From positions 1-43,393 of the forward strand of contig CACWYB010000020.1 of the NCBI GenBank assembly GCA_902765005.1: a stretch of DNA of 43,393 nucleotides, given 5' to 3'. The position numbers and the translations under genes were made by a program. This stretch comes from an uncultured Eubacteriales bacterium (GTDB lineage Bacteria; Bacillota; Clostridia; Christensenellales; CAG-138). The notes under the pieces are model-generated. The model saw only the letters and a list, made by a program, of their open reading frames with translations, was not told the DNA's origin and ran no database searches. Below, one piece after another: positions 1 to 43,393 of the stretch (positions are counted from its first letter, which is position 1; each line of letters begins with the position of its first letter).

Positions 1-1
1 T

Positions 2-646
2 GTGAAGCTGGGCTACAAGAAGCTGGGCTTCCTGGGCGGCATGGCCGTTCCCGCCGTGGTCCGCTATGGCTACGGCTTCGTGCAGGGCGTGGACGCCGCC
101 GCGGCTGAGCTGGGTCTCACCGATGTGGCCGTCAAGTACTGCTACGGCAACCAGTTCTTCGGCGATGCCGATATCACTGCCTACATGGACACCTGGTATT
201 CCGCTGACACCGAAGTCGTCTTCGCCTGCGGCGGCGGCATCTTCACCTCCGCTGGTGAGTCCGCCAAGAAGTACGGCAAGAAGGTCATCGGCGTGGACGT
301 TGACCAGGCCGGCATCATCGATGGCCTCTATGGTGAGGGCGTCACCGTGACCTCCGCCATGAAGGGTCTGGCCGCCACCGTCAACACCATGCTGGGCAAG
401 GTCGTGGACGGCACCTTCGAGGGCGGCAAGGTGGAGAACCTGGGCCTCGTCTCCGCGGTTCCCGAAGAGAACTACGTGCAGATCGCCGGTTCCACCCAGT
501 TCTCCGATGCGTTCACCAAGGACGACTACGCCGCGCTGGTGGCCAAGATGTTCAACGGTGAGATCACCGTGGACAACGACACCACCAAGGCCGCCGCGGA
601 TTTCGCCACCGTCATCACCGTGGACGATCAGGGCAACATCAAATAA
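2..646 (+). CDS. BMP-family ABC transporter substrate-binding protein (5' truncated)
   Basis: C-terminal about 214 residues of a periplasmic-binding-type protein of the BMP/PnrA/Med family, which binds nucleosides at the cell surface and hands them to the membrane permeases. The stretches KLGFLGGMAVPAVVRYGYGF, VVFACGGGIFTSAGESAKK and VIGVDVDQAG match the family's second lobe and hinge. The frame is open to the window edge, so the GTG at base 2 is not a start: the signal peptide and first lobe lie upstream. It is followed by a terminator and then by the ATPase and two permeases of the same transporter. The ligand cannot be read from the sequence; purine nucleosides are usual for this family. 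Confidence 0.9.
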   Translation: MKLGYKKLGFLGGMAVPAVVRYGYGFVQGVDAAAAELGLTDVAVKYCYGNQFFGDADITAYMDTWYSADTEVVFACGGGIFTSAGESAKKYGKKVIGVDVDQAGIIDGLYGEGVTVTSAMKGLAATVNTMLGKVVDGTFEGGKVENLGLVSAVPEENYVQIAGSTQFSDAFTKDDYAALVAKMFNGEITVDNDTTKAAADFATVITVDDQGNIK

Positions 647-670
647 GCTGACCTAAGCGCAAAGCAAACG

Positions 671-699
671 AAAGAGCAGACCTAAGGGCCTGCTCTTTT
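671..699 (+). terminator. Intrinsic terminator after the binding-protein gene
   Basis: A 9-bp stem, AAAGAGCAG (671-679) with CTGCTCTTT (690-698), ends in a short T run. It sits between the binding protein and the ATPase, so it probably sets a higher dose of binding protein relative to the membrane complex by partial termination. Confidence 0.75.
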
Positions 700-732
700 G
701 ACATATTTTTGTCACAAATAGCAAATTTGCCT

Positions 733-761
733 TTGCTTTATGGCTGTTCATATAGTATACT
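733..761 (+). promoter_or_regulatory. Sigma-A-type promoter for the transporter ATPase/permease genes
   Basis: TTGCTT (733-738), 17-nt spacer, TATACT (756-761). It lies in the AT-rich gap after the terminator and 55 nt before the ATPase start, giving the core transporter genes their own promoter. Confidence 0.65.
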
Positions 762-815
762 TATTCCCATGAGTGGCAGTGTGCCATGAATCTCACAAGA
801 AGGAGGGCGTTCACC

Positions 816-2378
816 TTGGAAGAAGTCAAGACCGCCGCATCAGAGGCCCCCTACGCCATAGAGATGCTGCACATCACCAAGCGGTTCCCGGGTATCATCG
901 CCAATGACGACATCACCCTTCAGCTCAAAAAGGGCGAGATCCACGCGCTTTTGGGCGAGAACGGCGCCGGCAAGAGCACGCTGATGAGCGTGCTGTTCGG
1001 CCTGTATCAGCCGGAGGAGGGCATCATCAAGAAGGATGGCAAGCAGGTCCAGATCAAGGACCCCAACGACGCCAACGACCTGGGCATCGGCATGGTCCAT
1101 CAGCACTTCAAACTGGTGGAATGCTTCACGGTTCTGGACAACATCATCATGGGCGTGGAGCCTACGAAGGCCGGCTTCCTTCAGAAGGACGAGGCAAGGA
1201 AAAAGATCCTGGCCCTGTCGGAGAAATATGGCCTGCAGGTGGACCCGGATGCCCGCATCGAGGACATCACCGTGGGCATGCAGCAGCGCACCGAGATCCT
1301 TAAGATGCTCTACCGGGACAACGAGATCCTCATCTTCGACGAGCCCACCGCCGTGCTCACCCCCCAGGAGATCGACGAGCTCATGGCCATCATGAAGAAT
1401 CTGTCCCATGAGGGCAAGAGCATCCTGTTTATATCCCATAAGCTCAACGAGATCATGGCCGTGGCCGACCGCTGCACCGTTCTGCGCAAGGGCAAGTACA
1501 TCGGCACCGTGGACACGAAGAACACCACCGTGGAGGAGCTCTCCGCCATGATGGTGGGCCGGAACGTGAGCTTCCACGTGGCCAAGGAGCCCAGGGAGCC
1601 CGGGGAGGTGGTCCTGTCCGTGGAGAATATGACCGTGGCCTCCAAGGCCCACAGCAACAACGCCGTGAAGAACGTTTCCCTGAAGGTCCGCCGAGGGGAG
1701 ATCGTGTGCCTGGCCGGCATCGACGGCAACGGGCAAACGGAGTTTGTGTACGGCCTCACGGGCCTGGAGCCCCTGGTGTCCGGCAAGATCACCCTAAACG
1801 GCAAGGACATCACCCATGCCTCCATCCGGGAGCGGAACATCCTGGGCATGAGCCACATCCCCGAGGACCGGCACAAGCACGGCCTGGTGCTGGATTATCC
1901 TTTGGAATACAACTTCGTCCTGGAGCGGTACTTTGAGCCCGAGTTCACCAGCAAGGCGGGCTTCCTGCGCCGGGACAACATCCGCAAATACGCCGAAAAG
2001 CTCATCGACCAATACGACGTCCGCTCCGGCCAGGGCCCCATCACCATCGCCCGGAGCATGTCCGGCGGCAACCAGCAGAAGGCCATCGTGGGCCGGGAGA
2101 TCGACAAGAACCCCGAGCTGCTGGTGGCCGTGCAGCCCACCCGCGGCCTGGACGTGGGCGCCATCGAATACATCCACAGGCAGCTGGTGGCCCAGCGGGA
2201 CGCGGGCAAGGCCGTGCTGCTGGTGTCTCTGGAGCTGGACGAGGTCATGGATGTGCCCGATCGAATACTGGTCATGTACGAGGGCGAGATCGTGGGCGAG
2301 CTGGATCCCAAGAAGACCACACAGGAGGAGCTGGGCCTGTATATGGCCGGCGCCAAGAGAGATGAGGTGAAAGCATGA
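816..2378 (+). CDS. Nucleoside/simple-sugar-type ABC transporter, double ATP-binding protein
   Basis: Cytoplasmic ATPase of the BMP-type importer, with two fused ABC domains (about 520 aa, usual for the RbsA/YufO-like group). The first domain has Walker A GENGAGKST, signature-like ITVGMQQR and Walker B ILIFDEPTAVLTPQE. The second has a degenerate Walker A (AGIDGNGQTEF), signature MSGGNQQK and VQPTRGLDVGA, the usual asymmetric arrangement. Start chosen at TTG 816 because AGGAGG at 801-806 is ideally spaced; the upstream in-frame ATG at 786 precedes that ribosome site and has none of its own. Its stop overlaps the start of the first permease by 4 nt (ATGA), so translation is coupled. Confidence 0.92.
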   Translation: MEEVKTAASEAPYAIEMLHITKRFPGIIANDDITLQLKKGEIHALLGENGAGKSTLMSVLFGLYQPEEGIIKKDGKQVQIKDPNDANDLGIGMVHQHFKLVECFTVLDNIIMGVEPTKAGFLQKDEARKKILALSEKYGLQVDPDARIEDITVGMQQRTEILKMLYRDNEILIFDEPTAVLTPQEIDELMAIMKNLSHEGKSILFISHKLNEIMAVADRCTVLRKGKYIGTVDTKNTTVEELSAMMVGRNVSFHVAKEPREPGEVVLSVENMTVASKAHSNNAVKNVSLKVRRGEIVCLAGIDGNGQTEFVYGLTGLEPLVSGKITLNGKDITHASIRERNILGMSHIPEDRHKHGLVLDYPLEYNFVLERYFEPEFTSKAGFLRRDNIRKYAEKLIDQYDVRSGQGPITIARSMSGGNQQKAIVGREIDKNPELLVAVQPTRGLDVGAIEYIHRQLVAQRDAGKAVLLVSLELDEVMDVPDRILVMYEGEIVGELDPKKTTQEELGLYMAGAKRDEVKA

Positions 2379-3511
2379 AGAAGGGCAGCATCTTAGAGAA
2401 GGAAGGGGTCCAGGCGCTCATCGCCTCCCTGATCTGCATCCTGCTGGGCGTGCTCATCGGATACATCGTGCTGCTGTGCATCAATCCGGCCGGCGCGGGG
2501 GAATCCATCGTCAACGTCCTGAAGAACTTCATGACCTATTCCAAGCCCGCCACCCAGTGGAAGAAATTCGCCAACACCCTGGCCAAGACCATGCCCCTGG
2601 TGCTGTGCTCTTTGAGCATCCTCTTTGCCTATAAGGTGGGCCTGTTCAACATCGGCACCGCCGGGCAGTATGTGGCCGGGGCCTGCGCCTGCCTCTACTG
2701 CGCCCTTGGCCTGGGCCTGCCCTGGTATGTGTGCATGCTGGCGGCCATCTGCGCCGGCGCACTGCTGGGCTGCATCGTGGGCATCCTCAAGGCCTACTGC
2801 AACGTGAACGAGGTCATTTCGGGCATCATGCTCAACTGGATCTCCCTTTACACCACCAACACCGTTCTGACCCAGGTGAAGGAGGGGGCCAGCCCCTACA
2901 CCCTGTATCTCAACAAGGTCAACCCCTCCGCCTTTTTGCCCAAGGCGGGCCTGGACAAGCTCTTTGGCGGCAACGAGTATGTGACCATCGCCATCCCGCT
3001 GACCATCCTCATCGCCATCGCCGTGGGCGTGGTCCTGGATCGGACCCGGTTCGGCTATGAGCTCAAGGCCACCGGCTACAACAAGAACGCCGCCAAGTAC
3101 TGCGGCATGGCCGAGAAGCGGAACATCATCCTGACCCTCATCATCGCCGGCGGTTTGGCGGGCCTGGGCGCCTCCTTCCTCTATCAAACCGGCTATATGC
3201 GCTGGGAGTGCACCCAGTCCTCCGTGCCGGGCATGGGCTTCAACGGCATCGCCGCCGCCTTCCTGGGGGGCCTGAACCCCATCGGCACCCTGTTCTCCTC
3301 CTACTTCATCCAGCATATCACCGACGGCGGCGCCTTCGTGAACACCAACATGTACTGCGCTCAGATCTCCGATCTTATCTCCGCGGTGATCATTTACCTG
3401 TGCGGCTTCGTGCTCTTCATCAAGCTCACCATCCGCAAGATCCTCTCCAAGCGGGCGGAGAAAGCGCCTAAGACACCTGCCGCTGCTGCCGGGAAAGGAG
3501 GCGATCGGTAA
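2375..3511 (+). CDS. ABC transporter permease 1 (BPD_transp_2 family, YufP/NupB-like)
   Basis: Inner-membrane permease of 378 aa with many hydrophobic helices, matching the branched-chain/nucleoside permease superfamily. Recognisable family segments are NVNEVISGIMLNWI and the glycine-rich GMGFNGIAAAFLGGLNP coupling region near residues 285-305. An unusually polar Lys/Ala-rich C-terminal tail follows the last helix. It starts within the stop codon of the ATPase gene and its stop codon overlaps the start of the second permease, so the three genes are a translationally coupled unit. Substrate specificity is inferred only from the neighbouring BMP binding protein. Confidence 0.9.
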   Translation: MKKGSILEKEGVQALIASLICILLGVLIGYIVLLCINPAGAGESIVNVLKNFMTYSKPATQWKKFANTLAKTMPLVLCSLSILFAYKVGLFNIGTAGQYVAGACACLYCALGLGLPWYVCMLAAICAGALLGCIVGILKAYCNVNEVISGIMLNWISLYTTNTVLTQVKEGASPYTLYLNKVNPSAFLPKAGLDKLFGGNEYVTIAIPLTILIAIAVGVVLDRTRFGYELKATGYNKNAAKYCGMAEKRNIILTLIIAGGLAGLGASFLYQTGYMRWECTQSSVPGMGFNGIAAAFLGGLNPIGTLFSSYFIQHITDGGAFVNTNMYCAQISDLISAVIIYLCGFVLFIKLTIRKILSKRAEKAPKTPAAAAGKGGDR

Positions 3512-4452
3512 TGCTGCTGCTGATTCAATACACCCTCATCTTCTCCTCCGTCCTCACCCTGGTGGCCCTGGGCGGCTGTATCTCCGAGCATTCCGGCGTC
3601 ATCAACCTGGGCCTGGAGGGCATCATGGTCATCGGCGCCCTGGGCGGCGCGCTGGTCATGAGCAACCTGGTGACGGTGCTGCCGTCGGCTCTGCTGGTGA
3701 TCGTGGCGATCCTGGCCGCCATCGTCTTCGGCATGGCCTACTCCTGTTTGCTGGGCGTGGCGTGCATCAATTTCAAGGCGGACCAGACCCTGGTGGGCAC
3801 CGCCATGAACCTGCTGGGCACCGCGGCGGCCACGGTCTTCGTGAAGGCCATGAACACCGCCGCCAACCCGGACAACCACTCCTCCGAGATCAGCTACGTG
3901 GCGGCTCGCGAAAAGTTCCTGGTGAACATCAAGGGATTTGAGTTCAACTGGTTCATGCTGCTGGTGATCGTGGCCGTGGTGGTGGTCTTCATCATGCTGT
4001 ACAAGACCCGTTTCGGCCTCCGCCTCATGGCCTGCGGCGAGCATCCCCAAGCGGCCAACTCCGTGGGCATCAACATCTACAAGATGCGCTGGGCCGGCGT
4101 ACTGCTCTCCGGCATGCTGGGCGGTGTGGGCGGCCTGTGCTACATCCTGGCGGGCGTGTCCCTCTGGAAGTTCGAAAACGGCGTGGCCGGCTTCGGGTTC
4201 CTGGCCCTGGCGGTCATGATCTTCGGCCAGTGGAAACCCATCCGCATCGCGGTGTCGGCGCTGCTGTTCGGCCTGTTCAGGGCCCTGTCCAACGTTTACG
4301 GCGGCTTCGACTTCCTGGCGGCCCTGAACATCCCCGGGAACGTGTACAACATGCTGCCCTACATCATCTCCCTGGTGGTCCTGGCCTTCACCTCCAAGAA
4401 GTCCCGGGCGCCCAAAGCCGAGGGCATACCCTACGACAAAGGCATGCGCTGA
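3511..4452 (+). CDS. ABC transporter permease 2 (YufQ/NupC-like)
   Basis: Second membrane subunit (313 aa) of the importer. The N-terminus reads LGGCISEHSGVINLGLEG, the classic opening of this permease group, and GVAGFGFLALAVMIFGQW near residues 224-241 is the conserved coupling loop. The start ATG overlaps the TAA of the preceding permease (TAATG) and is served by AAAGGAGG about 10 nt upstream. It is the last gene of the operon; a strong hairpin terminator follows about 100 nt downstream. Confidence 0.9.
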   Translation: MLLLIQYTLIFSSVLTLVALGGCISEHSGVINLGLEGIMVIGALGGALVMSNLVTVLPSALLVIVAILAAIVFGMAYSCLLGVACINFKADQTLVGTAMNLLGTAAATVFVKAMNTAANPDNHSSEISYVAAREKFLVNIKGFEFNWFMLLVIVAVVVVFIMLYKTRFGLRLMACGEHPQAANSVGINIYKMRWAGVLLSGMLGGVGGLCYILAGVSLWKFENGVAGFGFLALAVMIFGQWKPIRIAVSALLFGLFRALSNVYGGFDFLAALNIPGNVYNMLPYIISLVVLAFTSKKSRAPKAEGIPYDKGMR

Positions 4453-4556
4453 TCATTCATGCCTTCGGTTCAAACCGGTATCAAAAAGGAGCTTTTCGGG
4501 GTACCCTCCGCAAGGAAGTTGCTTTGAGACAGCTACTACCGGCTCAAAAGAATATG

Positions 4557-4592
4557 AAACCGGCGTGACCATTGCGGCCACGCCGGTTTTGT
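4557..4592 (+). terminator. Intrinsic terminator of the BMP transporter operon
   Basis: An 11-bp perfect stem, AAACCGGCGTG (4557-4567) with CACGCCGGTTT (4579-4589), ends in TTTT. From about 4600 to the methylase start the base composition turns AT-rich. That stretch holds a small TTCTGA/TCAGAA hairpin near 4735-4752, but I see no gene in it. Confidence 0.85.
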
Positions 4593-4830
4593 TGCGTTTT
4601 CCTGGATTTTGTGGGTCAAAATCCGATGCTCGTTATAACTGTGAACAAGGTAAACCATTCGCTTTGATACGTTCGAGGGCTGCAAAGAGAGTATTACCCT
4701 GTTTATCACCCGGCAGGACAAGGCAGAAACAATTCTGACTTTTTTCAGAAAAGCACTACCATTTTGTCGCTTGATGTGCTACTCTATTTTAAAGTAGGTA
4801 TGAGCGCAAGAAAGGGAGGAGGTGCCGCGA

Positions 4831-5679
4831 ATGAACCCAGTTTTAAAATATAGAGGCGGGAAATCGCGGGAAATTCCCCGTTTTTTGCAATACATTCCTG
4901 ACGACTTTGATAGATATATCGAGCCTTTTTTCGGCGGCGGTGCTGTCTATTTTTACCTTGAACCCGAAGTCGCAATTATAAATGATGTTAATGAACGGCT
5001 AATGTTATTCTATCGGCAACTGCGCGACAATTACCCGGAAATGCGGGTGCAGCTTGATGAACTTCAACGCGTGTATGAAGCCAATCAGGCAGCATATAAA
5101 AAGCTGAAAGCACAAACGCCTGATGAACGTGTACCAAATGCCAATGAAAAATTATACTATAAAATGCGGGAGCTTTTTAATCACCCTGACAGTAGTTATT
5201 TAGACGGCGTAGTATATTTTTTCATTAACAAAACGGCGTATTCTGGTATGATTAGATATAACAGCAACGGCGAATATAATGTGCCTTTTGGACGCTATCC
5301 TAATCTTAACACACAATTAGTCACAGCGCAACACAGTCAATTATTACGTGGGGCGGACCTGTATAGTCTTGATTATAAACGCATATTTGATATGGCGGGA
5401 GAAGATGATTTTATATTCCTAGACCCGCCCTATGATTGCGTTTTCAATGACTATGGAAATATTGACATGATGAACGGTTTTGATGAAACCGAGCATAGAC
5501 GTTTAGCTGCTGATTTTAGAAATCTTCCCTGCCGTGCGCTTATGGTTATCGGAAAGACTCCGTTGACTATGGAACTATATGGAGACTATGTTTTCGACGA
5601 GTATTATAAAAACTACGCCGTAAATATCAAAAATCGTTTCAACAACGATAAAATGCACATTGTCGTAAAGAATTATTAA
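4831..5679 (+). CDS. D12-class N6-adenine DNA methyltransferase (Dam/DpnM-like, predicted GATC)
   Basis: Modification enzyme (282 aa) that methylates adenine in DNA using S-adenosylmethionine. KYRGGKSR near residue 6 is motif X, EPFFGGGAVYF near residue 33 is the AdoMet motif I, and FLDPPYD is catalytic motif IV (DPPY). MIRYNSNGEYNVPFGRY resembles the recognition segment of GATC methylases (RYNxxGxFNVPFG). Start is ATG 4831, with GGAGG ending at 4822 at good spacing; the in-frame GTG at 4822 overlaps that ribosome site. It is followed after 17 nt by an AlwI-like nuclease. Both genes are much AT-richer than their surroundings, which suggests acquisition by transfer. Confidence 0.92.
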   Translation: MNPVLKYRGGKSREIPRFLQYIPDDFDRYIEPFFGGGAVYFYLEPEVAIINDVNERLMLFYRQLRDNYPEMRVQLDELQRVYEANQAAYKKLKAQTPDERVPNANEKLYYKMRELFNHPDSSYLDGVVYFFINKTAYSGMIRYNSNGEYNVPFGRYPNLNTQLVTAQHSQLLRGADLYSLDYKRIFDMAGEDDFIFLDPPYDCVFNDYGNIDMMNGFDETEHRRLAADFRNLPCRALMVIGKTPLTMELYGDYVFDEYYKNYAVNIKNRFNNDKMHIVVKNY

Positions 5680-5696
5680 GCCGGGAGGGCGAACGC

Positions 5697-7385
5697 ATGG
5701 CATACCTAAAAAATAAAGCCTTATTCTTCACAACGTCGCCCCGCACCCCGTCTAAAATGATACCGGAGATACAGTTGCTTAGTGAGCATTTTTCCGGGCA
5801 AAAATGGAACAAACAAACGCAGATTGCGTTTATTGACCTGTTAGCGCAATCGGGTTTCTTTGAGGGTAGCGGTTCATCAAACAATAAAGATTTTAGCGCA
5901 AGGGATAGGATAAACAGAGCGCCGAAAGCGTTGGGGTTTGTTGACCTGACCCCACAGATTAAATTAACTGACGCGGGAAAAGCGCTGGTTTATGGGAAAC
6001 GCCCGCAGGAAGTTTTTTTGCGGCAACTGTTGAAATTTCAGTTTCCGTCACCATACCATGTTGAAAAAACCGGAATTGAGGGTACTTTCTATATAAAGCC
6101 GTATTTAGAGATTATACGGCTTATTCGAGATTTAGAAAGCCTATCTTTTGATGAATTAAAAATCTTTGCTCTTATGATGACGGATTATAGGCAGTATGAA
6201 ACCGTCAAAAAAGCTATCCTTGATTTTCGTGCAGAAAGGGAAACCCATAGAGGACAGTATAAAAAGTTTGTAGATGAGAAGTGGACAGAAGCGCTTTTGC
6301 GGACGTATGCAGACGATATTGACGCGGGCAATACAAGAACACGCGAAACGACTGACAAGAGCCTGAAAAAGTTCCTTAACACGAAGAAAAGCAACACAAG
6401 GGATTATACCGACGCTTGTTTCCGGTATTTACGTTATACTGGTCTGGTTTCTATTTCTCATAGAAATCGGTCTATCGCTATCTATCCTGACAAAATAAAA
6501 GAAGTTGACTTCATTCTCGCAACTGTTGATCGTAAACCCGTTTTTGTTAATGATACGGATGGTTACAAAGCCCATTTATTTAATCCTACAATCCCGGCGC
6601 TATTTGTTGATAGTGTTGAAAATGTCATTGACCATATAATGCGCATAAGTGACTATACGCAAAGGCAGCTTTCCGGGAAAAGTATTGAGGAACTGAAAGA
6701 TGTTCGTGACGCTATCATAGCAGAGCGAAAAGCCGCCGTTATCAATGCTCAAGTTACGGAAATCAAATCTTATGCTCTGTATTCAGAGATTATTGATACC
6801 TTCAATGAGATAATATCTGACGGATACTACGACGCGCCTCTGATGCTTGAATATAATACATGGCGAGCTATGACAATGCTTGACGGAGGAAACATAAAGG
6901 GCAATTTCAAATTTGATGATGTCGGACAGCCCCTTTCAACAGCGTCCGGAAATATGCCTGATATTGAATGTGACTATGATGATTTTGTTTTGTCGGTAGA
7001 AGTTACAATGCAACAGGGACAGCGCCAATATGAAAGCGAGGGCGAACCCGTAGCACGGCATTTTGGACAGATGAAAAAACGAACAGGCAAAGACACATAC
7101 TGTCTATTTATTGCCCCGACTATCAACAAGGCGAGTTTAGCACACTTTTTCGCGTTGAATAAAATAGGTATTTCTTACTATGGCGGCAAGACAAAGATTA
7201 TTCCCCTTGAATTAGATCAGTTCATGCGACTTGTAGAAAACTCCTATAATTATCACACGCAACCGACCCCGCATAATATCCGTCAATTCCTTGATGAAGT
7301 TATGCGGCAAGAGGAGCTTGCTGTTGATGAAAACGACTGGAATGATAAAATTCAAACTTGCGTTGCAGAATGGTTAGCGGCATAA
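5697..7385 (+). CDS. AlwI-family type IIS restriction endonuclease
   Basis: 562-aa protein. The opening KALFFTTSPRTPSKMIPEI and the long helical N-terminal half fit the AlwI-type endonuclease family, whose founding member recognises GGATC and cuts outside the site. The nuclease region appears to be residues 418-460, with PDIECDYDDFVLSVEVTMQ followed by EGEPVARHF; the Asp and the Glu of VEVT are likely metal ligands of a PD-(D/E)xK-like fold (inference). GGGAGGG lies about 10 nt before the ATG. The pairing is logical: GATC lies inside GGATC, so one palindromic Dam-like methylase protects both strands of an asymmetric site. GC is in the 40s percent, unlike the surrounding chromosome. Confidence 0.85.
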   Translation: MAYLKNKALFFTTSPRTPSKMIPEIQLLSEHFSGQKWNKQTQIAFIDLLAQSGFFEGSGSSNNKDFSARDRINRAPKALGFVDLTPQIKLTDAGKALVYGKRPQEVFLRQLLKFQFPSPYHVEKTGIEGTFYIKPYLEIIRLIRDLESLSFDELKIFALMMTDYRQYETVKKAILDFRAERETHRGQYKKFVDEKWTEALLRTYADDIDAGNTRTRETTDKSLKKFLNTKKSNTRDYTDACFRYLRYTGLVSISHRNRSIAIYPDKIKEVDFILATVDRKPVFVNDTDGYKAHLFNPTIPALFVDSVENVIDHIMRISDYTQRQLSGKSIEELKDVRDAIIAERKAAVINAQVTEIKSYALYSEIIDTFNEIISDGYYDAPLMLEYNTWRAMTMLDGGNIKGNFKFDDVGQPLSTASGNMPDIECDYDDFVLSVEVTMQQGQRQYESEGEPVARHFGQMKKRTGKDTYCLFIAPTINKASLAHFFALNKIGISYYGGKTKIIPLELDQFMRLVENSYNYHTQPTPHNIRQFLDEVMRQEELAVDENDWNDKIQTCVAEWLAA

Positions 7386-7446
7386 ACTATCAAGAGAATC
7401 TGCCTGCAGATTTATGCCACAAATAATCGGCAAACATGCATAAGAA

Positions 7447-7485
7447 AACGGCGGAAATCCTTATCTTACAAGGGTTTCCGCCGTT
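7447..7485 (-). terminator. 14-bp hairpin, likely terminator for the minus-strand CPBP gene
   Basis: AACGGCGGAAATCC (7447-7460) pairs with GGGTTTCCGCCGTT (7472-7485) with one G-T wobble. On the minus strand the stem runs into TTTTCTTA, so it reads best as a terminator of the gene ending at 7617. It also lies just past the restriction island and may stop plus-strand transcription. Confidence 0.5.
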
Positions 7486-7567
7486 CTGAATATACTCTTT
7501 CTCGGAAGACATGGAAGCTTCCTTACGAAGTGCCTCCTTCCCGGCTCCTTTTTTTGTATGGTTGGGT

Positions 7568-7608
7568 TCTCTTTTTCGCTTCTCCCGAAGAGAAAAAGGA
7601 ACAAAAGC
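7568..7608. repeat. AT-rich interspersed hairpin repeat (copy 1)
   Basis: CTTTTTC-g-CTTC-tccc-GAAG-a-GAAAAAG hairpin followed by GGAACAAAAG, immediately 3' of the CPBP gene. A related hairpin followed by GGCGCAAAAG lies at 22638-22683, immediately 3' of another minus-strand gene. It may be a 3'-end transcript element or a dispersed repeat. Confidence 0.5.
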
Positions 7609-7616
7609 TCACGCCT

Positions 7617-8543
7617 TCACATCAGCCCGCTGGACCACTCCGGATGGTTCATGATCACGGCCACCAGGGCCATGAAGATGCCGCTGACGAGGATAAACAG
7701 GATCATGCCGGCGTTGGTGAACATGGCCGCCCCGACCCCGGGGGCCCCGTTCCGGTTCACGCGCACCTTTTTTAGGCCAATGAAGAACAGCACCACGCCC
7801 AGCACGGCCACCCCGAGCATGACCATGGATGCGGCAGGCACCCACAGGGGCAGCACGCCCCCCAGGAAGTTGAGGCAGGCGTGGAGGCCGATGGTGTAGA
7901 GCACCCGCCCCGTGCGGATGTACACGTAGGCCAGGGTCATGCCCAGCATGGTCGCGTAGAAGAACTGGGTCAGGTTCCCGTGAAAGAGGCCGAAGGTGAG
8001 GCCGGAGAAGACGATGGCCGGCCACTCCCCGAAGGGCAGCACCCGATCCACGATCACCTTGCGGAACACCAGCTCCTCAAACACCGGCGCCAGCACCACA
8101 AAGGCGATGACCGTCTCCCATGTCAGCCCCGCCTCTGTGGCCAGCGCCCCGATCAGGTCCATGGACCCAGGGGAAAGGAGGCTGTTTACGCCCATACCGA
8201 TCAAGTTCCCTGTGATCATCACCCCGTAGCAAATGGCGATGAGGGAAAGAAAGGAAATGGCCGTGAGCGTTTCCCCTTCGGGCTTTCTGCGGAGAAGCCG
8301 GCGGGTGGACAGGGCCAGCACCGGAAGGGTGAACAGCCCCGTGCACAGACCCCCCAGCAGGAAGGCGTGAGCCTGGGTGTCGAAGTTCGGCAGGATGGCC
8401 GCCACGATCACCGGCAGCACCTGGCTAAAGAGCAGCCCCAAACAGAGCCCCAAGCCGATGCGGCTGAAGCTCCTGCGCATGTCGGCCCTGGTGGGGGCGG
8501 CGCTTTCGTTGGGCATATATGTCAATTCGGTTTGTTCTTCCAT
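7617..8543 (-). CDS. CPBP-family intramembrane glutamic protease
   Basis: 308-aa multi-pass membrane protein of the CPBP (Abi, CAAX-protease-like) family. All three catalytic motifs are visible: EELVFR (EExxxR) around residue 165, FGLFHGN (FxxxH) around residue 190, and HACLNF (HxxxN) around residue 222. These residues form the membrane-embedded active site in Rce1-type proteases. Start is supported by GGAGG about 10 nt before the ATG (minus-strand sequence CAGGAGGGTTCTTGACATG). It is a single gene divergent from the yqfC operon and next to the restriction island, so the target is unknown. Bacterial relatives include bacteriocin-immunity and peptide-maturation proteins. Confidence 0.88.
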   Translation of the reverse strand: MEEQTELTYMPNESAAPTRADMRRSFSRIGLGLCLGLLFSQVLPVIVAAILPNFDTQAHAFLLGGLCTGLFTLPVLALSTRRLLRRKPEGETLTAISFLSLIAICYGVMITGNLIGMGVNSLLSPGSMDLIGALATEAGLTWETVIAFVVLAPVFEELVFRKVIVDRVLPFGEWPAIVFSGLTFGLFHGNLTQFFYATMLGMTLAYVYIRTGRVLYTIGLHACLNFLGGVLPLWVPAASMVMLGVAVLGVVLFFIGLKKVRVNRNGAPGVGAAMFTNAGMILFILVSGIFMALVAVIMNHPEWSSGLM

Positions 8544-8595
8544 GTCAAGAACCCTCCTGCTTCGATACCGTTAACCTTATCAGAAAATCTTTTCG

Positions 8596-8623
8596 TTGTA
8601 CAGTTCCATTTTTTGCATATGCT
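8596..8623 (+). promoter_or_regulatory. Promoter for yqfC, predicted leaderless start
   Basis: TTGTAC (8596-8601), 16-nt spacer, TATGCT (8618-8623), then only 6 nt to the ATG of yqfC at 8630. Transcription would be expected to begin at or beside the start codon. No Shine-Dalgarno sequence lies in the preceding 20 nt. Confidence 0.5.
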
Positions 8624-8629
8624 CATACC

Positions 8630-8899
8630 ATGAAGCGAATATGGCTGAAAAAGGTCATCCGTCTGCTGGACCTGCCGGCGGACACGGATGTGGACGTGCC
8701 AAGGATCACCGTGCTGGGCCGGGAAAAGATGCTGGCGGAGAACGTGGCGGGCCTGGGCCGGTGCACCCAGGAGGAGATCCTGCTGCAGACGGGGGCGGGT
8801 CTACTGGAAATCCGGGGCGAAAATCTGCGGGTGAAGGAGCTGGGGGAGAGCCGGGCCATGGTGGAGGGCCGGCTGCGCTGCTGGGCGTTTCGGGAGTGA
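8630..8899 (+). CDS. yqfC: YabP/YqfC-family sporulation protein
   Basis: 89-aa small protein whose length, sequence pattern (DVPRITVLGREKMLAENVAG, then a YabP-type beta-rich tail ending in EGRLRCWAF) and position directly before yqfD identify YqfC. The Bacillus relative is expressed in the mother cell during sporulation. The frame stays open upstream to 8519, but homology begins at MKRIWLKKV. This ATG lacks a ribosome-binding site and sits 6 nt after a -10 box. It begins the conserved gene order yqfC-yqfD-phoH-pgpH-ybeY-cdd-era-recO. Confidence 0.85.
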   Translation: MKRIWLKKVIRLLDLPADTDVDVPRITVLGREKMLAENVAGLGRCTQEEILLQTGAGLLEIRGENLRVKELGESRAMVEGRLRCWAFRE

Positions 8900-8905
8900 A
8901 AGTAC

Positions 8906-10060
8906 ATGTGGCATTTTCCGAAAGGGTATGTTATAATCCAAATTGAAGGAGTATACCCCGAGCGGCTTGCCTCCCTGCTCCAGCAGGCGGGCGTGCCCAC
9001 CTGGGACATCTGCCGCCCGGCGCCGGGGGTTTTGCAGCTTTCCCTGCCTGCGGCGGCCTTTTCCCGGCTCCACGGGCTCAACCGCCGCTGCCGCTGCCAC
9101 ATCCGCATTCGAGAAAAGCGGGGCGGCCGGCGGCTCATCCGGGCCCTCTGGGCGCGCCGGGTGCTCCTCTTAGGCATGGCTTTCACGGTGCTCTTGGCCC
9201 TCTGGGCGTCCCATCGGGTTTGGTTCATCGACCTAAAGGACTGCGGGCGGATGGACGAAGCCGTCCTCCTGGAAGCCCTGTTTGACCAGGGCGTCCGCCC
9301 GGGGCGGAACCTGAAGCGGCTCCCCCTGGCCCAGATCGCCGATTTCGTGGCCGCCCGCTACGAGGAGCTGGCCTTTCTGGAGCTCCATGTGGACGGGGTC
9401 ATCCTCCGGGTCCGGGCCAAGGAGGCCCTCATGGAAGGGGAGCGGCTGGACCTGTCCCAGCCCTGCGATGTTGTTGCGGCCAAGGCCGCCGTCGTCACCA
9501 GCGTCACCTGCTACGCCGGCCGGCCCCGGGTGAAGGCGGGGGAGCGGGTGGAGCCCGGGCAGCTGCTGTTGTCCGGCGCCGTCACCGCCCGGGACGGGAG
9601 CATGACCTACCCCACCCACGCCTACGGAGAGGTGCTGGGGGCGGTGCTCTATGAGGCCAGGGTCCCGGCCCCCGTCACCGGGGTGGAGTGGGCCAGCACC
9701 GGCGCCGAAGCCCCCTATGGGGCGCTGTATGTGGGCCAAAAGCGCCTGCTGTTTCGCAAAAGTCCCTTTTCGGAGGCGGACCTCATCCTGGAGGAGAAGC
9801 CTGTGCGCCTGTCCCCCTGGCCCATTTGGATCCGGCGGGGGGTGTATCGGGAGAAGGGGAAGCTTGAGCGGCCCTTGAGCCAAAGCGAGCGGCGGGAGAC
9901 GGCCCTGTTTCTGGCGGAGCGGGACGCCCTTTTGCAGGTGCCCCGGCAGGCCAAGATCATCATGATCAATCGGTATACCGTGGAAACGGGCGGCACGCTC
10001 TACGGCGTGTGCGCCGTGACCGCAGAGGAAAATATCGGCACAACAAAGGAGATCAGATAG
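8906..10060 (+). CDS. yqfD: Sporulation protein YqfD
   Basis: 384-aa membrane-anchored sporulation protein of the YqfD family (stage IV type; biochemical role unknown). A cytoplasmic N-terminal domain (residues 1-85, starting MWHFPKGYVIIQIEG) precedes one transmembrane helix (about residues 90-108). The large C-terminal part lies outside the membrane and contains the family region beginning RLDLSQPCDVVAAKAAVV. It starts 6 nt after the yqfC stop with GGAG upstream. It ends in AEENIGTTKEIR just before phoH. Confidence 0.88.
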   Translation: MWHFPKGYVIIQIEGVYPERLASLLQQAGVPTWDICRPAPGVLQLSLPAAAFSRLHGLNRRCRCHIRIREKRGGRRLIRALWARRVLLLGMAFTVLLALWASHRVWFIDLKDCGRMDEAVLLEALFDQGVRPGRNLKRLPLAQIADFVAARYEELAFLELHVDGVILRVRAKEALMEGERLDLSQPCDVVAAKAAVVTSVTCYAGRPRVKAGERVEPGQLLLSGAVTARDGSMTYPTHAYGEVLGAVLYEARVPAPVTGVEWASTGAEAPYGALYVGQKRLLFRKSPFSEADLILEEKPVRLSPWPIWIRRGVYREKGKLERPLSQSERRETALFLAERDALLQVPRQAKIIMINRYTVETGGTLYGVCAVTAEENIGTTKEIR

Positions 10061-10068
10061 GACCACCC

Positions 10069-11034
10069 ATGGAGATCAAAACGGAACGGATCGAGCTGGA
10101 CAGCATGGAGGACGCCGCGGGGCTCTTCGGCGTATTGGACGAAAACATTTCCGTCTTCGAGCAGGAGACGGGCACCCTCATCACCGTGAACGGGGACGGC
10201 ATCGGCATCGAGGGGGAGGCCGAGAACGCGGCCCTGTGCCGAATCGTGCTGGAGAAGCTCCTCTCCATGCAGCGCAAGGGGGAGCCCATCAACCGCAGCC
10301 GCATCCGCTACGCGGTGGACCTGGCCCGGGAAGGGAACGCGGACCTCATTTCCGAGATCATGGGGGACGTGGTGGCCCTCACCGCCCGGGGCAAGCAGAT
10401 CAAGTGCAAGACATTGGGCCAAAAGAAGTATGTGCAGGCCCTGAAGGAGCATGAGCTGGTCTTCGGCGTGGGCCCGGCGGGCACGGGCAAAACCTACCTG
10501 GCCGTGGCCATGGCGGTGCTGGCTTTCAAGAATAAAGAGGTGGACAGGATCATCCTCACCCGGCCCGCGGTGGAGGCGGGGGAGAAGCTGGGCTTCCTCC
10601 CCGGGGATCTGCAGAACAAGGTGGACCCCTACCTTCGGCCCCTCTACGACGCTTTGCAGGAGTTCTTCGGCATGGAGACCTACCGGAACCTGATGGAGCG
10701 GGGGGCCATCGAGGTGGCGCCGCTAGCATACATGCGGGGCCGGACTCTGAACAACGCCTATATCATCCTGGACGAGGCCCAAAACTGCTCCATCGAGCAG
10801 ATGAAGATGTTCCTGACCCGCCTGGGGGAGGGGAGCCGGGCCGTCATCACCGGGGACATCACCCAGATCGACCTGCCCCGGGAGAAGAAGAGCGGCCTCA
10901 TCCACGCCATCGGCATCCTGCGGGACGTGGAGGGTATCCGGGTCATCCAGCTCACCCATAAGGACGTGGTCCGCCACGAGCTGGTCCAGCGGATCATCCA
11001 GGCCTACGAGCGCAGCGAAAAGCAAAACCAATAA
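10069..11034 (+). CDS. phoH: PhoH family ATPase
   Basis: Cytoplasmic ATPase/RNA-helicase-like protein of the PhoH family, 321 aa. Walker A is GPAGTGKTYL near residue 137 and Walker B is YIILDEAQN near residue 230. The family segments LTRPAVEAGEKLGFLPGDL and TGDITQIDLP are intact. Start set at ATG 10069, from which the sequence aligns with the family; an upstream GTG at 10009 in the same frame would overlap yqfD. Its place between yqfD and pgpH is conserved in Firmicutes. A link to RNA metabolism is suggested by its neighbour ybeY. Confidence 0.92.
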   Translation: MEIKTERIELDSMEDAAGLFGVLDENISVFEQETGTLITVNGDGIGIEGEAENAALCRIVLEKLLSMQRKGEPINRSRIRYAVDLAREGNADLISEIMGDVVALTARGKQIKCKTLGQKKYVQALKEHELVFGVGPAGTGKTYLAVAMAVLAFKNKEVDRIILTRPAVEAGEKLGFLPGDLQNKVDPYLRPLYDALQEFFGMETYRNLMERGAIEVAPLAYMRGRTLNNAYIILDEAQNCSIEQMKMFLTRLGEGSRAVITGDITQIDLPREKKSGLIHAIGILRDVEGIRVIQLTHKDVVRHELVQRIIQAYERSEKQNQ

Positions 11035-11043
11035 GAGGGACAT

Positions 11044-13200
11044 ATGGAAGGGCGCAGGAGCAAAAAAACGGGAATCTGGCTGATCATGGGCGTGCTCATG
11101 CTGCTGTTGGTGTGCCTGGGGAACGCGCTGCTGCTGTGCCTCAGGTTCCCCGACGGGCGGATCGAGGCCCGGGCTGGCCGCGTGCTCTCGGAGGACCTGC
11201 TGTATCCCTTCTCCGGCACCGACGCCTATCGGACGGACGAGCTGCGGCAGGCGGCGAGGGATCGGACCGAGCCCGTGTACCGGCTGGACGAGACCATCGT
11301 TCAGGCCCAGGCCCAGGCGCTGGAGGGCTGGTTCACCCAGTACGACCTGTTTTTGAAGGAGATGACCTTGCGCTGGGAGGAGGGGGCCCAGGAGTATAAC
11401 GGCTTCCTCTACAACCAGACCGCCTGGACCGCCCTCATCCGGGAGACGGAGCTGCAGGCCAAGCTCAACGAGTTCGGCCTGGGGGACGTGCTGGACACGG
11501 CCATGACCTACACCATCCTCAACACCTACCTGCCCCGCGGCAGCCTCCACGCCGCCGGGGACATGCCCGACAGCGCCCCGCTGAAGGCCGCCCTTTCCGA
11601 CGCCATCCTCACCGGCATGGCGGGCATGGTGAAGGAAACGGACCTGGAGAACGCCCGCTACCGGGCCCGGGAGCAGCTCAAGCAGACCAGCCTGCCCGCC
11701 GTCAGCAAGACGGAGCTGGCCGGAAACCTGATCGACAAGTTTTTCCTGCCCTCCGCCGTGGTGGACCAGGTGGAGACGGAGCGGCTCCGGGCCGCCGCCG
11801 CCAACGCCGTGGCCCCGGTGACCGTGAAGAAGGGGGACCTGCTTCTGCCGGAGGGCACCACCCTCACCGAGGGGGACATGGCCCATCTGGTGGCCCTGCA
11901 CCTGGTCAAGACCTCGGCGAGCCGGGCCTACTATCCCAGCTTCTTCCTCTATCTTGTGCCCATCTACCTGGCCTTCGCCCTGTATCTGCTGCTCTTTGAC
12001 CGGGAGACCGCCGCTTCGCCCCTGGTCATGGTAAGGCTGTGCCTGCTGCTGGCCCTCAGCCACGCCGTCACCTGGGCCTTCACCCTGTTTGAAAGCCGGC
12101 TTTCGCCCATCCTTTTGGGCACGCTGATGATCGCCTCCACCCACAACCGGCGGACCAGCCTGGGGGCCAGCGTGCTCATCGCCCTGACGGGAAGCCTGAT
12201 GCTGCCCCAGGCGGAGCTGACGGCGGGGGAGACCTTCGCCGCCGTGGCCGGGGCCTTGGTCATGGGCCAGGTGACCATCAGCCTGATGGCGGTGGACAGC
12301 CGGCGCACGGGCACCATCCCCGCGGCCATATTGGGCGGCGGGGCCGGGGGGCTGCTGCTGGCGGTGCCGCCCCGGCTTCTGGGCGGGGATCTGCTCACCT
12401 GCTTCACGGCTTTCGGCCTGTTCTTCATCGGGGCCCTCATCGCCCTGGTGCTGTCCCTGGGCCTGACCCCCATTTGGGAGCTCCTCTTCGGCCTTCCCTC
12501 CCAAGCCAAGCTCAACGACCTGCTGAACATGACCCACCCCCTCCAGCGGCGGCTCATGAACAGCGCCCCCGGCACCTACCACCATTGCCAGATGGCGGCC
12601 CTGCTGGCGGAAAACGGGGCCCGGAGCATCGGCGCCAACGCCCTGCTTGCCAAGGCCGCCGCCGCCGTCCACGACGTGGGCAAGCTCCGCTCCCCCCGGC
12701 ACTTTGCCGAGAACCAGGCCAACGGCGTGAACCCCCACGACGAGCTGCCCCCCCAGGAGAGCGCCCGGATCATCATCGCCCATGTGGCGGACGGGGACCT
12801 GCTCCTGCAGAGATATAAGGTGCCCGCCGCCGTGCGGGACATCGTGCGCGAGCACCACGGCACCACCATGACCGCCTACTTCTACGTGAAGGCCAAGAAG
12901 ATGGACCCGGACGTGCAGGAGGCGGACTTCCGCTATCCCGGCCCCAAGCCCGGCAGCAAGGAGAGCGCTATCGTCATGCTGGCGGACAGCTGCGAGGCCG
13001 CGGTCCGCTCCCTGGGCGGCCCCAGCCCGGACCAGGTGCGGGACATGGTCCGCCGGGTCATCCGCAACAAGATGGAGGACGGCCAGCTCATGAACAGCGA
13101 CCTGACCTTAAACGAACTCAGCCGGGTGGAGGAGGCCTTTTTGCAGACCTTTGCGGGCATCCTCCATGACCGGATCACCTATCCGGAGGAGAAAGCATGA
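11044..13200 (+). CDS. pgpH: 7TM-HD phosphohydrolase, c-di-AMP phosphodiesterase PgpH/YqfF
   Basis: 718-aa membrane protein. An N-terminal helix (residues 10-32) precedes an extracellular 7TMR-HDED domain (to about residue 290), a bundle of about seven helices (about 300-480) and a cytoplasmic HD domain. In the HD domain HH at about 513 and the HD pair (residues 543-544, in HDVGKL) are the metal ligands, followed by further His in NPHDELPPQES, IAHVAD and REHHGTT and an Asp in MLADSCEAA. Family members hydrolyse cyclic di-AMP. GAGGG precedes the ATG; the stop overlaps ybeY by 4 nt. Confidence 0.92.
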   Translation: MEGRRSKKTGIWLIMGVLMLLLVCLGNALLLCLRFPDGRIEARAGRVLSEDLLYPFSGTDAYRTDELRQAARDRTEPVYRLDETIVQAQAQALEGWFTQYDLFLKEMTLRWEEGAQEYNGFLYNQTAWTALIRETELQAKLNEFGLGDVLDTAMTYTILNTYLPRGSLHAAGDMPDSAPLKAALSDAILTGMAGMVKETDLENARYRAREQLKQTSLPAVSKTELAGNLIDKFFLPSAVVDQVETERLRAAAANAVAPVTVKKGDLLLPEGTTLTEGDMAHLVALHLVKTSASRAYYPSFFLYLVPIYLAFALYLLLFDRETAASPLVMVRLCLLLALSHAVTWAFTLFESRLSPILLGTLMIASTHNRRTSLGASVLIALTGSLMLPQAELTAGETFAAVAGALVMGQVTISLMAVDSRRTGTIPAAILGGGAGGLLLAVPPRLLGGDLLTCFTAFGLFFIGALIALVLSLGLTPIWELLFGLPSQAKLNDLLNMTHPLQRRLMNSAPGTYHHCQMAALLAENGARSIGANALLAKAAAAVHDVGKLRSPRHFAENQANGVNPHDELPPQESARIIIAHVADGDLLLQRYKVPAAVRDIVREHHGTTMTAYFYVKAKKMDPDVQEADFRYPGPKPGSKESAIVMLADSCEAAVRSLGGPSPDQVRDMVRRVIRNKMEDGQLMNSDLTLNELSRVEEAFLQTFAGILHDRITYPEEKA

Positions 13201-13637
13201 TCGAAGTGTACGCAGAGGACGAGAACCTGACCCCCGAGGAGGAGGCGGGCATCCGCGCCGCCTGTGAGGCCGCCCTGGCGGCGGAAGGCGCCGCCGGGGA
13301 TATCACCGTGCTGGTGGCCGGGCCGGAGCACATCCAACAGCTCAACCGGGATTTCCGCCGGGTGGACCGGGTCACGGACGTGCTCACCTTCCCCAGCCGG
13401 GAGGGGGCGGACCTGCCCGGCGCCCCGGACGACTATTTGGGGGACATCATGATCTGCCGGAGCCGGGCGGTGGAGCAGGCGGCGGAATACGGCCACAGCC
13501 TGAGCCGGGAGCTGGCCTTCCTGGCGGTCCACGGCACGCTGCACATCCTGGGCTACGACCATATGACCGAGGCGGACGAGCAGCGCATGCGGGCCCGGCA
13601 GCGGGAGATTTTAGAAAGGATCGGTGAAACGAGATGA
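13197..13637 (+). CDS. ybeY: Endoribonuclease YbeY, rRNA maturation factor
   Basis: 146-aa metal-dependent RNase used in 16S rRNA 3'-end maturation and ribosome quality control. The signature HGTLHILGYDH (three zinc-binding His) lies near residues 112-122, and TDVLTFPS near residue 60 is the second family motif. The ATGA overlap with pgpH and the 4-nt overlap with cdd show a tightly coupled operon. Confidence 0.95.
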   Translation: MIEVYAEDENLTPEEEAGIRAACEAALAAEGAAGDITVLVAGPEHIQQLNRDFRRVDRVTDVLTFPSREGADLPGAPDDYLGDIMICRSRAVEQAAEYGHSLSRELAFLAVHGTLHILGYDHMTEADEQRMRARQREILERIGETR

Positions 13638-14053
13638 ACAAGCTGACCCAAGCGGAGATAGATTTCCTGCTGGACAAGGCCCAGGAGGCCCGGGAGCGGG
13701 CCTACGCCCCCTATTCCAACTACCGGGTGGGCGCCGCCCTGCTCACGGCGGACGGGCAGGTCTACCAGGGCTGCAACATTGAGAACGCGGGCTTCACCCC
13801 CACCGTCTGCGCCGAGCGGACCGCCTTCTTCAAGGCCGTTTACGACGGCCATCGGGCCTTTCGGGCCGTCGCCGTCATCGCCACGGGGGAGGAGATGGGC
13901 TTTCCCTGCGGGGTCTGCCGCCAGGTGATGGCGGAGTTCTGCGACAGGGATTTCATCATCATCACCGCCAACCGGGACAGGACCAAGGTGGATGTGTCCC
14001 CCTTCGAGACCCTGCTTCCCCATTCCTTCGGACCAAAGGATTTGGAACGATAA
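13634..14053 (+). CDS. cdd: Cytidine deaminase
   Basis: 139-aa pyrimidine-salvage enzyme converting (deoxy)cytidine to (deoxy)uridine. The zinc site is complete: CAER (Cys and catalytic Glu, about residue 57) and PCGVCRQ (two Cys, about residues 92-98). YAPYSNYRVGAAL near residue 27 and GCNIENAGF near residue 48 are the substrate-binding motifs. In Bacillus dgkA lies between ybeY and cdd; here that gene is absent. Length is typical of the tetrameric short form. Confidence 0.95.
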   Translation: MNKLTQAEIDFLLDKAQEARERAYAPYSNYRVGAALLTADGQVYQGCNIENAGFTPTVCAERTAFFKAVYDGHRAFRAVAVIATGEEMGFPCGVCRQVMAEFCDRDFIIITANRDRTKVDVSPFETLLPHSFGPKDLER

Positions 14054-14054
14054 C

Positions 14055-14942
14055 ATGGCATACAAAAGCGGATTTTTCAGCCTGATCGGCTGCCCCAATG
14101 TGGGCAAGTCCACCCTGCTCAACGCCCTGGTGGGCCAGAAGATCTCCATCGTCACGGACCGGGCCCAGACCACCCGGAACCGGATCACCGGCGTCCTCAC
14201 CCGGGAGGACTATCAGATGATCTTCCTGGACACCCCGGGCATGACCACCCCCAAAAACAAGCTGGGGGAGTACATGCAGAAGACCGCCTCCGACTCCCTT
14301 TCCGACGTGGAGGCCATCCTCTTTTTGGTGGACGCCCGCAAGGGGGTGGGGGAACGGGACCGGCAGATCATGGAGCGGCTGAAGCAGGCCAAATGCCCCG
14401 TGCTGGTCATCCTCAACAAGTGCGACATCGCCACCCGGCTCCAGATCGACGAGGCGGAGGACCTCCTTCGCAGCCAGGGCTTTTCCCACATTTGCCGGAT
14501 TTCCGCCTTCACGGGCAAGGGGCTTTCCGAGCTGGAGGCCGTTTTGGTGGGCTACCTCACCGAGGGCCCCCAGTATTACCCCCCGGACATGGTCACGGAC
14601 CAGCCCGAGCGGCTCATCTGCGCGGAGATGATCCGGGAGAAGGCCCTGGAGCTCCTCAAGGACGAGGTGCCCCACGGCATCGGCGTCAGCATGGACAAAA
14701 TGGAGCTGCGGGAGGGGGGCCAGCTCATGGACTGCTACGCCACCATCCTCTGCGAGCGGGACAGCCACAAGGGCATCATCATCGGCCGGGGCGGCGCCAT
14801 GCTGAAAAAAATCGGCTCCGCGGCCCGGGCGGACATGGAGTGGCTGTTGGGCGTGAAAGTGAATCTGCAGCTGTGGGTGAAGATCAAGGACGACTGGCGC
14901 AACCGGCAGTCCGTCTTGAACGAATTGGGATACGAAGGCTGA
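14055..14942 (+). CDS. era: GTPase Era
   Basis: 295-aa ribosome-assembly GTPase that binds the 3' end of 16S rRNA. G1 GCPNVGKST, the switch segment AQTTRNRITG, G3 DTPGM and G4 NKCD are all present. The C-terminal KH domain has GIIIGRGGAMLKKIG and ends NRQSVLNELGYE. Start is ATG 14055, one base after the cdd stop; a longer in-frame opening at 13992 would lie inside cdd and is not conserved. The structured element copy A begins 3 nt after the stop. Confidence 0.96.
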   Translation: MAYKSGFFSLIGCPNVGKSTLLNALVGQKISIVTDRAQTTRNRITGVLTREDYQMIFLDTPGMTTPKNKLGEYMQKTASDSLSDVEAILFLVDARKGVGERDRQIMERLKQAKCPVLVILNKCDIATRLQIDEAEDLLRSQGFSHICRISAFTGKGLSELEAVLVGYLTEGPQYYPPDMVTDQPERLICAEMIREKALELLKDEVPHGIGVSMDKMELREGGQLMDCYATILCERDSHKGIIIGRGGAMLKKIGSAARADMEWLLGVKVNLQLWVKIKDDWRNRQSVLNELGYEG

Positions 14943-14945
14943 TCG

Positions 14946-15099
14946 GTCTGTCGAAACCTACGGTTTCAACAGACTGGACCGCTGCGGCGGGGTGCTTCGC
15001 AGGAGCTCCGCTTCCAGCCCTTGCCTATGGCCTTAGCAGGCCGCCGGGCGGCAAGAGCTGCAGGGAGTCAAATCCACCGCGCATGTCGCTGGATTTGAC
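14946..15099 (+). ncRNA. Structured intergenic element, copy A (novel covarying multi-hairpin)
   Basis: Lies between era and the yqzL-like gene, in the same orientation as the operon. P1: GTCTGT/ACAGAC with an inner GAAACC/GGTTTC stem and a 3-nt loop (14946-14974). P2: CCGC-TGCG-GCGG (14979-14990). P3: CTTGCC/GGCAAG (15020-15025/15050-15055) enclosing TA, a small hairpin and CCGGGC. P4: a 10-bp stem, 15067-15076 with 15090-15099, capped by the 13-nt loop CCGCGCATGTCGC. Every helix is preserved in copy B with different base pairs, while the TGCG, GCCTA, CCGGGCGGC and 13-nt loop sequences are identical. It could be a non-coding RNA domain or a miniature mobile element; I do not recognise a named family. 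Confidence 0.6.
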
Positions 15100-15169
15100 A
15101 GATTGAAAACAGAACTGTTGAATACCATGATTCGTTTCAGGCGCATACTTTCTCCATAAGGAGGCGCCC

Positions 15170-15325
15170 ATGACACAGGAAGAACGAAAAGCCTTTCAGG
15201 CATTCTACGAGAGCGGCCGGGTGGAGGAATACCTCAAATACGCCCGGCTGCGGGAGAAACAGCATGGCGGACCTGACCTGCAGGGGCATGGTGATCCGGA
15301 CGGTGGATTACCGGGACAACGATAG
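15170..15325 (+). CDS. YqzL-like small protein
   Basis: 51-codon reading frame with an excellent AGGAGG 5-10 nt before the ATG. It occupies the place between era and recO where Bacillus carries yqzL. Its start (AFQAFYESGRVEEYLKYARL) fits the YqzL pattern of an aromatic-rich helix with G-x-V-x-x-YL-x-(F/Y)-x-x-L. The last 20 codons overlap the start of recO by 62 nt in another frame and are Gly/Pro-rich, so only the first 30 residues are likely to be conserved. Function of the family is unknown. It is probably coupled to recO translation. Confidence 0.65.
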   Translation: MTQEERKAFQAFYESGRVEEYLKYARLREKQHGGPDLQGHGDPDGGLPGQR

Positions 15326-16028
15326 AATACTCACCCTATTCACGGCGGAGCAGGGCCGGGTGGACGCCAAGGCGCGCAGCTGCCGCAAGGCCACCTCGCC
15401 CCTGCTCGCCTGCACCCAGCCCTTCGTCTACGGGGAGTATCAGCTCTTCTACCACAAGAACAAATACATCATCGACCAGGGGGAGGTCCTGGAAAGCTTC
15501 TATCCCCTGCGGGAGGACGTGGCGCGCTTCGCCGCGGCCTCTTTGTGCGCGTCCCTGTGCCTGGAGGGGGTCCAGGCGGAGGAGCGGAACGAGGACATCT
15601 TTTCCCTCCTCTACTACACCCTGACCTTCCTCACCTACGGGGAGAACGACCCGGGGGACATGGCCGCCTGCTTCCTCCTACGCTTCCTGGACCGGGCGGG
15701 CTTTCGCCCCGCCATCACCCACTGCGCCGTCTGCGGCCGGGACCTGCGGGAGGACCCGATCCTCCGCTTCCTGCCGGATCGGGGCGGGGCGGTGTGCGCC
15801 GCCTGTTCCCCCGTGGGCCGGCGGGTGAGCAAGACCGCCCTGGAGGCCATGCGCCGCATGCTGCTCCTGGACGACGATCAGCTGGGCCGGGTGAAGATGA
15901 AACCGGAGCTCAGGGGGGAGATCCTGTCCCACCTCATCCCCTACTCGAAAGGGTATCTGCCGGGCATCGAGAAGGCCGCGGCGTTGTTCACCTCCCTCAA
16001 CCTGCCGGCCCCGGCGGAAACGGAGTAA
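15264..16028 (+). CDS. recO: DNA repair protein RecO
   Basis: 254-aa recombination mediator that helps RecA load on SSB-coated single-stranded DNA. The N-terminal OB fold begins MADLTCRGMVIRTVDYRDND, typical of the family. A four-Cys zinc finger is visible as CAVCGRD (about residue 152) and CAAC (about residue 177). Start ATG 15264 is preceded by GGGAGA and fits the usual RecO N-terminus better than the next Met (RGMVIR). It overlaps the yqzL-like gene and is followed after 3 nt by the AEC transporter. Confidence 0.93.
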   Translation: MADLTCRGMVIRTVDYRDNDRILTLFTAEQGRVDAKARSCRKATSPLLACTQPFVYGEYQLFYHKNKYIIDQGEVLESFYPLREDVARFAAASLCASLCLEGVQAEERNEDIFSLLYYTLTFLTYGENDPGDMAACFLLRFLDRAGFRPAITHCAVCGRDLREDPILRFLPDRGGAVCAACSPVGRRVSKTALEAMRRMLLLDDDQLGRVKMKPELRGEILSHLIPYSKGYLPGIEKAAALFTSLNLPAPAETE

Positions 16029-16031
16029 GGC

Positions 16032-16970
16032 ATGCTGCTGCTGAAGGAAACCTTTTTATCCCTCTTTCCCCTGTATTTCTATATGGCCGTGGGGGCCCTG
16101 CTCAGAAGGGCGAAGATCGTTCGCCCGGAGGACCTGCCCCGGCTGAACGCCCTGCTCTTTCGGTCGTTCCTGTTCTTCAGCCTCTTCAACAACGTCCGCG
16201 GCGCCAGCTTCTCCGGGCCGGAGAGCGGCAGGCTTCTCCTCTTCGGGGGCGCGAGCATCCTGTGCCTGTTTGCCCTGTACATGCTCCTGGTGCCCCGGTT
16301 CATCCGGGAGGAAAAGCAGTGCCCCGTGGCCATCCAGGCCATGTACCGGAGCAACTTCGTGCTGCTGGGCCTGGCCTACGCGGAGCAGCTCTGCGGGCCG
16401 GAGAACGTGGGGCCGGTGAGCCTGCTCATGTCCGTGGTGGTGCCGCTGTTCAACCTGCTGGCGGTGTTCACCTTCGAGCTGCTGCGGGGCGGCCGGGTGA
16501 AGGTGGGCCGGGTGCTGCTGAACATCGTCAAAAACCCCCTCATCGTCGCCTCCCTCCTGGGGGCCCTCTGCGCCCTGCTCAATATCCGATTCCCGGACTA
16601 TCTGGACAAGCCCATGAAGTCCCTGGGCGCCGCCGCCACCCCCTTTGCCATGGTGCTGGTGGGGGCGTCCCTCACCGTTCGCTCCATGGCGAAGAATCGA
16701 ACGCTGGTCCTGGGGGTGAGCGCGGGGAAGCTGGTGCTTTCCCCCCTGCTGGTGGTCCCTCTGGCGGTGGTCCTGGGCTTTCGGGACGCGGCGCTGGTGG
16801 GCCTGATGGCGGCCACAGCGGCCCCCACGGCGGTGGCCAGCGTGGCCATGAGCTACGAGCTGGGGGGCGACGGGGAGCTGGCGGCCCAGATCGTGGCCAC
16901 CACCACCCTCATTTCCCTGGTCACCATGTTCCTCTGGATCCTCCTGCTGCGGGGCCTGGGCTACTGCTAA
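16032..16970 (+). CDS. AEC-family (auxin efflux carrier-like) transporter
   Basis: 312-aa membrane protein with about ten hydrophobic helices in two halves. The opening LFPLYFYMAVGALLRRAKIV and the second-half segments GAAATPFAMVLVGASLTV and AATAAPTAVASVAMSYELGG are characteristic of the AEC family, whose bacterial members export or exchange organic acids such as malate. It starts 3 nt after recO, so it is probably the last gene of the long operon. A terminator begins about 10 nt after the stop. Substrate is not predictable. Confidence 0.88.
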   Translation: MLLLKETFLSLFPLYFYMAVGALLRRAKIVRPEDLPRLNALLFRSFLFFSLFNNVRGASFSGPESGRLLLFGGASILCLFALYMLLVPRFIREEKQCPVAIQAMYRSNFVLLGLAYAEQLCGPENVGPVSLLMSVVVPLFNLLAVFTFELLRGGRVKVGRVLLNIVKNPLIVASLLGALCALLNIRFPDYLDKPMKSLGAAATPFAMVLVGASLTVRSMAKNRTLVLGVSAGKLVLSPLLVVPLAVVLGFRDAALVGLMAATAAPTAVASVAMSYELGGDGELAAQIVATTTLISLVTMFLWILLLRGLGYC

Positions 16971-16981
16971 GCGCAAAAAAG

Positions 16982-17006
16982 AGCCGAAGCAAACGCTTCG
17001 GCTTTT
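16982..17006 (+). terminator. Terminator of the phoH-recO-AEC operon
   Basis: A 9-bp stem, AGCCGAAGC (16982-16990) with GCTTCGGCT (16995-17003) and loop AAAC, ends in TTTT. The 25 bases at 16979-17003 recur exactly at 17261-17285. Confidence 0.85.
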
Positions 17007-17151
17007 CAGTCTGTCAAAAAACTTCGTTTTTTACCAGACTGGCTTCCTGCTGCGGCAGGGGTCTGCGGCATCGCCTATACGCCCCCAGGGGCGTACCGGG
17101 CGGCGATGCCTGCAAGGTGTAAAATTTGCCGCGCATGTCGCCAAATTTTAC
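17007..17151 (+). ncRNA. Structured intergenic element, copy B (novel covarying multi-hairpin)
   Basis: Same architecture as copy A. P1: CAGTCTG/CAGACTG with an inner AAAAAAC/GTTTTTT stem (17007-17041). P2: CCTGC-TGCG-GCAGG (17046-17059). P3: GGCATCGCC/GGCGATGCC (17067-17075/17102-17110) enclosing TA, an 8-bp hairpin TACGCCCC/GGGGCGTA and CCGGGC. P4: a 10-bp stem, 17119-17128 with 17142-17151, capped by the identical 13-nt loop. Four of the ten P4 pairs differ from copy A, all by compensatory double changes. It sits between the AEC operon and convergent arcA. The GC-rich stretch 17152-17260 downstream holds further inverted repeats (for example GCCGCC/GGCGGC) and no gene. Confidence 0.6.
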
Positions 17152-17260
17152 GGATCGATAGCGGCCCGTTCTTCCTTCGCCGCCTGCCGTCGGGCGGCTA
17201 CACCGCCCTTGTGTTGCCCGGGGCATGGCGGCGCGCTGGATACGCGGGGGGCGATAAGCT

Positions 17261-17291
17261 AAGAGCCGAAGCAAACGCTTCGGCTCTTTTT
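17261..17291. terminator. Bidirectional terminator downstream of arcA
   Basis: A 12-bp stem, AAGAGCCGAAGC (17261-17272) with GCTTCGGCTCTT (17277-17288), has a T run on the plus strand. On the minus strand it lies 8 nt beyond the arcA stop and reads into TTAGC, so it can serve arcA as well. Confidence 0.7.
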
Positions 17292-17298
17292 GGTTGCG

Positions 17299-18519
17299 TT
17301 ATATTCTTTCCCGCAGCAGAGGCATGCTCATGCACCGGGGGCCGCCCCGGCCCCGGGACAGCTCGGAGGAGGGGATCTCGTGGACCGTGATGCCGTGGTC
17401 CCGCAGGATGCTGTTGGTCACATGGTTCCGGATGTAGGTGATCACCTCGCCGGGGGCCACCGCCAGGGTGTTGGCGCCGTCGTTCCACTGCTCCCGGGCC
17501 GCGTCGATGGTGCTGGCGCCGCCGCAGCGGATGAGGGTGATCTTCTCCTGATCCATGACCTGCCGCAGGGCTTCGTCGATGGGCAGGCCCGTCTCCGCGA
17601 TGTCCAGCTTCCGGCCGCCCGTGCCCCGGGTGATGACGAAGGAGCGCATGGACCGCTGGATGTTGGGATGGACGATGAACTTGTCCACGTCCACCATGGT
17701 CATGACCGTGTCCAGGTGCATGAACGTGCGGAACTTGGGCAGGTCGATGACCAGGATCTTTTCCACCCCGGTCTGGGAGTAGATCACCTTCTCGGCCACC
17801 TCCTCGATGGCCTGAGGGCTGGTGCGCTCGCTCATGCCGATGGCGATGGTCTTCTCGTTGAGAACCAGGGTGTCGCCCCCCTCGATGGACCAGCTCTTGC
17901 TCCGCTCGTACCAGTGGGGCACCTTGCTGTACACCGGGTGATAGCGGAAGATATAGTCCGCGAACAGGGTCTCCCGCTGGCGGATCTCATTGGCCATGTG
18001 GGAGATGATCACGCCGCTGCCCAAACAGGCGAAGGGGTCCCGGGTGAAGTAGAGGTTGGGCATGGACTCGGCGTAGAAGGGGAAGTCCTCCTGGGCGTAG
18101 TCCACCAGGTGGTACTTGCTCAGCTTGGTGATCTGGCTCTTGCGCACGCCGCCGGCCATGGCGTCGAACATCTTGTCCGTGGGCAGGGCCAGCAGATACT
18201 CCTTCACGGCCTCCTGCATGTAGGAGCCGTAGAGGTGGGCCTCGGCCACGTAGTCGTTCACCAGATCCTCCCGGACGCCGGCCCGGTTCACGGCCTCGCA
18301 CAGCAGATCCTTCAGGTACATCACGTTCACGCCGCACTGCCGCAGGGTGCAGGCGAAGGTGTCGTGCTCCTGCTGGGCGTAGATGAGGTAGGGGATGTCG
18401 TCAAAGAGCTGATGGGACAGATAATCGGGCATCAAGTTTTCCAACTCTACACCCGGGCGGTGCAGCAGCACCGTGTTGAGCTTGCCGACTTCGGAACGGA
18501 CGTTGATGGGGGATTCCAT
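17299..18519 (-). CDS. arcA: Arginine deiminase
   Basis: Hydrolyses arginine to citrulline and ammonia; 406 aa, the usual length. Catalytic and guanidinium-binding motifs are intact: SIEGGDTLVL, MHLDTVMTMVD (His-Asp) and the C-terminal nucleophile in GGPRCMSMPL. ATG 18519 matches the family N-terminus (SPINVRSEVGKLNTVLLHRPG) and is preceded by AAGGAGAG at a long spacing. The frame extends without a stop to another ATG at 18609, which lies 6 nt after a promoter -10 and would add 30 basic residues. No arcB, arcC or arcD is nearby, so the full ATP-yielding ADI pathway, if present, is split. Confidence 0.95.
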   Translation of the reverse strand: MESPINVRSEVGKLNTVLLHRPGVELENLMPDYLSHQLFDDIPYLIYAQQEHDTFACTLRQCGVNVMYLKDLLCEAVNRAGVREDLVNDYVAEAHLYGSYMQEAVKEYLLALPTDKMFDAMAGGVRKSQITKLSKYHLVDYAQEDFPFYAESMPNLYFTRDPFACLGSGVIISHMANEIRQRETLFADYIFRYHPVYSKVPHWYERSKSWSIEGGDTLVLNEKTIAIGMSERTSPQAIEEVAEKVIYSQTGVEKILVIDLPKFRTFMHLDTVMTMVDVDKFIVHPNIQRSMRSFVITRGTGGRKLDIAETGLPIDEALRQVMDQEKITLIRCGGASTIDAAREQWNDGANTLAVAPGEVITYIRNHVTNSILRDHGITVHEIPSSELSRGRGGPRCMSMPLLRERI

Positions 18520-18615
18520 GGCTCGAAAAACTCTCCTTCTTTCGAATTTCAATTCTCTCCCGAAACGCGAAAACGCCCGCCCTTTTTCTCGGGTCGAAGG
18601 TGTTTTCATACATGT

Positions 18616-18644
18616 ATTGTATCAAGAATATTCCTTATATTCAA
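18616..18644 (-). promoter_or_regulatory. Promoter of arcA
   Basis: On the minus strand, TTGAAT (18644-18639), 17-nt spacer, TACAAT (18621-18616). The predicted transcript starts at about 18609, exactly at an in-frame ATG 90 nt upstream of the homology-supported start. A GAATATTC palindrome lies in the spacer, but I cannot call an ArgR box. Confidence 0.65.
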
Positions 18645-18723
18645 CAGAAAACCGAAAAAGAAATATTATTCAGCTTCTTGCATATTCATAATGATATACA
18701 ATACGGAATCGCCTTGAAAACCA

Positions 18724-18754
18724 ACAAAAAAAGGAAGGGCGGACCCTTCCTTTT
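18724..18754 (-). terminator. Terminator of prs
   Basis: On the minus strand, AAGGAAGGG, TCCG loop, CCCTTCCTT followed by a T run. It begins 14 nt after the prs stop. Confidence 0.85.
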
Positions 18755-18765
18755 ATGCTCTTTTT

Positions 18766-19785
18766 TTAGTCCCCCAGCAAGGTCAGCTGCTCGGCGAAGG
18801 ACATGTCCAGCATGCGCTTGCTGATGCGCTGGTCGAAGAGGGTGGAGATGGGGGCCTTGTCGTGGATGATCTTCACGGCCTGGGCGAACATGGGGGCGGC
18901 GGAGATGATCTTGATCTTGGAATGCTTGCGGGCCTCGGGGCATTCCACCGTGTCCGTGGTGACCACGAACTCGTAGGGGCTCTCGTCGAACCGGTTGAGG
19001 GCTTTTTCGTTCATGCAGTTGTGGGAGAGTGCGCCGAAGATCCGGTTGGCGCCCCGCTCCTTCAGGCCCCGGGCGATGTCCACCATGGTGCCGCCGGAGA
19101 TGGAGAAATCGTCCACCACCAGGCAGTTCTTGCCCTCCACCTCGCCGATGACCTCCAGGATCTTGGCGTTCTCGGTGTGGTCGGTGCGGGTCTTGTCGCC
19201 GATGGCCACGGGGCAGCCCAGCTCGTTGGCAAAGTCGCGGGCCCGCTTGGCGGAGCCGGCGTCGGGGGAGACCACCACCAGGTTCTCGTCCAGAATGCCG
19301 GACCGGCGCACGTACTCGGTGAGCAGGGGCTGGGCATGGAGATGGTCCACCGGGGTCTTGAAGAAGCCCTGGATCTGGGCGGCGTGCAGGTCCATGAAGA
19401 TGACCCGGTCCACGCCCGCGGCCTCGATGCAGTCCGCGCAGACCCGGGCCCGGATGGACACCCGGGGCTCGTCCATCTTGTCGCCCTTGGCGTAGGAGAA
19501 GTAGGGGATGATGGCGGTGACGGAGTTGGCGGAGGAGCGCTTGAAGGCGTCGATCCAGAACAGCAGCTCCGTGAACTCGTCGTTGGGATGGCGGGCGATG
19601 GGCTGAACCAGGAACACGTCCTTATCGCGGATGGACTCGTTGACTCGGACGAACAGGTTGCCCTCGGAGAACATGATGGTTTCGGAATCGCCCATCTGGG
19701 CCCCCAGATAGGAGCACATGCGCTTGGCGAAGGGACGGCCGGCCTGGCCGGCATAGATACGAATGATGCCTGATCCGCTGAACAT
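18766..19785 (-). CDS. prs: Ribose-phosphate pyrophosphokinase (divergent clade)
   Basis: Makes PRPP from ribose 5-phosphate and ATP for nucleotide, His and Trp synthesis. 339 aa, slightly longer than the usual approximately 315. Family motifs present: FMDLHAAQIQGFF, VVVSPDAGSAKRA, the flexible-loop Lys/Arg in GDKTRTDH, and the PRPP loop VDDFSISGGTM, which replaces the usual VDDMIDTAGT. The usual RQDRK-type ATP motif reads KGDKMDEPR, so the enzyme belongs to a divergent group. ATG 19785 follows GGGGGAT at good spacing. The long open frame further upstream is an antisense artefact of the divergent gene. Confidence 0.92.
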   Translation of the reverse strand: MFSGSGIIRIYAGQAGRPFAKRMCSYLGAQMGDSETIMFSEGNLFVRVNESIRDKDVFLVQPIARHPNDEFTELLFWIDAFKRSSANSVTAIIPYFSYAKGDKMDEPRVSIRARVCADCIEAAGVDRVIFMDLHAAQIQGFFKTPVDHLHAQPLLTEYVRRSGILDENLVVVSPDAGSAKRARDFANELGCPVAIGDKTRTDHTENAKILEVIGEVEGKNCLVVDDFSISGGTMVDIARGLKERGANRIFGALSHNCMNEKALNRFDESPYEFVVTTDTVECPEARKHSKIKIISAAPMFAQAVKIIHDKAPISTLFDQRISKRMLDMSFAEQLTLLGD

Positions 19786-19826
19786 AAATCCCCCTTCATA
19801 ATGTGAAATTTCATGGAAACACGTAC

Positions 19827-19855
19827 AGTATACCACGCGATTTTCACATCGGCAA
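19827..19855 (-). promoter_or_regulatory. Promoter of prs
   Basis: On the minus strand, TTGCCG (19855-19850), 17-nt spacer, TATACT (19832-19827), giving a leader of about 35 nt. It is divergent from the promoter at 19937-19965. Confidence 0.6.
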
Positions 19856-19936
19856 CCTAAAATCTGCATTTTATCCTGCATTTTCCAAACGATTTGCGGC
19901 GGCCTCGAAACGGCGCCGTTCCCCTGCGCCTTTTGG

Positions 19937-19965
19937 TTGACCTGCGGGGCAGAAAAGGGTACAAT
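19937..19965 (+). promoter_or_regulatory. Promoter of the propeller protein-radA unit, predicted leaderless
   Basis: TTGACC (19937-19942), 17-nt spacer, TACAAT (19960-19965), then 6 nt to the ATG at 19972. The predicted transcript start coincides with the start codon. Confidence 0.65.
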
Positions 19966-19971
19966 GTTCCC

Positions 19972-21195
19972 ATGGGAAATCCGGAACAAAAAAAGAAAAA
20001 ACGCCGTCGGCCCCTGCCGCTCAGGGGCACCCGGTTCGCGCCGCTGCTGCAGGCGCTGCTGGCGCTTGTGCTGGTGGGGGGCGGGGCGGCTGCCTTCGTG
20101 CTGCTGGCCCTGCCCGCCATGCGGGGGGCCGTGGATGCGCCGGCGGACCTGAGCTGCCTGGGCTTTCGGACCCCCACGCCCAGCCCCACGGCCGAGCCCG
20201 CCGCCACGCCCTTGCCCACCCCCGTGCCCGGCACGGAGCGGAGCATCTACGGGGTGGACCTGGCCAGGGTCCAGCATGAGATATTGGTGGGGGAATACCA
20301 GTACGCCGCGGACTTCTCCGTCTATGGGGACACGGTCATCTTCTCCGCCGGCAACTACACCTCCGACGGCACCGCCGCCTTCATCCGGGCCATCCTCTAC
20401 GACACCCGGGCCCGCCGGGCGGAGTATCTGCCTTTGAACGTGGACTATAAGTCCATCCGCTTCCCCCGGCTGAACGACCGGTGGATCGTGTATCTGGACG
20501 CGGCCAACGCCGGCGGCGGGAAGATACGGGTCCTGGACCGGCGGACCAAGGAGAACCGGATATTGAAGACCGTCCACCTGGGCCTGCCCGTGCTCACCTT
20601 GTGGGAGGACACGGTCTTTTGGGTGGAGCGGACGGGCACCAACCGGGACAAGCTCTTCGGCTGCGACCTGAAGACGGGGGAGAGCGTGACGCTGGAGCTC
20701 TTTTCCGGCACGGACGCGGGCATCTCCGCCGCCTATGCGGGGGGCGGGAAGCTGGTGTATGTGTCCGGCCCCGGCACGCTCAAGACCCTGGACCTCACTA
20801 CCGGCGAGACTCGGGAGGACCACTTCGGCCTCACCGTCCACGACCCCAAGACCGACGGGCGGATCACCGCCTTCCTCACGGGTTACCACGGGGAGGACAC
20901 GAGCCTGGTGTATGTGGATGAATCCGGGGCGCTGATCACCGTGGCCAACGGGGTGGCGGATTTCGCCCTGGCCGACGGGGCCATCGTCTTCGGGACCCTG
21001 GACAGGACCTACGTCTACTTCCTGGACGATAGGGCCACCTTCCTTCTGACCCGGGCCAAGGAGAGCGCCATGTTCCTCACCGCCGGCGGGGATCTGGCCG
21101 TGTGGATGGACGTGACCTGGCGGGACAGGGACATCATCGAGTATATGCATCTCAACGACTTTTCCCAGGATCTGACCGAGGAGGGGGAGAAATGA
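19972..21195 (+). CDS. Membrane-anchored beta-propeller-like protein of unknown function
   Basis: 407-aa protein I cannot assign to a named family. A basic cytoplasmic tail (KKKKRRR) precedes one transmembrane helix (about residues 24-48) and a Pro/Thr linker (PTPSPTAEPAATPLPTPVPG, about 65-85). The external domain consists of repeated strands such as DRWIVYLDAA, DTVFWVERT, GKLVYVSG, GAIVFGTLD and GDLAVWMDV, with DLKTGE/DLTTGE turns, as in TolB-like propellers. Start ATG 19972 lies 6 nt after a strong -10 box and has no close ribosome site. The stop overlaps the radA start (ATGA), tying its expression to a DNA repair gene. Confidence 0.7.
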   Translation: MGNPEQKKKKRRRPLPLRGTRFAPLLQALLALVLVGGGAAAFVLLALPAMRGAVDAPADLSCLGFRTPTPSPTAEPAATPLPTPVPGTERSIYGVDLARVQHEILVGEYQYAADFSVYGDTVIFSAGNYTSDGTAAFIRAILYDTRARRAEYLPLNVDYKSIRFPRLNDRWIVYLDAANAGGGKIRVLDRRTKENRILKTVHLGLPVLTLWEDTVFWVERTGTNRDKLFGCDLKTGESVTLELFSGTDAGISAAYAGGGKLVYVSGPGTLKTLDLTTGETREDHFGLTVHDPKTDGRITAFLTGYHGEDTSLVYVDESGALITVANGVADFALADGAIVFGTLDRTYVYFLDDRATFLLTRAKESAMFLTAGGDLAVWMDVTWRDRDIIEYMHLNDFSQDLTEEGEK

Positions 21196-22526
21196 AGCAA
21201 AAGAGCGTCTTCGTCTGCGGGGAGTGCGGCTATGAGACCCCCCGCTGGATGGGCAAGTGCCCCCAATGCGGCAGCTGGAACACCATCGTGGAGGAGGAGC
21301 GGGTGAGCCTGAAGGCCCCCGCCGCGCCCATGAAGGCCGTGCCCCTGAAGGAGGTGGCGGCCCAGGCCGGGCAGCGGACCCCCACGGGCATCGGGGAGCT
21401 GGACCGGGTGCTGGGCGGCGGGCTCACCTCGGGCATGACCGTGCTCATCGGCGGGAGCCCGGGCATCGGCAAATCCACCCTGCTCTTGCAGTGCGCGGAC
21501 AACCTCTCCAAAGTCGGCCCCGTGCTCTATGCCTCCGGGGAGGAGAGCCGGCATCAGATCCGGCTTCGGGCGGACCGGCTGGGCTTGGGCGGGGAGGTGC
21601 TGCTGCTGTGCGAGAATTCCGTGGAGAATATCCTCTCCGAGGCCCAGGGGCGCAAGGTTGCCTTTCTCATCGTGGATTCCATTCAAACCATGTTCACCGA
21701 GGACGCGCCCTCGGCCCCCGGCAGCGTGACCCAAATTAGGGCCTCGGCGGCCAAGTTCACCCGCTACGCCAAGGAGACGGGGACGCCCGTGTTCCTGGTG
21801 GGGCATGTAACGAAGGAAGGGGCCCTGGCCGGGCCCAAGGTGCTGGAGCATATCGTGGACACGGTGCTCTATTTCGAGGGAGACCGGCAGGAAGGGCTGC
21901 GGCTGCTTCGGTCGGAAAAGAACCGGTTCGGCTCCACCAACGAGCTGGGGGTGTTCGAGATGACGGATAGGGGCATGGCCCCCGTGCCGGACCCCAGCGG
22001 CCTGTTCCTCTCCGGGAGCCGGACCGCCCCGGGCTGCGCCGTGGGGTGCGTGCTGGAGGGGTCAAGGCCTCTTTTGGCGGAGGTTCAATCGTTGCTGTGC
22101 CCGTCGGTGTACGGGGCGCCCCGGCGGACGGCGGTGGGCATGGACGTGCCCCGGTTCAATATGCTCCTGGCGGTGCTGGAGCGGCGGGCCGGGCTCAGGC
22201 TGTCGGATAAGGACGCCTATCTTTCCGTGGCGGGGAGCCTGCGGCTCCAGGATCGGGGGGCGGATCTGGCGGCGGTGCTCTGCGTGGCCTCCGCTGCCTA
22301 TGATAAGCCCGTGCCGGCCATGACCGCGGCCATCGGCGAGGTGGGGCTCACCGGGGACGTGCGCTCCGTGGGGCAGATGAGCGCCCGGCTGAAGGAGTGC
22401 CTGCGGCTGGGGTACGCCAGCGTGATCGTGCCCGAGGGCACCAAGTCGGAGCTCCCCGGCCTTCACCTCATCCCCGTCCAAAACGTGCTGGAAGCCGCCT
22501 CCCTGGTGGCGTATCCGAAGGGATAG
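21192..22526 (+). CDS. radA: DNA repair protein RadA/Sms
   Basis: 444-aa branch-migration ATPase. The N-terminal zinc finger has CGEC (about residues 9-12) and CPQC (about 25-28). Walker A is GGSPGIGKST (about residue 93), Walker B is FLIVDSIQT, and the RadA-specific KNRFG motif lies at about residue 239. The C-terminal third is the Lon-protease-like domain. It is translated by overlap from the propeller gene upstream, so ATG 21192 (after GGGGGAGA) is the start. A hairpin terminator lies about 70 nt after its stop. Confidence 0.96.
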   Translation: MKQKSVFVCGECGYETPRWMGKCPQCGSWNTIVEEERVSLKAPAAPMKAVPLKEVAAQAGQRTPTGIGELDRVLGGGLTSGMTVLIGGSPGIGKSTLLLQCADNLSKVGPVLYASGEESRHQIRLRADRLGLGGEVLLLCENSVENILSEAQGRKVAFLIVDSIQTMFTEDAPSAPGSVTQIRASAAKFTRYAKETGTPVFLVGHVTKEGALAGPKVLEHIVDTVLYFEGDRQEGLRLLRSEKNRFGSTNELGVFEMTDRGMAPVPDPSGLFLSGSRTAPGCAVGCVLEGSRPLLAEVQSLLCPSVYGAPRRTAVGMDVPRFNMLLAVLERRAGLRLSDKDAYLSVAGSLRLQDRGADLAAVLCVASAAYDKPVPAMTAAIGEVGLTGDVRSVGQMSARLKECLRLGYASVIVPEGTKSELPGLHLIPVQNVLEAASLVAYPKG

Positions 22527-22544
22527 TGGAAGGATTTATAGTTC

Positions 22545-22570
22545 ACACCTTTTCTTGAAAGAAAAGGTGT
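22545..22570. repeat. Perfect 12-bp palindromic hairpin
   Basis: ACACCTTTTCTT (22545-22556) pairs with AAGAAAAGGTGT (22559-22570). It has no T run on either strand, so it is not a normal terminator. It resembles short interspersed hairpins common in Clostridia intergenic DNA (inference). Confidence 0.5.
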
Positions 22571-22593
22571 CCAAAAGAACTTTAGGGATAGTA

Positions 22594-22641
22594 AAAAGCT
22601 TAGGAGTACTACTGCATTAGTCTTCCTAAGCTTTTCTTTTT
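22594..22641 (+). terminator. Terminator of radA
   Basis: AAAAGCTTAGGA (22594-22605) pairs with TCCTAAGCTTTT (22624-22635), followed by CTTTTT. Confidence 0.75.
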
Positions 22642-22683
22642 GCGCCGCTTTTTCTTTTCACCGAAGAGAAAAAAGGCGCAAAA
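22638..22683. repeat. AT-rich interspersed hairpin repeat (copy 2)
   Basis: TTTTGCGCC (22638-22646) pairs with GGCGCAAAA (22675-22683), enclosing an inner CTTTTTC..GAAAAAAG stem. It is related to 7568-7608 and likewise lies just beyond the end of a minus-strand gene. The rest of 22684-22753 shows nothing recognisable. Confidence 0.5.
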
Positions 22684-22753
22684 GAAACACTCTACAACCC
22701 CGCGCTCTTCCCGTTCGGATACGCCGCCGGATGAACCGCGCCTCGTCCATGGG

Positions 22754-24046
22754 TCACTCTTCCGAAAAGAAGGCGGACACCAAATCGTTCATGCTCTGCT
22801 GGTCCTTGGCCCCCATGAGCTCCCGGGCGGAGTGCATGGCCAAAATGGGCACGCCGATGTCCGCCGACCGCATGGACAGGCTGCTGGCCGCGAACTTGCC
22901 CAGGGTGCCGCCCCCGGGGCTGCCGGCCTTGTTCATGAACCGCTGGTAGGGGATGCCCCGCTGCTTGCACAACCCTTCCACCACGCCCACGCCCACGGCG
23001 TCCGTGGCGTATTTCTGGGAATAGTTCAGCTTCAAGGTCACGCCCTTGTTCAGCAGGGCGCACACGCCGCTGTCGTACATCTCCATCTTGTTGGGGTGCA
23101 GGGCGTGGGCCACGTCGCAGCTCAAAAGGAACCCGGAGAGCAGGGCGTTGAGATACCCAGCCCGGCTGAGTCCCAGGGCGCAGGCGATCTTCTCGGTGAT
23201 GAAGGTGAGGGTGTCGCTGTCGGCGCCGGTCTTGGTCTGGCTCCCGATCTCCTCATGGTCGAAGAAGGCGGCGATGTTCACCCCGGCCTGGCGCTGGGGC
23301 CCGGTGATGCCGGCGAGGCACGCGAAGGCGGAGGTCAGGTTGTCCAGCCGGGGGGCGGAGAGGAGCTCCTCCTCAAACCCGATGAGCTGGGGCGCCTCCG
23401 CGTTGTAGAGCACCAGGTCGAAGGAGAGGATATCTTCCGGATTTACGCCCATGGCCTGGGCCACTTTCTTCACAAAGAACCCGTCCTTGTTGAACTCCTC
23501 CTCCACCGTGGCGCAGAGGGGCAGCAGATCCTTGGCCGGGTCCAGCGCCACGCCCTTGTTCACCTCCCGGTTCATGTGGATGGCCAGGTTCGGAATGGTG
23601 AAGAGGGGCTTTCCAAAGTCGAACAGCCGCCGCTCCGGCTCCATGGCCTTCTCACCCTTTAGGGTCACCATCCCCGCGCAGGACAGGGGCCGGTCCATCC
23701 AGGTGTTGTGGATGAGCCCGCCGTAGGGCTCCACGGACAGCTTCAGACACCCGGCCGCCACCTGCTCCGGGGCGGGCTTGATATAGAAGCAGGGCCAGTC
23801 CATATGGTTGGCCGCGATCCGAAACCCATCCTCCGGCAAAAAGCGCTGCCCCACCGTGAAGGCCACCGCCATGGTGCCCCGGCAGTCCACGCTGTATTTC
23901 CCGCCGGGCGCAAGGGCCCAATCCCCGTTGAGGGGCAGGGGGGTGAAGCCCTCCTCCTCCAGGATGCGCAGCGTCTCCTTGATCCCATGGTAAGGGGACA
24001 CGGACCGGGAAAGATACGCCATCAGGGCCTGAACCGACTGTTGCAT
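22754..24046 (-). CDS. M18-family (aspartyl-type) aminopeptidase
   Basis: 430-aa cytosolic dizinc peptidase releasing N-terminal residues, typically acidic ones. Metal-site motifs are present: NHMDWPCFYIKP (His and Asp; the family norm is HTDSPCL), RLDNLTSAFACL (bridging Asp), FFDHEEIGS (catalytic Glu pair) and, at the C-terminal end, ILAMHSARELMG (His). Also seen is DVAHALHPN, a conserved family segment. ATG 24046 follows GGAGGTGG, and a TATAAT promoter lies just upstream. It is a single gene, divergent from ppdK. Confidence 0.92.
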   Translation of the reverse strand: MQQSVQALMAYLSRSVSPYHGIKETLRILEEEGFTPLPLNGDWALAPGGKYSVDCRGTMAVAFTVGQRFLPEDGFRIAANHMDWPCFYIKPAPEQVAAGCLKLSVEPYGGLIHNTWMDRPLSCAGMVTLKGEKAMEPERRLFDFGKPLFTIPNLAIHMNREVNKGVALDPAKDLLPLCATVEEEFNKDGFFVKKVAQAMGVNPEDILSFDLVLYNAEAPQLIGFEEELLSAPRLDNLTSAFACLAGITGPQRQAGVNIAAFFDHEEIGSQTKTGADSDTLTFITEKIACALGLSRAGYLNALLSGFLLSCDVAHALHPNKMEMYDSGVCALLNKGVTLKLNYSQKYATDAVGVGVVEGLCKQRGIPYQRFMNKAGSPGGGTLGKFAASSLSMRSADIGVPILAMHSARELMGAKDQQSMNDLVSAFFSEE

Positions 24047-24074
24047 AGCCACCTCCAACTTTTTTTCTGCCTCC

Positions 24075-24102
24075 ATTATAGCAGATTCCCGCCAACTTAC
24101 AA
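24075..24102 (-). promoter_or_regulatory. Promoter of the M18 aminopeptidase
   Basis: On the minus strand, TTGTAA (24102-24097), 16-nt spacer, TATAAT (24080-24075), with a leader of about 20 nt carrying GGAGGTGG. Confidence 0.65.
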
Positions 24103-24224
24103 CCGCTTTTGACAATCGGGAGGAGAATATCATTTTTGCATGGACCCGGGCCCGGTGCGACGAAATCTGTATGCGATCTCTGCTTTTTTTATGGTAAAAA
24201 TCACGAAAACTGTATGGAAATCCC

Positions 24225-24253
24225 TTGCAATCTGAAAATGAGGCTGATATAAT
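24225..24253 (+). promoter_or_regulatory. Promoter of ppdK
   Basis: TTGCAA (24225-24230), 17-nt spacer, TATAAT (24248-24253); a leader of about 35 nt carries GGAGG. Confidence 0.75.
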
Positions 24254-24294
24254 AAATCGTTCGAAACCCAAATCTTAATCCGGAGGTAAAGAAC

Positions 24295-26814
<2,520 letters not shown>

Positions 26815-26838
26815 CACCCATTCAAACCTATCGACGCA

Positions 26839-26865
26839 AAAGCCGCCCTCTCCGGGCGGCTTTTT
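26839..26865 (+). terminator. Terminator of ppdK
   Basis: AAAGCCGCCC (26839-26848), TCTCC loop, GGGCGGCTTTTT. Confidence 0.92.
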
Positions 26866-26872
26866 CCATCCC

Positions 26873-26901
26873 TTGCGTCGGGAAGCAAAATGTGATATGC
26901 T
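26873..26901 (+). promoter_or_regulatory. Promoter of the thioesterase gene
   Basis: TTGCGT (26873-26878), 17-nt spacer, TATGCT (26896-26901), directly after the ppdK terminator. Confidence 0.55.
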
Positions 26902-26935
26902 CCTACCCATCAACCATGTATACGAGGTATGGCTT

Positions 26936-27658
26936 ATGCAGCTTGAACAACGGTTTCTCGTCCGCCTGGAGGACACGGGCAAGGGTTTTTTGCTCTCCAA
27001 CAAGGGGATGCTCACCTACTTCACCAACCTGGCCTGCATCCACGGCAACCGGGTGGGCCAGGGGCTCATGGACAGGGAGAAGTGCGGCCTAAGCTGGATG
27101 GTGGTGGGCTGGCGGTTCCAGGTCCTTTCCCGGCCCAAGCTCTCCCAGACGGTAAAGGGCGTCACCTGGGCCCACAACCTGAGCAAGATCCAGACCGCCC
27201 GGGATTTCCTCCTCTACGATGAGGCGGGGGATCTCTTTGCCAAGGGCACCTCCGCCTGGCTGGTGCTGGACGAGCACAACACCCGCGTGCTGCGCATGAC
27301 CGAGGAGGTCATGGCCCCCTACGGCCGGGAGGAGGATCATCCCGCCTTCCCGGGCTACGCCTTCCCCAAGGAGGCCCCCGCCTTTCGGGTGGAGCGGAGG
27401 GCGGAGCTTACGGTCAGCAAGGCCATGATCGACTGCAACGACCACGTCCACAACATCGCCTACCTGGACCTGTTCGACGAAGCCCTGCCCGAGGACATGG
27501 ACATGGACCGCTTTTGCGACGTGACGCTGGTCTACCGCCGGGAGATCAAGCCCCGGGAGAAGGTGGTCGTGGAGTTCGGCCGGGTGGACGGGGGAGCTGT
27601 CCTGCGCATCCGGGAGGCGGAGGGGGATTTGGTCCACGCCTTTTTGCTCCTGGCATAG
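26936..27658 (+). CDS. Acyl-ACP thioesterase family protein
   Basis: 240-aa double-hotdog thioesterase that releases fatty acids from acyl carrier protein in the cytosol. The first hotdog covers roughly residues 1-125. The second contains SKAMIDCNDHVHNIAYLDLFDEAL, which fits the family pattern D-x-N-x-H-V-(N/H)-N-x-x-Y. ATG 26936 is chosen because GAGGT lies about 8 nt upstream. An in-frame ATG at 26897 overlaps the -10 box and cannot be on the transcript. Its stop is 38 nt before the gerAA start, with a hairpin between. Confidence 0.85.
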   Translation: MQLEQRFLVRLEDTGKGFLLSNKGMLTYFTNLACIHGNRVGQGLMDREKCGLSWMVVGWRFQVLSRPKLSQTVKGVTWAHNLSKIQTARDFLLYDEAGDLFAKGTSAWLVLDEHNTRVLRMTEEVMAPYGREEDHPAFPGYAFPKEAPAFRVERRAELTVSKAMIDCNDHVHNIAYLDLFDEALPEDMDMDRFCDVTLVYRREIKPREKVVVEFGRVDGGAVLRIREAEGDLVHAFLLLA

Positions 27659-27664
27659 AGGAAT

Positions 27665-27696
27665 AGGGAGGGGGCCTTTTCGGCCACACTCTCCCT
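27665..27696 (+). promoter_or_regulatory. Hairpin abutting the gerAA start codon
   Basis: AGGGAG (27665-27670) pairs with CTCCCT (27691-27696), with an inner GGCC/GGCC stem around TTTTC. The hairpin ends at the base before the gerAA ATG and hides the only Shine-Dalgarno-like sequence. A weak sigma-G-like match overlaps it (GAATA at 27661-27665, 19-nt spacer, CACACTC at 27685-27691, two mismatches to CATACTA). It could be a translational control, the end signal of the thioesterase gene, or both. Confidence 0.4.
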
Positions 27697-29280
27697 ATGA
27701 AGATACTGGATACCATCTGGCGCGGCCTGCGCTTTTGTGAACCGGACGGCAGATTCGAGCTCCTGGAGACGGAGCCCGGCGCGCCGTCCTTTTTCCATGG
27801 CCGAAAAGCCTCCCAAGAAAGAGAGCTTCCCGACGAGCGGCCGGTGGACCCCCGCCTGAAGGAGAGCCGGCGGCGGCTGTTGAGCGCCTTCAAAGGCCAG
27901 GTGAACCGGGACCTGGTGCTGCGCGCGTTCCGCTTCTGCGGGACGGTGGACGCCCTGGCCGTGTTCCTCAGCGGCATGGCCGACGGGGACAGGATCAGCG
28001 AGTTCATCCTAAAGCCCGCCCAGGCCGCCGCCCCCGTGAAAAAGGGCCTGGCGGACTACGCCTTGAAAACCGTCTTCTCCCTGCAGGAGGCGGAGAAGAC
28101 CGACCGCTGGGCCCAGGTGGTTTCGGCCATTTTGGAGGGGCGCACGGCGGTGCTCCTGGCCGGGGAGCGGGAGGCCGTGCTCCTGGACACCCGAGGCTAC
28201 GCCTGCCGGGGGGTGGACCGGGCCCAAAACGAGAGCACGGTCCTGGGCCCCCAGGAGGCCTTCCACGAGAACCTGCGCGTCAGCGTCACGCTGCTGCGGC
28301 GGATCATCCGCCGGGCGGATTTCGTGTGCGAGTTTCGGCCTGCGGGGGGCAAGAACAACGTGCAGCTGGCATTGTGCTATCTGGGGGGCGTGTGCAATGA
28401 AGCCCTGCTCCAGGAGGTGAAAAAGCGGCTCTGCGCCCTGAAGATCGACGCCCTTTTGTCCGCCGGCACGGTGGGCCAGCTCCTGGAGGACAGCCCCCGC
28501 TCGCCCGTGCCCCAGACCCTGCTCACGGAGCGGCCGGATCGGGCCGCCGCCGCCCTCATGGCCGGCAAGGCGGTGATCCTGGTGGAGGGGAGCCCTCAGG
28601 CCCTGGTGCTGCCGGTGAGCCTGTGGGCCCTGCTGGAGACCCCGGAGGACAGCTACCTGCGCCGGAGCGCGGGCACGGTGGCGCGGCTGGTGCGCCTTTT
28701 CGGGGCGGCGGTGTCCGTGCTCATGCCCGCCTACTTTCTGTCCCTTGCCTACCACCACCAGGGCCTATTGTCCAGCGACATCCTCTCCACGGTCATCTCC
28801 TCCCGGAAGCTGGTGTTTTTGCCCCTGGGCCTGGAGATGATCTTTCTGCTGCTGGTGTTTCAGCTGGTCCGGGAGGCGGGGGTCCGGGTCCCCGGGGTGG
28901 TGGGGCAGACCGTGGGGGTCATCGGCGGCCTCATCCTGGGCCAGGCGGCGGTGGCGGCCAACGTGGTGTCCACGGTGGGGCTCATCATCGTGGCGCTGAC
29001 GGGCCTGGGGAACTTCGTCATCCCCAACTACGATCTGCAGCTGGCCGTGGCCTATTATCGGGTGGGGCTGTGCCTGCTGGCCGTCTGGGGCGGCCTGCTG
29101 GGGCTCTTTTGCGGGGCCCTGGCCGGGCTCATCCTCCTGGCGGACCAGAAGTCCTTCGGGGTGCCCTTCCTTTCGCCCGTGGCGCCTAAGGCCGTGGCAA
29201 AGGGGCCCCTCCTTTTCGGCGGCGGGGCCCGGGGCCGGGGGACGGGGGAGGACGACATGAACCCGGAGGGGGCATTATGA
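27697..29280 (+). CDS. gerAA: GerA-type spore germinant receptor, A subunit
   Basis: 527-aa subunit of the spore inner-membrane receptor that senses nutrients. A soluble N-terminal domain covers about residues 1-315 and contains LKESRRRLLSAFKGQVNRD, FVCEFRPAGGKNNVQLALCY and VEGSPQALVLPVSLWALL. Four or five hydrophobic helices follow, including GVVGQTVGVIGGLILGQAAV and TGLGNFVIPNYDLQLAV, family hallmarks. A polar tail ends at the overlap with gerAB. No usable ribosome site stands free before the ATG because of the adjoining hairpin. Ligand specificity cannot be predicted. Confidence 0.93.
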   Translation: MKILDTIWRGLRFCEPDGRFELLETEPGAPSFFHGRKASQERELPDERPVDPRLKESRRRLLSAFKGQVNRDLVLRAFRFCGTVDALAVFLSGMADGDRISEFILKPAQAAAPVKKGLADYALKTVFSLQEAEKTDRWAQVVSAILEGRTAVLLAGEREAVLLDTRGYACRGVDRAQNESTVLGPQEAFHENLRVSVTLLRRIIRRADFVCEFRPAGGKNNVQLALCYLGGVCNEALLQEVKKRLCALKIDALLSAGTVGQLLEDSPRSPVPQTLLTERPDRAAAALMAGKAVILVEGSPQALVLPVSLWALLETPEDSYLRRSAGTVARLVRLFGAAVSVLMPAYFLSLAYHHQGLLSSDILSTVISSRKLVFLPLGLEMIFLLLVFQLVREAGVRVPGVVGQTVGVIGGLILGQAAVAANVVSTVGLIIVALTGLGNFVIPNYDLQLAVAYYRVGLCLLAVWGGLLGLFCGALAGLILLADQKSFGVPFLSPVAPKAVAKGPLLFGGGARGRGTGEDDMNPEGAL

Positions 29281-30362
29281 ACCTGCGTCTGGGCCGCTTC
29301 GGCCTGCAGGAGGGGACCGCCGCCGTGGCGGTCGCAGCCCTCATCTCCGGCGTTTTTTCCCTGGACGTGTCCGCCACCTACGCCCGGGGGAACCTGTGCT
29401 ACGCCGCCACCGCCGCCGGGGCTCTCCTGTCCGTCCTGCTCCTGGGCCTGCTGCCGAAAGCCATGGGTCCGGAGGCGGATCTGGGGGAGAGCTTTCGCCT
29501 TGCCCTGGGCCCTCTCCTGGGCCCCGTGGTTACCCTGCCCCTCATCCTGGGGCTGCTGCTTGCGGCGGTGCTGCCCCTGTTTCGGTTCCTGCTGGCCATG
29601 GAGCGGTATATCTTCGTGGACGCGGACTATGTGCCCCTGGCCCTGTACCTGCTGCCGGTGCTTCTGCTCCTTGTCACCCGGGGCATGGAGTGCGTGGCCC
29701 GGATGGCGAAGCTCCTCGCCCTCCCGGCGGCCTTCGCCCTGGGGGCGCTGCTGCTGCTGGCCGGTCCGGCCTTTCGCCTCTATCACCTGTATCCCCTTTT
29801 CAGCCCGGGCTTTGGGGCCTTCTGCCGGCAGACGGGGGAGGCCCTGTTCCGCTTCCTCCCCGGGGGCCTGGCCCTGATCGCCGTGGGCCGGGGGTGCCAG
29901 GGGAAGAAATTTGTCGCCTCCGGCGTCCGCCGGGGGCTGCTCCTGGGCGGGGCCGGGGCGACAATGGTACAGCTGGGCCTGGGGCTCACCTTCTTCGGGC
30001 CGGACATGGCCCCCATGAGCGCCCCGGTCTACTGCATGACCATGGCCGCCCGGCAGGATCGGCTGGGGCTTCGGCTGGACGTGCTGGTCCTGTTCCTCTG
30101 GGTCATGGCGGGGCTGGCGGCCGCCGGGTTCTACCTCTACGCCGCCGCCCTGCTCCTCTGCCGCCTCACCGGCGGGGAGGACATCCGGCCGGTGGGGGCG
30201 CTTATGGGCCTGCTGGCCGTTTCCTTGGCCCTGCTGTTCAACTTCGACGCAAGCGTGCTCCAGGCCGTCCTCCGGGCCGTCTACGCCCGGGGGAGCTGGC
30301 TCCTTCTTAGCCCCCTGCTCTTTCTCCTGCTGGGGCGCGCGCTGACCGGGAGGCGCCCATGA
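29277..30362 (+). CDS. gerAB: GerA-type germinant receptor, B subunit (APC-like)
   Basis: 361-aa integral membrane protein with about ten helices, of the amino-acid-permease-like GerAB family that forms the ligand-binding, channel-like part of the receptor. Starts with NLRLGRFGLQEGTAAVAVAAL, the usual GerAB first helix; MGPEADLGESFRLALGPLLG follows helix 2. It overlaps gerAA by 4 nt (ATGA) and gerAC by 4 nt, so the three subunits are made in register. Confidence 0.9.
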   Translation: MNLRLGRFGLQEGTAAVAVAALISGVFSLDVSATYARGNLCYAATAAGALLSVLLLGLLPKAMGPEADLGESFRLALGPLLGPVVTLPLILGLLLAAVLPLFRFLLAMERYIFVDADYVPLALYLLPVLLLLVTRGMECVARMAKLLALPAAFALGALLLLAGPAFRLYHLYPLFSPGFGAFCRQTGEALFRFLPGGLALIAVGRGCQGKKFVASGVRRGLLLGGAGATMVQLGLGLTFFGPDMAPMSAPVYCMTMAARQDRLGLRLDVLVLFLWVMAGLAAAGFYLYAAALLLCRLTGGEDIRPVGALMGLLAVSLALLFNFDASVLQAVLRAVYARGSWLLLSPLLFLLLGRALTGRRP

Positions 30363-31522
30363 GACGGGTATTTTTGCTGATTCTCGGCCTTTTGCTGGCC
30401 CTGTCCGCAGGGTGCATGGAGGGGGTGCCCCTGGACAAATACTGCTATGTTTTGGACCTGGGCATCGAGCGGGGGGAGCGCATGCCCTATCGGTTCGTGT
30501 TCCTGCTGAACCGGGACGTGGAGGGGGAGCCGGGGCAGGAGGGAGGCGGGGTGTCCGTGGTCCACGTGGAGGAGCGGAGCCTGTTCGACGCCATCGAGGC
30601 CCTCTCCGGGGCCCTCAGCGCCCAGCTCTCCTTTGAGCGGGCCACCCTGCTGGCCTTCTCCCGGGAGATCGCCGAAAGCGGGGAGATCCCCGCCCTCACG
30701 GACGGGGCCTGGGGGCGGCTGAAGATCCGGCAGAACATCCGCGTCATCATCCTGGAGGCGGACCTGATCTCCGCCTTCCAGGGGTTCATCAGCCCGGAGG
30801 ACCCCACCATGAGCCGGCTCAAGGCCAACGTGAAGCTGTACATGGACAGCTTCGGCTATGTGGAGGACTGGGGCATGAGCCGGATGCGGGAGGCCTTCCG
30901 CCACCAGGCGGGGGACGCCTTGCTTCCCTATGCCGCCCTGGTGGGATCTGCGCCCCGGGCGGACATGGCCGGGGGCCTTGCCTATCCCTACACCGGCGGG
31001 CAGCTGCTGGGGGAGGGGCAGATAAAAACCTCCCTGGCGGGCAGCGCCGTCTTCTCCGGCGGGCGGATGAAGGGGGTCCTCTCCGGCCAGCACACCATGC
31101 TGGTGCTCATGGCCAACGGGGTCTTTCGGGCCGGGCATCTGCGCCTGCCCTCCTCGGCGGGGGAGCTGAATCTGGCCCTCTACCGGGTGGGCCGGCCCCA
31201 AAGGCGCCTGCAGGACGGGGTATTCACCTGCCGCATCACCCTGGAGGCGGATTTGGAGCGCCCCGAGCGGGTGGATTTGGAGGGGGCGGCGCTGTCCGCG
31301 GAGGCGGAAGCGTATCTTTCGGCGGAGCTTGCCCGGGTGTTTTCGGCCACCGCCGCCGCGGGGGCGGACGTGTTTTTCGTGGGGGCGGAGGCCATGGGCC
31401 GCTTTTTTGACTGGGAGAGCTGGGAAAGCTATGATTTTGCCGCCCGCCTGGGCAAGATCGTCCCGGATTTTCAGGTGCGGGTGAAGCTCTCCCACAGCCC
31501 CCGGGACCCGGCTTTGGAATAA
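30359..31522 (+). CDS. gerAC: GerA-type germinant receptor, C subunit lipoprotein
   Basis: 387-aa lipoprotein. The signal peptide ends in the lipobox LSAGC (Cys at residue 19), attaching it to the outer face of the spore inner membrane. The mature part has the usual GerAC layout; recognisable segments are LGIERGE near the N-terminus and DWGMSRMREAFRHQ in the middle. The C-terminal domain ends in VRVKLSHSPRDPALE. It is the third gene of the receptor operon and is followed 12 nt later by a tiny membrane protein gene. Confidence 0.92.
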   Translation: MRRVFLLILGLLLALSAGCMEGVPLDKYCYVLDLGIERGERMPYRFVFLLNRDVEGEPGQEGGGVSVVHVEERSLFDAIEALSGALSAQLSFERATLLAFSREIAESGEIPALTDGAWGRLKIRQNIRVIILEADLISAFQGFISPEDPTMSRLKANVKLYMDSFGYVEDWGMSRMREAFRHQAGDALLPYAALVGSAPRADMAGGLAYPYTGGQLLGEGQIKTSLAGSAVFSGGRMKGVLSGQHTMLVLMANGVFRAGHLRLPSSAGELNLALYRVGRPQRRLQDGVFTCRITLEADLERPERVDLEGAALSAEAEAYLSAELARVFSATAAAGADVFFVGAEAMGRFFDWESWESYDFAARLGKIVPDFQVRVKLSHSPRDPALE

Positions 31523-31534
31523 GGAGGATCGGAT

Positions 31535-31702
31535 ATGGGATGGTATCTGCTGCTGGCGGGGCCGGCCCTTTTGTACGGGGCCGCCTACTGTGCCTACGCA
31601 ACAAAAAAGGGTGGCCATGCCGCCGCCCTGTCTGTGCTGGTTCTGTTGATGCTGAATGTGTTGGTGCTGGTCCTTCTGTTCCGCTTTCGGACCCACAGCT
31701 GA
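31535..31702 (+). CDS. Small two-helix membrane protein, candidate germinant-receptor D subunit
   Basis: 55-aa reading frame with a perfect AAGGAGG ribosome site 7-8 nt upstream. It has two hydrophobic helices: MGWYLLLAGPALLYGAAYCA, then after the polar loop YATKKGGHAA the stretch LSVLVLLMLNVLVLVLLF. It is the last gene of the gerA operon. Some Bacillus receptor operons encode a fourth, small two-helix D subunit that modulates receptor activity; size, topology and position match that class. Sequence homology is not claimed. Confidence 0.65.
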   Translation: MGWYLLLAGPALLYGAAYCAYATKKGGHAAALSVLVLLMLNVLVLVLLFRFRTHS

Positions 31703-31714
31703 CGAAGCCGACGC

Positions 31715-32380
31715 CTACTCCATGTCCTCGGGGATGTAGCGGCGGGCCTCCAGGATGTGGTCGTGGAGGAAGGAGCTGGCCTTCTCGGCGTCCCCGGCCC
31801 GGGCGGCGTCCAAAATGGCTTGATGCTCGGCGATGGACTGGGCCCGGCGGGCGTCGTCGGAATAGAGGGCGTTCCGCAGATACCGGTCCGCGTTCCAGTG
31901 GATGAGCTCGATGAACATGTCCGCCACCTTGTTCTTGGCCCGGCGGGTGAGGACCTCGTGGAACTTGTAGTTCAGCCGCTCCTCCTCAAAGAGGTCGCTG
32001 GCCTTCTTCTGCTCCTCGATGACCTGCTGCAGCTCGGTTAGATCCTCCTGGCTCATGAGGGGGATGGCCCGGCGGGCGATGTAGTAGGAGATGCTGGCGC
32101 GGATCTCCATCATGTCCTCCAGGGTGGAGCGGGTGAGCTGGGTCACGGTGGAGCCCCGGTTGGGATGGATGGTCACCAGGCCCTGGGCTTCCAGCTGCCT
32201 AAGCGCCTCCCGCACGGGGATATGGCTCACGGTCAGCGCCGCAGAGACCTCGTCCTGCTTGAGCTGGGTGCCGCCCTTGAGCTTGCCGCTGGTTATGCCC
32301 TCCCGAAGGACGCGGAGCACCCATTCCTGCGTGGCGCCGGTGCGGGGACCGACGGCCTCTGCCAATTCACGATAATCCAT
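31715..32380 (-). CDS. GntR-family regulator, FCD (FadR) subgroup
   Basis: 221-aa transcription factor. The N-terminal winged helix (residues 10-75) carries LKQDEVSAALTVSHIPVREAL, the GntR helix-turn-helix. The C-terminal all-helical FCD domain has His in NYKFHEVLTR, AEHQAILDA and FLHDHILEARR, the usual metal/ligand site for organic acids. ATG 32380 follows AGGAG. It has its own consensus promoter. It converges on the gerA operon with only 12 nt between stops and no terminator. The regulated genes and effector are unknown. Confidence 0.9.
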   Translation of the reverse strand: MDYRELAEAVGPRTGATQEWVLRVLREGITSGKLKGGTQLKQDEVSAALTVSHIPVREALRQLEAQGLVTIHPNRGSTVTQLTRSTLEDMMEIRASISYYIARRAIPLMSQEDLTELQQVIEEQKKASDLFEEERLNYKFHEVLTRRAKNKVADMFIELIHWNADRYLRNALYSDDARRAQSIAEHQAILDAARAGDAEKASSFLHDHILEARRYIPEDME

Positions 32381-32420
32381 TATGCACCTCTCCTGTGTAC
32401 TGTCATGGGATACCAAATAT

Positions 32421-32449
32421 ATTATATAAAAAATGACAGAAATAGTCAA
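32421..32449 (-). promoter_or_regulatory. Consensus promoter of the GntR regulator with a possible operator
   Basis: On the minus strand, TTGACT (32449-32444), exactly 17 nt, TATAAT (32426-32421): nearly perfect sigma-A consensus. The plus-strand sequence TGACAGAAATAGTCA (32434-32448) is an interrupted TGAC/GTCA inverted repeat over the -35 region and could be the autoregulatory operator (inference). Confidence 0.75.
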
Positions 32450-32454
32450 TCCGT

Positions 32455-34824
32455 TTATCCGGCAGGGTCCGCAAATAAGAATGGATTTTCGGCAGAATCC
32501 TGAAAAGATTTCGGTCTGCCCTGGGCGTAGACCCTTTTGGACGCCGGTCCCGCCAGGCTCGTCCCCTCCACGGTGATCTGGGGGTGGACGGGGATCACGT
32601 AGTAGGCCACCGTCCCCTCCAGGGCAGACAAATCGTCGTGGTAGACCGCCTCGTCGGCCCCCTCAAAGGCGCAGAGCAGGGCGGTGTATCCGTCCGCCGT
32701 CTCCCGGTAGAGCAGGTAGCGGATGTAGGGGGCCGGGGGCGTGAAGCGGAGGGTGACCCCGTCCCCCGCCGATGTGAGGGAAAGGTCCGCCGGGGGCTCG
32801 GGCACGGACCAGAAGGGGCTCGTTTCCTTCGGCTCGGTGCCCTTCAGAAAGTATTCCCACAGGCCGTATTGCTCCGGGGTGTAGGCCGTGGCCAGGACCG
32901 CTTCGTGCCGGTTCTCCATGGTGTAGCCGTCCAGCCGGACTTTGACGACGGAATCGGGCTGGGAAAAGGCGGGCAGGGGGGCGTTCGCATAGAGGTTCGC
33001 CAGCACCTGCTTCATGAGGGCGGCCGGGCAGTCCCCGCCGCCGGAGTCCGGGGGCAGGAGCTTGCCGCCGCTGTTCTCGTCGAAGCCCATCCAGATGACC
33101 GCCGCGTGCCGGGCGGTGTAGGCCGCCAGCCACACGTCCCGGTTGCCGGTCTCGTCCCCCACGGTGCCGGTCTTGGCGGCCACGGCCATGGGCAGGTCCG
33201 AAAGGGCCTTGGCGGTGCCGGAGGCGGCCACGCTCTGCAGCATGGAGGTGAGGATGAAGGCGTTGCCCTCGCTCATGACCCGGCGGGCAAAGGGCGCCGC
33301 GGCGTAGACCGTTTCGCCCCGGGCGTTCTCGATGCGCCGGATCAGGGTGGGGGTCCGGTACACGCCCCCCGCGGCGAAGGCGGCGTAGGCGGCGCACAGC
33401 TCCCGGGGGGACACCCCGTAGGTGAAGCCCCCCAGGGCCAGGGCCAGCCGGGTGTCGTTTTTATCGAAGGGGATGCCCAGCTGCCGGGCGAAGCTCTTGC
33501 ACCGGCCCACTCCCAGCTCGGAAAAGAGCTCCACCGCCGGCACGTTCAGCGACCGGGTCACCGCCTCCCGCATGGTGACCCAGCCCCGATAGCGGCCCCT
33601 GGCGTCGGAGGGGGCGTAGTCCCCGAAGGTGGCGGACTCGTCCAGGAGCATGTCCGCCGCGGTATAGCCCGCCTCCAGGGCCGGGGCGTAGACCAGGATG
33701 GGCTTGATGACAGAGCCGGGCTGCCGCCGGATGCGCACGGCCCGGTTGTAGCCCAGGGCCACCCCTTCGTCCCGGCCCCCCACCAGGGCGCAGATCTCCC
33801 CCTTTTGGGCGTCCATGAGGCACAGGGCCCCCTGGGCGCTCTCCCCGTTCACCCGGGGGAAGTATTCGTCCTGCCGAAAGAGGGCCTCGCAGAGCTCGTT
33901 GGCCGGCCGGTCCATGGCGGTGTACACCGTGTAGCCCCCGGTGAGGAGCGTTTCCATGGAGACGCCCAGCAGCCGGCAGCTTTCCAGCAGGGCGTAGTCC
34001 ACATAGTACCCCCGCCGCTCCAGGGCCGGGTCCTTGGCAAGGCGAAGGGGCCGGGCGGCGGCTTCCTCCGCCTCCGCCTCCGAGATCATGCCGTACTGGG
34101 CCATCAGATGCAATATCACGCCCCGCCGGCCCACGGAGGCTTCCGGCCGCCGGTGGGGGGCGAACCGGGCGGGGGACTTGAGCACCCCCGCCAGCAGGGC
34201 CGCCTGATCCAGGGTCAGATCCTGGGCGCTCACGCCGAAATAGCCCCGGGCCGCGGTCTCCAGGCCGTAGTAGCCCCCGCCGAAGTAGACCGTGTTCAGG
34301 TACATCTCCAGGATCTGCTCCTTCCCGTAGCGCCGTTCCAGCTGAACGGCCAAAATGGCTTCGTCCACCTTCCGGGAAAGCTCCTTGCGGGTGGTCAGGT
34401 GGGTGAGCTTGATGAGCTGCTGGGTGATGGTGCTGGCCCCCTCCACGAAGGCCCCGGCCTTCAGATCGCTCCAGGCCGCCCCCAGGATGCGGATCACGTC
34501 CACCCCCGGATGGTCGTAGAAGCGGGCGTCCTCCGCGGCGATGAAGGCGTTCTTCACGTGCGCCGGCAGCCGCTCCACGGACACCGGGAGCCGGTTTTCC
34601 CCGCTGCCCAAAATGGAATAGACCGCCCCCGCCCCGTCCATGACCCGGAGGGACAGCTGGCCGCCGGCGAGCTTTTCCTCGTCCAGCATGTGCCAGGCGT
34701 CCCGGCTGAACACATAGGCGGCCAGGGCCCCGACACAGATCAGCGCCAGGCTGCAGAGAAACAAAAGCCACCGCCTGAGGCGGTGGACGCGGCGGATATG
34801 TTTTTCGTGTGCGTTGCGTCCCAT
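32455..34824 (-). CDS. Class A penicillin-binding protein (transglycosylase/transpeptidase)
   Basis: 789-aa bifunctional peptidoglycan synthase. One N-terminal transmembrane helix (about residues 18-40) precedes a GT51 domain with AAEDARFYDHPG (catalytic Glu) and GASTITQQLIKL, and a transpeptidase with S371-V-I-K374 (QPGSVIKP), RSLN and K551-TGT. A C-terminal fibronectin-III-like domain (about 690-770, WSVPEPPADLSLT...) follows. The ATG at 34824 has no ribosome site. It lies 7 nt after the -10 of a sigma-G-like promoter, suggesting forespore expression like the Bacillus spore PBPs PbpF/PbpG (inference). Confidence 0.93.
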   Translation of the reverse strand: MGRNAHEKHIRRVHRLRRWLLFLCSLALICVGALAAYVFSRDAWHMLDEEKLAGGQLSLRVMDGAGAVYSILGSGENRLPVSVERLPAHVKNAFIAAEDARFYDHPGVDVIRILGAAWSDLKAGAFVEGASTITQQLIKLTHLTTRKELSRKVDEAILAVQLERRYGKEQILEMYLNTVYFGGGYYGLETAARGYFGVSAQDLTLDQAALLAGVLKSPARFAPHRRPEASVGRRGVILHLMAQYGMISEAEAEEAAARPLRLAKDPALERRGYYVDYALLESCRLLGVSMETLLTGGYTVYTAMDRPANELCEALFRQDEYFPRVNGESAQGALCLMDAQKGEICALVGGRDEGVALGYNRAVRIRRQPGSVIKPILVYAPALEAGYTAADMLLDESATFGDYAPSDARGRYRGWVTMREAVTRSLNVPAVELFSELGVGRCKSFARQLGIPFDKNDTRLALALGGFTYGVSPRELCAAYAAFAAGGVYRTPTLIRRIENARGETVYAAAPFARRVMSEGNAFILTSMLQSVAASGTAKALSDLPMAVAAKTGTVGDETGNRDVWLAAYTARHAAVIWMGFDENSGGKLLPPDSGGGDCPAALMKQVLANLYANAPLPAFSQPDSVVKVRLDGYTMENRHEAVLATAYTPEQYGLWEYFLKGTEPKETSPFWSVPEPPADLSLTSAGDGVTLRFTPPAPYIRYLLYRETADGYTALLCAFEGADEAVYHDDLSALEGTVAYYVIPVHPQITVEGTSLAGPASKRVYAQGRPKSFQDSAENPFLFADPAG

Positions 34825-34831
34825 GATGGCT

Positions 34832-34861
34832 TAGTATGGGACGGGGGAGAAAAAGCTATGC
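34832..34861 (-). promoter_or_regulatory. Sigma-G-like promoter of the class A PBP
   Basis: On the minus strand, GCATA (34861-34857), 18-nt spacer, CATACTA (34838-34832). Compared from memory with the Bacillus forespore sigma-G pattern (GnATR, 18 nt, CATnnTA), every defined position matches. The predicted start is at or next to the ATG, so the transcript would be leaderless. Confidence 0.55.
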
Positions 34862-35400
34862 TATCGAAGCAAAAACCGGCGCAGACGCTTTTGGTACATG
34901 CTGGCCGCCGCCTCAAAGAGGACGTCCAGCAGGAAGAACGCCGCCTCCACCAGCAGGATCAGCACCACCGTGGGGATGCCCTCGGGCAGGAGGGACGCCA
35001 CGTTCACTCCGGCGATGGTGTGGAGGGCCCAGAGTCCCAGGGCGGTGCCCCCGTTGCAGTAGAGCACGGTGAACAGGGACCTGACGGCGGGGACGGTGAT
35101 GTACTTGCGGAAGAACCGGCGCACGATGCCGTAGTGGCCCAGGATGGTCACGTAGAAGAACCAGCTGAAGTGGTCCGGGCAGAGGAGAAAGCCCAGGATG
35201 GACACGGCCAAAAAGCACAGCCAAGCGGGGCCGAACAAATCCTCCTCCGTCAATATCACGATGAACAGGCTGCACAGGCACCCGCACAGGAACCGAAAGC
35301 CCGTGAGCACCTCCGAGGCATAGAGGAACAGGAGGGTCAGGGCCGTTACCATGGCGCCCAGGGAGAGCCGGCGGCCGGCGGTGAGCTTGCCCCGTTCCAT
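34861..35400 (-). CDS. Multi-pass membrane protein of unknown function
   Basis: 179-aa protein with about five hydrophobic helices (for example LSLGAMVTALTLLFLYASEV, LCGCLCSLFIVILTEEDLF, SWFFYVTILGHYGIV, GIPTVVLILLVEAAFFLLDV) and a very basic C-terminus (KRLRRFLLR). I do not recognise the family. Its start codon overlaps the stop of the DnaJ-domain gene (TGATG), so the two are translationally coupled. The sigma-G-like promoter of the PBP begins at its stop codon. Confidence 0.75.
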   Translation of the reverse strand: MERGKLTAGRRLSLGAMVTALTLLFLYASEVLTGFRFLCGCLCSLFIVILTEEDLFGPAWLCFLAVSILGFLLCPDHFSWFFYVTILGHYGIVRRFFRKYITVPAVRSLFTVLYCNGGTALGLWALHTIAGVNVASLLPEGIPTVVLILLVEAAFFLLDVLFEAAASMYQKRLRRFLLR

Positions 35401-36029
35401 CAGCGGCAGCCTCCGCAGTTGCACAGGCAGTTGAGGCAGAGCATGGTGGTGCACCAGTCGCACATGTCGCAGTCCCGGGTGTTCATGTTCAGGGGGTTGG
35501 AGGCGTAGCCCCGGCCCGTGTTCATGACCGTGGCGTAGGCGTTCTGATACTCCATGTTCCCCGGCTCCATGCTGCAGGCCATGGACAGGTGCTGCCGGGC
35601 CTGGTCATACCAGCCCCAGCGGAAGTAGAGGATGCCGTAGAGGTAGTGCCACTCCGCGTTATGCAGGGGGATGCCGTCCAGCACGGACCGGGCGGCGTTC
35701 AAATTGTTTTGGGAGAAATAGCCCCTGACCCGGGCGAACTCCTGGGCGTAGTCCCCGGCGTAGCTGCCCTGGTCCTTCCAGTAGCTGCCCTGGTAGGCGC
35801 TGTGGCCGGAGGAGGAGCCGTGATCGCCGCCGTAGCCGGAGGCCTCCTTCTTCTTGGTGAGCAGCTCGTAGGCCTGGTTGATCTCCTTGAGCTTCTCGTT
35901 GGCCAGCTCCTTCATGGGGCCGTCGGCGTAGCGATCCGGGTGATACTTCTTCACCAGGGCCAGATAGGCCTTGCGGATCTCCTCCTGGGAGGCGCCTTCG
36001 CTGACACCCAATACCTTATAGGGATTCAT
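35400..36029 (-). CDS. DnaJ-domain protein with a Cys-rich tail
   Basis: 209 aa. The N-terminal J domain (residues 2-60, PYKVLGVSEGASQEEIRKAY) has the HPD motif at residues 30-32, so it should stimulate DnaK. A Gly/Ser/Tyr-rich linker follows (about 65-90), then a TPR-like helical stretch (WHYLYGILYFRWGWYDQARQ). The last 24 residues hold eight Cys (CDMCDWC...CLCNCGGC), likely a metal site. There is no central zinc-finger domain of true DnaJ. It overlaps the DUF5685 gene by 14 nt and the membrane protein by a few bases; the three appear to work together. Confidence 0.88.
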   Translation of the reverse strand: MNPYKVLGVSEGASQEEIRKAYLALVKKYHPDRYADGPMKELANEKLKEINQAYELLTKKKEASGYGGDHGSSSGHSAYQGSYWKDQGSYAGDYAQEFARVRGYFSQNNLNAARSVLDGIPLHNAEWHYLYGILYFRWGWYDQARQHLSMACSMEPGNMEYQNAYATVMNTGRGYASNPLNMNTRDCDMCDWCTTMLCLNCLCNCGGCR

Positions 36030-36861
36030 TCGGGACCTCCTTGTCCTCCGTTTGCAGCACCTGCCGGGTGCGGTAGGGGCAGCCCAGGGTGAGCACGTTT
36101 TCCATCAAACCTCCGTCCCGGTGGGGGCAGAGCAGATCAAAGGCCTTGTGGGCCTCCTCCAAAGAGGCGTAGAGCCCGAAGGCGGCCTCCTCCCTGGTGG
36201 CGCGGGCGGCCAGGTAGGGGTTGAAGGCCCCCTTCTTTTCGTCCTTCTCCCGATCGTCCCAGGCGTCCATCAGATAGATCCAGCGGCCCAGGTTGTAGAG
36301 GAGCCATTTGAGGGGCGGTTTCTCCGCTTCGGGGAAGGGGAGCATGTCCCCCAGGGCTTCCAGGAACTTGCCCGTAGGGTCCGCCGCCGCGTCGACGCGG
36401 CCGTCGTCCCGCTCCATGGCGGCCTGGTCCCGGCAGAATTGCTCCGTCCGGGCCTTCAGGTCCGGGAAGTCCCGCCCGGCCTTTTGCACCGCCCGTTTGA
36501 GGAGCAGGGCCCCGGCGCCCTTTATGAGGTCCTTCTCGTCCTGCCAGTCGTCCAGGCACTTGTAGTAGGCTAAGAGCACGTTCACCGCCGCCGCGAACCG
36601 CAGCGCCGGGGTCTCCAGGCGGTACTTTCGATGGGGGTCGTGGCACCGGTGCAGGCAACGGCAGGGCCGGGCGTCCACCGCTTCCCCCAGCTCAGCGGAG
36701 AAGAGCAGGGCCAAAAAGGCGCAGTCGTACTGCAGGAACAGGGTGGAGAACCGCCCGTAGTTCCGCTTCATGCATTGGCACAGGCCGCAGTACCAGCTCT
36801 TGTAGCTGGCGGCCTCCCGCACCTTCAGCTCCGATTCAACTGTGCCGATATATCCAAACAT
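36016..36861 (-). CDS. DUF5685-family protein (class I terpene-synthase-like Asp motifs)
   Basis: 281-aa, mostly helical protein matching the Clostridia-conserved DUF5685 group by its opening (MFGYIGTVESELKVREAASY, then YCGLCQCMKRNYG). Function is unknown. It has N-terminal Cys pairs (C25, C28, C30 and C67, C69, C73). Two Asp-rich motifs, D104-D-W-Q-D108-E and D199-A-W-D-D-R-E-K-D207 leading to KKGAFNP, resemble the two magnesium-binding motifs of squalene/phytoene synthases (DDxxD and DxxEDxxxGRxxxP). Start ATG 36861 follows GAGG and an extended -10 promoter. It heads the coupled set with the DnaJ-domain and membrane protein genes. Confidence 0.75.
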   Translation of the reverse strand: MFGYIGTVESELKVREAASYKSWYCGLCQCMKRNYGRFSTLFLQYDCAFLALLFSAELGEAVDARPCRCLHRCHDPHRKYRLETPALRFAAAVNVLLAYYKCLDDWQDEKDLIKGAGALLLKRAVQKAGRDFPDLKARTEQFCRDQAAMERDDGRVDAAADPTGKFLEALGDMLPFPEAEKPPLKWLLYNLGRWIYLMDAWDDREKDEKKGAFNPYLAARATREEAAFGLYASLEEAHKAFDLLCPHRDGGLMENVLTLGCPYRTRQVLQTEDKEVPNESL

Positions 36862-36878
36862 AGAGCCTCAATGGATTC

Positions 36879-36887
36879 ATTATAACA
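36879..36887 (-). promoter_or_regulatory. Extended -10 promoter of the DUF5685-DnaJ operon
   Basis: On the minus strand, TGTTATAAT (36887-36879), a TGn-extended -10 without a clear -35 box; the leader is about 11 nt long. Confidence 0.5.
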
Positions 36888-36970
36888 GAAATCCGCATCT
36901 GTGCATGTTTGAATTGTGAAAAAGATGGGAAACCGTGTGTAAAATGCCCTGAAAGGGCCAGCCTAAGGGG

Positions 36971-37465
36971 ATGATGTGCCTGCTGTTGCTGCTTGTGACC
37001 CTCTTATATCTGCTGCTGTGGCCCTTCAGCCTCCGGATGGACGCAAGGCTTTCGCCCACCTCGGGCCGGGCGGAGCTGCGGGTGGCCACCTTTTTTCGGC
37101 TGCGCTTCGAGGGGGATTTTTTGCAGCCCCCGTATCTGAAGGTGTATCGGCTGGACCGGCTGGGCCGGCGCCGGCCCCTGGGCGGCGGGGGCGGGTTCAG
37201 GCCCCGAATCCGTTTTGAACGGGTCCAGGGGCAGCTGTATGTGGGCCTGGAGGAGGACGGGGCCCTGACCGCCGAGCTCCTGGGGCTCCTGTTCGCGGGG
37301 GCGGAAACCGGCCTGTGCCGGCTCTTTCCCCGGGTGGAGATCCGCCCCTGGGCCTGCTTCGACAAAACCATCTGCGCCCTGGGGCTCACGGGAATAGGCC
37401 GCTTCACCTTGGCGCAGAATATCCTTGAATATCGGAAAGGAAGAAAAAAACATGCAAAGCGTTGA
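36971..37465 (+). CDS. ytfI: DUF2953 (YtfI-like) protein
   Basis: 164-aa membrane-anchored protein: one N-terminal helix (MCLLLLLVTLLYLLLWPF), then a basic, beta-rich domain. It is recognised mainly by its position directly upstream of, and overlapping, ytfJ, as in Bacillus and Clostridia, together with DUF2953-like length and topology. AAGGGG precedes tandem ATG codons (36971 and 36974), either of which may be used. Function unknown; the Bacillus pair is forespore-expressed. Confidence 0.75.
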   Translation: MMCLLLLLVTLLYLLLWPFSLRMDARLSPTSGRAELRVATFFRLRFEGDFLQPPYLKVYRLDRLGRRRPLGGGGGFRPRIRFERVQGQLYVGLEEDGALTAELLGLLFAGAETGLCRLFPRVEIRPWACFDKTICALGLTGIGRFTLAQNILEYRKGRKKHAKR

Positions 37466-37862
37466 ATCCATCATCGAAACCACCATGGCCCGGCTCAAGA
37501 CCATCGTGGACGTGAACACCATCGTGGGGGAGCCCATCCCGGCGGGGGGCGGGGTGGTGGTGCCCGTTTCCAAGGTCAGCTTCGGCTTCTTCTCCGGGGG
37601 CGGGGAGTACGCCCCCATGGGCAAGGCGGCGGGGGCGGCCCTGTCGGAGCAGAAGGGCTTCCCCTTCCTGGGCACGGCGGTGGCCGGGGTGTCCCTGACC
37701 CCCAAGGCCTTTCTGGTCACCACCGGGGAGGGGGTCAGCGTGGTCCCCGCCAACTACGACTCCACCTTGGACCGGCTGGTCCACGAGCTGCCCCGGTTCG
37801 TGAAGGAGGTGCGGCTGAGCATGAGCCAGCGGGAGGGGCAGGAGGAGAAGGAAACGTGGTGA
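37452..37862 (+). CDS. ytfJ: GerW-family sporulation protein YtfJ
   Basis: 136-aa sporulation protein. The family signature is clear: MQSVESIIETTMARLKTIVD, GEPIPAGGGVVVPVSKVSFG, then a Gly-rich core ending TPKAFLVTTGEGVSVVP. Start ATG 37452 is preceded by AAAGGAAG and overlaps the end of ytfI by 14 nt; an in-frame ATG at 37425 has no ribosome site. The protein is linked to spore formation/germination in Bacillus; its biochemical role is unknown. The stop overlaps the next gene. Confidence 0.92.
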   Translation: MQSVESIIETTMARLKTIVDVNTIVGEPIPAGGGVVVPVSKVSFGFFSGGGEYAPMGKAAGAALSEQKGFPFLGTAVAGVSLTPKAFLVTTGEGVSVVPANYDSTLDRLVHELPRFVKEVRLSMSQREGQEEKETW

Positions 37863-38974
37863 GGCGGCTGGGGGCGGCGGTCCTTGCCGTGCTGCTCCTG
37901 CTCCCGGGGCAGGTCCGGGCGGCGGAAGAAAAGGGGATCACCGCCCGGGGCTGGGCCCTTATGGAGGCGGAAAGCGGCCGGCTGCTGATGGGGGAGAACG
38001 AAGGGGAGAAGCTGCCCATGGCCAGCACCACCAAGATCATGACGGCCCTGCTGATCCTGGAGGCGGGGGAGGACTTGGACACCCTCGTCACCGTGCCCAA
38101 GGAGGCGGCGAAAACGGAGGGCTCCTCCCTGCACCTTTCGGCGGGGGAGAGGCTGAGCCTGAGGGATCTTCTGTACGGGCTCATGATGGTCAGCGGCAAC
38201 GACGCCGCCGTGACCCTGGCGGTCCATCTCGACGGGTCCGTGGCCGCCTTCGCGGATAGAATGAACCGGCGGGCGGCGGCCCTGGGCTGCGAGAATTCCC
38301 ATTTTACCAACCCCCACGGGCTCCACGACCCGGATCACTACACCTGCGCCCTGGATTTGTGCCGCATCGCCCGGGCGGCCATGGCCCTGCCCCTCTTTCG
38401 GGCGCTGGTGAGCGCCGAAACCTATGCCGCCTCCACCGGAAGCCGCCCCCGGACCTTCCGGACCAAGAACAGGGTCCTGACCCAAATCGAAGGGGGCTGC
38501 GGGGTGAAGACCGGCTACACCAAAAAGGCCGGCCGGTGCCTGTGCTTCGCGGCGCAGCGACAGGGGATGCTGCTCATCGGGGCGGCGCTGAACGCCCCCG
38601 ACATGTGGGCGGACGCAGAAACGATCCTGGATCGGGGCTTTGCGGCCTTTATCCTGCGCCCCTTCCTGTCCCCGGGGCAGATCGTGGGCCGGGTGGCCGT
38701 GGACGGGGGCATGAAAAAAGCGTTGCCTGCGGCGGCGAAAGAGGGTATACTGTATCCCGTCAGACGGGACGGGTCCGAGGCGGCAACCGTACAGGTGCGG
38801 CTGTTGGACCGAATCCCGGCCCCCGTGGAGCAAGGGTGCGTCCTGGGGGAGGCGGCGCTGCTGGTCAACGGGACGCCGGTTTTGACCGTGCCCCTCGTCG
38901 CCCGGGAGGGGGCCCAGGCGCGGCGCTTCGGCACGGCGCTGTTTCGGGTCATGGAAGGGTATCTTATCGCATAG
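37856..38974 (+). CDS. D-alanyl-D-alanine carboxypeptidase (DacF/DacB type)
   Basis: 372-aa secreted low-molecular-weight PBP that trims the terminal D-Ala of peptidoglycan peptides. A signal peptide ends near residue 22 (LLLLPGQVRAAEE). The serine-peptidase triad is complete: S57-T-T-K60 (MASTTKIM), SGN (MMVSGNDAA) and KTG (GVKTGYTKKAG). Two adjacent GTG codons (37856, 37859) are possible starts after GGAGGAGAAGGA. Position after ytfJ and before rluB suggests sporulation-linked cortex or germ-cell-wall work; in Bacillus dacB is followed by spmA-spmB-rluB, here spmAB are missing. Confidence 0.93.
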   Translation: MVRRLGAAVLAVLLLLPGQVRAAEEKGITARGWALMEAESGRLLMGENEGEKLPMASTTKIMTALLILEAGEDLDTLVTVPKEAAKTEGSSLHLSAGERLSLRDLLYGLMMVSGNDAAVTLAVHLDGSVAAFADRMNRRAAALGCENSHFTNPHGLHDPDHYTCALDLCRIARAAMALPLFRALVSAETYAASTGSRPRTFRTKNRVLTQIEGGCGVKTGYTKKAGRCLCFAAQRQGMLLIGAALNAPDMWADAETILDRGFAAFILRPFLSPGQIVGRVAVDGGMKKALPAAAKEGILYPVRRDGSEAATVQVRLLDRIPAPVEQGCVLGEAALLVNGTPVLTVPLVAREGAQARRFGTALFRVMEGYLIA

Positions 38975-38988
38975 GAAAGGAAAAGAGC

Positions 38989-39708
38989 ATGGGGGAGCGG
39001 TTGCAGAAGTTCATGGCGGCGGCGGGGGTGGCCTCCCGTCGGGCGTCGGAAAAGCTCATCGAGGAGGGCCGGGTCACGGTGAACGGGGTCACGGCCGGCC
39101 TGGGCATGTCCGTGGAGCCGGGAGACGAGGTGCTCCTGGACGGGCAGCCCGTGGAGGCCGCCCAGAAGCGGATCGTGATCCTCTTTTATAAGCCCCGGGG
39201 GGTCATCTGCTCCAGCTCCGACCCGGAGGGGCGAAGGACCGTGCAGGACTTCTTCACCGAGATCCCCCAGCGGCTCTACAACATCGGCCGGCTGGACCTG
39301 AACTCCGAGGGGCTGCTCCTCATGACCAACGACGGGGAGCTGTGCAACAAAATGACCCACCCCAAATTTCGGGTGGAGAAGACCTATTACGCCGTGTGCG
39401 ACGGAAAGCTCACAGCCCAGCAGCGGGCCCAGCTTGTCAACGGGGTCATGCTGGAGGACGGCATGACCGCCCCCGCCCGCATCAACTACACCACCGCCAA
39501 CCAGAAGGGGGACACGGGCATCTCCATCACCATCCACGAGGGCCGGAACCGGCAGATCCGCCGGATGCTGGAAGCCGTGGGCCACAAAACCCTGCGCCTG
39601 AAGCGGGAGGGCTACGGGCCCTTAACCCTGGGCGAGCTGAAAAGCGGCCAGTGGCGGTATCTGACGGACAGGGAGATCGACGCCCTGCTCAAGAGCGCCA
39701 AGGCGTAA
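38989..39708 (+). CDS. rluB: Pseudouridine synthase RluB
   Basis: 239-aa enzyme converting a specific uridine of 23S rRNA to pseudouridine. The N-terminal S4 RNA-binding domain (LQKFMAAAGVASRRASEKLI) is followed by the RsuA/RluB-type catalytic domain with GRLDLNSEGLLLMTNDG (catalytic Asp) and HEGRNRQIRRMLEAVG. ATG 38989 follows GGAAAGG, 14 nt after the carboxypeptidase stop. RluB rather than RsuA or RluE is judged from the dac-rluB neighbourhood and length. Confidence 0.9.
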   Translation: MGERLQKFMAAAGVASRRASEKLIEEGRVTVNGVTAGLGMSVEPGDEVLLDGQPVEAAQKRIVILFYKPRGVICSSSDPEGRRTVQDFFTEIPQRLYNIGRLDLNSEGLLLMTNDGELCNKMTHPKFRVEKTYYAVCDGKLTAQQRAQLVNGVMLEDGMTAPARINYTTANQKGDTGISITIHEGRNRQIRRMLEAVGHKTLRLKREGYGPLTLGELKSGQWRYLTDREIDALLKSAKA

Positions 39709-39766
39709 GAACGGCGTCCCGGATGAAAAAAGAACGAAATACCGCGGCAATCCGTCCATTTTCCGC

Positions 39767-39796
39767 TTGACACGGATCGGCCGCATATGGTAAAAA
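39767..39796 (+). promoter_or_regulatory. Possible promoter of the SDR gene
   Basis: A perfect -35 TTGACA (39767-39772) with a poor -10 (TAAAAA after 18 nt; TATGGT lies closer, at 13 nt). An activator may be needed. Confidence 0.35.
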
Positions 39797-39830
39797 AAAA
39801 CAAATGCACCCACAGAGAGGAGAACACAAT

Positions 39831-40604
39831 ATGGTAAGACTTTTTGACATTTCCGGACAGACCGCCATCGTCACCGGCTGCTCCACGGGCCTGGGCGTCC
39901 AGATGGCCCATGCGCTGGCCAATCAGGGCTGCAACATCGTGGCCGTGGCCCGGCGGCTGGACAAGCTGGAGCAGGTCTGCCAGGAGCTCCGCGAGAAGCA
40001 CGGCGTCAAAGCCCTGCCCATCAAGTGCGACATCACGGACACGGAACAGGTGGAGAAGGCGGTCAAGCAGGCCCTCGACACCTTCGGCAGCATCCAGATC
40101 CTGATCAACAACGCGGGCACCGGCGCGGTGGCCCATGCGGAAAACATCACGGACGAGCAGTTTGAGCAGGAATTCGACATCGACCTGTTCGGCACGTTCA
40201 AGTTTGCCCGGGCCGTGGCGAATCAGGCCATGATCCCGGCTCACTACGGCCGCATCATCAACATCTCCTCCATGTACGGCCTGGTGGGCAACAAGGTGGC
40301 CGGCTCCGCGCCCTACCATGCGGCCAAGGGCGGCGTGGTGAACCTGACCCGGGCTCTGGCGGCGGAGTGGGCGGTCTACGGCATCACCGTCAACACCATC
40401 TGCCCGGGCTACTTCTACACGCCCCTCACCGAGGAGACGCTCAACTCCCCCTTCTTCCAGCAGCACGCCAAGGACACCATCCCCATGGAGCGCTACGGCC
40501 ACGAGGGCGAGCTGGACACCAGCGTCATCTTCCTCTGCTCGCCGAACTCCACCTACGTGACCGGCGTCGCCCTGCCCGTGGACGGCGGCTACACCTGCAT
40601 CTGA
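39831..40604 (+). CDS. SDR-family oxidoreductase (gluconate 5-dehydrogenase/KduD-like)
   Basis: 257-aa classical short-chain dehydrogenase. The cofactor motif TGCSTGLG lies near residues 16-23, NNAG near 92, catalytic Ser in NISSMYG, and Y-x-x-x-K in YHAAKGG. Like gluconate 5-dehydrogenase and KduD, it opens with LFDISGQTAIVTG and has the NTICPGYFYTPLTEE segment. Sugar-acid (gluconate or uronate) use is therefore likely but not proven. GAGGAG lies 9 nt before ATG 39831. It is a single gene ending at a strong bidirectional terminator. Confidence 0.9.
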   Translation: MVRLFDISGQTAIVTGCSTGLGVQMAHALANQGCNIVAVARRLDKLEQVCQELREKHGVKALPIKCDITDTEQVEKAVKQALDTFGSIQILINNAGTGAVAHAENITDEQFEQEFDIDLFGTFKFARAVANQAMIPAHYGRIINISSMYGLVGNKVAGSAPYHAAKGGVVNLTRALAAEWAVYGITVNTICPGYFYTPLTEETLNSPFFQQHAKDTIPMERYGHEGELDTSVIFLCSPNSTYVTGVALPVDGGYTCI

Positions 40605-40636
40605 CCCGATCGCCTGTAAAGTAAAAAAAGCGTATG

Positions 40637-40673
40637 GGAGCCGTGAAAGGGAATCCGTTTCACGGCTCCTTTT
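40637..40673. terminator. Bidirectional terminator between the SDR and DUF218 genes
   Basis: A 12-bp stem, GGAGCCGTGAAA (40637-40648) with TTTCACGGCTCC (40658-40669), has TTTT on the plus strand and, on the minus strand, a T run after CATACGC. It overlaps the stop codon of the minus-strand gene. Confidence 0.85.
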
Positions 40674-41556
40674 ATATGCCCAGGAGCCACAGTTTCCACA
40701 CGGCCAGCGCCTCCCGCAGGTACATGCCCGCCATGTAGAGGGGGTAGCCGTCGGAGCTGGGGAGCCCGTCCGCCGCCATGCCCAGGGCGGCGGCCATGCG
40801 CTTTGCCCGGTAGAGATGATAGGAGCTGGACACGATGGCCACCTGGCGGCTGTCGCCGCCGGAAGATTCGATGATCTCTTTGGAGAAGGTCAGATTCTCC
40901 CGGGTGGAGGTGGACCTGTTCTCCCGCAGGATGCGATCCTCCGCTATGCCCCCCTTGTTCACCAGATACCGGCCCATGGCCTCCGCCTCCGAGATGCTTT
41001 CGCCTGGGCCCTGGCCGCCGGAGACCACGGCCACGGCATCCGGATTGCTTCTCAGATGCGCCGACGCCCGGTCGCACCGGTGCCGCAGGGTGAGGGAAGG
41101 GTTCTCTCCGTACACCGCCGCCCCCAGCACGATGACGTAGGGGGCCTGGCTCTCGCCGGCGGACAGGGCGGCGGAAACAATGGGGACCTCCGCCGCCATG
41201 ACCAGGCAAAGGGCTAACCCGGCGGCAAGCCCGATCAGCCGCCTGAGCCCGCGCCCGCCGAAGCGGAACACCGGCAGCAGGGCGGCGACGGCGAAAAAGA
41301 GGAGGGCGGCATACCGATATCCCGAGATCCGGAAGGTCAACAGGAAGGCCCCGAAGCCAAAGAAGGCCGCCAGGACCGCCCAGAAGGCCCATTTTGGCCG
41401 GAACAGGGCGAAGGGGAGAAGCGCCAAAAAGCCCAGGGCCGCCAGGCGGGCGGAGGAGGGCAAACCGAACCAGGCCGCCACGGCCAGGAGCGCCAGGATC
41501 AGCGCGCCCCACAGCCGTCCCCGGCCCGGATGCGTTTGTTGGGTTGCGGTTTTCAT
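40672..41556 (-). CDS. DUF218 (YdcF/SanA/ElyC) family membrane protein
   Basis: 294 aa. About five transmembrane helices (residues 15-140) precede an extracytoplasmic DUF218 domain with YVIVLGAAVYG, AVVSGGQGPGESISEAEAM, ENRSTSTRENL and VSSSYHLYRA, all family motifs. ElyC and SanA relatives act in envelope and lipid-carrier homeostasis; the exact reaction is unknown. The ATG at 41556 has no ribosome site and lies 7 nt after a TATACT box, predicting a leaderless message. Confidence 0.88.
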   Translation of the reverse strand: MKTATQQTHPGRGRLWGALILALLAVAAWFGLPSSARLAALGFLALLPFALFRPKWAFWAVLAAFFGFGAFLLTFRISGYRYAALLFFAVAALLPVFRFGGRGLRRLIGLAAGLALCLVMAAEVPIVSAALSAGESQAPYVIVLGAAVYGENPSLTLRHRCDRASAHLRSNPDAVAVVSGGQGPGESISEAEAMGRYLVNKGGIAEDRILRENRSTSTRENLTFSKEIIESSGGDSRQVAIVSSSYHLYRAKRMAAALGMAADGLPSSDGYPLYMAGMYLREALAVWKLWLLGI

Positions 41557-41563
41557 GCCCGAA

Positions 41564-41593
41564 AGTATACCGTCTGGGCAGGGGCTATGGCAA
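41564..41593 (-). promoter_or_regulatory. Promoter of the DUF218 gene, predicted leaderless
   Basis: On the minus strand, TTGCCA (41593-41588), 18-nt spacer, TATACT (41569-41564), then 7 nt to the ATG. Confidence 0.55.
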
Positions 41594-41631
41594 GCGGTCC
41601 AGGCTGTGTTAACACGCCTGTTGCGAAAATG

Positions 41632-42021
41632 TTACAAAAGCAGCCCCGGGTTCCCCCCTTCGATGGACAGCAGGCAGCCCAGGGCCAGCTCAAATTCCGA
41701 AGCCGCGGCCGCCAGGGAGACGGCGTCCCCCGCCTGCAGATAGACCCCCATGAGGGCAAGGGGCCTCGCGGCGTCGTCCAGGACCCGGTGATCCAAAAAC
41801 AGCTCTCCCAGGCGGCGCATGGCCTCAAACCGCGCCTGCAGGGCTTCGTACTGCGCTTGGGCAGCCGCCTTGTCCCCAGCGCGCGATGCCAAAAGGACCT
41901 CTCCGCACAGCCCGTTTAGCGCCGCGCATTGCGTCCGAAGATACAGGGAGGGGAGGGTGAACATCCCCAGCAGGAACAGAACGGCCCCCACGGTGAACGC
42001 CCGCCGCACCTTCACGAACAC
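41632..42021 (-). CDS. DUF4363-like small membrane-anchored protein
   Basis: 129 aa: one N-terminal helix (VRRAFTVGAVLFLLGMF), then an extracytoplasmic helical domain (LNGLCGEVLLASRAGDKAAA...). Start is GTG 42021, with GGAGGTGA exactly 7 nt upstream, overlapping the end of the DUF421 gene by 10 nt. DUF421-DUF4363 pairing is familiar in Clostridia. Role unknown, but it probably works with its partner at the membrane. The family assignment rests on topology and neighbour, not on a strong motif. Confidence 0.65.
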   Translation of the reverse strand: MFVKVRRAFTVGAVLFLLGMFTLPSLYLRTQCAALNGLCGEVLLASRAGDKAAAQAQYEALQARFEAMRRLGELFLDHRVLDDAARPLALMGVYLQAGDAVSLAAAASEFELALGCLLSIEGGNPGLLL

Positions 42022-42710
42022 AGTTCCTTCACCTCCTTTTTGGCAATATGCCGCACCTTCCCGCCGTAGCGGGCCTTGAGCTGCAGGTGCATGGCCCCGT
42101 CGGACTGATACTGCAGATACAGCACCCGCCGGGGAGAGGGCACCTTGTTCCGCCGCAGCAGGGAGATGAGGGCCGCCCGGGGGATATTCAGGTGCCCCAG
42201 GGCCGTGTCGCAGAATTCGCCGTCCAATATCAGCAGATAGCTCATCCGGGGCTGGGGCAAATCCCCCGGGGGCCTCTGAAGCACGGACAGGGTGCCGTTG
42301 GTCTCCAATATGGCGTAGCGCACGTCGGCAAGGTCGAAGACCGCCTCCGCGCGCAGGTGGTCGCACAGGTCCGAAACCGTGTAGTTCGCCTGCCGCATGA
42401 GCCCCTCCTGGAGCACCCCGTCCCGCACCAGCAGCAAAGGCGACCCGCACACGAACGTGCGGAAGGCGGCGGACTTCAGGCTCAGGCGGGCCACCGCCTG
42501 CTGCACGAGATACAGGGCCAGGATGGGGATGACGCTGTAGAGCAGCGGCGTGTTGGTGTCCGCGATGGCGGCGGAGGCCAAATCCGCGATGGCCATGGTG
42601 ATGATCAGGTCGAAGGGCTGCAGATCCGCGATCTGCCGCTTGCCCGTCATCCGCAGGATGAAGAGGATGAACAGATACAGCAGCACGGAGCGAAGAAACA
42701 GTATCAGCAT
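42012..42710 (-). CDS. DUF421 (YetF/YdfR-type) membrane protein
   Basis: 232-aa protein with three N-terminal helices and a cytoplasmic alpha/beta domain. The hallmark FILRMTGKRQIADLQPFDLIITMAIADLAS spans about residues 15-46 (quoted in part as LRMTGKRQIADLQPFD and LIITMAIADLAS). Bacillus relatives are spore or membrane proteins of unclear function. ATG 42710 is chosen from the family N-terminus; no ribosome site is evident and the upstream DNA is AT-rich. It is divergent from oadG. Confidence 0.88.
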   Translation of the reverse strand: MLILFLRSVLLYLFILFILRMTGKRQIADLQPFDLIITMAIADLASAAIADTNTPLLYSVIPILALYLVQQAVARLSLKSAAFRTFVCGSPLLLVRDGVLQEGLMRQANYTVSDLCDHLRAEAVFDLADVRYAILETNGTLSVLQRPPGDLPQPRMSYLLILDGEFCDTALGHLNIPRAALISLLRRNKVPSPRRVLYLQYQSDGAMHLQLKARYGGKVRHIAKKEVKELCS

Positions 42711-42843
42711 GGGGATAGGGTGACCAAAAAATATATTCGCGATTCCCAAAAAGAAGAAAGGAAAAAGAGGATTCGCGTCGAATAAATTAAAAGATGGGTC
42801 AGAATGAAGGCTCATAATGCATGAAAACTTGCAGGAGGGAAAA

Positions 42844-43215
42844 ATGTTGACCAACATGAGTCTATGGGTAATGGCCGCCGCCAACACGTCGCTGCCGTTT
42901 CTCACCGTATTCGTGCTGGGCTTCGGCACCGTCTTTGTAGGCTTGCTGGCGCTGATCTTGATCATCACCCTGTTGGGGAAGATCATGGGCAGATCCGCCG
43001 CCAAGGAAGCCGAGAAGGCGGCCAAAGCCGTGCCCGCACAACAACCCGCCGCGCCCGCCGTGGCCGCGGCCGAACCGGAAGCGGCGCCTGAGCCCGCTGT
43101 CGAGGAGATTGAGGACCGCCAGAGCATGGTGGCCGCCATCTCCGCCGCCATCGCCACCGTCATGGGCGAGGACGTGAGCGGCATCCGTATCTTATCCATT
43201 ACCAAAGTGAACTGA
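42844..43215 (+). CDS. oadG: Sodium-pump decarboxylase, gamma subunit (OadG-like)
   Basis: 123-aa subunit that anchors the membrane decarboxylase complex (oxaloacetate, methylmalonyl-CoA or glutaconyl-CoA decarboxylase), which pumps sodium. One helix (LPFLTVFVLGFGTVFVGLLA, continuing to about residue 40) is followed by an Ala/Pro-rich linker and a conserved tail (VAAISAAIATVMGEDVSGIRI). ATG 42844 follows AGGAGG. It is the first gene of an operon continuing into a biotin-carrier gene and out of the window. Confidence 0.88.
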   Translation: MLTNMSLWVMAAANTSLPFLTVFVLGFGTVFVGLLALILIITLLGKIMGRSAAKEAEKAAKAVPAQQPAAPAVAAAEPEAAPEPAVEEIEDRQSMVAAISAAIATVMGEDVSGIRILSITKVN

Positions 43216-43237
43216 TTTGAGGGAGGAAAAAGGAATC

Positions 43238-43393
43238 ATGCGTACTTTTAACGTGAATGTGAACGGTGTTCTGTATCAGGTTGAGGTGGAGGAGATCGCC
43301 GCCGGCGCTCCCGCCGCCGCCCCCGCTGCCCGGCCCGCAGCCCCCGCCCGTCGGCCCATCCCCGGCGCCGCCCCAGACACCGCTGTCCACCAG
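43238..43393 (+). CDS. Biotin carboxyl-carrier subunit (3' truncated by window)
   Basis: The first 52 codons show MRTFNVNVNGVLYQVEVEEI followed by an Ala/Pro-rich hinge, the typical N-terminus of the biotin-carrier subunit of sodium-pump decarboxylases (GcdC/MmdC-like). The biotinylated MKM domain would lie beyond the window end. GGGAGGAAAAAGG precedes the ATG, 22 nt after oadG. Confidence 0.8.
   Translation, partial: MRTFNVNVNGVLYQVEVEEIAAGAPAAAPAARPAAPARRPIPGAAPDTAVHQ

Follow-up and report, generated by a model that had tools for sequence, protein, structure and literature searches.

We conclude that the two multi-hairpin copies in the window (the whole stretch of 43,393 nucleotides analyzed here) probably represent a non-autonomous, MITE-like mobile element with IS1182-type ends, an insertion mode that duplicates a hairpin, and pairing that is kept at the DNA level. 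A miniature mobile element had been only the alternative in the first-pass annotation, which favored a non-coding RNA under selection on structure; it is borne out by terminal repeats, duplicated flanking hairpins, and empty sites in relatives. The non-coding RNA is a possible reading, but the pair spectrum of two of the hairpins, P1 and P3, does not favor it.

The two copies in the window

Hairpins P1 to P4 are present in the same order in both copies, where the first-pass annotation had placed them. The features are as follows.

14944..15130, + strand: copy A, from the empty-site alignment; the end coordinate is approximate (insertion about 14943-15130)
14944..14976, + strand: P1 hairpin of copy A; by comparison with other left ends, the degenerate left terminal repeat CGGTCTGTCGAAACC forms its 5' arm
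14979..14990, + strand: P2 of copy A (CCGC TGCG GCGG)
15015..15060, + strand: P3 of copy A, with outer stem 15015-15025/15050-15060, internal loop TA/CCGGGC, and a variable inner hairpin
15067..15099, + strand: P4 of copy A, a 10-bp stem enclosing CCGCGCATGTCGC (15077-15089)
16980..17003, + strand: terminator-like hairpin AGAGCCGAAGCAAACGCTTCGGCT, the left one of the duplicated pair; the flanks of copy B share it as a direct repeat (score 25)
17007..17261, + strand: copy B, the whole element (about 255 nt), starting CAGTCTGTCAAAAAA and finishing CGATAAGCTA
17007..17041, + strand: P1 hairpin of copy B, left terminal repeat included
17067..17110, + strand: P3 of copy B
17119..17151, + strand: P4 of copy B, loop segment 17129-17141
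17192..17208, + strand: P5 hairpin of copy B (GGGCGG-CTACA-CCGCCC), common to many related copies
17262..17285, + strand: right copy of the duplicated hairpin, then CTTTTT

The module from P1 to P4 stands as first drawn, but the element does not end at P4: its 3' part continues with P5, and copies that are intact elsewhere also have a terminal repeat on the right. We take the 3' end of copy B (CGATAAGCTA) to be a degenerate form of this right terminal repeat, comparable to TTTTTTGACAAGCTG in L104 and L053, and a stem-loop is duplicated on both flanks of this copy. Copy A, which follows the stop codon of era (14940-14942) and precedes the next small ORF/recO, has no right terminal repeat, no recognizable 3' end, and no flanking hairpin duplication (target site duplication). 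Of the short terminal inverted repeats proposed for it, the start is real, whereas GACAGAT is the 3' arm of P4. P2 is unrecognizable in several other copies in the same genome.

In an alignment to nine alignable congeners, the copy A site is filled in the window and in G009, and the element is absent from the same site in the other eight (G001, G002, G003, G004, G006, G008, G010, and G011). Copies in the window's genus look old, as few retain the right end (recognizable in only 9 of 98 window-type copies) and some are common to species at the same site.

The 13-nt segment of P4 is the same in both copies (15077-15089 and 17129-17141), and its exact sequence occurs at no other place in the window. 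Taken alone it is a weak signal: with up to two mismatches, the window holds 5 hits versus 2.56 expected. Described at first as an invariant loop, it is conserved but not invariant, and is better described as a loop of 7 nt (YRCATGY) with CG/CG and a single mismatch closing it.

Covariation and the nature of the pairing

A model search for further copies reveals a multi-copy family, carried by 47 of the 103 genomes of the host's family, a family of gut Clostridia. At E<=1e-4 the search finds 11 matches in the host's own genome, 8 of which had gone into building the model. Among these eight copies, both sides have changed at 18 of 26 pairs, and the covariation score is 0.554 versus 0.197 for shuffled data (0/500 shuffles equally high). 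Across 91 distinct sequences, P3-P4 pairing is kept despite compensatory change at 24/26 pairs. The nulls here are shuffles and slid structures, which ignore kinship. The shared architecture of the copies is far beyond chance, and the compensatory pairing claimed from two copies appears as strong covariation across many; this is not a family of near-identical copies lacking covariation. In their covariation statistics the copies resemble the structured Clostridia RNA families of Rfam, from which they differ in that the window has no Rfam match, wobble pairs are rare, and the element is mobile. At gathering score, 4227 Rfam families give 0 matches in the window, and a search at an E-value threshold gives sub-threshold matches alone, none of them convincing. 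Neither search supports a known RNA family in the window.

The spectrum of pairs bears on whether the structure is kept as DNA or as RNA. Pair cells in the 91 sequences comprise 2233 Watson-Crick pairs, 25 G.U (1.1%), 39 A.C (1.7%), and 45 others. In separate counts for each hairpin, G.U versus A.C is 24 to 28 in P1, 6 to 17 in the outer part of P3, 5 to 5 in its inner part, and 12 to 4 in P4. The unbiased control is a set of 42 neighboring terminator hairpins, with 18 G.U and 3 A.C, which differs from P1 (Fisher p 0.003) and not from P4. The G.U share is 8.4% in nine convincing tRNAs (17/202; p 4e-9) and 3.9% in these terminators. All 11 ARAGORN tRNA predictions, two of which look false, contain 25 G.U and 0 A.C; ARAGORN brackets standard pairs only, so that the absence of A.C is by construction and the tRNA control is valid for the G.U share, not for the A.C count. 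On these counts, P1 and P3 do not have an RNA-type spectrum (G.U tolerated, A.C avoided), and P4 leans RNA-like. Because G.U is rare and A.C at least as common, the pairing of P1 and P3 appears to be a property of two strands, i.e., of DNA. On this spectrum, pairing kept at the DNA level rather than as a sense-strand RNA is the most likely reading, held with less certainty. The original argument that simple repeat decay cannot give such a pattern is right, but selection on RNA does not follow as the sole cause, given the two-strand behavior of P1 and P3.

One alternative is a domesticated structured RNA, spread by a mobile element, in which P1-P4 now acts as RNA within 3' untranslated regions or as small RNAs and is selected for RNA pairing. 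It would fit the conserved unpaired motifs and the terminator-like ratio in P4, as well as the gene contexts: the upstream gene is co-directional in 100 of the 125 copies that have a called upstream gene, and tandem contexts hold 58 sense versus 21 antisense copies (orientations come from an iterated codon model whose training set was six genes of the window, and the directions beside both window copies agree with Pfam). In addition, where two copies have matching genes on either side (26 pairs of copies, non-independent), pair changes in P4, counted by eye, are both-sided in 28 cases and one-sided in 3. We nevertheless consider this account unlikely, given the overall scarcity of G.U relative to A.C, the P1 and P3 counts set against those of the terminators, a G.U share below that of both tRNAs and terminators, and the absence of an Rfam match in the window.

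Neutral palindrome correction, whereby the arms template each other's repair and the stems drift while staying near-perfect, their pairing unselected, would account for the rarity of intermediates, the roughly equal overall counts of G.U and A.C, and orthologous sites whose pairing has changed wholesale. It leaves unexplained the conserved unpaired motifs and a P3-P4 architecture common to several genera, and an RNA-like spectrum persists in neighboring terminator hairpins; as a full explanation we think it improbable. Gene conversion between paralogous copies, with stems swapped as blocks so as to mimic covariation, is a good deal less credible. The P4 alleles GTGAGATTCA, GTCAAATCCA, and GTCAAACGCA do recur at unrelated sites, but the inner P3 hairpins are all different in the nine own-genome copies that retain P3, with no homogenization there, and stems with new pairing are not a product of conversion.

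Returning to the mobile element with DNA-level pairing, its interior would be P3-P4, with the conserved unpaired motifs TA/CCGGGC and YRCATGY carried on free, near-perfectly paired stems. Pairing may be kept through use as a hairpin or cruciform, or by palindrome correction. We infer a role for the internal hairpins. More tentatively, the copies could exemplify terminator-inserting mobile elements that duplicate a whole hairpin and carry functional DNA hairpins, with unpaired motifs read by protein and near-perfect stems drifting freely. If this is true, strong RNA-like covariation can exist without RNA and would produce false positives in covariation-based RNA discovery. The pair spectrum is a practical warning, as strong covariation is usually taken as proof of structured RNA, and most of the P1-P4 module tolerates little wobble. 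Comparing the G.U to A.C ratio with that of nearby terminators costs little and could tell DNA palindromes apart from RNA in other catalogues.

Element ends and duplicated hairpins

Two-ended copies start with CAG..GTC[AG]AAAA, finish in inverted form, and are flanked by two direct copies of one stem-loop, often a terminator. We collected 161 copies after dropping identical ones, 137 of them usable for the flank test. A flank repeat score of at least 15 occurs in 23/137 usable copies versus 2/680 mismatched flank pairs. Among the 45 sense readings with both ends recognized, 38 of which come from a single genome (G041, with 51 R1 matches the richest in recent copies), 37 have a flank repeat scoring at least 14, and in 30 of these 37 the repeat abuts both element ends exactly. 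When all 92 readings on both strands are counted, a flank repeat is present in 78, versus 10/1818 controls, and a stem of at least 7 bp lies inside 73 of the 78 repeats versus 179/1560 random segments. Of 37 elements, 16 have a T-tract after the right copy only, 7 an A-tract before the left copy only, 7 both, and 7 neither; these tract counts do not establish a fixed insertion orientation relative to the hairpin (p 0.09). A second short element, without P3-P4, has the same ends and the same hairpin duplication.

We suggest that the terminal repeats would be recognized in trans by a DDE transposase of the IS1182 family, which would join them at the 5' feet of the stem-loop it targets, in many cases an intrinsic terminator. 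Repair would then leave one hairpin copy on each side, the duplication itself being observed. With a copy on each side, a hairpin with a T-tract can remain downstream, which suggests a way for the element to enter terminators while one terminator stays. Group IIC introns also insert beside terminator hairpins; to our knowledge, neither hairpin duplication nor terminal inverted repeats are expected of them, and the window has no Rfam intron match.

IS1182-family transposons and other known systems

We read the element as a putative IS1182-type MITE because transposons of the IS1182 family with similar ends occur in related genomes. Such ends lie on the sides of the transposase in 6 of 28 IS1182-type loci screened. 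The closest are at L280 (CAGTCTGTCAAAAA...TCTTTGACAGACTG), L282, and L292 (CAGCCTGTCGAGAA...TTTTCGACAGGCTG), with looser ones at L284 and L291; at L279 the left end is the contig start. A near-identical palindrome stands on both sides of L292, the only clear duplicated palindrome among the IS1182 copies, and the longest reading frame there is only 275 aa. The left and right hairpins differ at L280, L282, and L291. Scoring against NCBIfam IS1182 (NF033551, cut-off 270) took in L280 (378.9 bits), L279 (394.6 bits), and L268, a transposase fragment (266.1 bits, under the cut-off), and left out L282, L284, L291, and L292.

Two genomes (G074 and G121) contain both an IS1182-type transposon and the element. 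Across the 103 family genomes, the element occurs in 7/19 with a PF13751 hit versus 40/84 without, i.e., there is no association (p 0.45). There is no PF01609 or PF13751 hit in G041-G043 and no PF13751 hit in the 12 genus genomes. PF01609 hits occur in 3/8 genomes, with PF13751 at the same three places; these loci have no clear ends in G012 and G044, and the transposase locus of G045 has one end-like sequence on a contig that stops within the transposase. The R1 search for the P3-P4 core gives 0 matches in the 28 IS1182 loci. A search for an autonomous partner by end-pairing, run over the loci collected, gives 17 pairs of ends separated by more than 300 bases; flank repeats of at least 10 bases are absent from all 17. 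A further 20 right-end places in G041 are read as 13 of the second family, 4 of the window family (an insert is present in 3 of these), and 3 due to chance.

A MITE of IS1182 type is in itself not new to the literature. In the accessible text of its report, MITEPye1 of Paracoccus yeei has 4-bp direct repeats on its flanks and 1-3 chromosomal copies, and it resembles the present element, by description rather than sequence, in its IS1182-like terminal repeats, intergenic location, and predicted long stem-loops; that text mentions no hairpin duplication (PMC11578231). As 4-bp repeats are what two known IS1182 relatives produce, hairpin duplication is not a rule of the IS1182 family. Pneumococcal BOX, RUP, and SPRITE repeats are likewise short and dispersed, are structured like stem-loops or terminators, and occur inserted into each other, but whole-terminator duplication is not mentioned for them in the available sections of the source (PMC10969869). 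In the portion of the open-access full-text literature consulted, no MITE is described as duplicating a terminator hairpin.

A close parallel in targets and short terminal repeats is IS1272/TnSha1 of staphylococci, which have an IS1182-family DDE transposase. According to the available portions of two reports, they target inverted repeats and terminator hairpins whatever their sequence and remove the stem-loop without target duplication; four gene-near insertions lie just downstream of genes (PMC5678879, PMC4923244). There the hairpin is replaced, whereas the element studied here duplicates it. Whole stem-loop duplication, drawn in the 2017 IS1272 model only as possible pathway "b" (PMC5678879), is here seen repeatedly and exactly.

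Copies, relatives and distribution of the element

We conclude that the repeated structure is a widespread and real mobile element with ends of the type found in the IS1182 transposon family, and that it duplicates whole hairpins. It comprises four hairpins in order (P1 to P4), with the 5' arm of P1 forming the left terminal repeat and a 13-mer lying in the P4 loop. Both copies claimed by the first-pass annotation are there as described, and the whole elements have these extents (approximate for copy A):

14944..15130 (+): copy A, after the era stop
17007..17261 (+): copy B, between two copies of a terminator-like hairpin

The window holds two perfect occurrences of the 13-mer; with up to two mismatches there are five against 2.56 expected, which is near chance, and the case for the element therefore rests on its architecture. 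Among 12 matches to the 13-mer in the host's own genome, 10 were read as copies and two (L006 and L008) as chance matches. Eight well-formed copies were aligned, leaving out L005, which is degenerate at its 5' side, and L002, which has a large insert in P3. In L002 (contig C17, around 20000), the extra insert, with further hairpins, lies 3' of the conserved CCGGGC.

The first-pass annotation had suggested a covariance-type model and a genome search. Built from these eight copies, the model (R1) identifies 11 places in the own genome (E≤1e-4) and matches 47 of 103 genomes of the host's family (E≤0.001). The first search of relatives gave matches in 17 of 41 genomes, and in none of the 16 among them that lie outside the family. 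A pattern scan of public genomes returned at least 117 stretches, and the 80 among those listed are, by title, nearly all Clostridia MAGs, many from gut or rumen and including Candidatus Limiplasma. R1 gave 79 matches at 76 of these 80 loci; the four without a match are L077, L116 (Steroidobacteraceae), L140 (Actinoplanes) and L141, and L116 and L140 were taken as chance. Two IMG/VR viral contigs (L192 and L193) also matched the pattern, and given the R1 match of L192 (37.9 bits), a phage or prophage may carry the element.

In genome G041, the right-end pattern occurs 96 times (six for the reversed control) compared to 51 R1 matches, and this excess revealed a second short family.

Second family in G041
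L224-L243, L247-L262: ~163 nt, CAGGTTGTCAAAAAAGGGGAAGGTGCAGG...; no P3-P4; ends and whole-hairpin duplication like those of the window family

A sub-form of the window family in G041 (L250, L254 and L264) carries an insert of ~90-100 nt at the P4 loop. L093 and L132 each show, 3' of the core, a second P4-like segment close behind the first, which resembles a partial tandem repeat of the element.

Hairpin duplication and empty sites

Many copies in several genomes have a stem-loop before them and the same stem-loop after them, often with a T-tract. Of 161 copies tested, 137 were usable (24 had short flanks), and a flank repeat scoring at least 15 was found in 23 of these, including window copy B, compared to 2 of 680 mismatched pairs (p = 6e-17). 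When both terminal repeats were required, 92 readings resulted, elements often being counted once per strand. A flank repeat of at least 14 accompanies 78 of them (controls, 10 of 1818), and a stem of 7 bp or more is present in 73 of these 78 repeats, compared to 179 of 1560 random segments. Among the 45 sense readings (25 window family, 20 second family), 37 have a flank repeat (length 14-47, median 29), which touches both ends exactly in 30. Junction precision is best documented in G041, as 38 of the 45 readings come from that genome. At L243 (G041, contig C173), the right end of a second-family element adjoins an apparent window-family hairpin, suggesting that the elements also insert into each other's hairpins.

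Empty sites, a comparison that the first-pass annotation had also suggested, were sought with a 4.6-kb window query against 12 genus genomes, of which G005 and G007 allowed no call. Among the matches listed, the interval between era and the next gene holds the element in the window and in G009, and is empty in eight relatives (G001, G002, G003, G004, G006, G008, G010 and G011). For copy B, the downstream gene differs in the eight relatives compared at its site, so none offers a clean empty site.

A codon model, trained on genes of the window, was used to call gene direction. For 130 copies with both flanks, the upstream gene is co-directional in 100, opposite in 25 and unknown in five; 58 copies lie in tandem sense, 21 in tandem antisense, 36 in convergent and four in divergent contexts, the rest being partly uncalled. 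This location fits entry at the 3' ends of genes, and the terminator left downstream may be the reason such sites are tolerable.

Covariation and the level at which pairing is kept

The compensatory pair changes claimed by the first-pass annotation extend well beyond two copies. Both-sided change occurs in 18 of 26 pairs among the eight own-genome copies (covariation score 0.554, shuffled 0.197). A larger set of 93 high-scoring loci gave 96 matches and 91 distinct rows, with 96.4% of cells paired, both-sided change in 24 of 26 pairs, 507 cells changed on both sides, and a score of 0.574 compared to 0.168 when shuffled (none of 500 shuffles reached it). Pairing falls to 27-43% when partners are slid by 1-3 columns. 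This alignment leans towards structure because it was fitted to the model, and anchor-based counts agree with it.

Once an element has inserted, either selection or a DNA correction process maintains its pairing. In 26 copy pairs with both flanking genes matching (one weakly, 26% on one side), P4 is identical in 14, and the remainder show 28 both-sided and three one-sided changes (counted by eye, several pairs sharing a site). P3 and P1 are also re-paired at matching sites. At the copy A site, window and G009 share the same P4 and differ in P3, which is re-paired in both; the P3 outer stem of copy A has one C.A mismatch.

Maintenance as RNA is expected to tolerate G.U and avoid A.C. The 91 sequences contain 2233 Watson-Crick, 25 G.U, 39 A.C and 45 other pair cells. 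By symmetric counts, in which G.U and A.C are handled equally, P4 has 12 G.U and 4 A.C, an RNA-like tendency that does not differ from the 18 to 3 of 42 control terminator hairpins beside elements (p = 0.44). P1, however, has 24 G.U and 28 A.C, and the P3 outer stem 6 and 17 (P3 inner, 5 and 5); compared to the terminators, P1 and P3 therefore look strand-symmetric. Against the terminators, both P1 (p = 0.003) and the alignment as a whole (p = 0.0003) show a different balance, and the G.U share of the alignment (1.1%) lies below that of terminators (3.9%, p = 6e-5) and of nine convincing tRNAs (8.4%, p = 4e-9), although all these p-values are too small because cells are non-independent, and the tRNA comparison is valid for G.U share alone, its A.C control being void. 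The first-pass annotation had put a noncoding RNA first and a mobile element second. Hairpin duplication and empty sites bear out the mobile element, and a module acting as RNA is possible but, given P1 and P3, not favoured; pairing would be maintained mainly at the DNA level. Conserved bases occupy unpaired positions (TA/CCGGGC, YRCATGY and GCAAGG), suggesting that folded single strands of the element are recognized at some point.

IS1182-type ends and a candidate mobilizer

As described for IS1272, of the IS1182 family, inverted repeats are the target and are replaced without target duplication (PMC5678879; PMC4923244), whereas the element here duplicates the hairpin; its duplicated stem-loop product is the one drawn in PMC5678879 as a possible pathway. 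An IS1182-type MITE is already known, as MITEPye1 of Paracoccus yeei is reported with such ends and 4-bp repeats (PMC11578231), and a tabled value for a Paracoccus IS1182-family element (PMC3281130) is read here as a 4-bp repeat. Hairpin duplication and the covarying module set our element apart.

An IS1182-family transposase probably acts on the element in trans. The transposase domain PF13751 occurs in 19 of 103 family genomes and in none of the 12 genus genomes, and its presence is uncorrelated with that of the element (7 of 19 genomes with the domain, 40 of 84 without). Searches with PF01609 and PF13751 found no transposase in G041-G043. In G041 many of the elements are located at the ends of contigs, and incomplete assemblies may partly account for these negative results and the missing correlation. 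Screening 28 IS1182-type loci (25 from the PF13751 search of the family, three others) identified six with element-type ends beside the transposase.

Element-like ends at IS1182-type loci
L280, L282, L292: close
L284, L291: loose
L279: left end at contig start

Both L280 and L279 have a transposase scoring above the IS1182 cut-off. L292, which spans 1299 nt between the flanks AGTCAGTTTCTGCAGAAACTGATT and AATCAATTTCTGCAGAAACTGATT and has a longest frame of 275 aa, is probably decayed. L280, L282 and L291 each have a hairpin on either side, but the two sides are unlike. In G119, the hairpin to the right of one IS1182 copy (L280 or L291) is that to the left of the other, on different contigs, suggesting recombination or a nested history.
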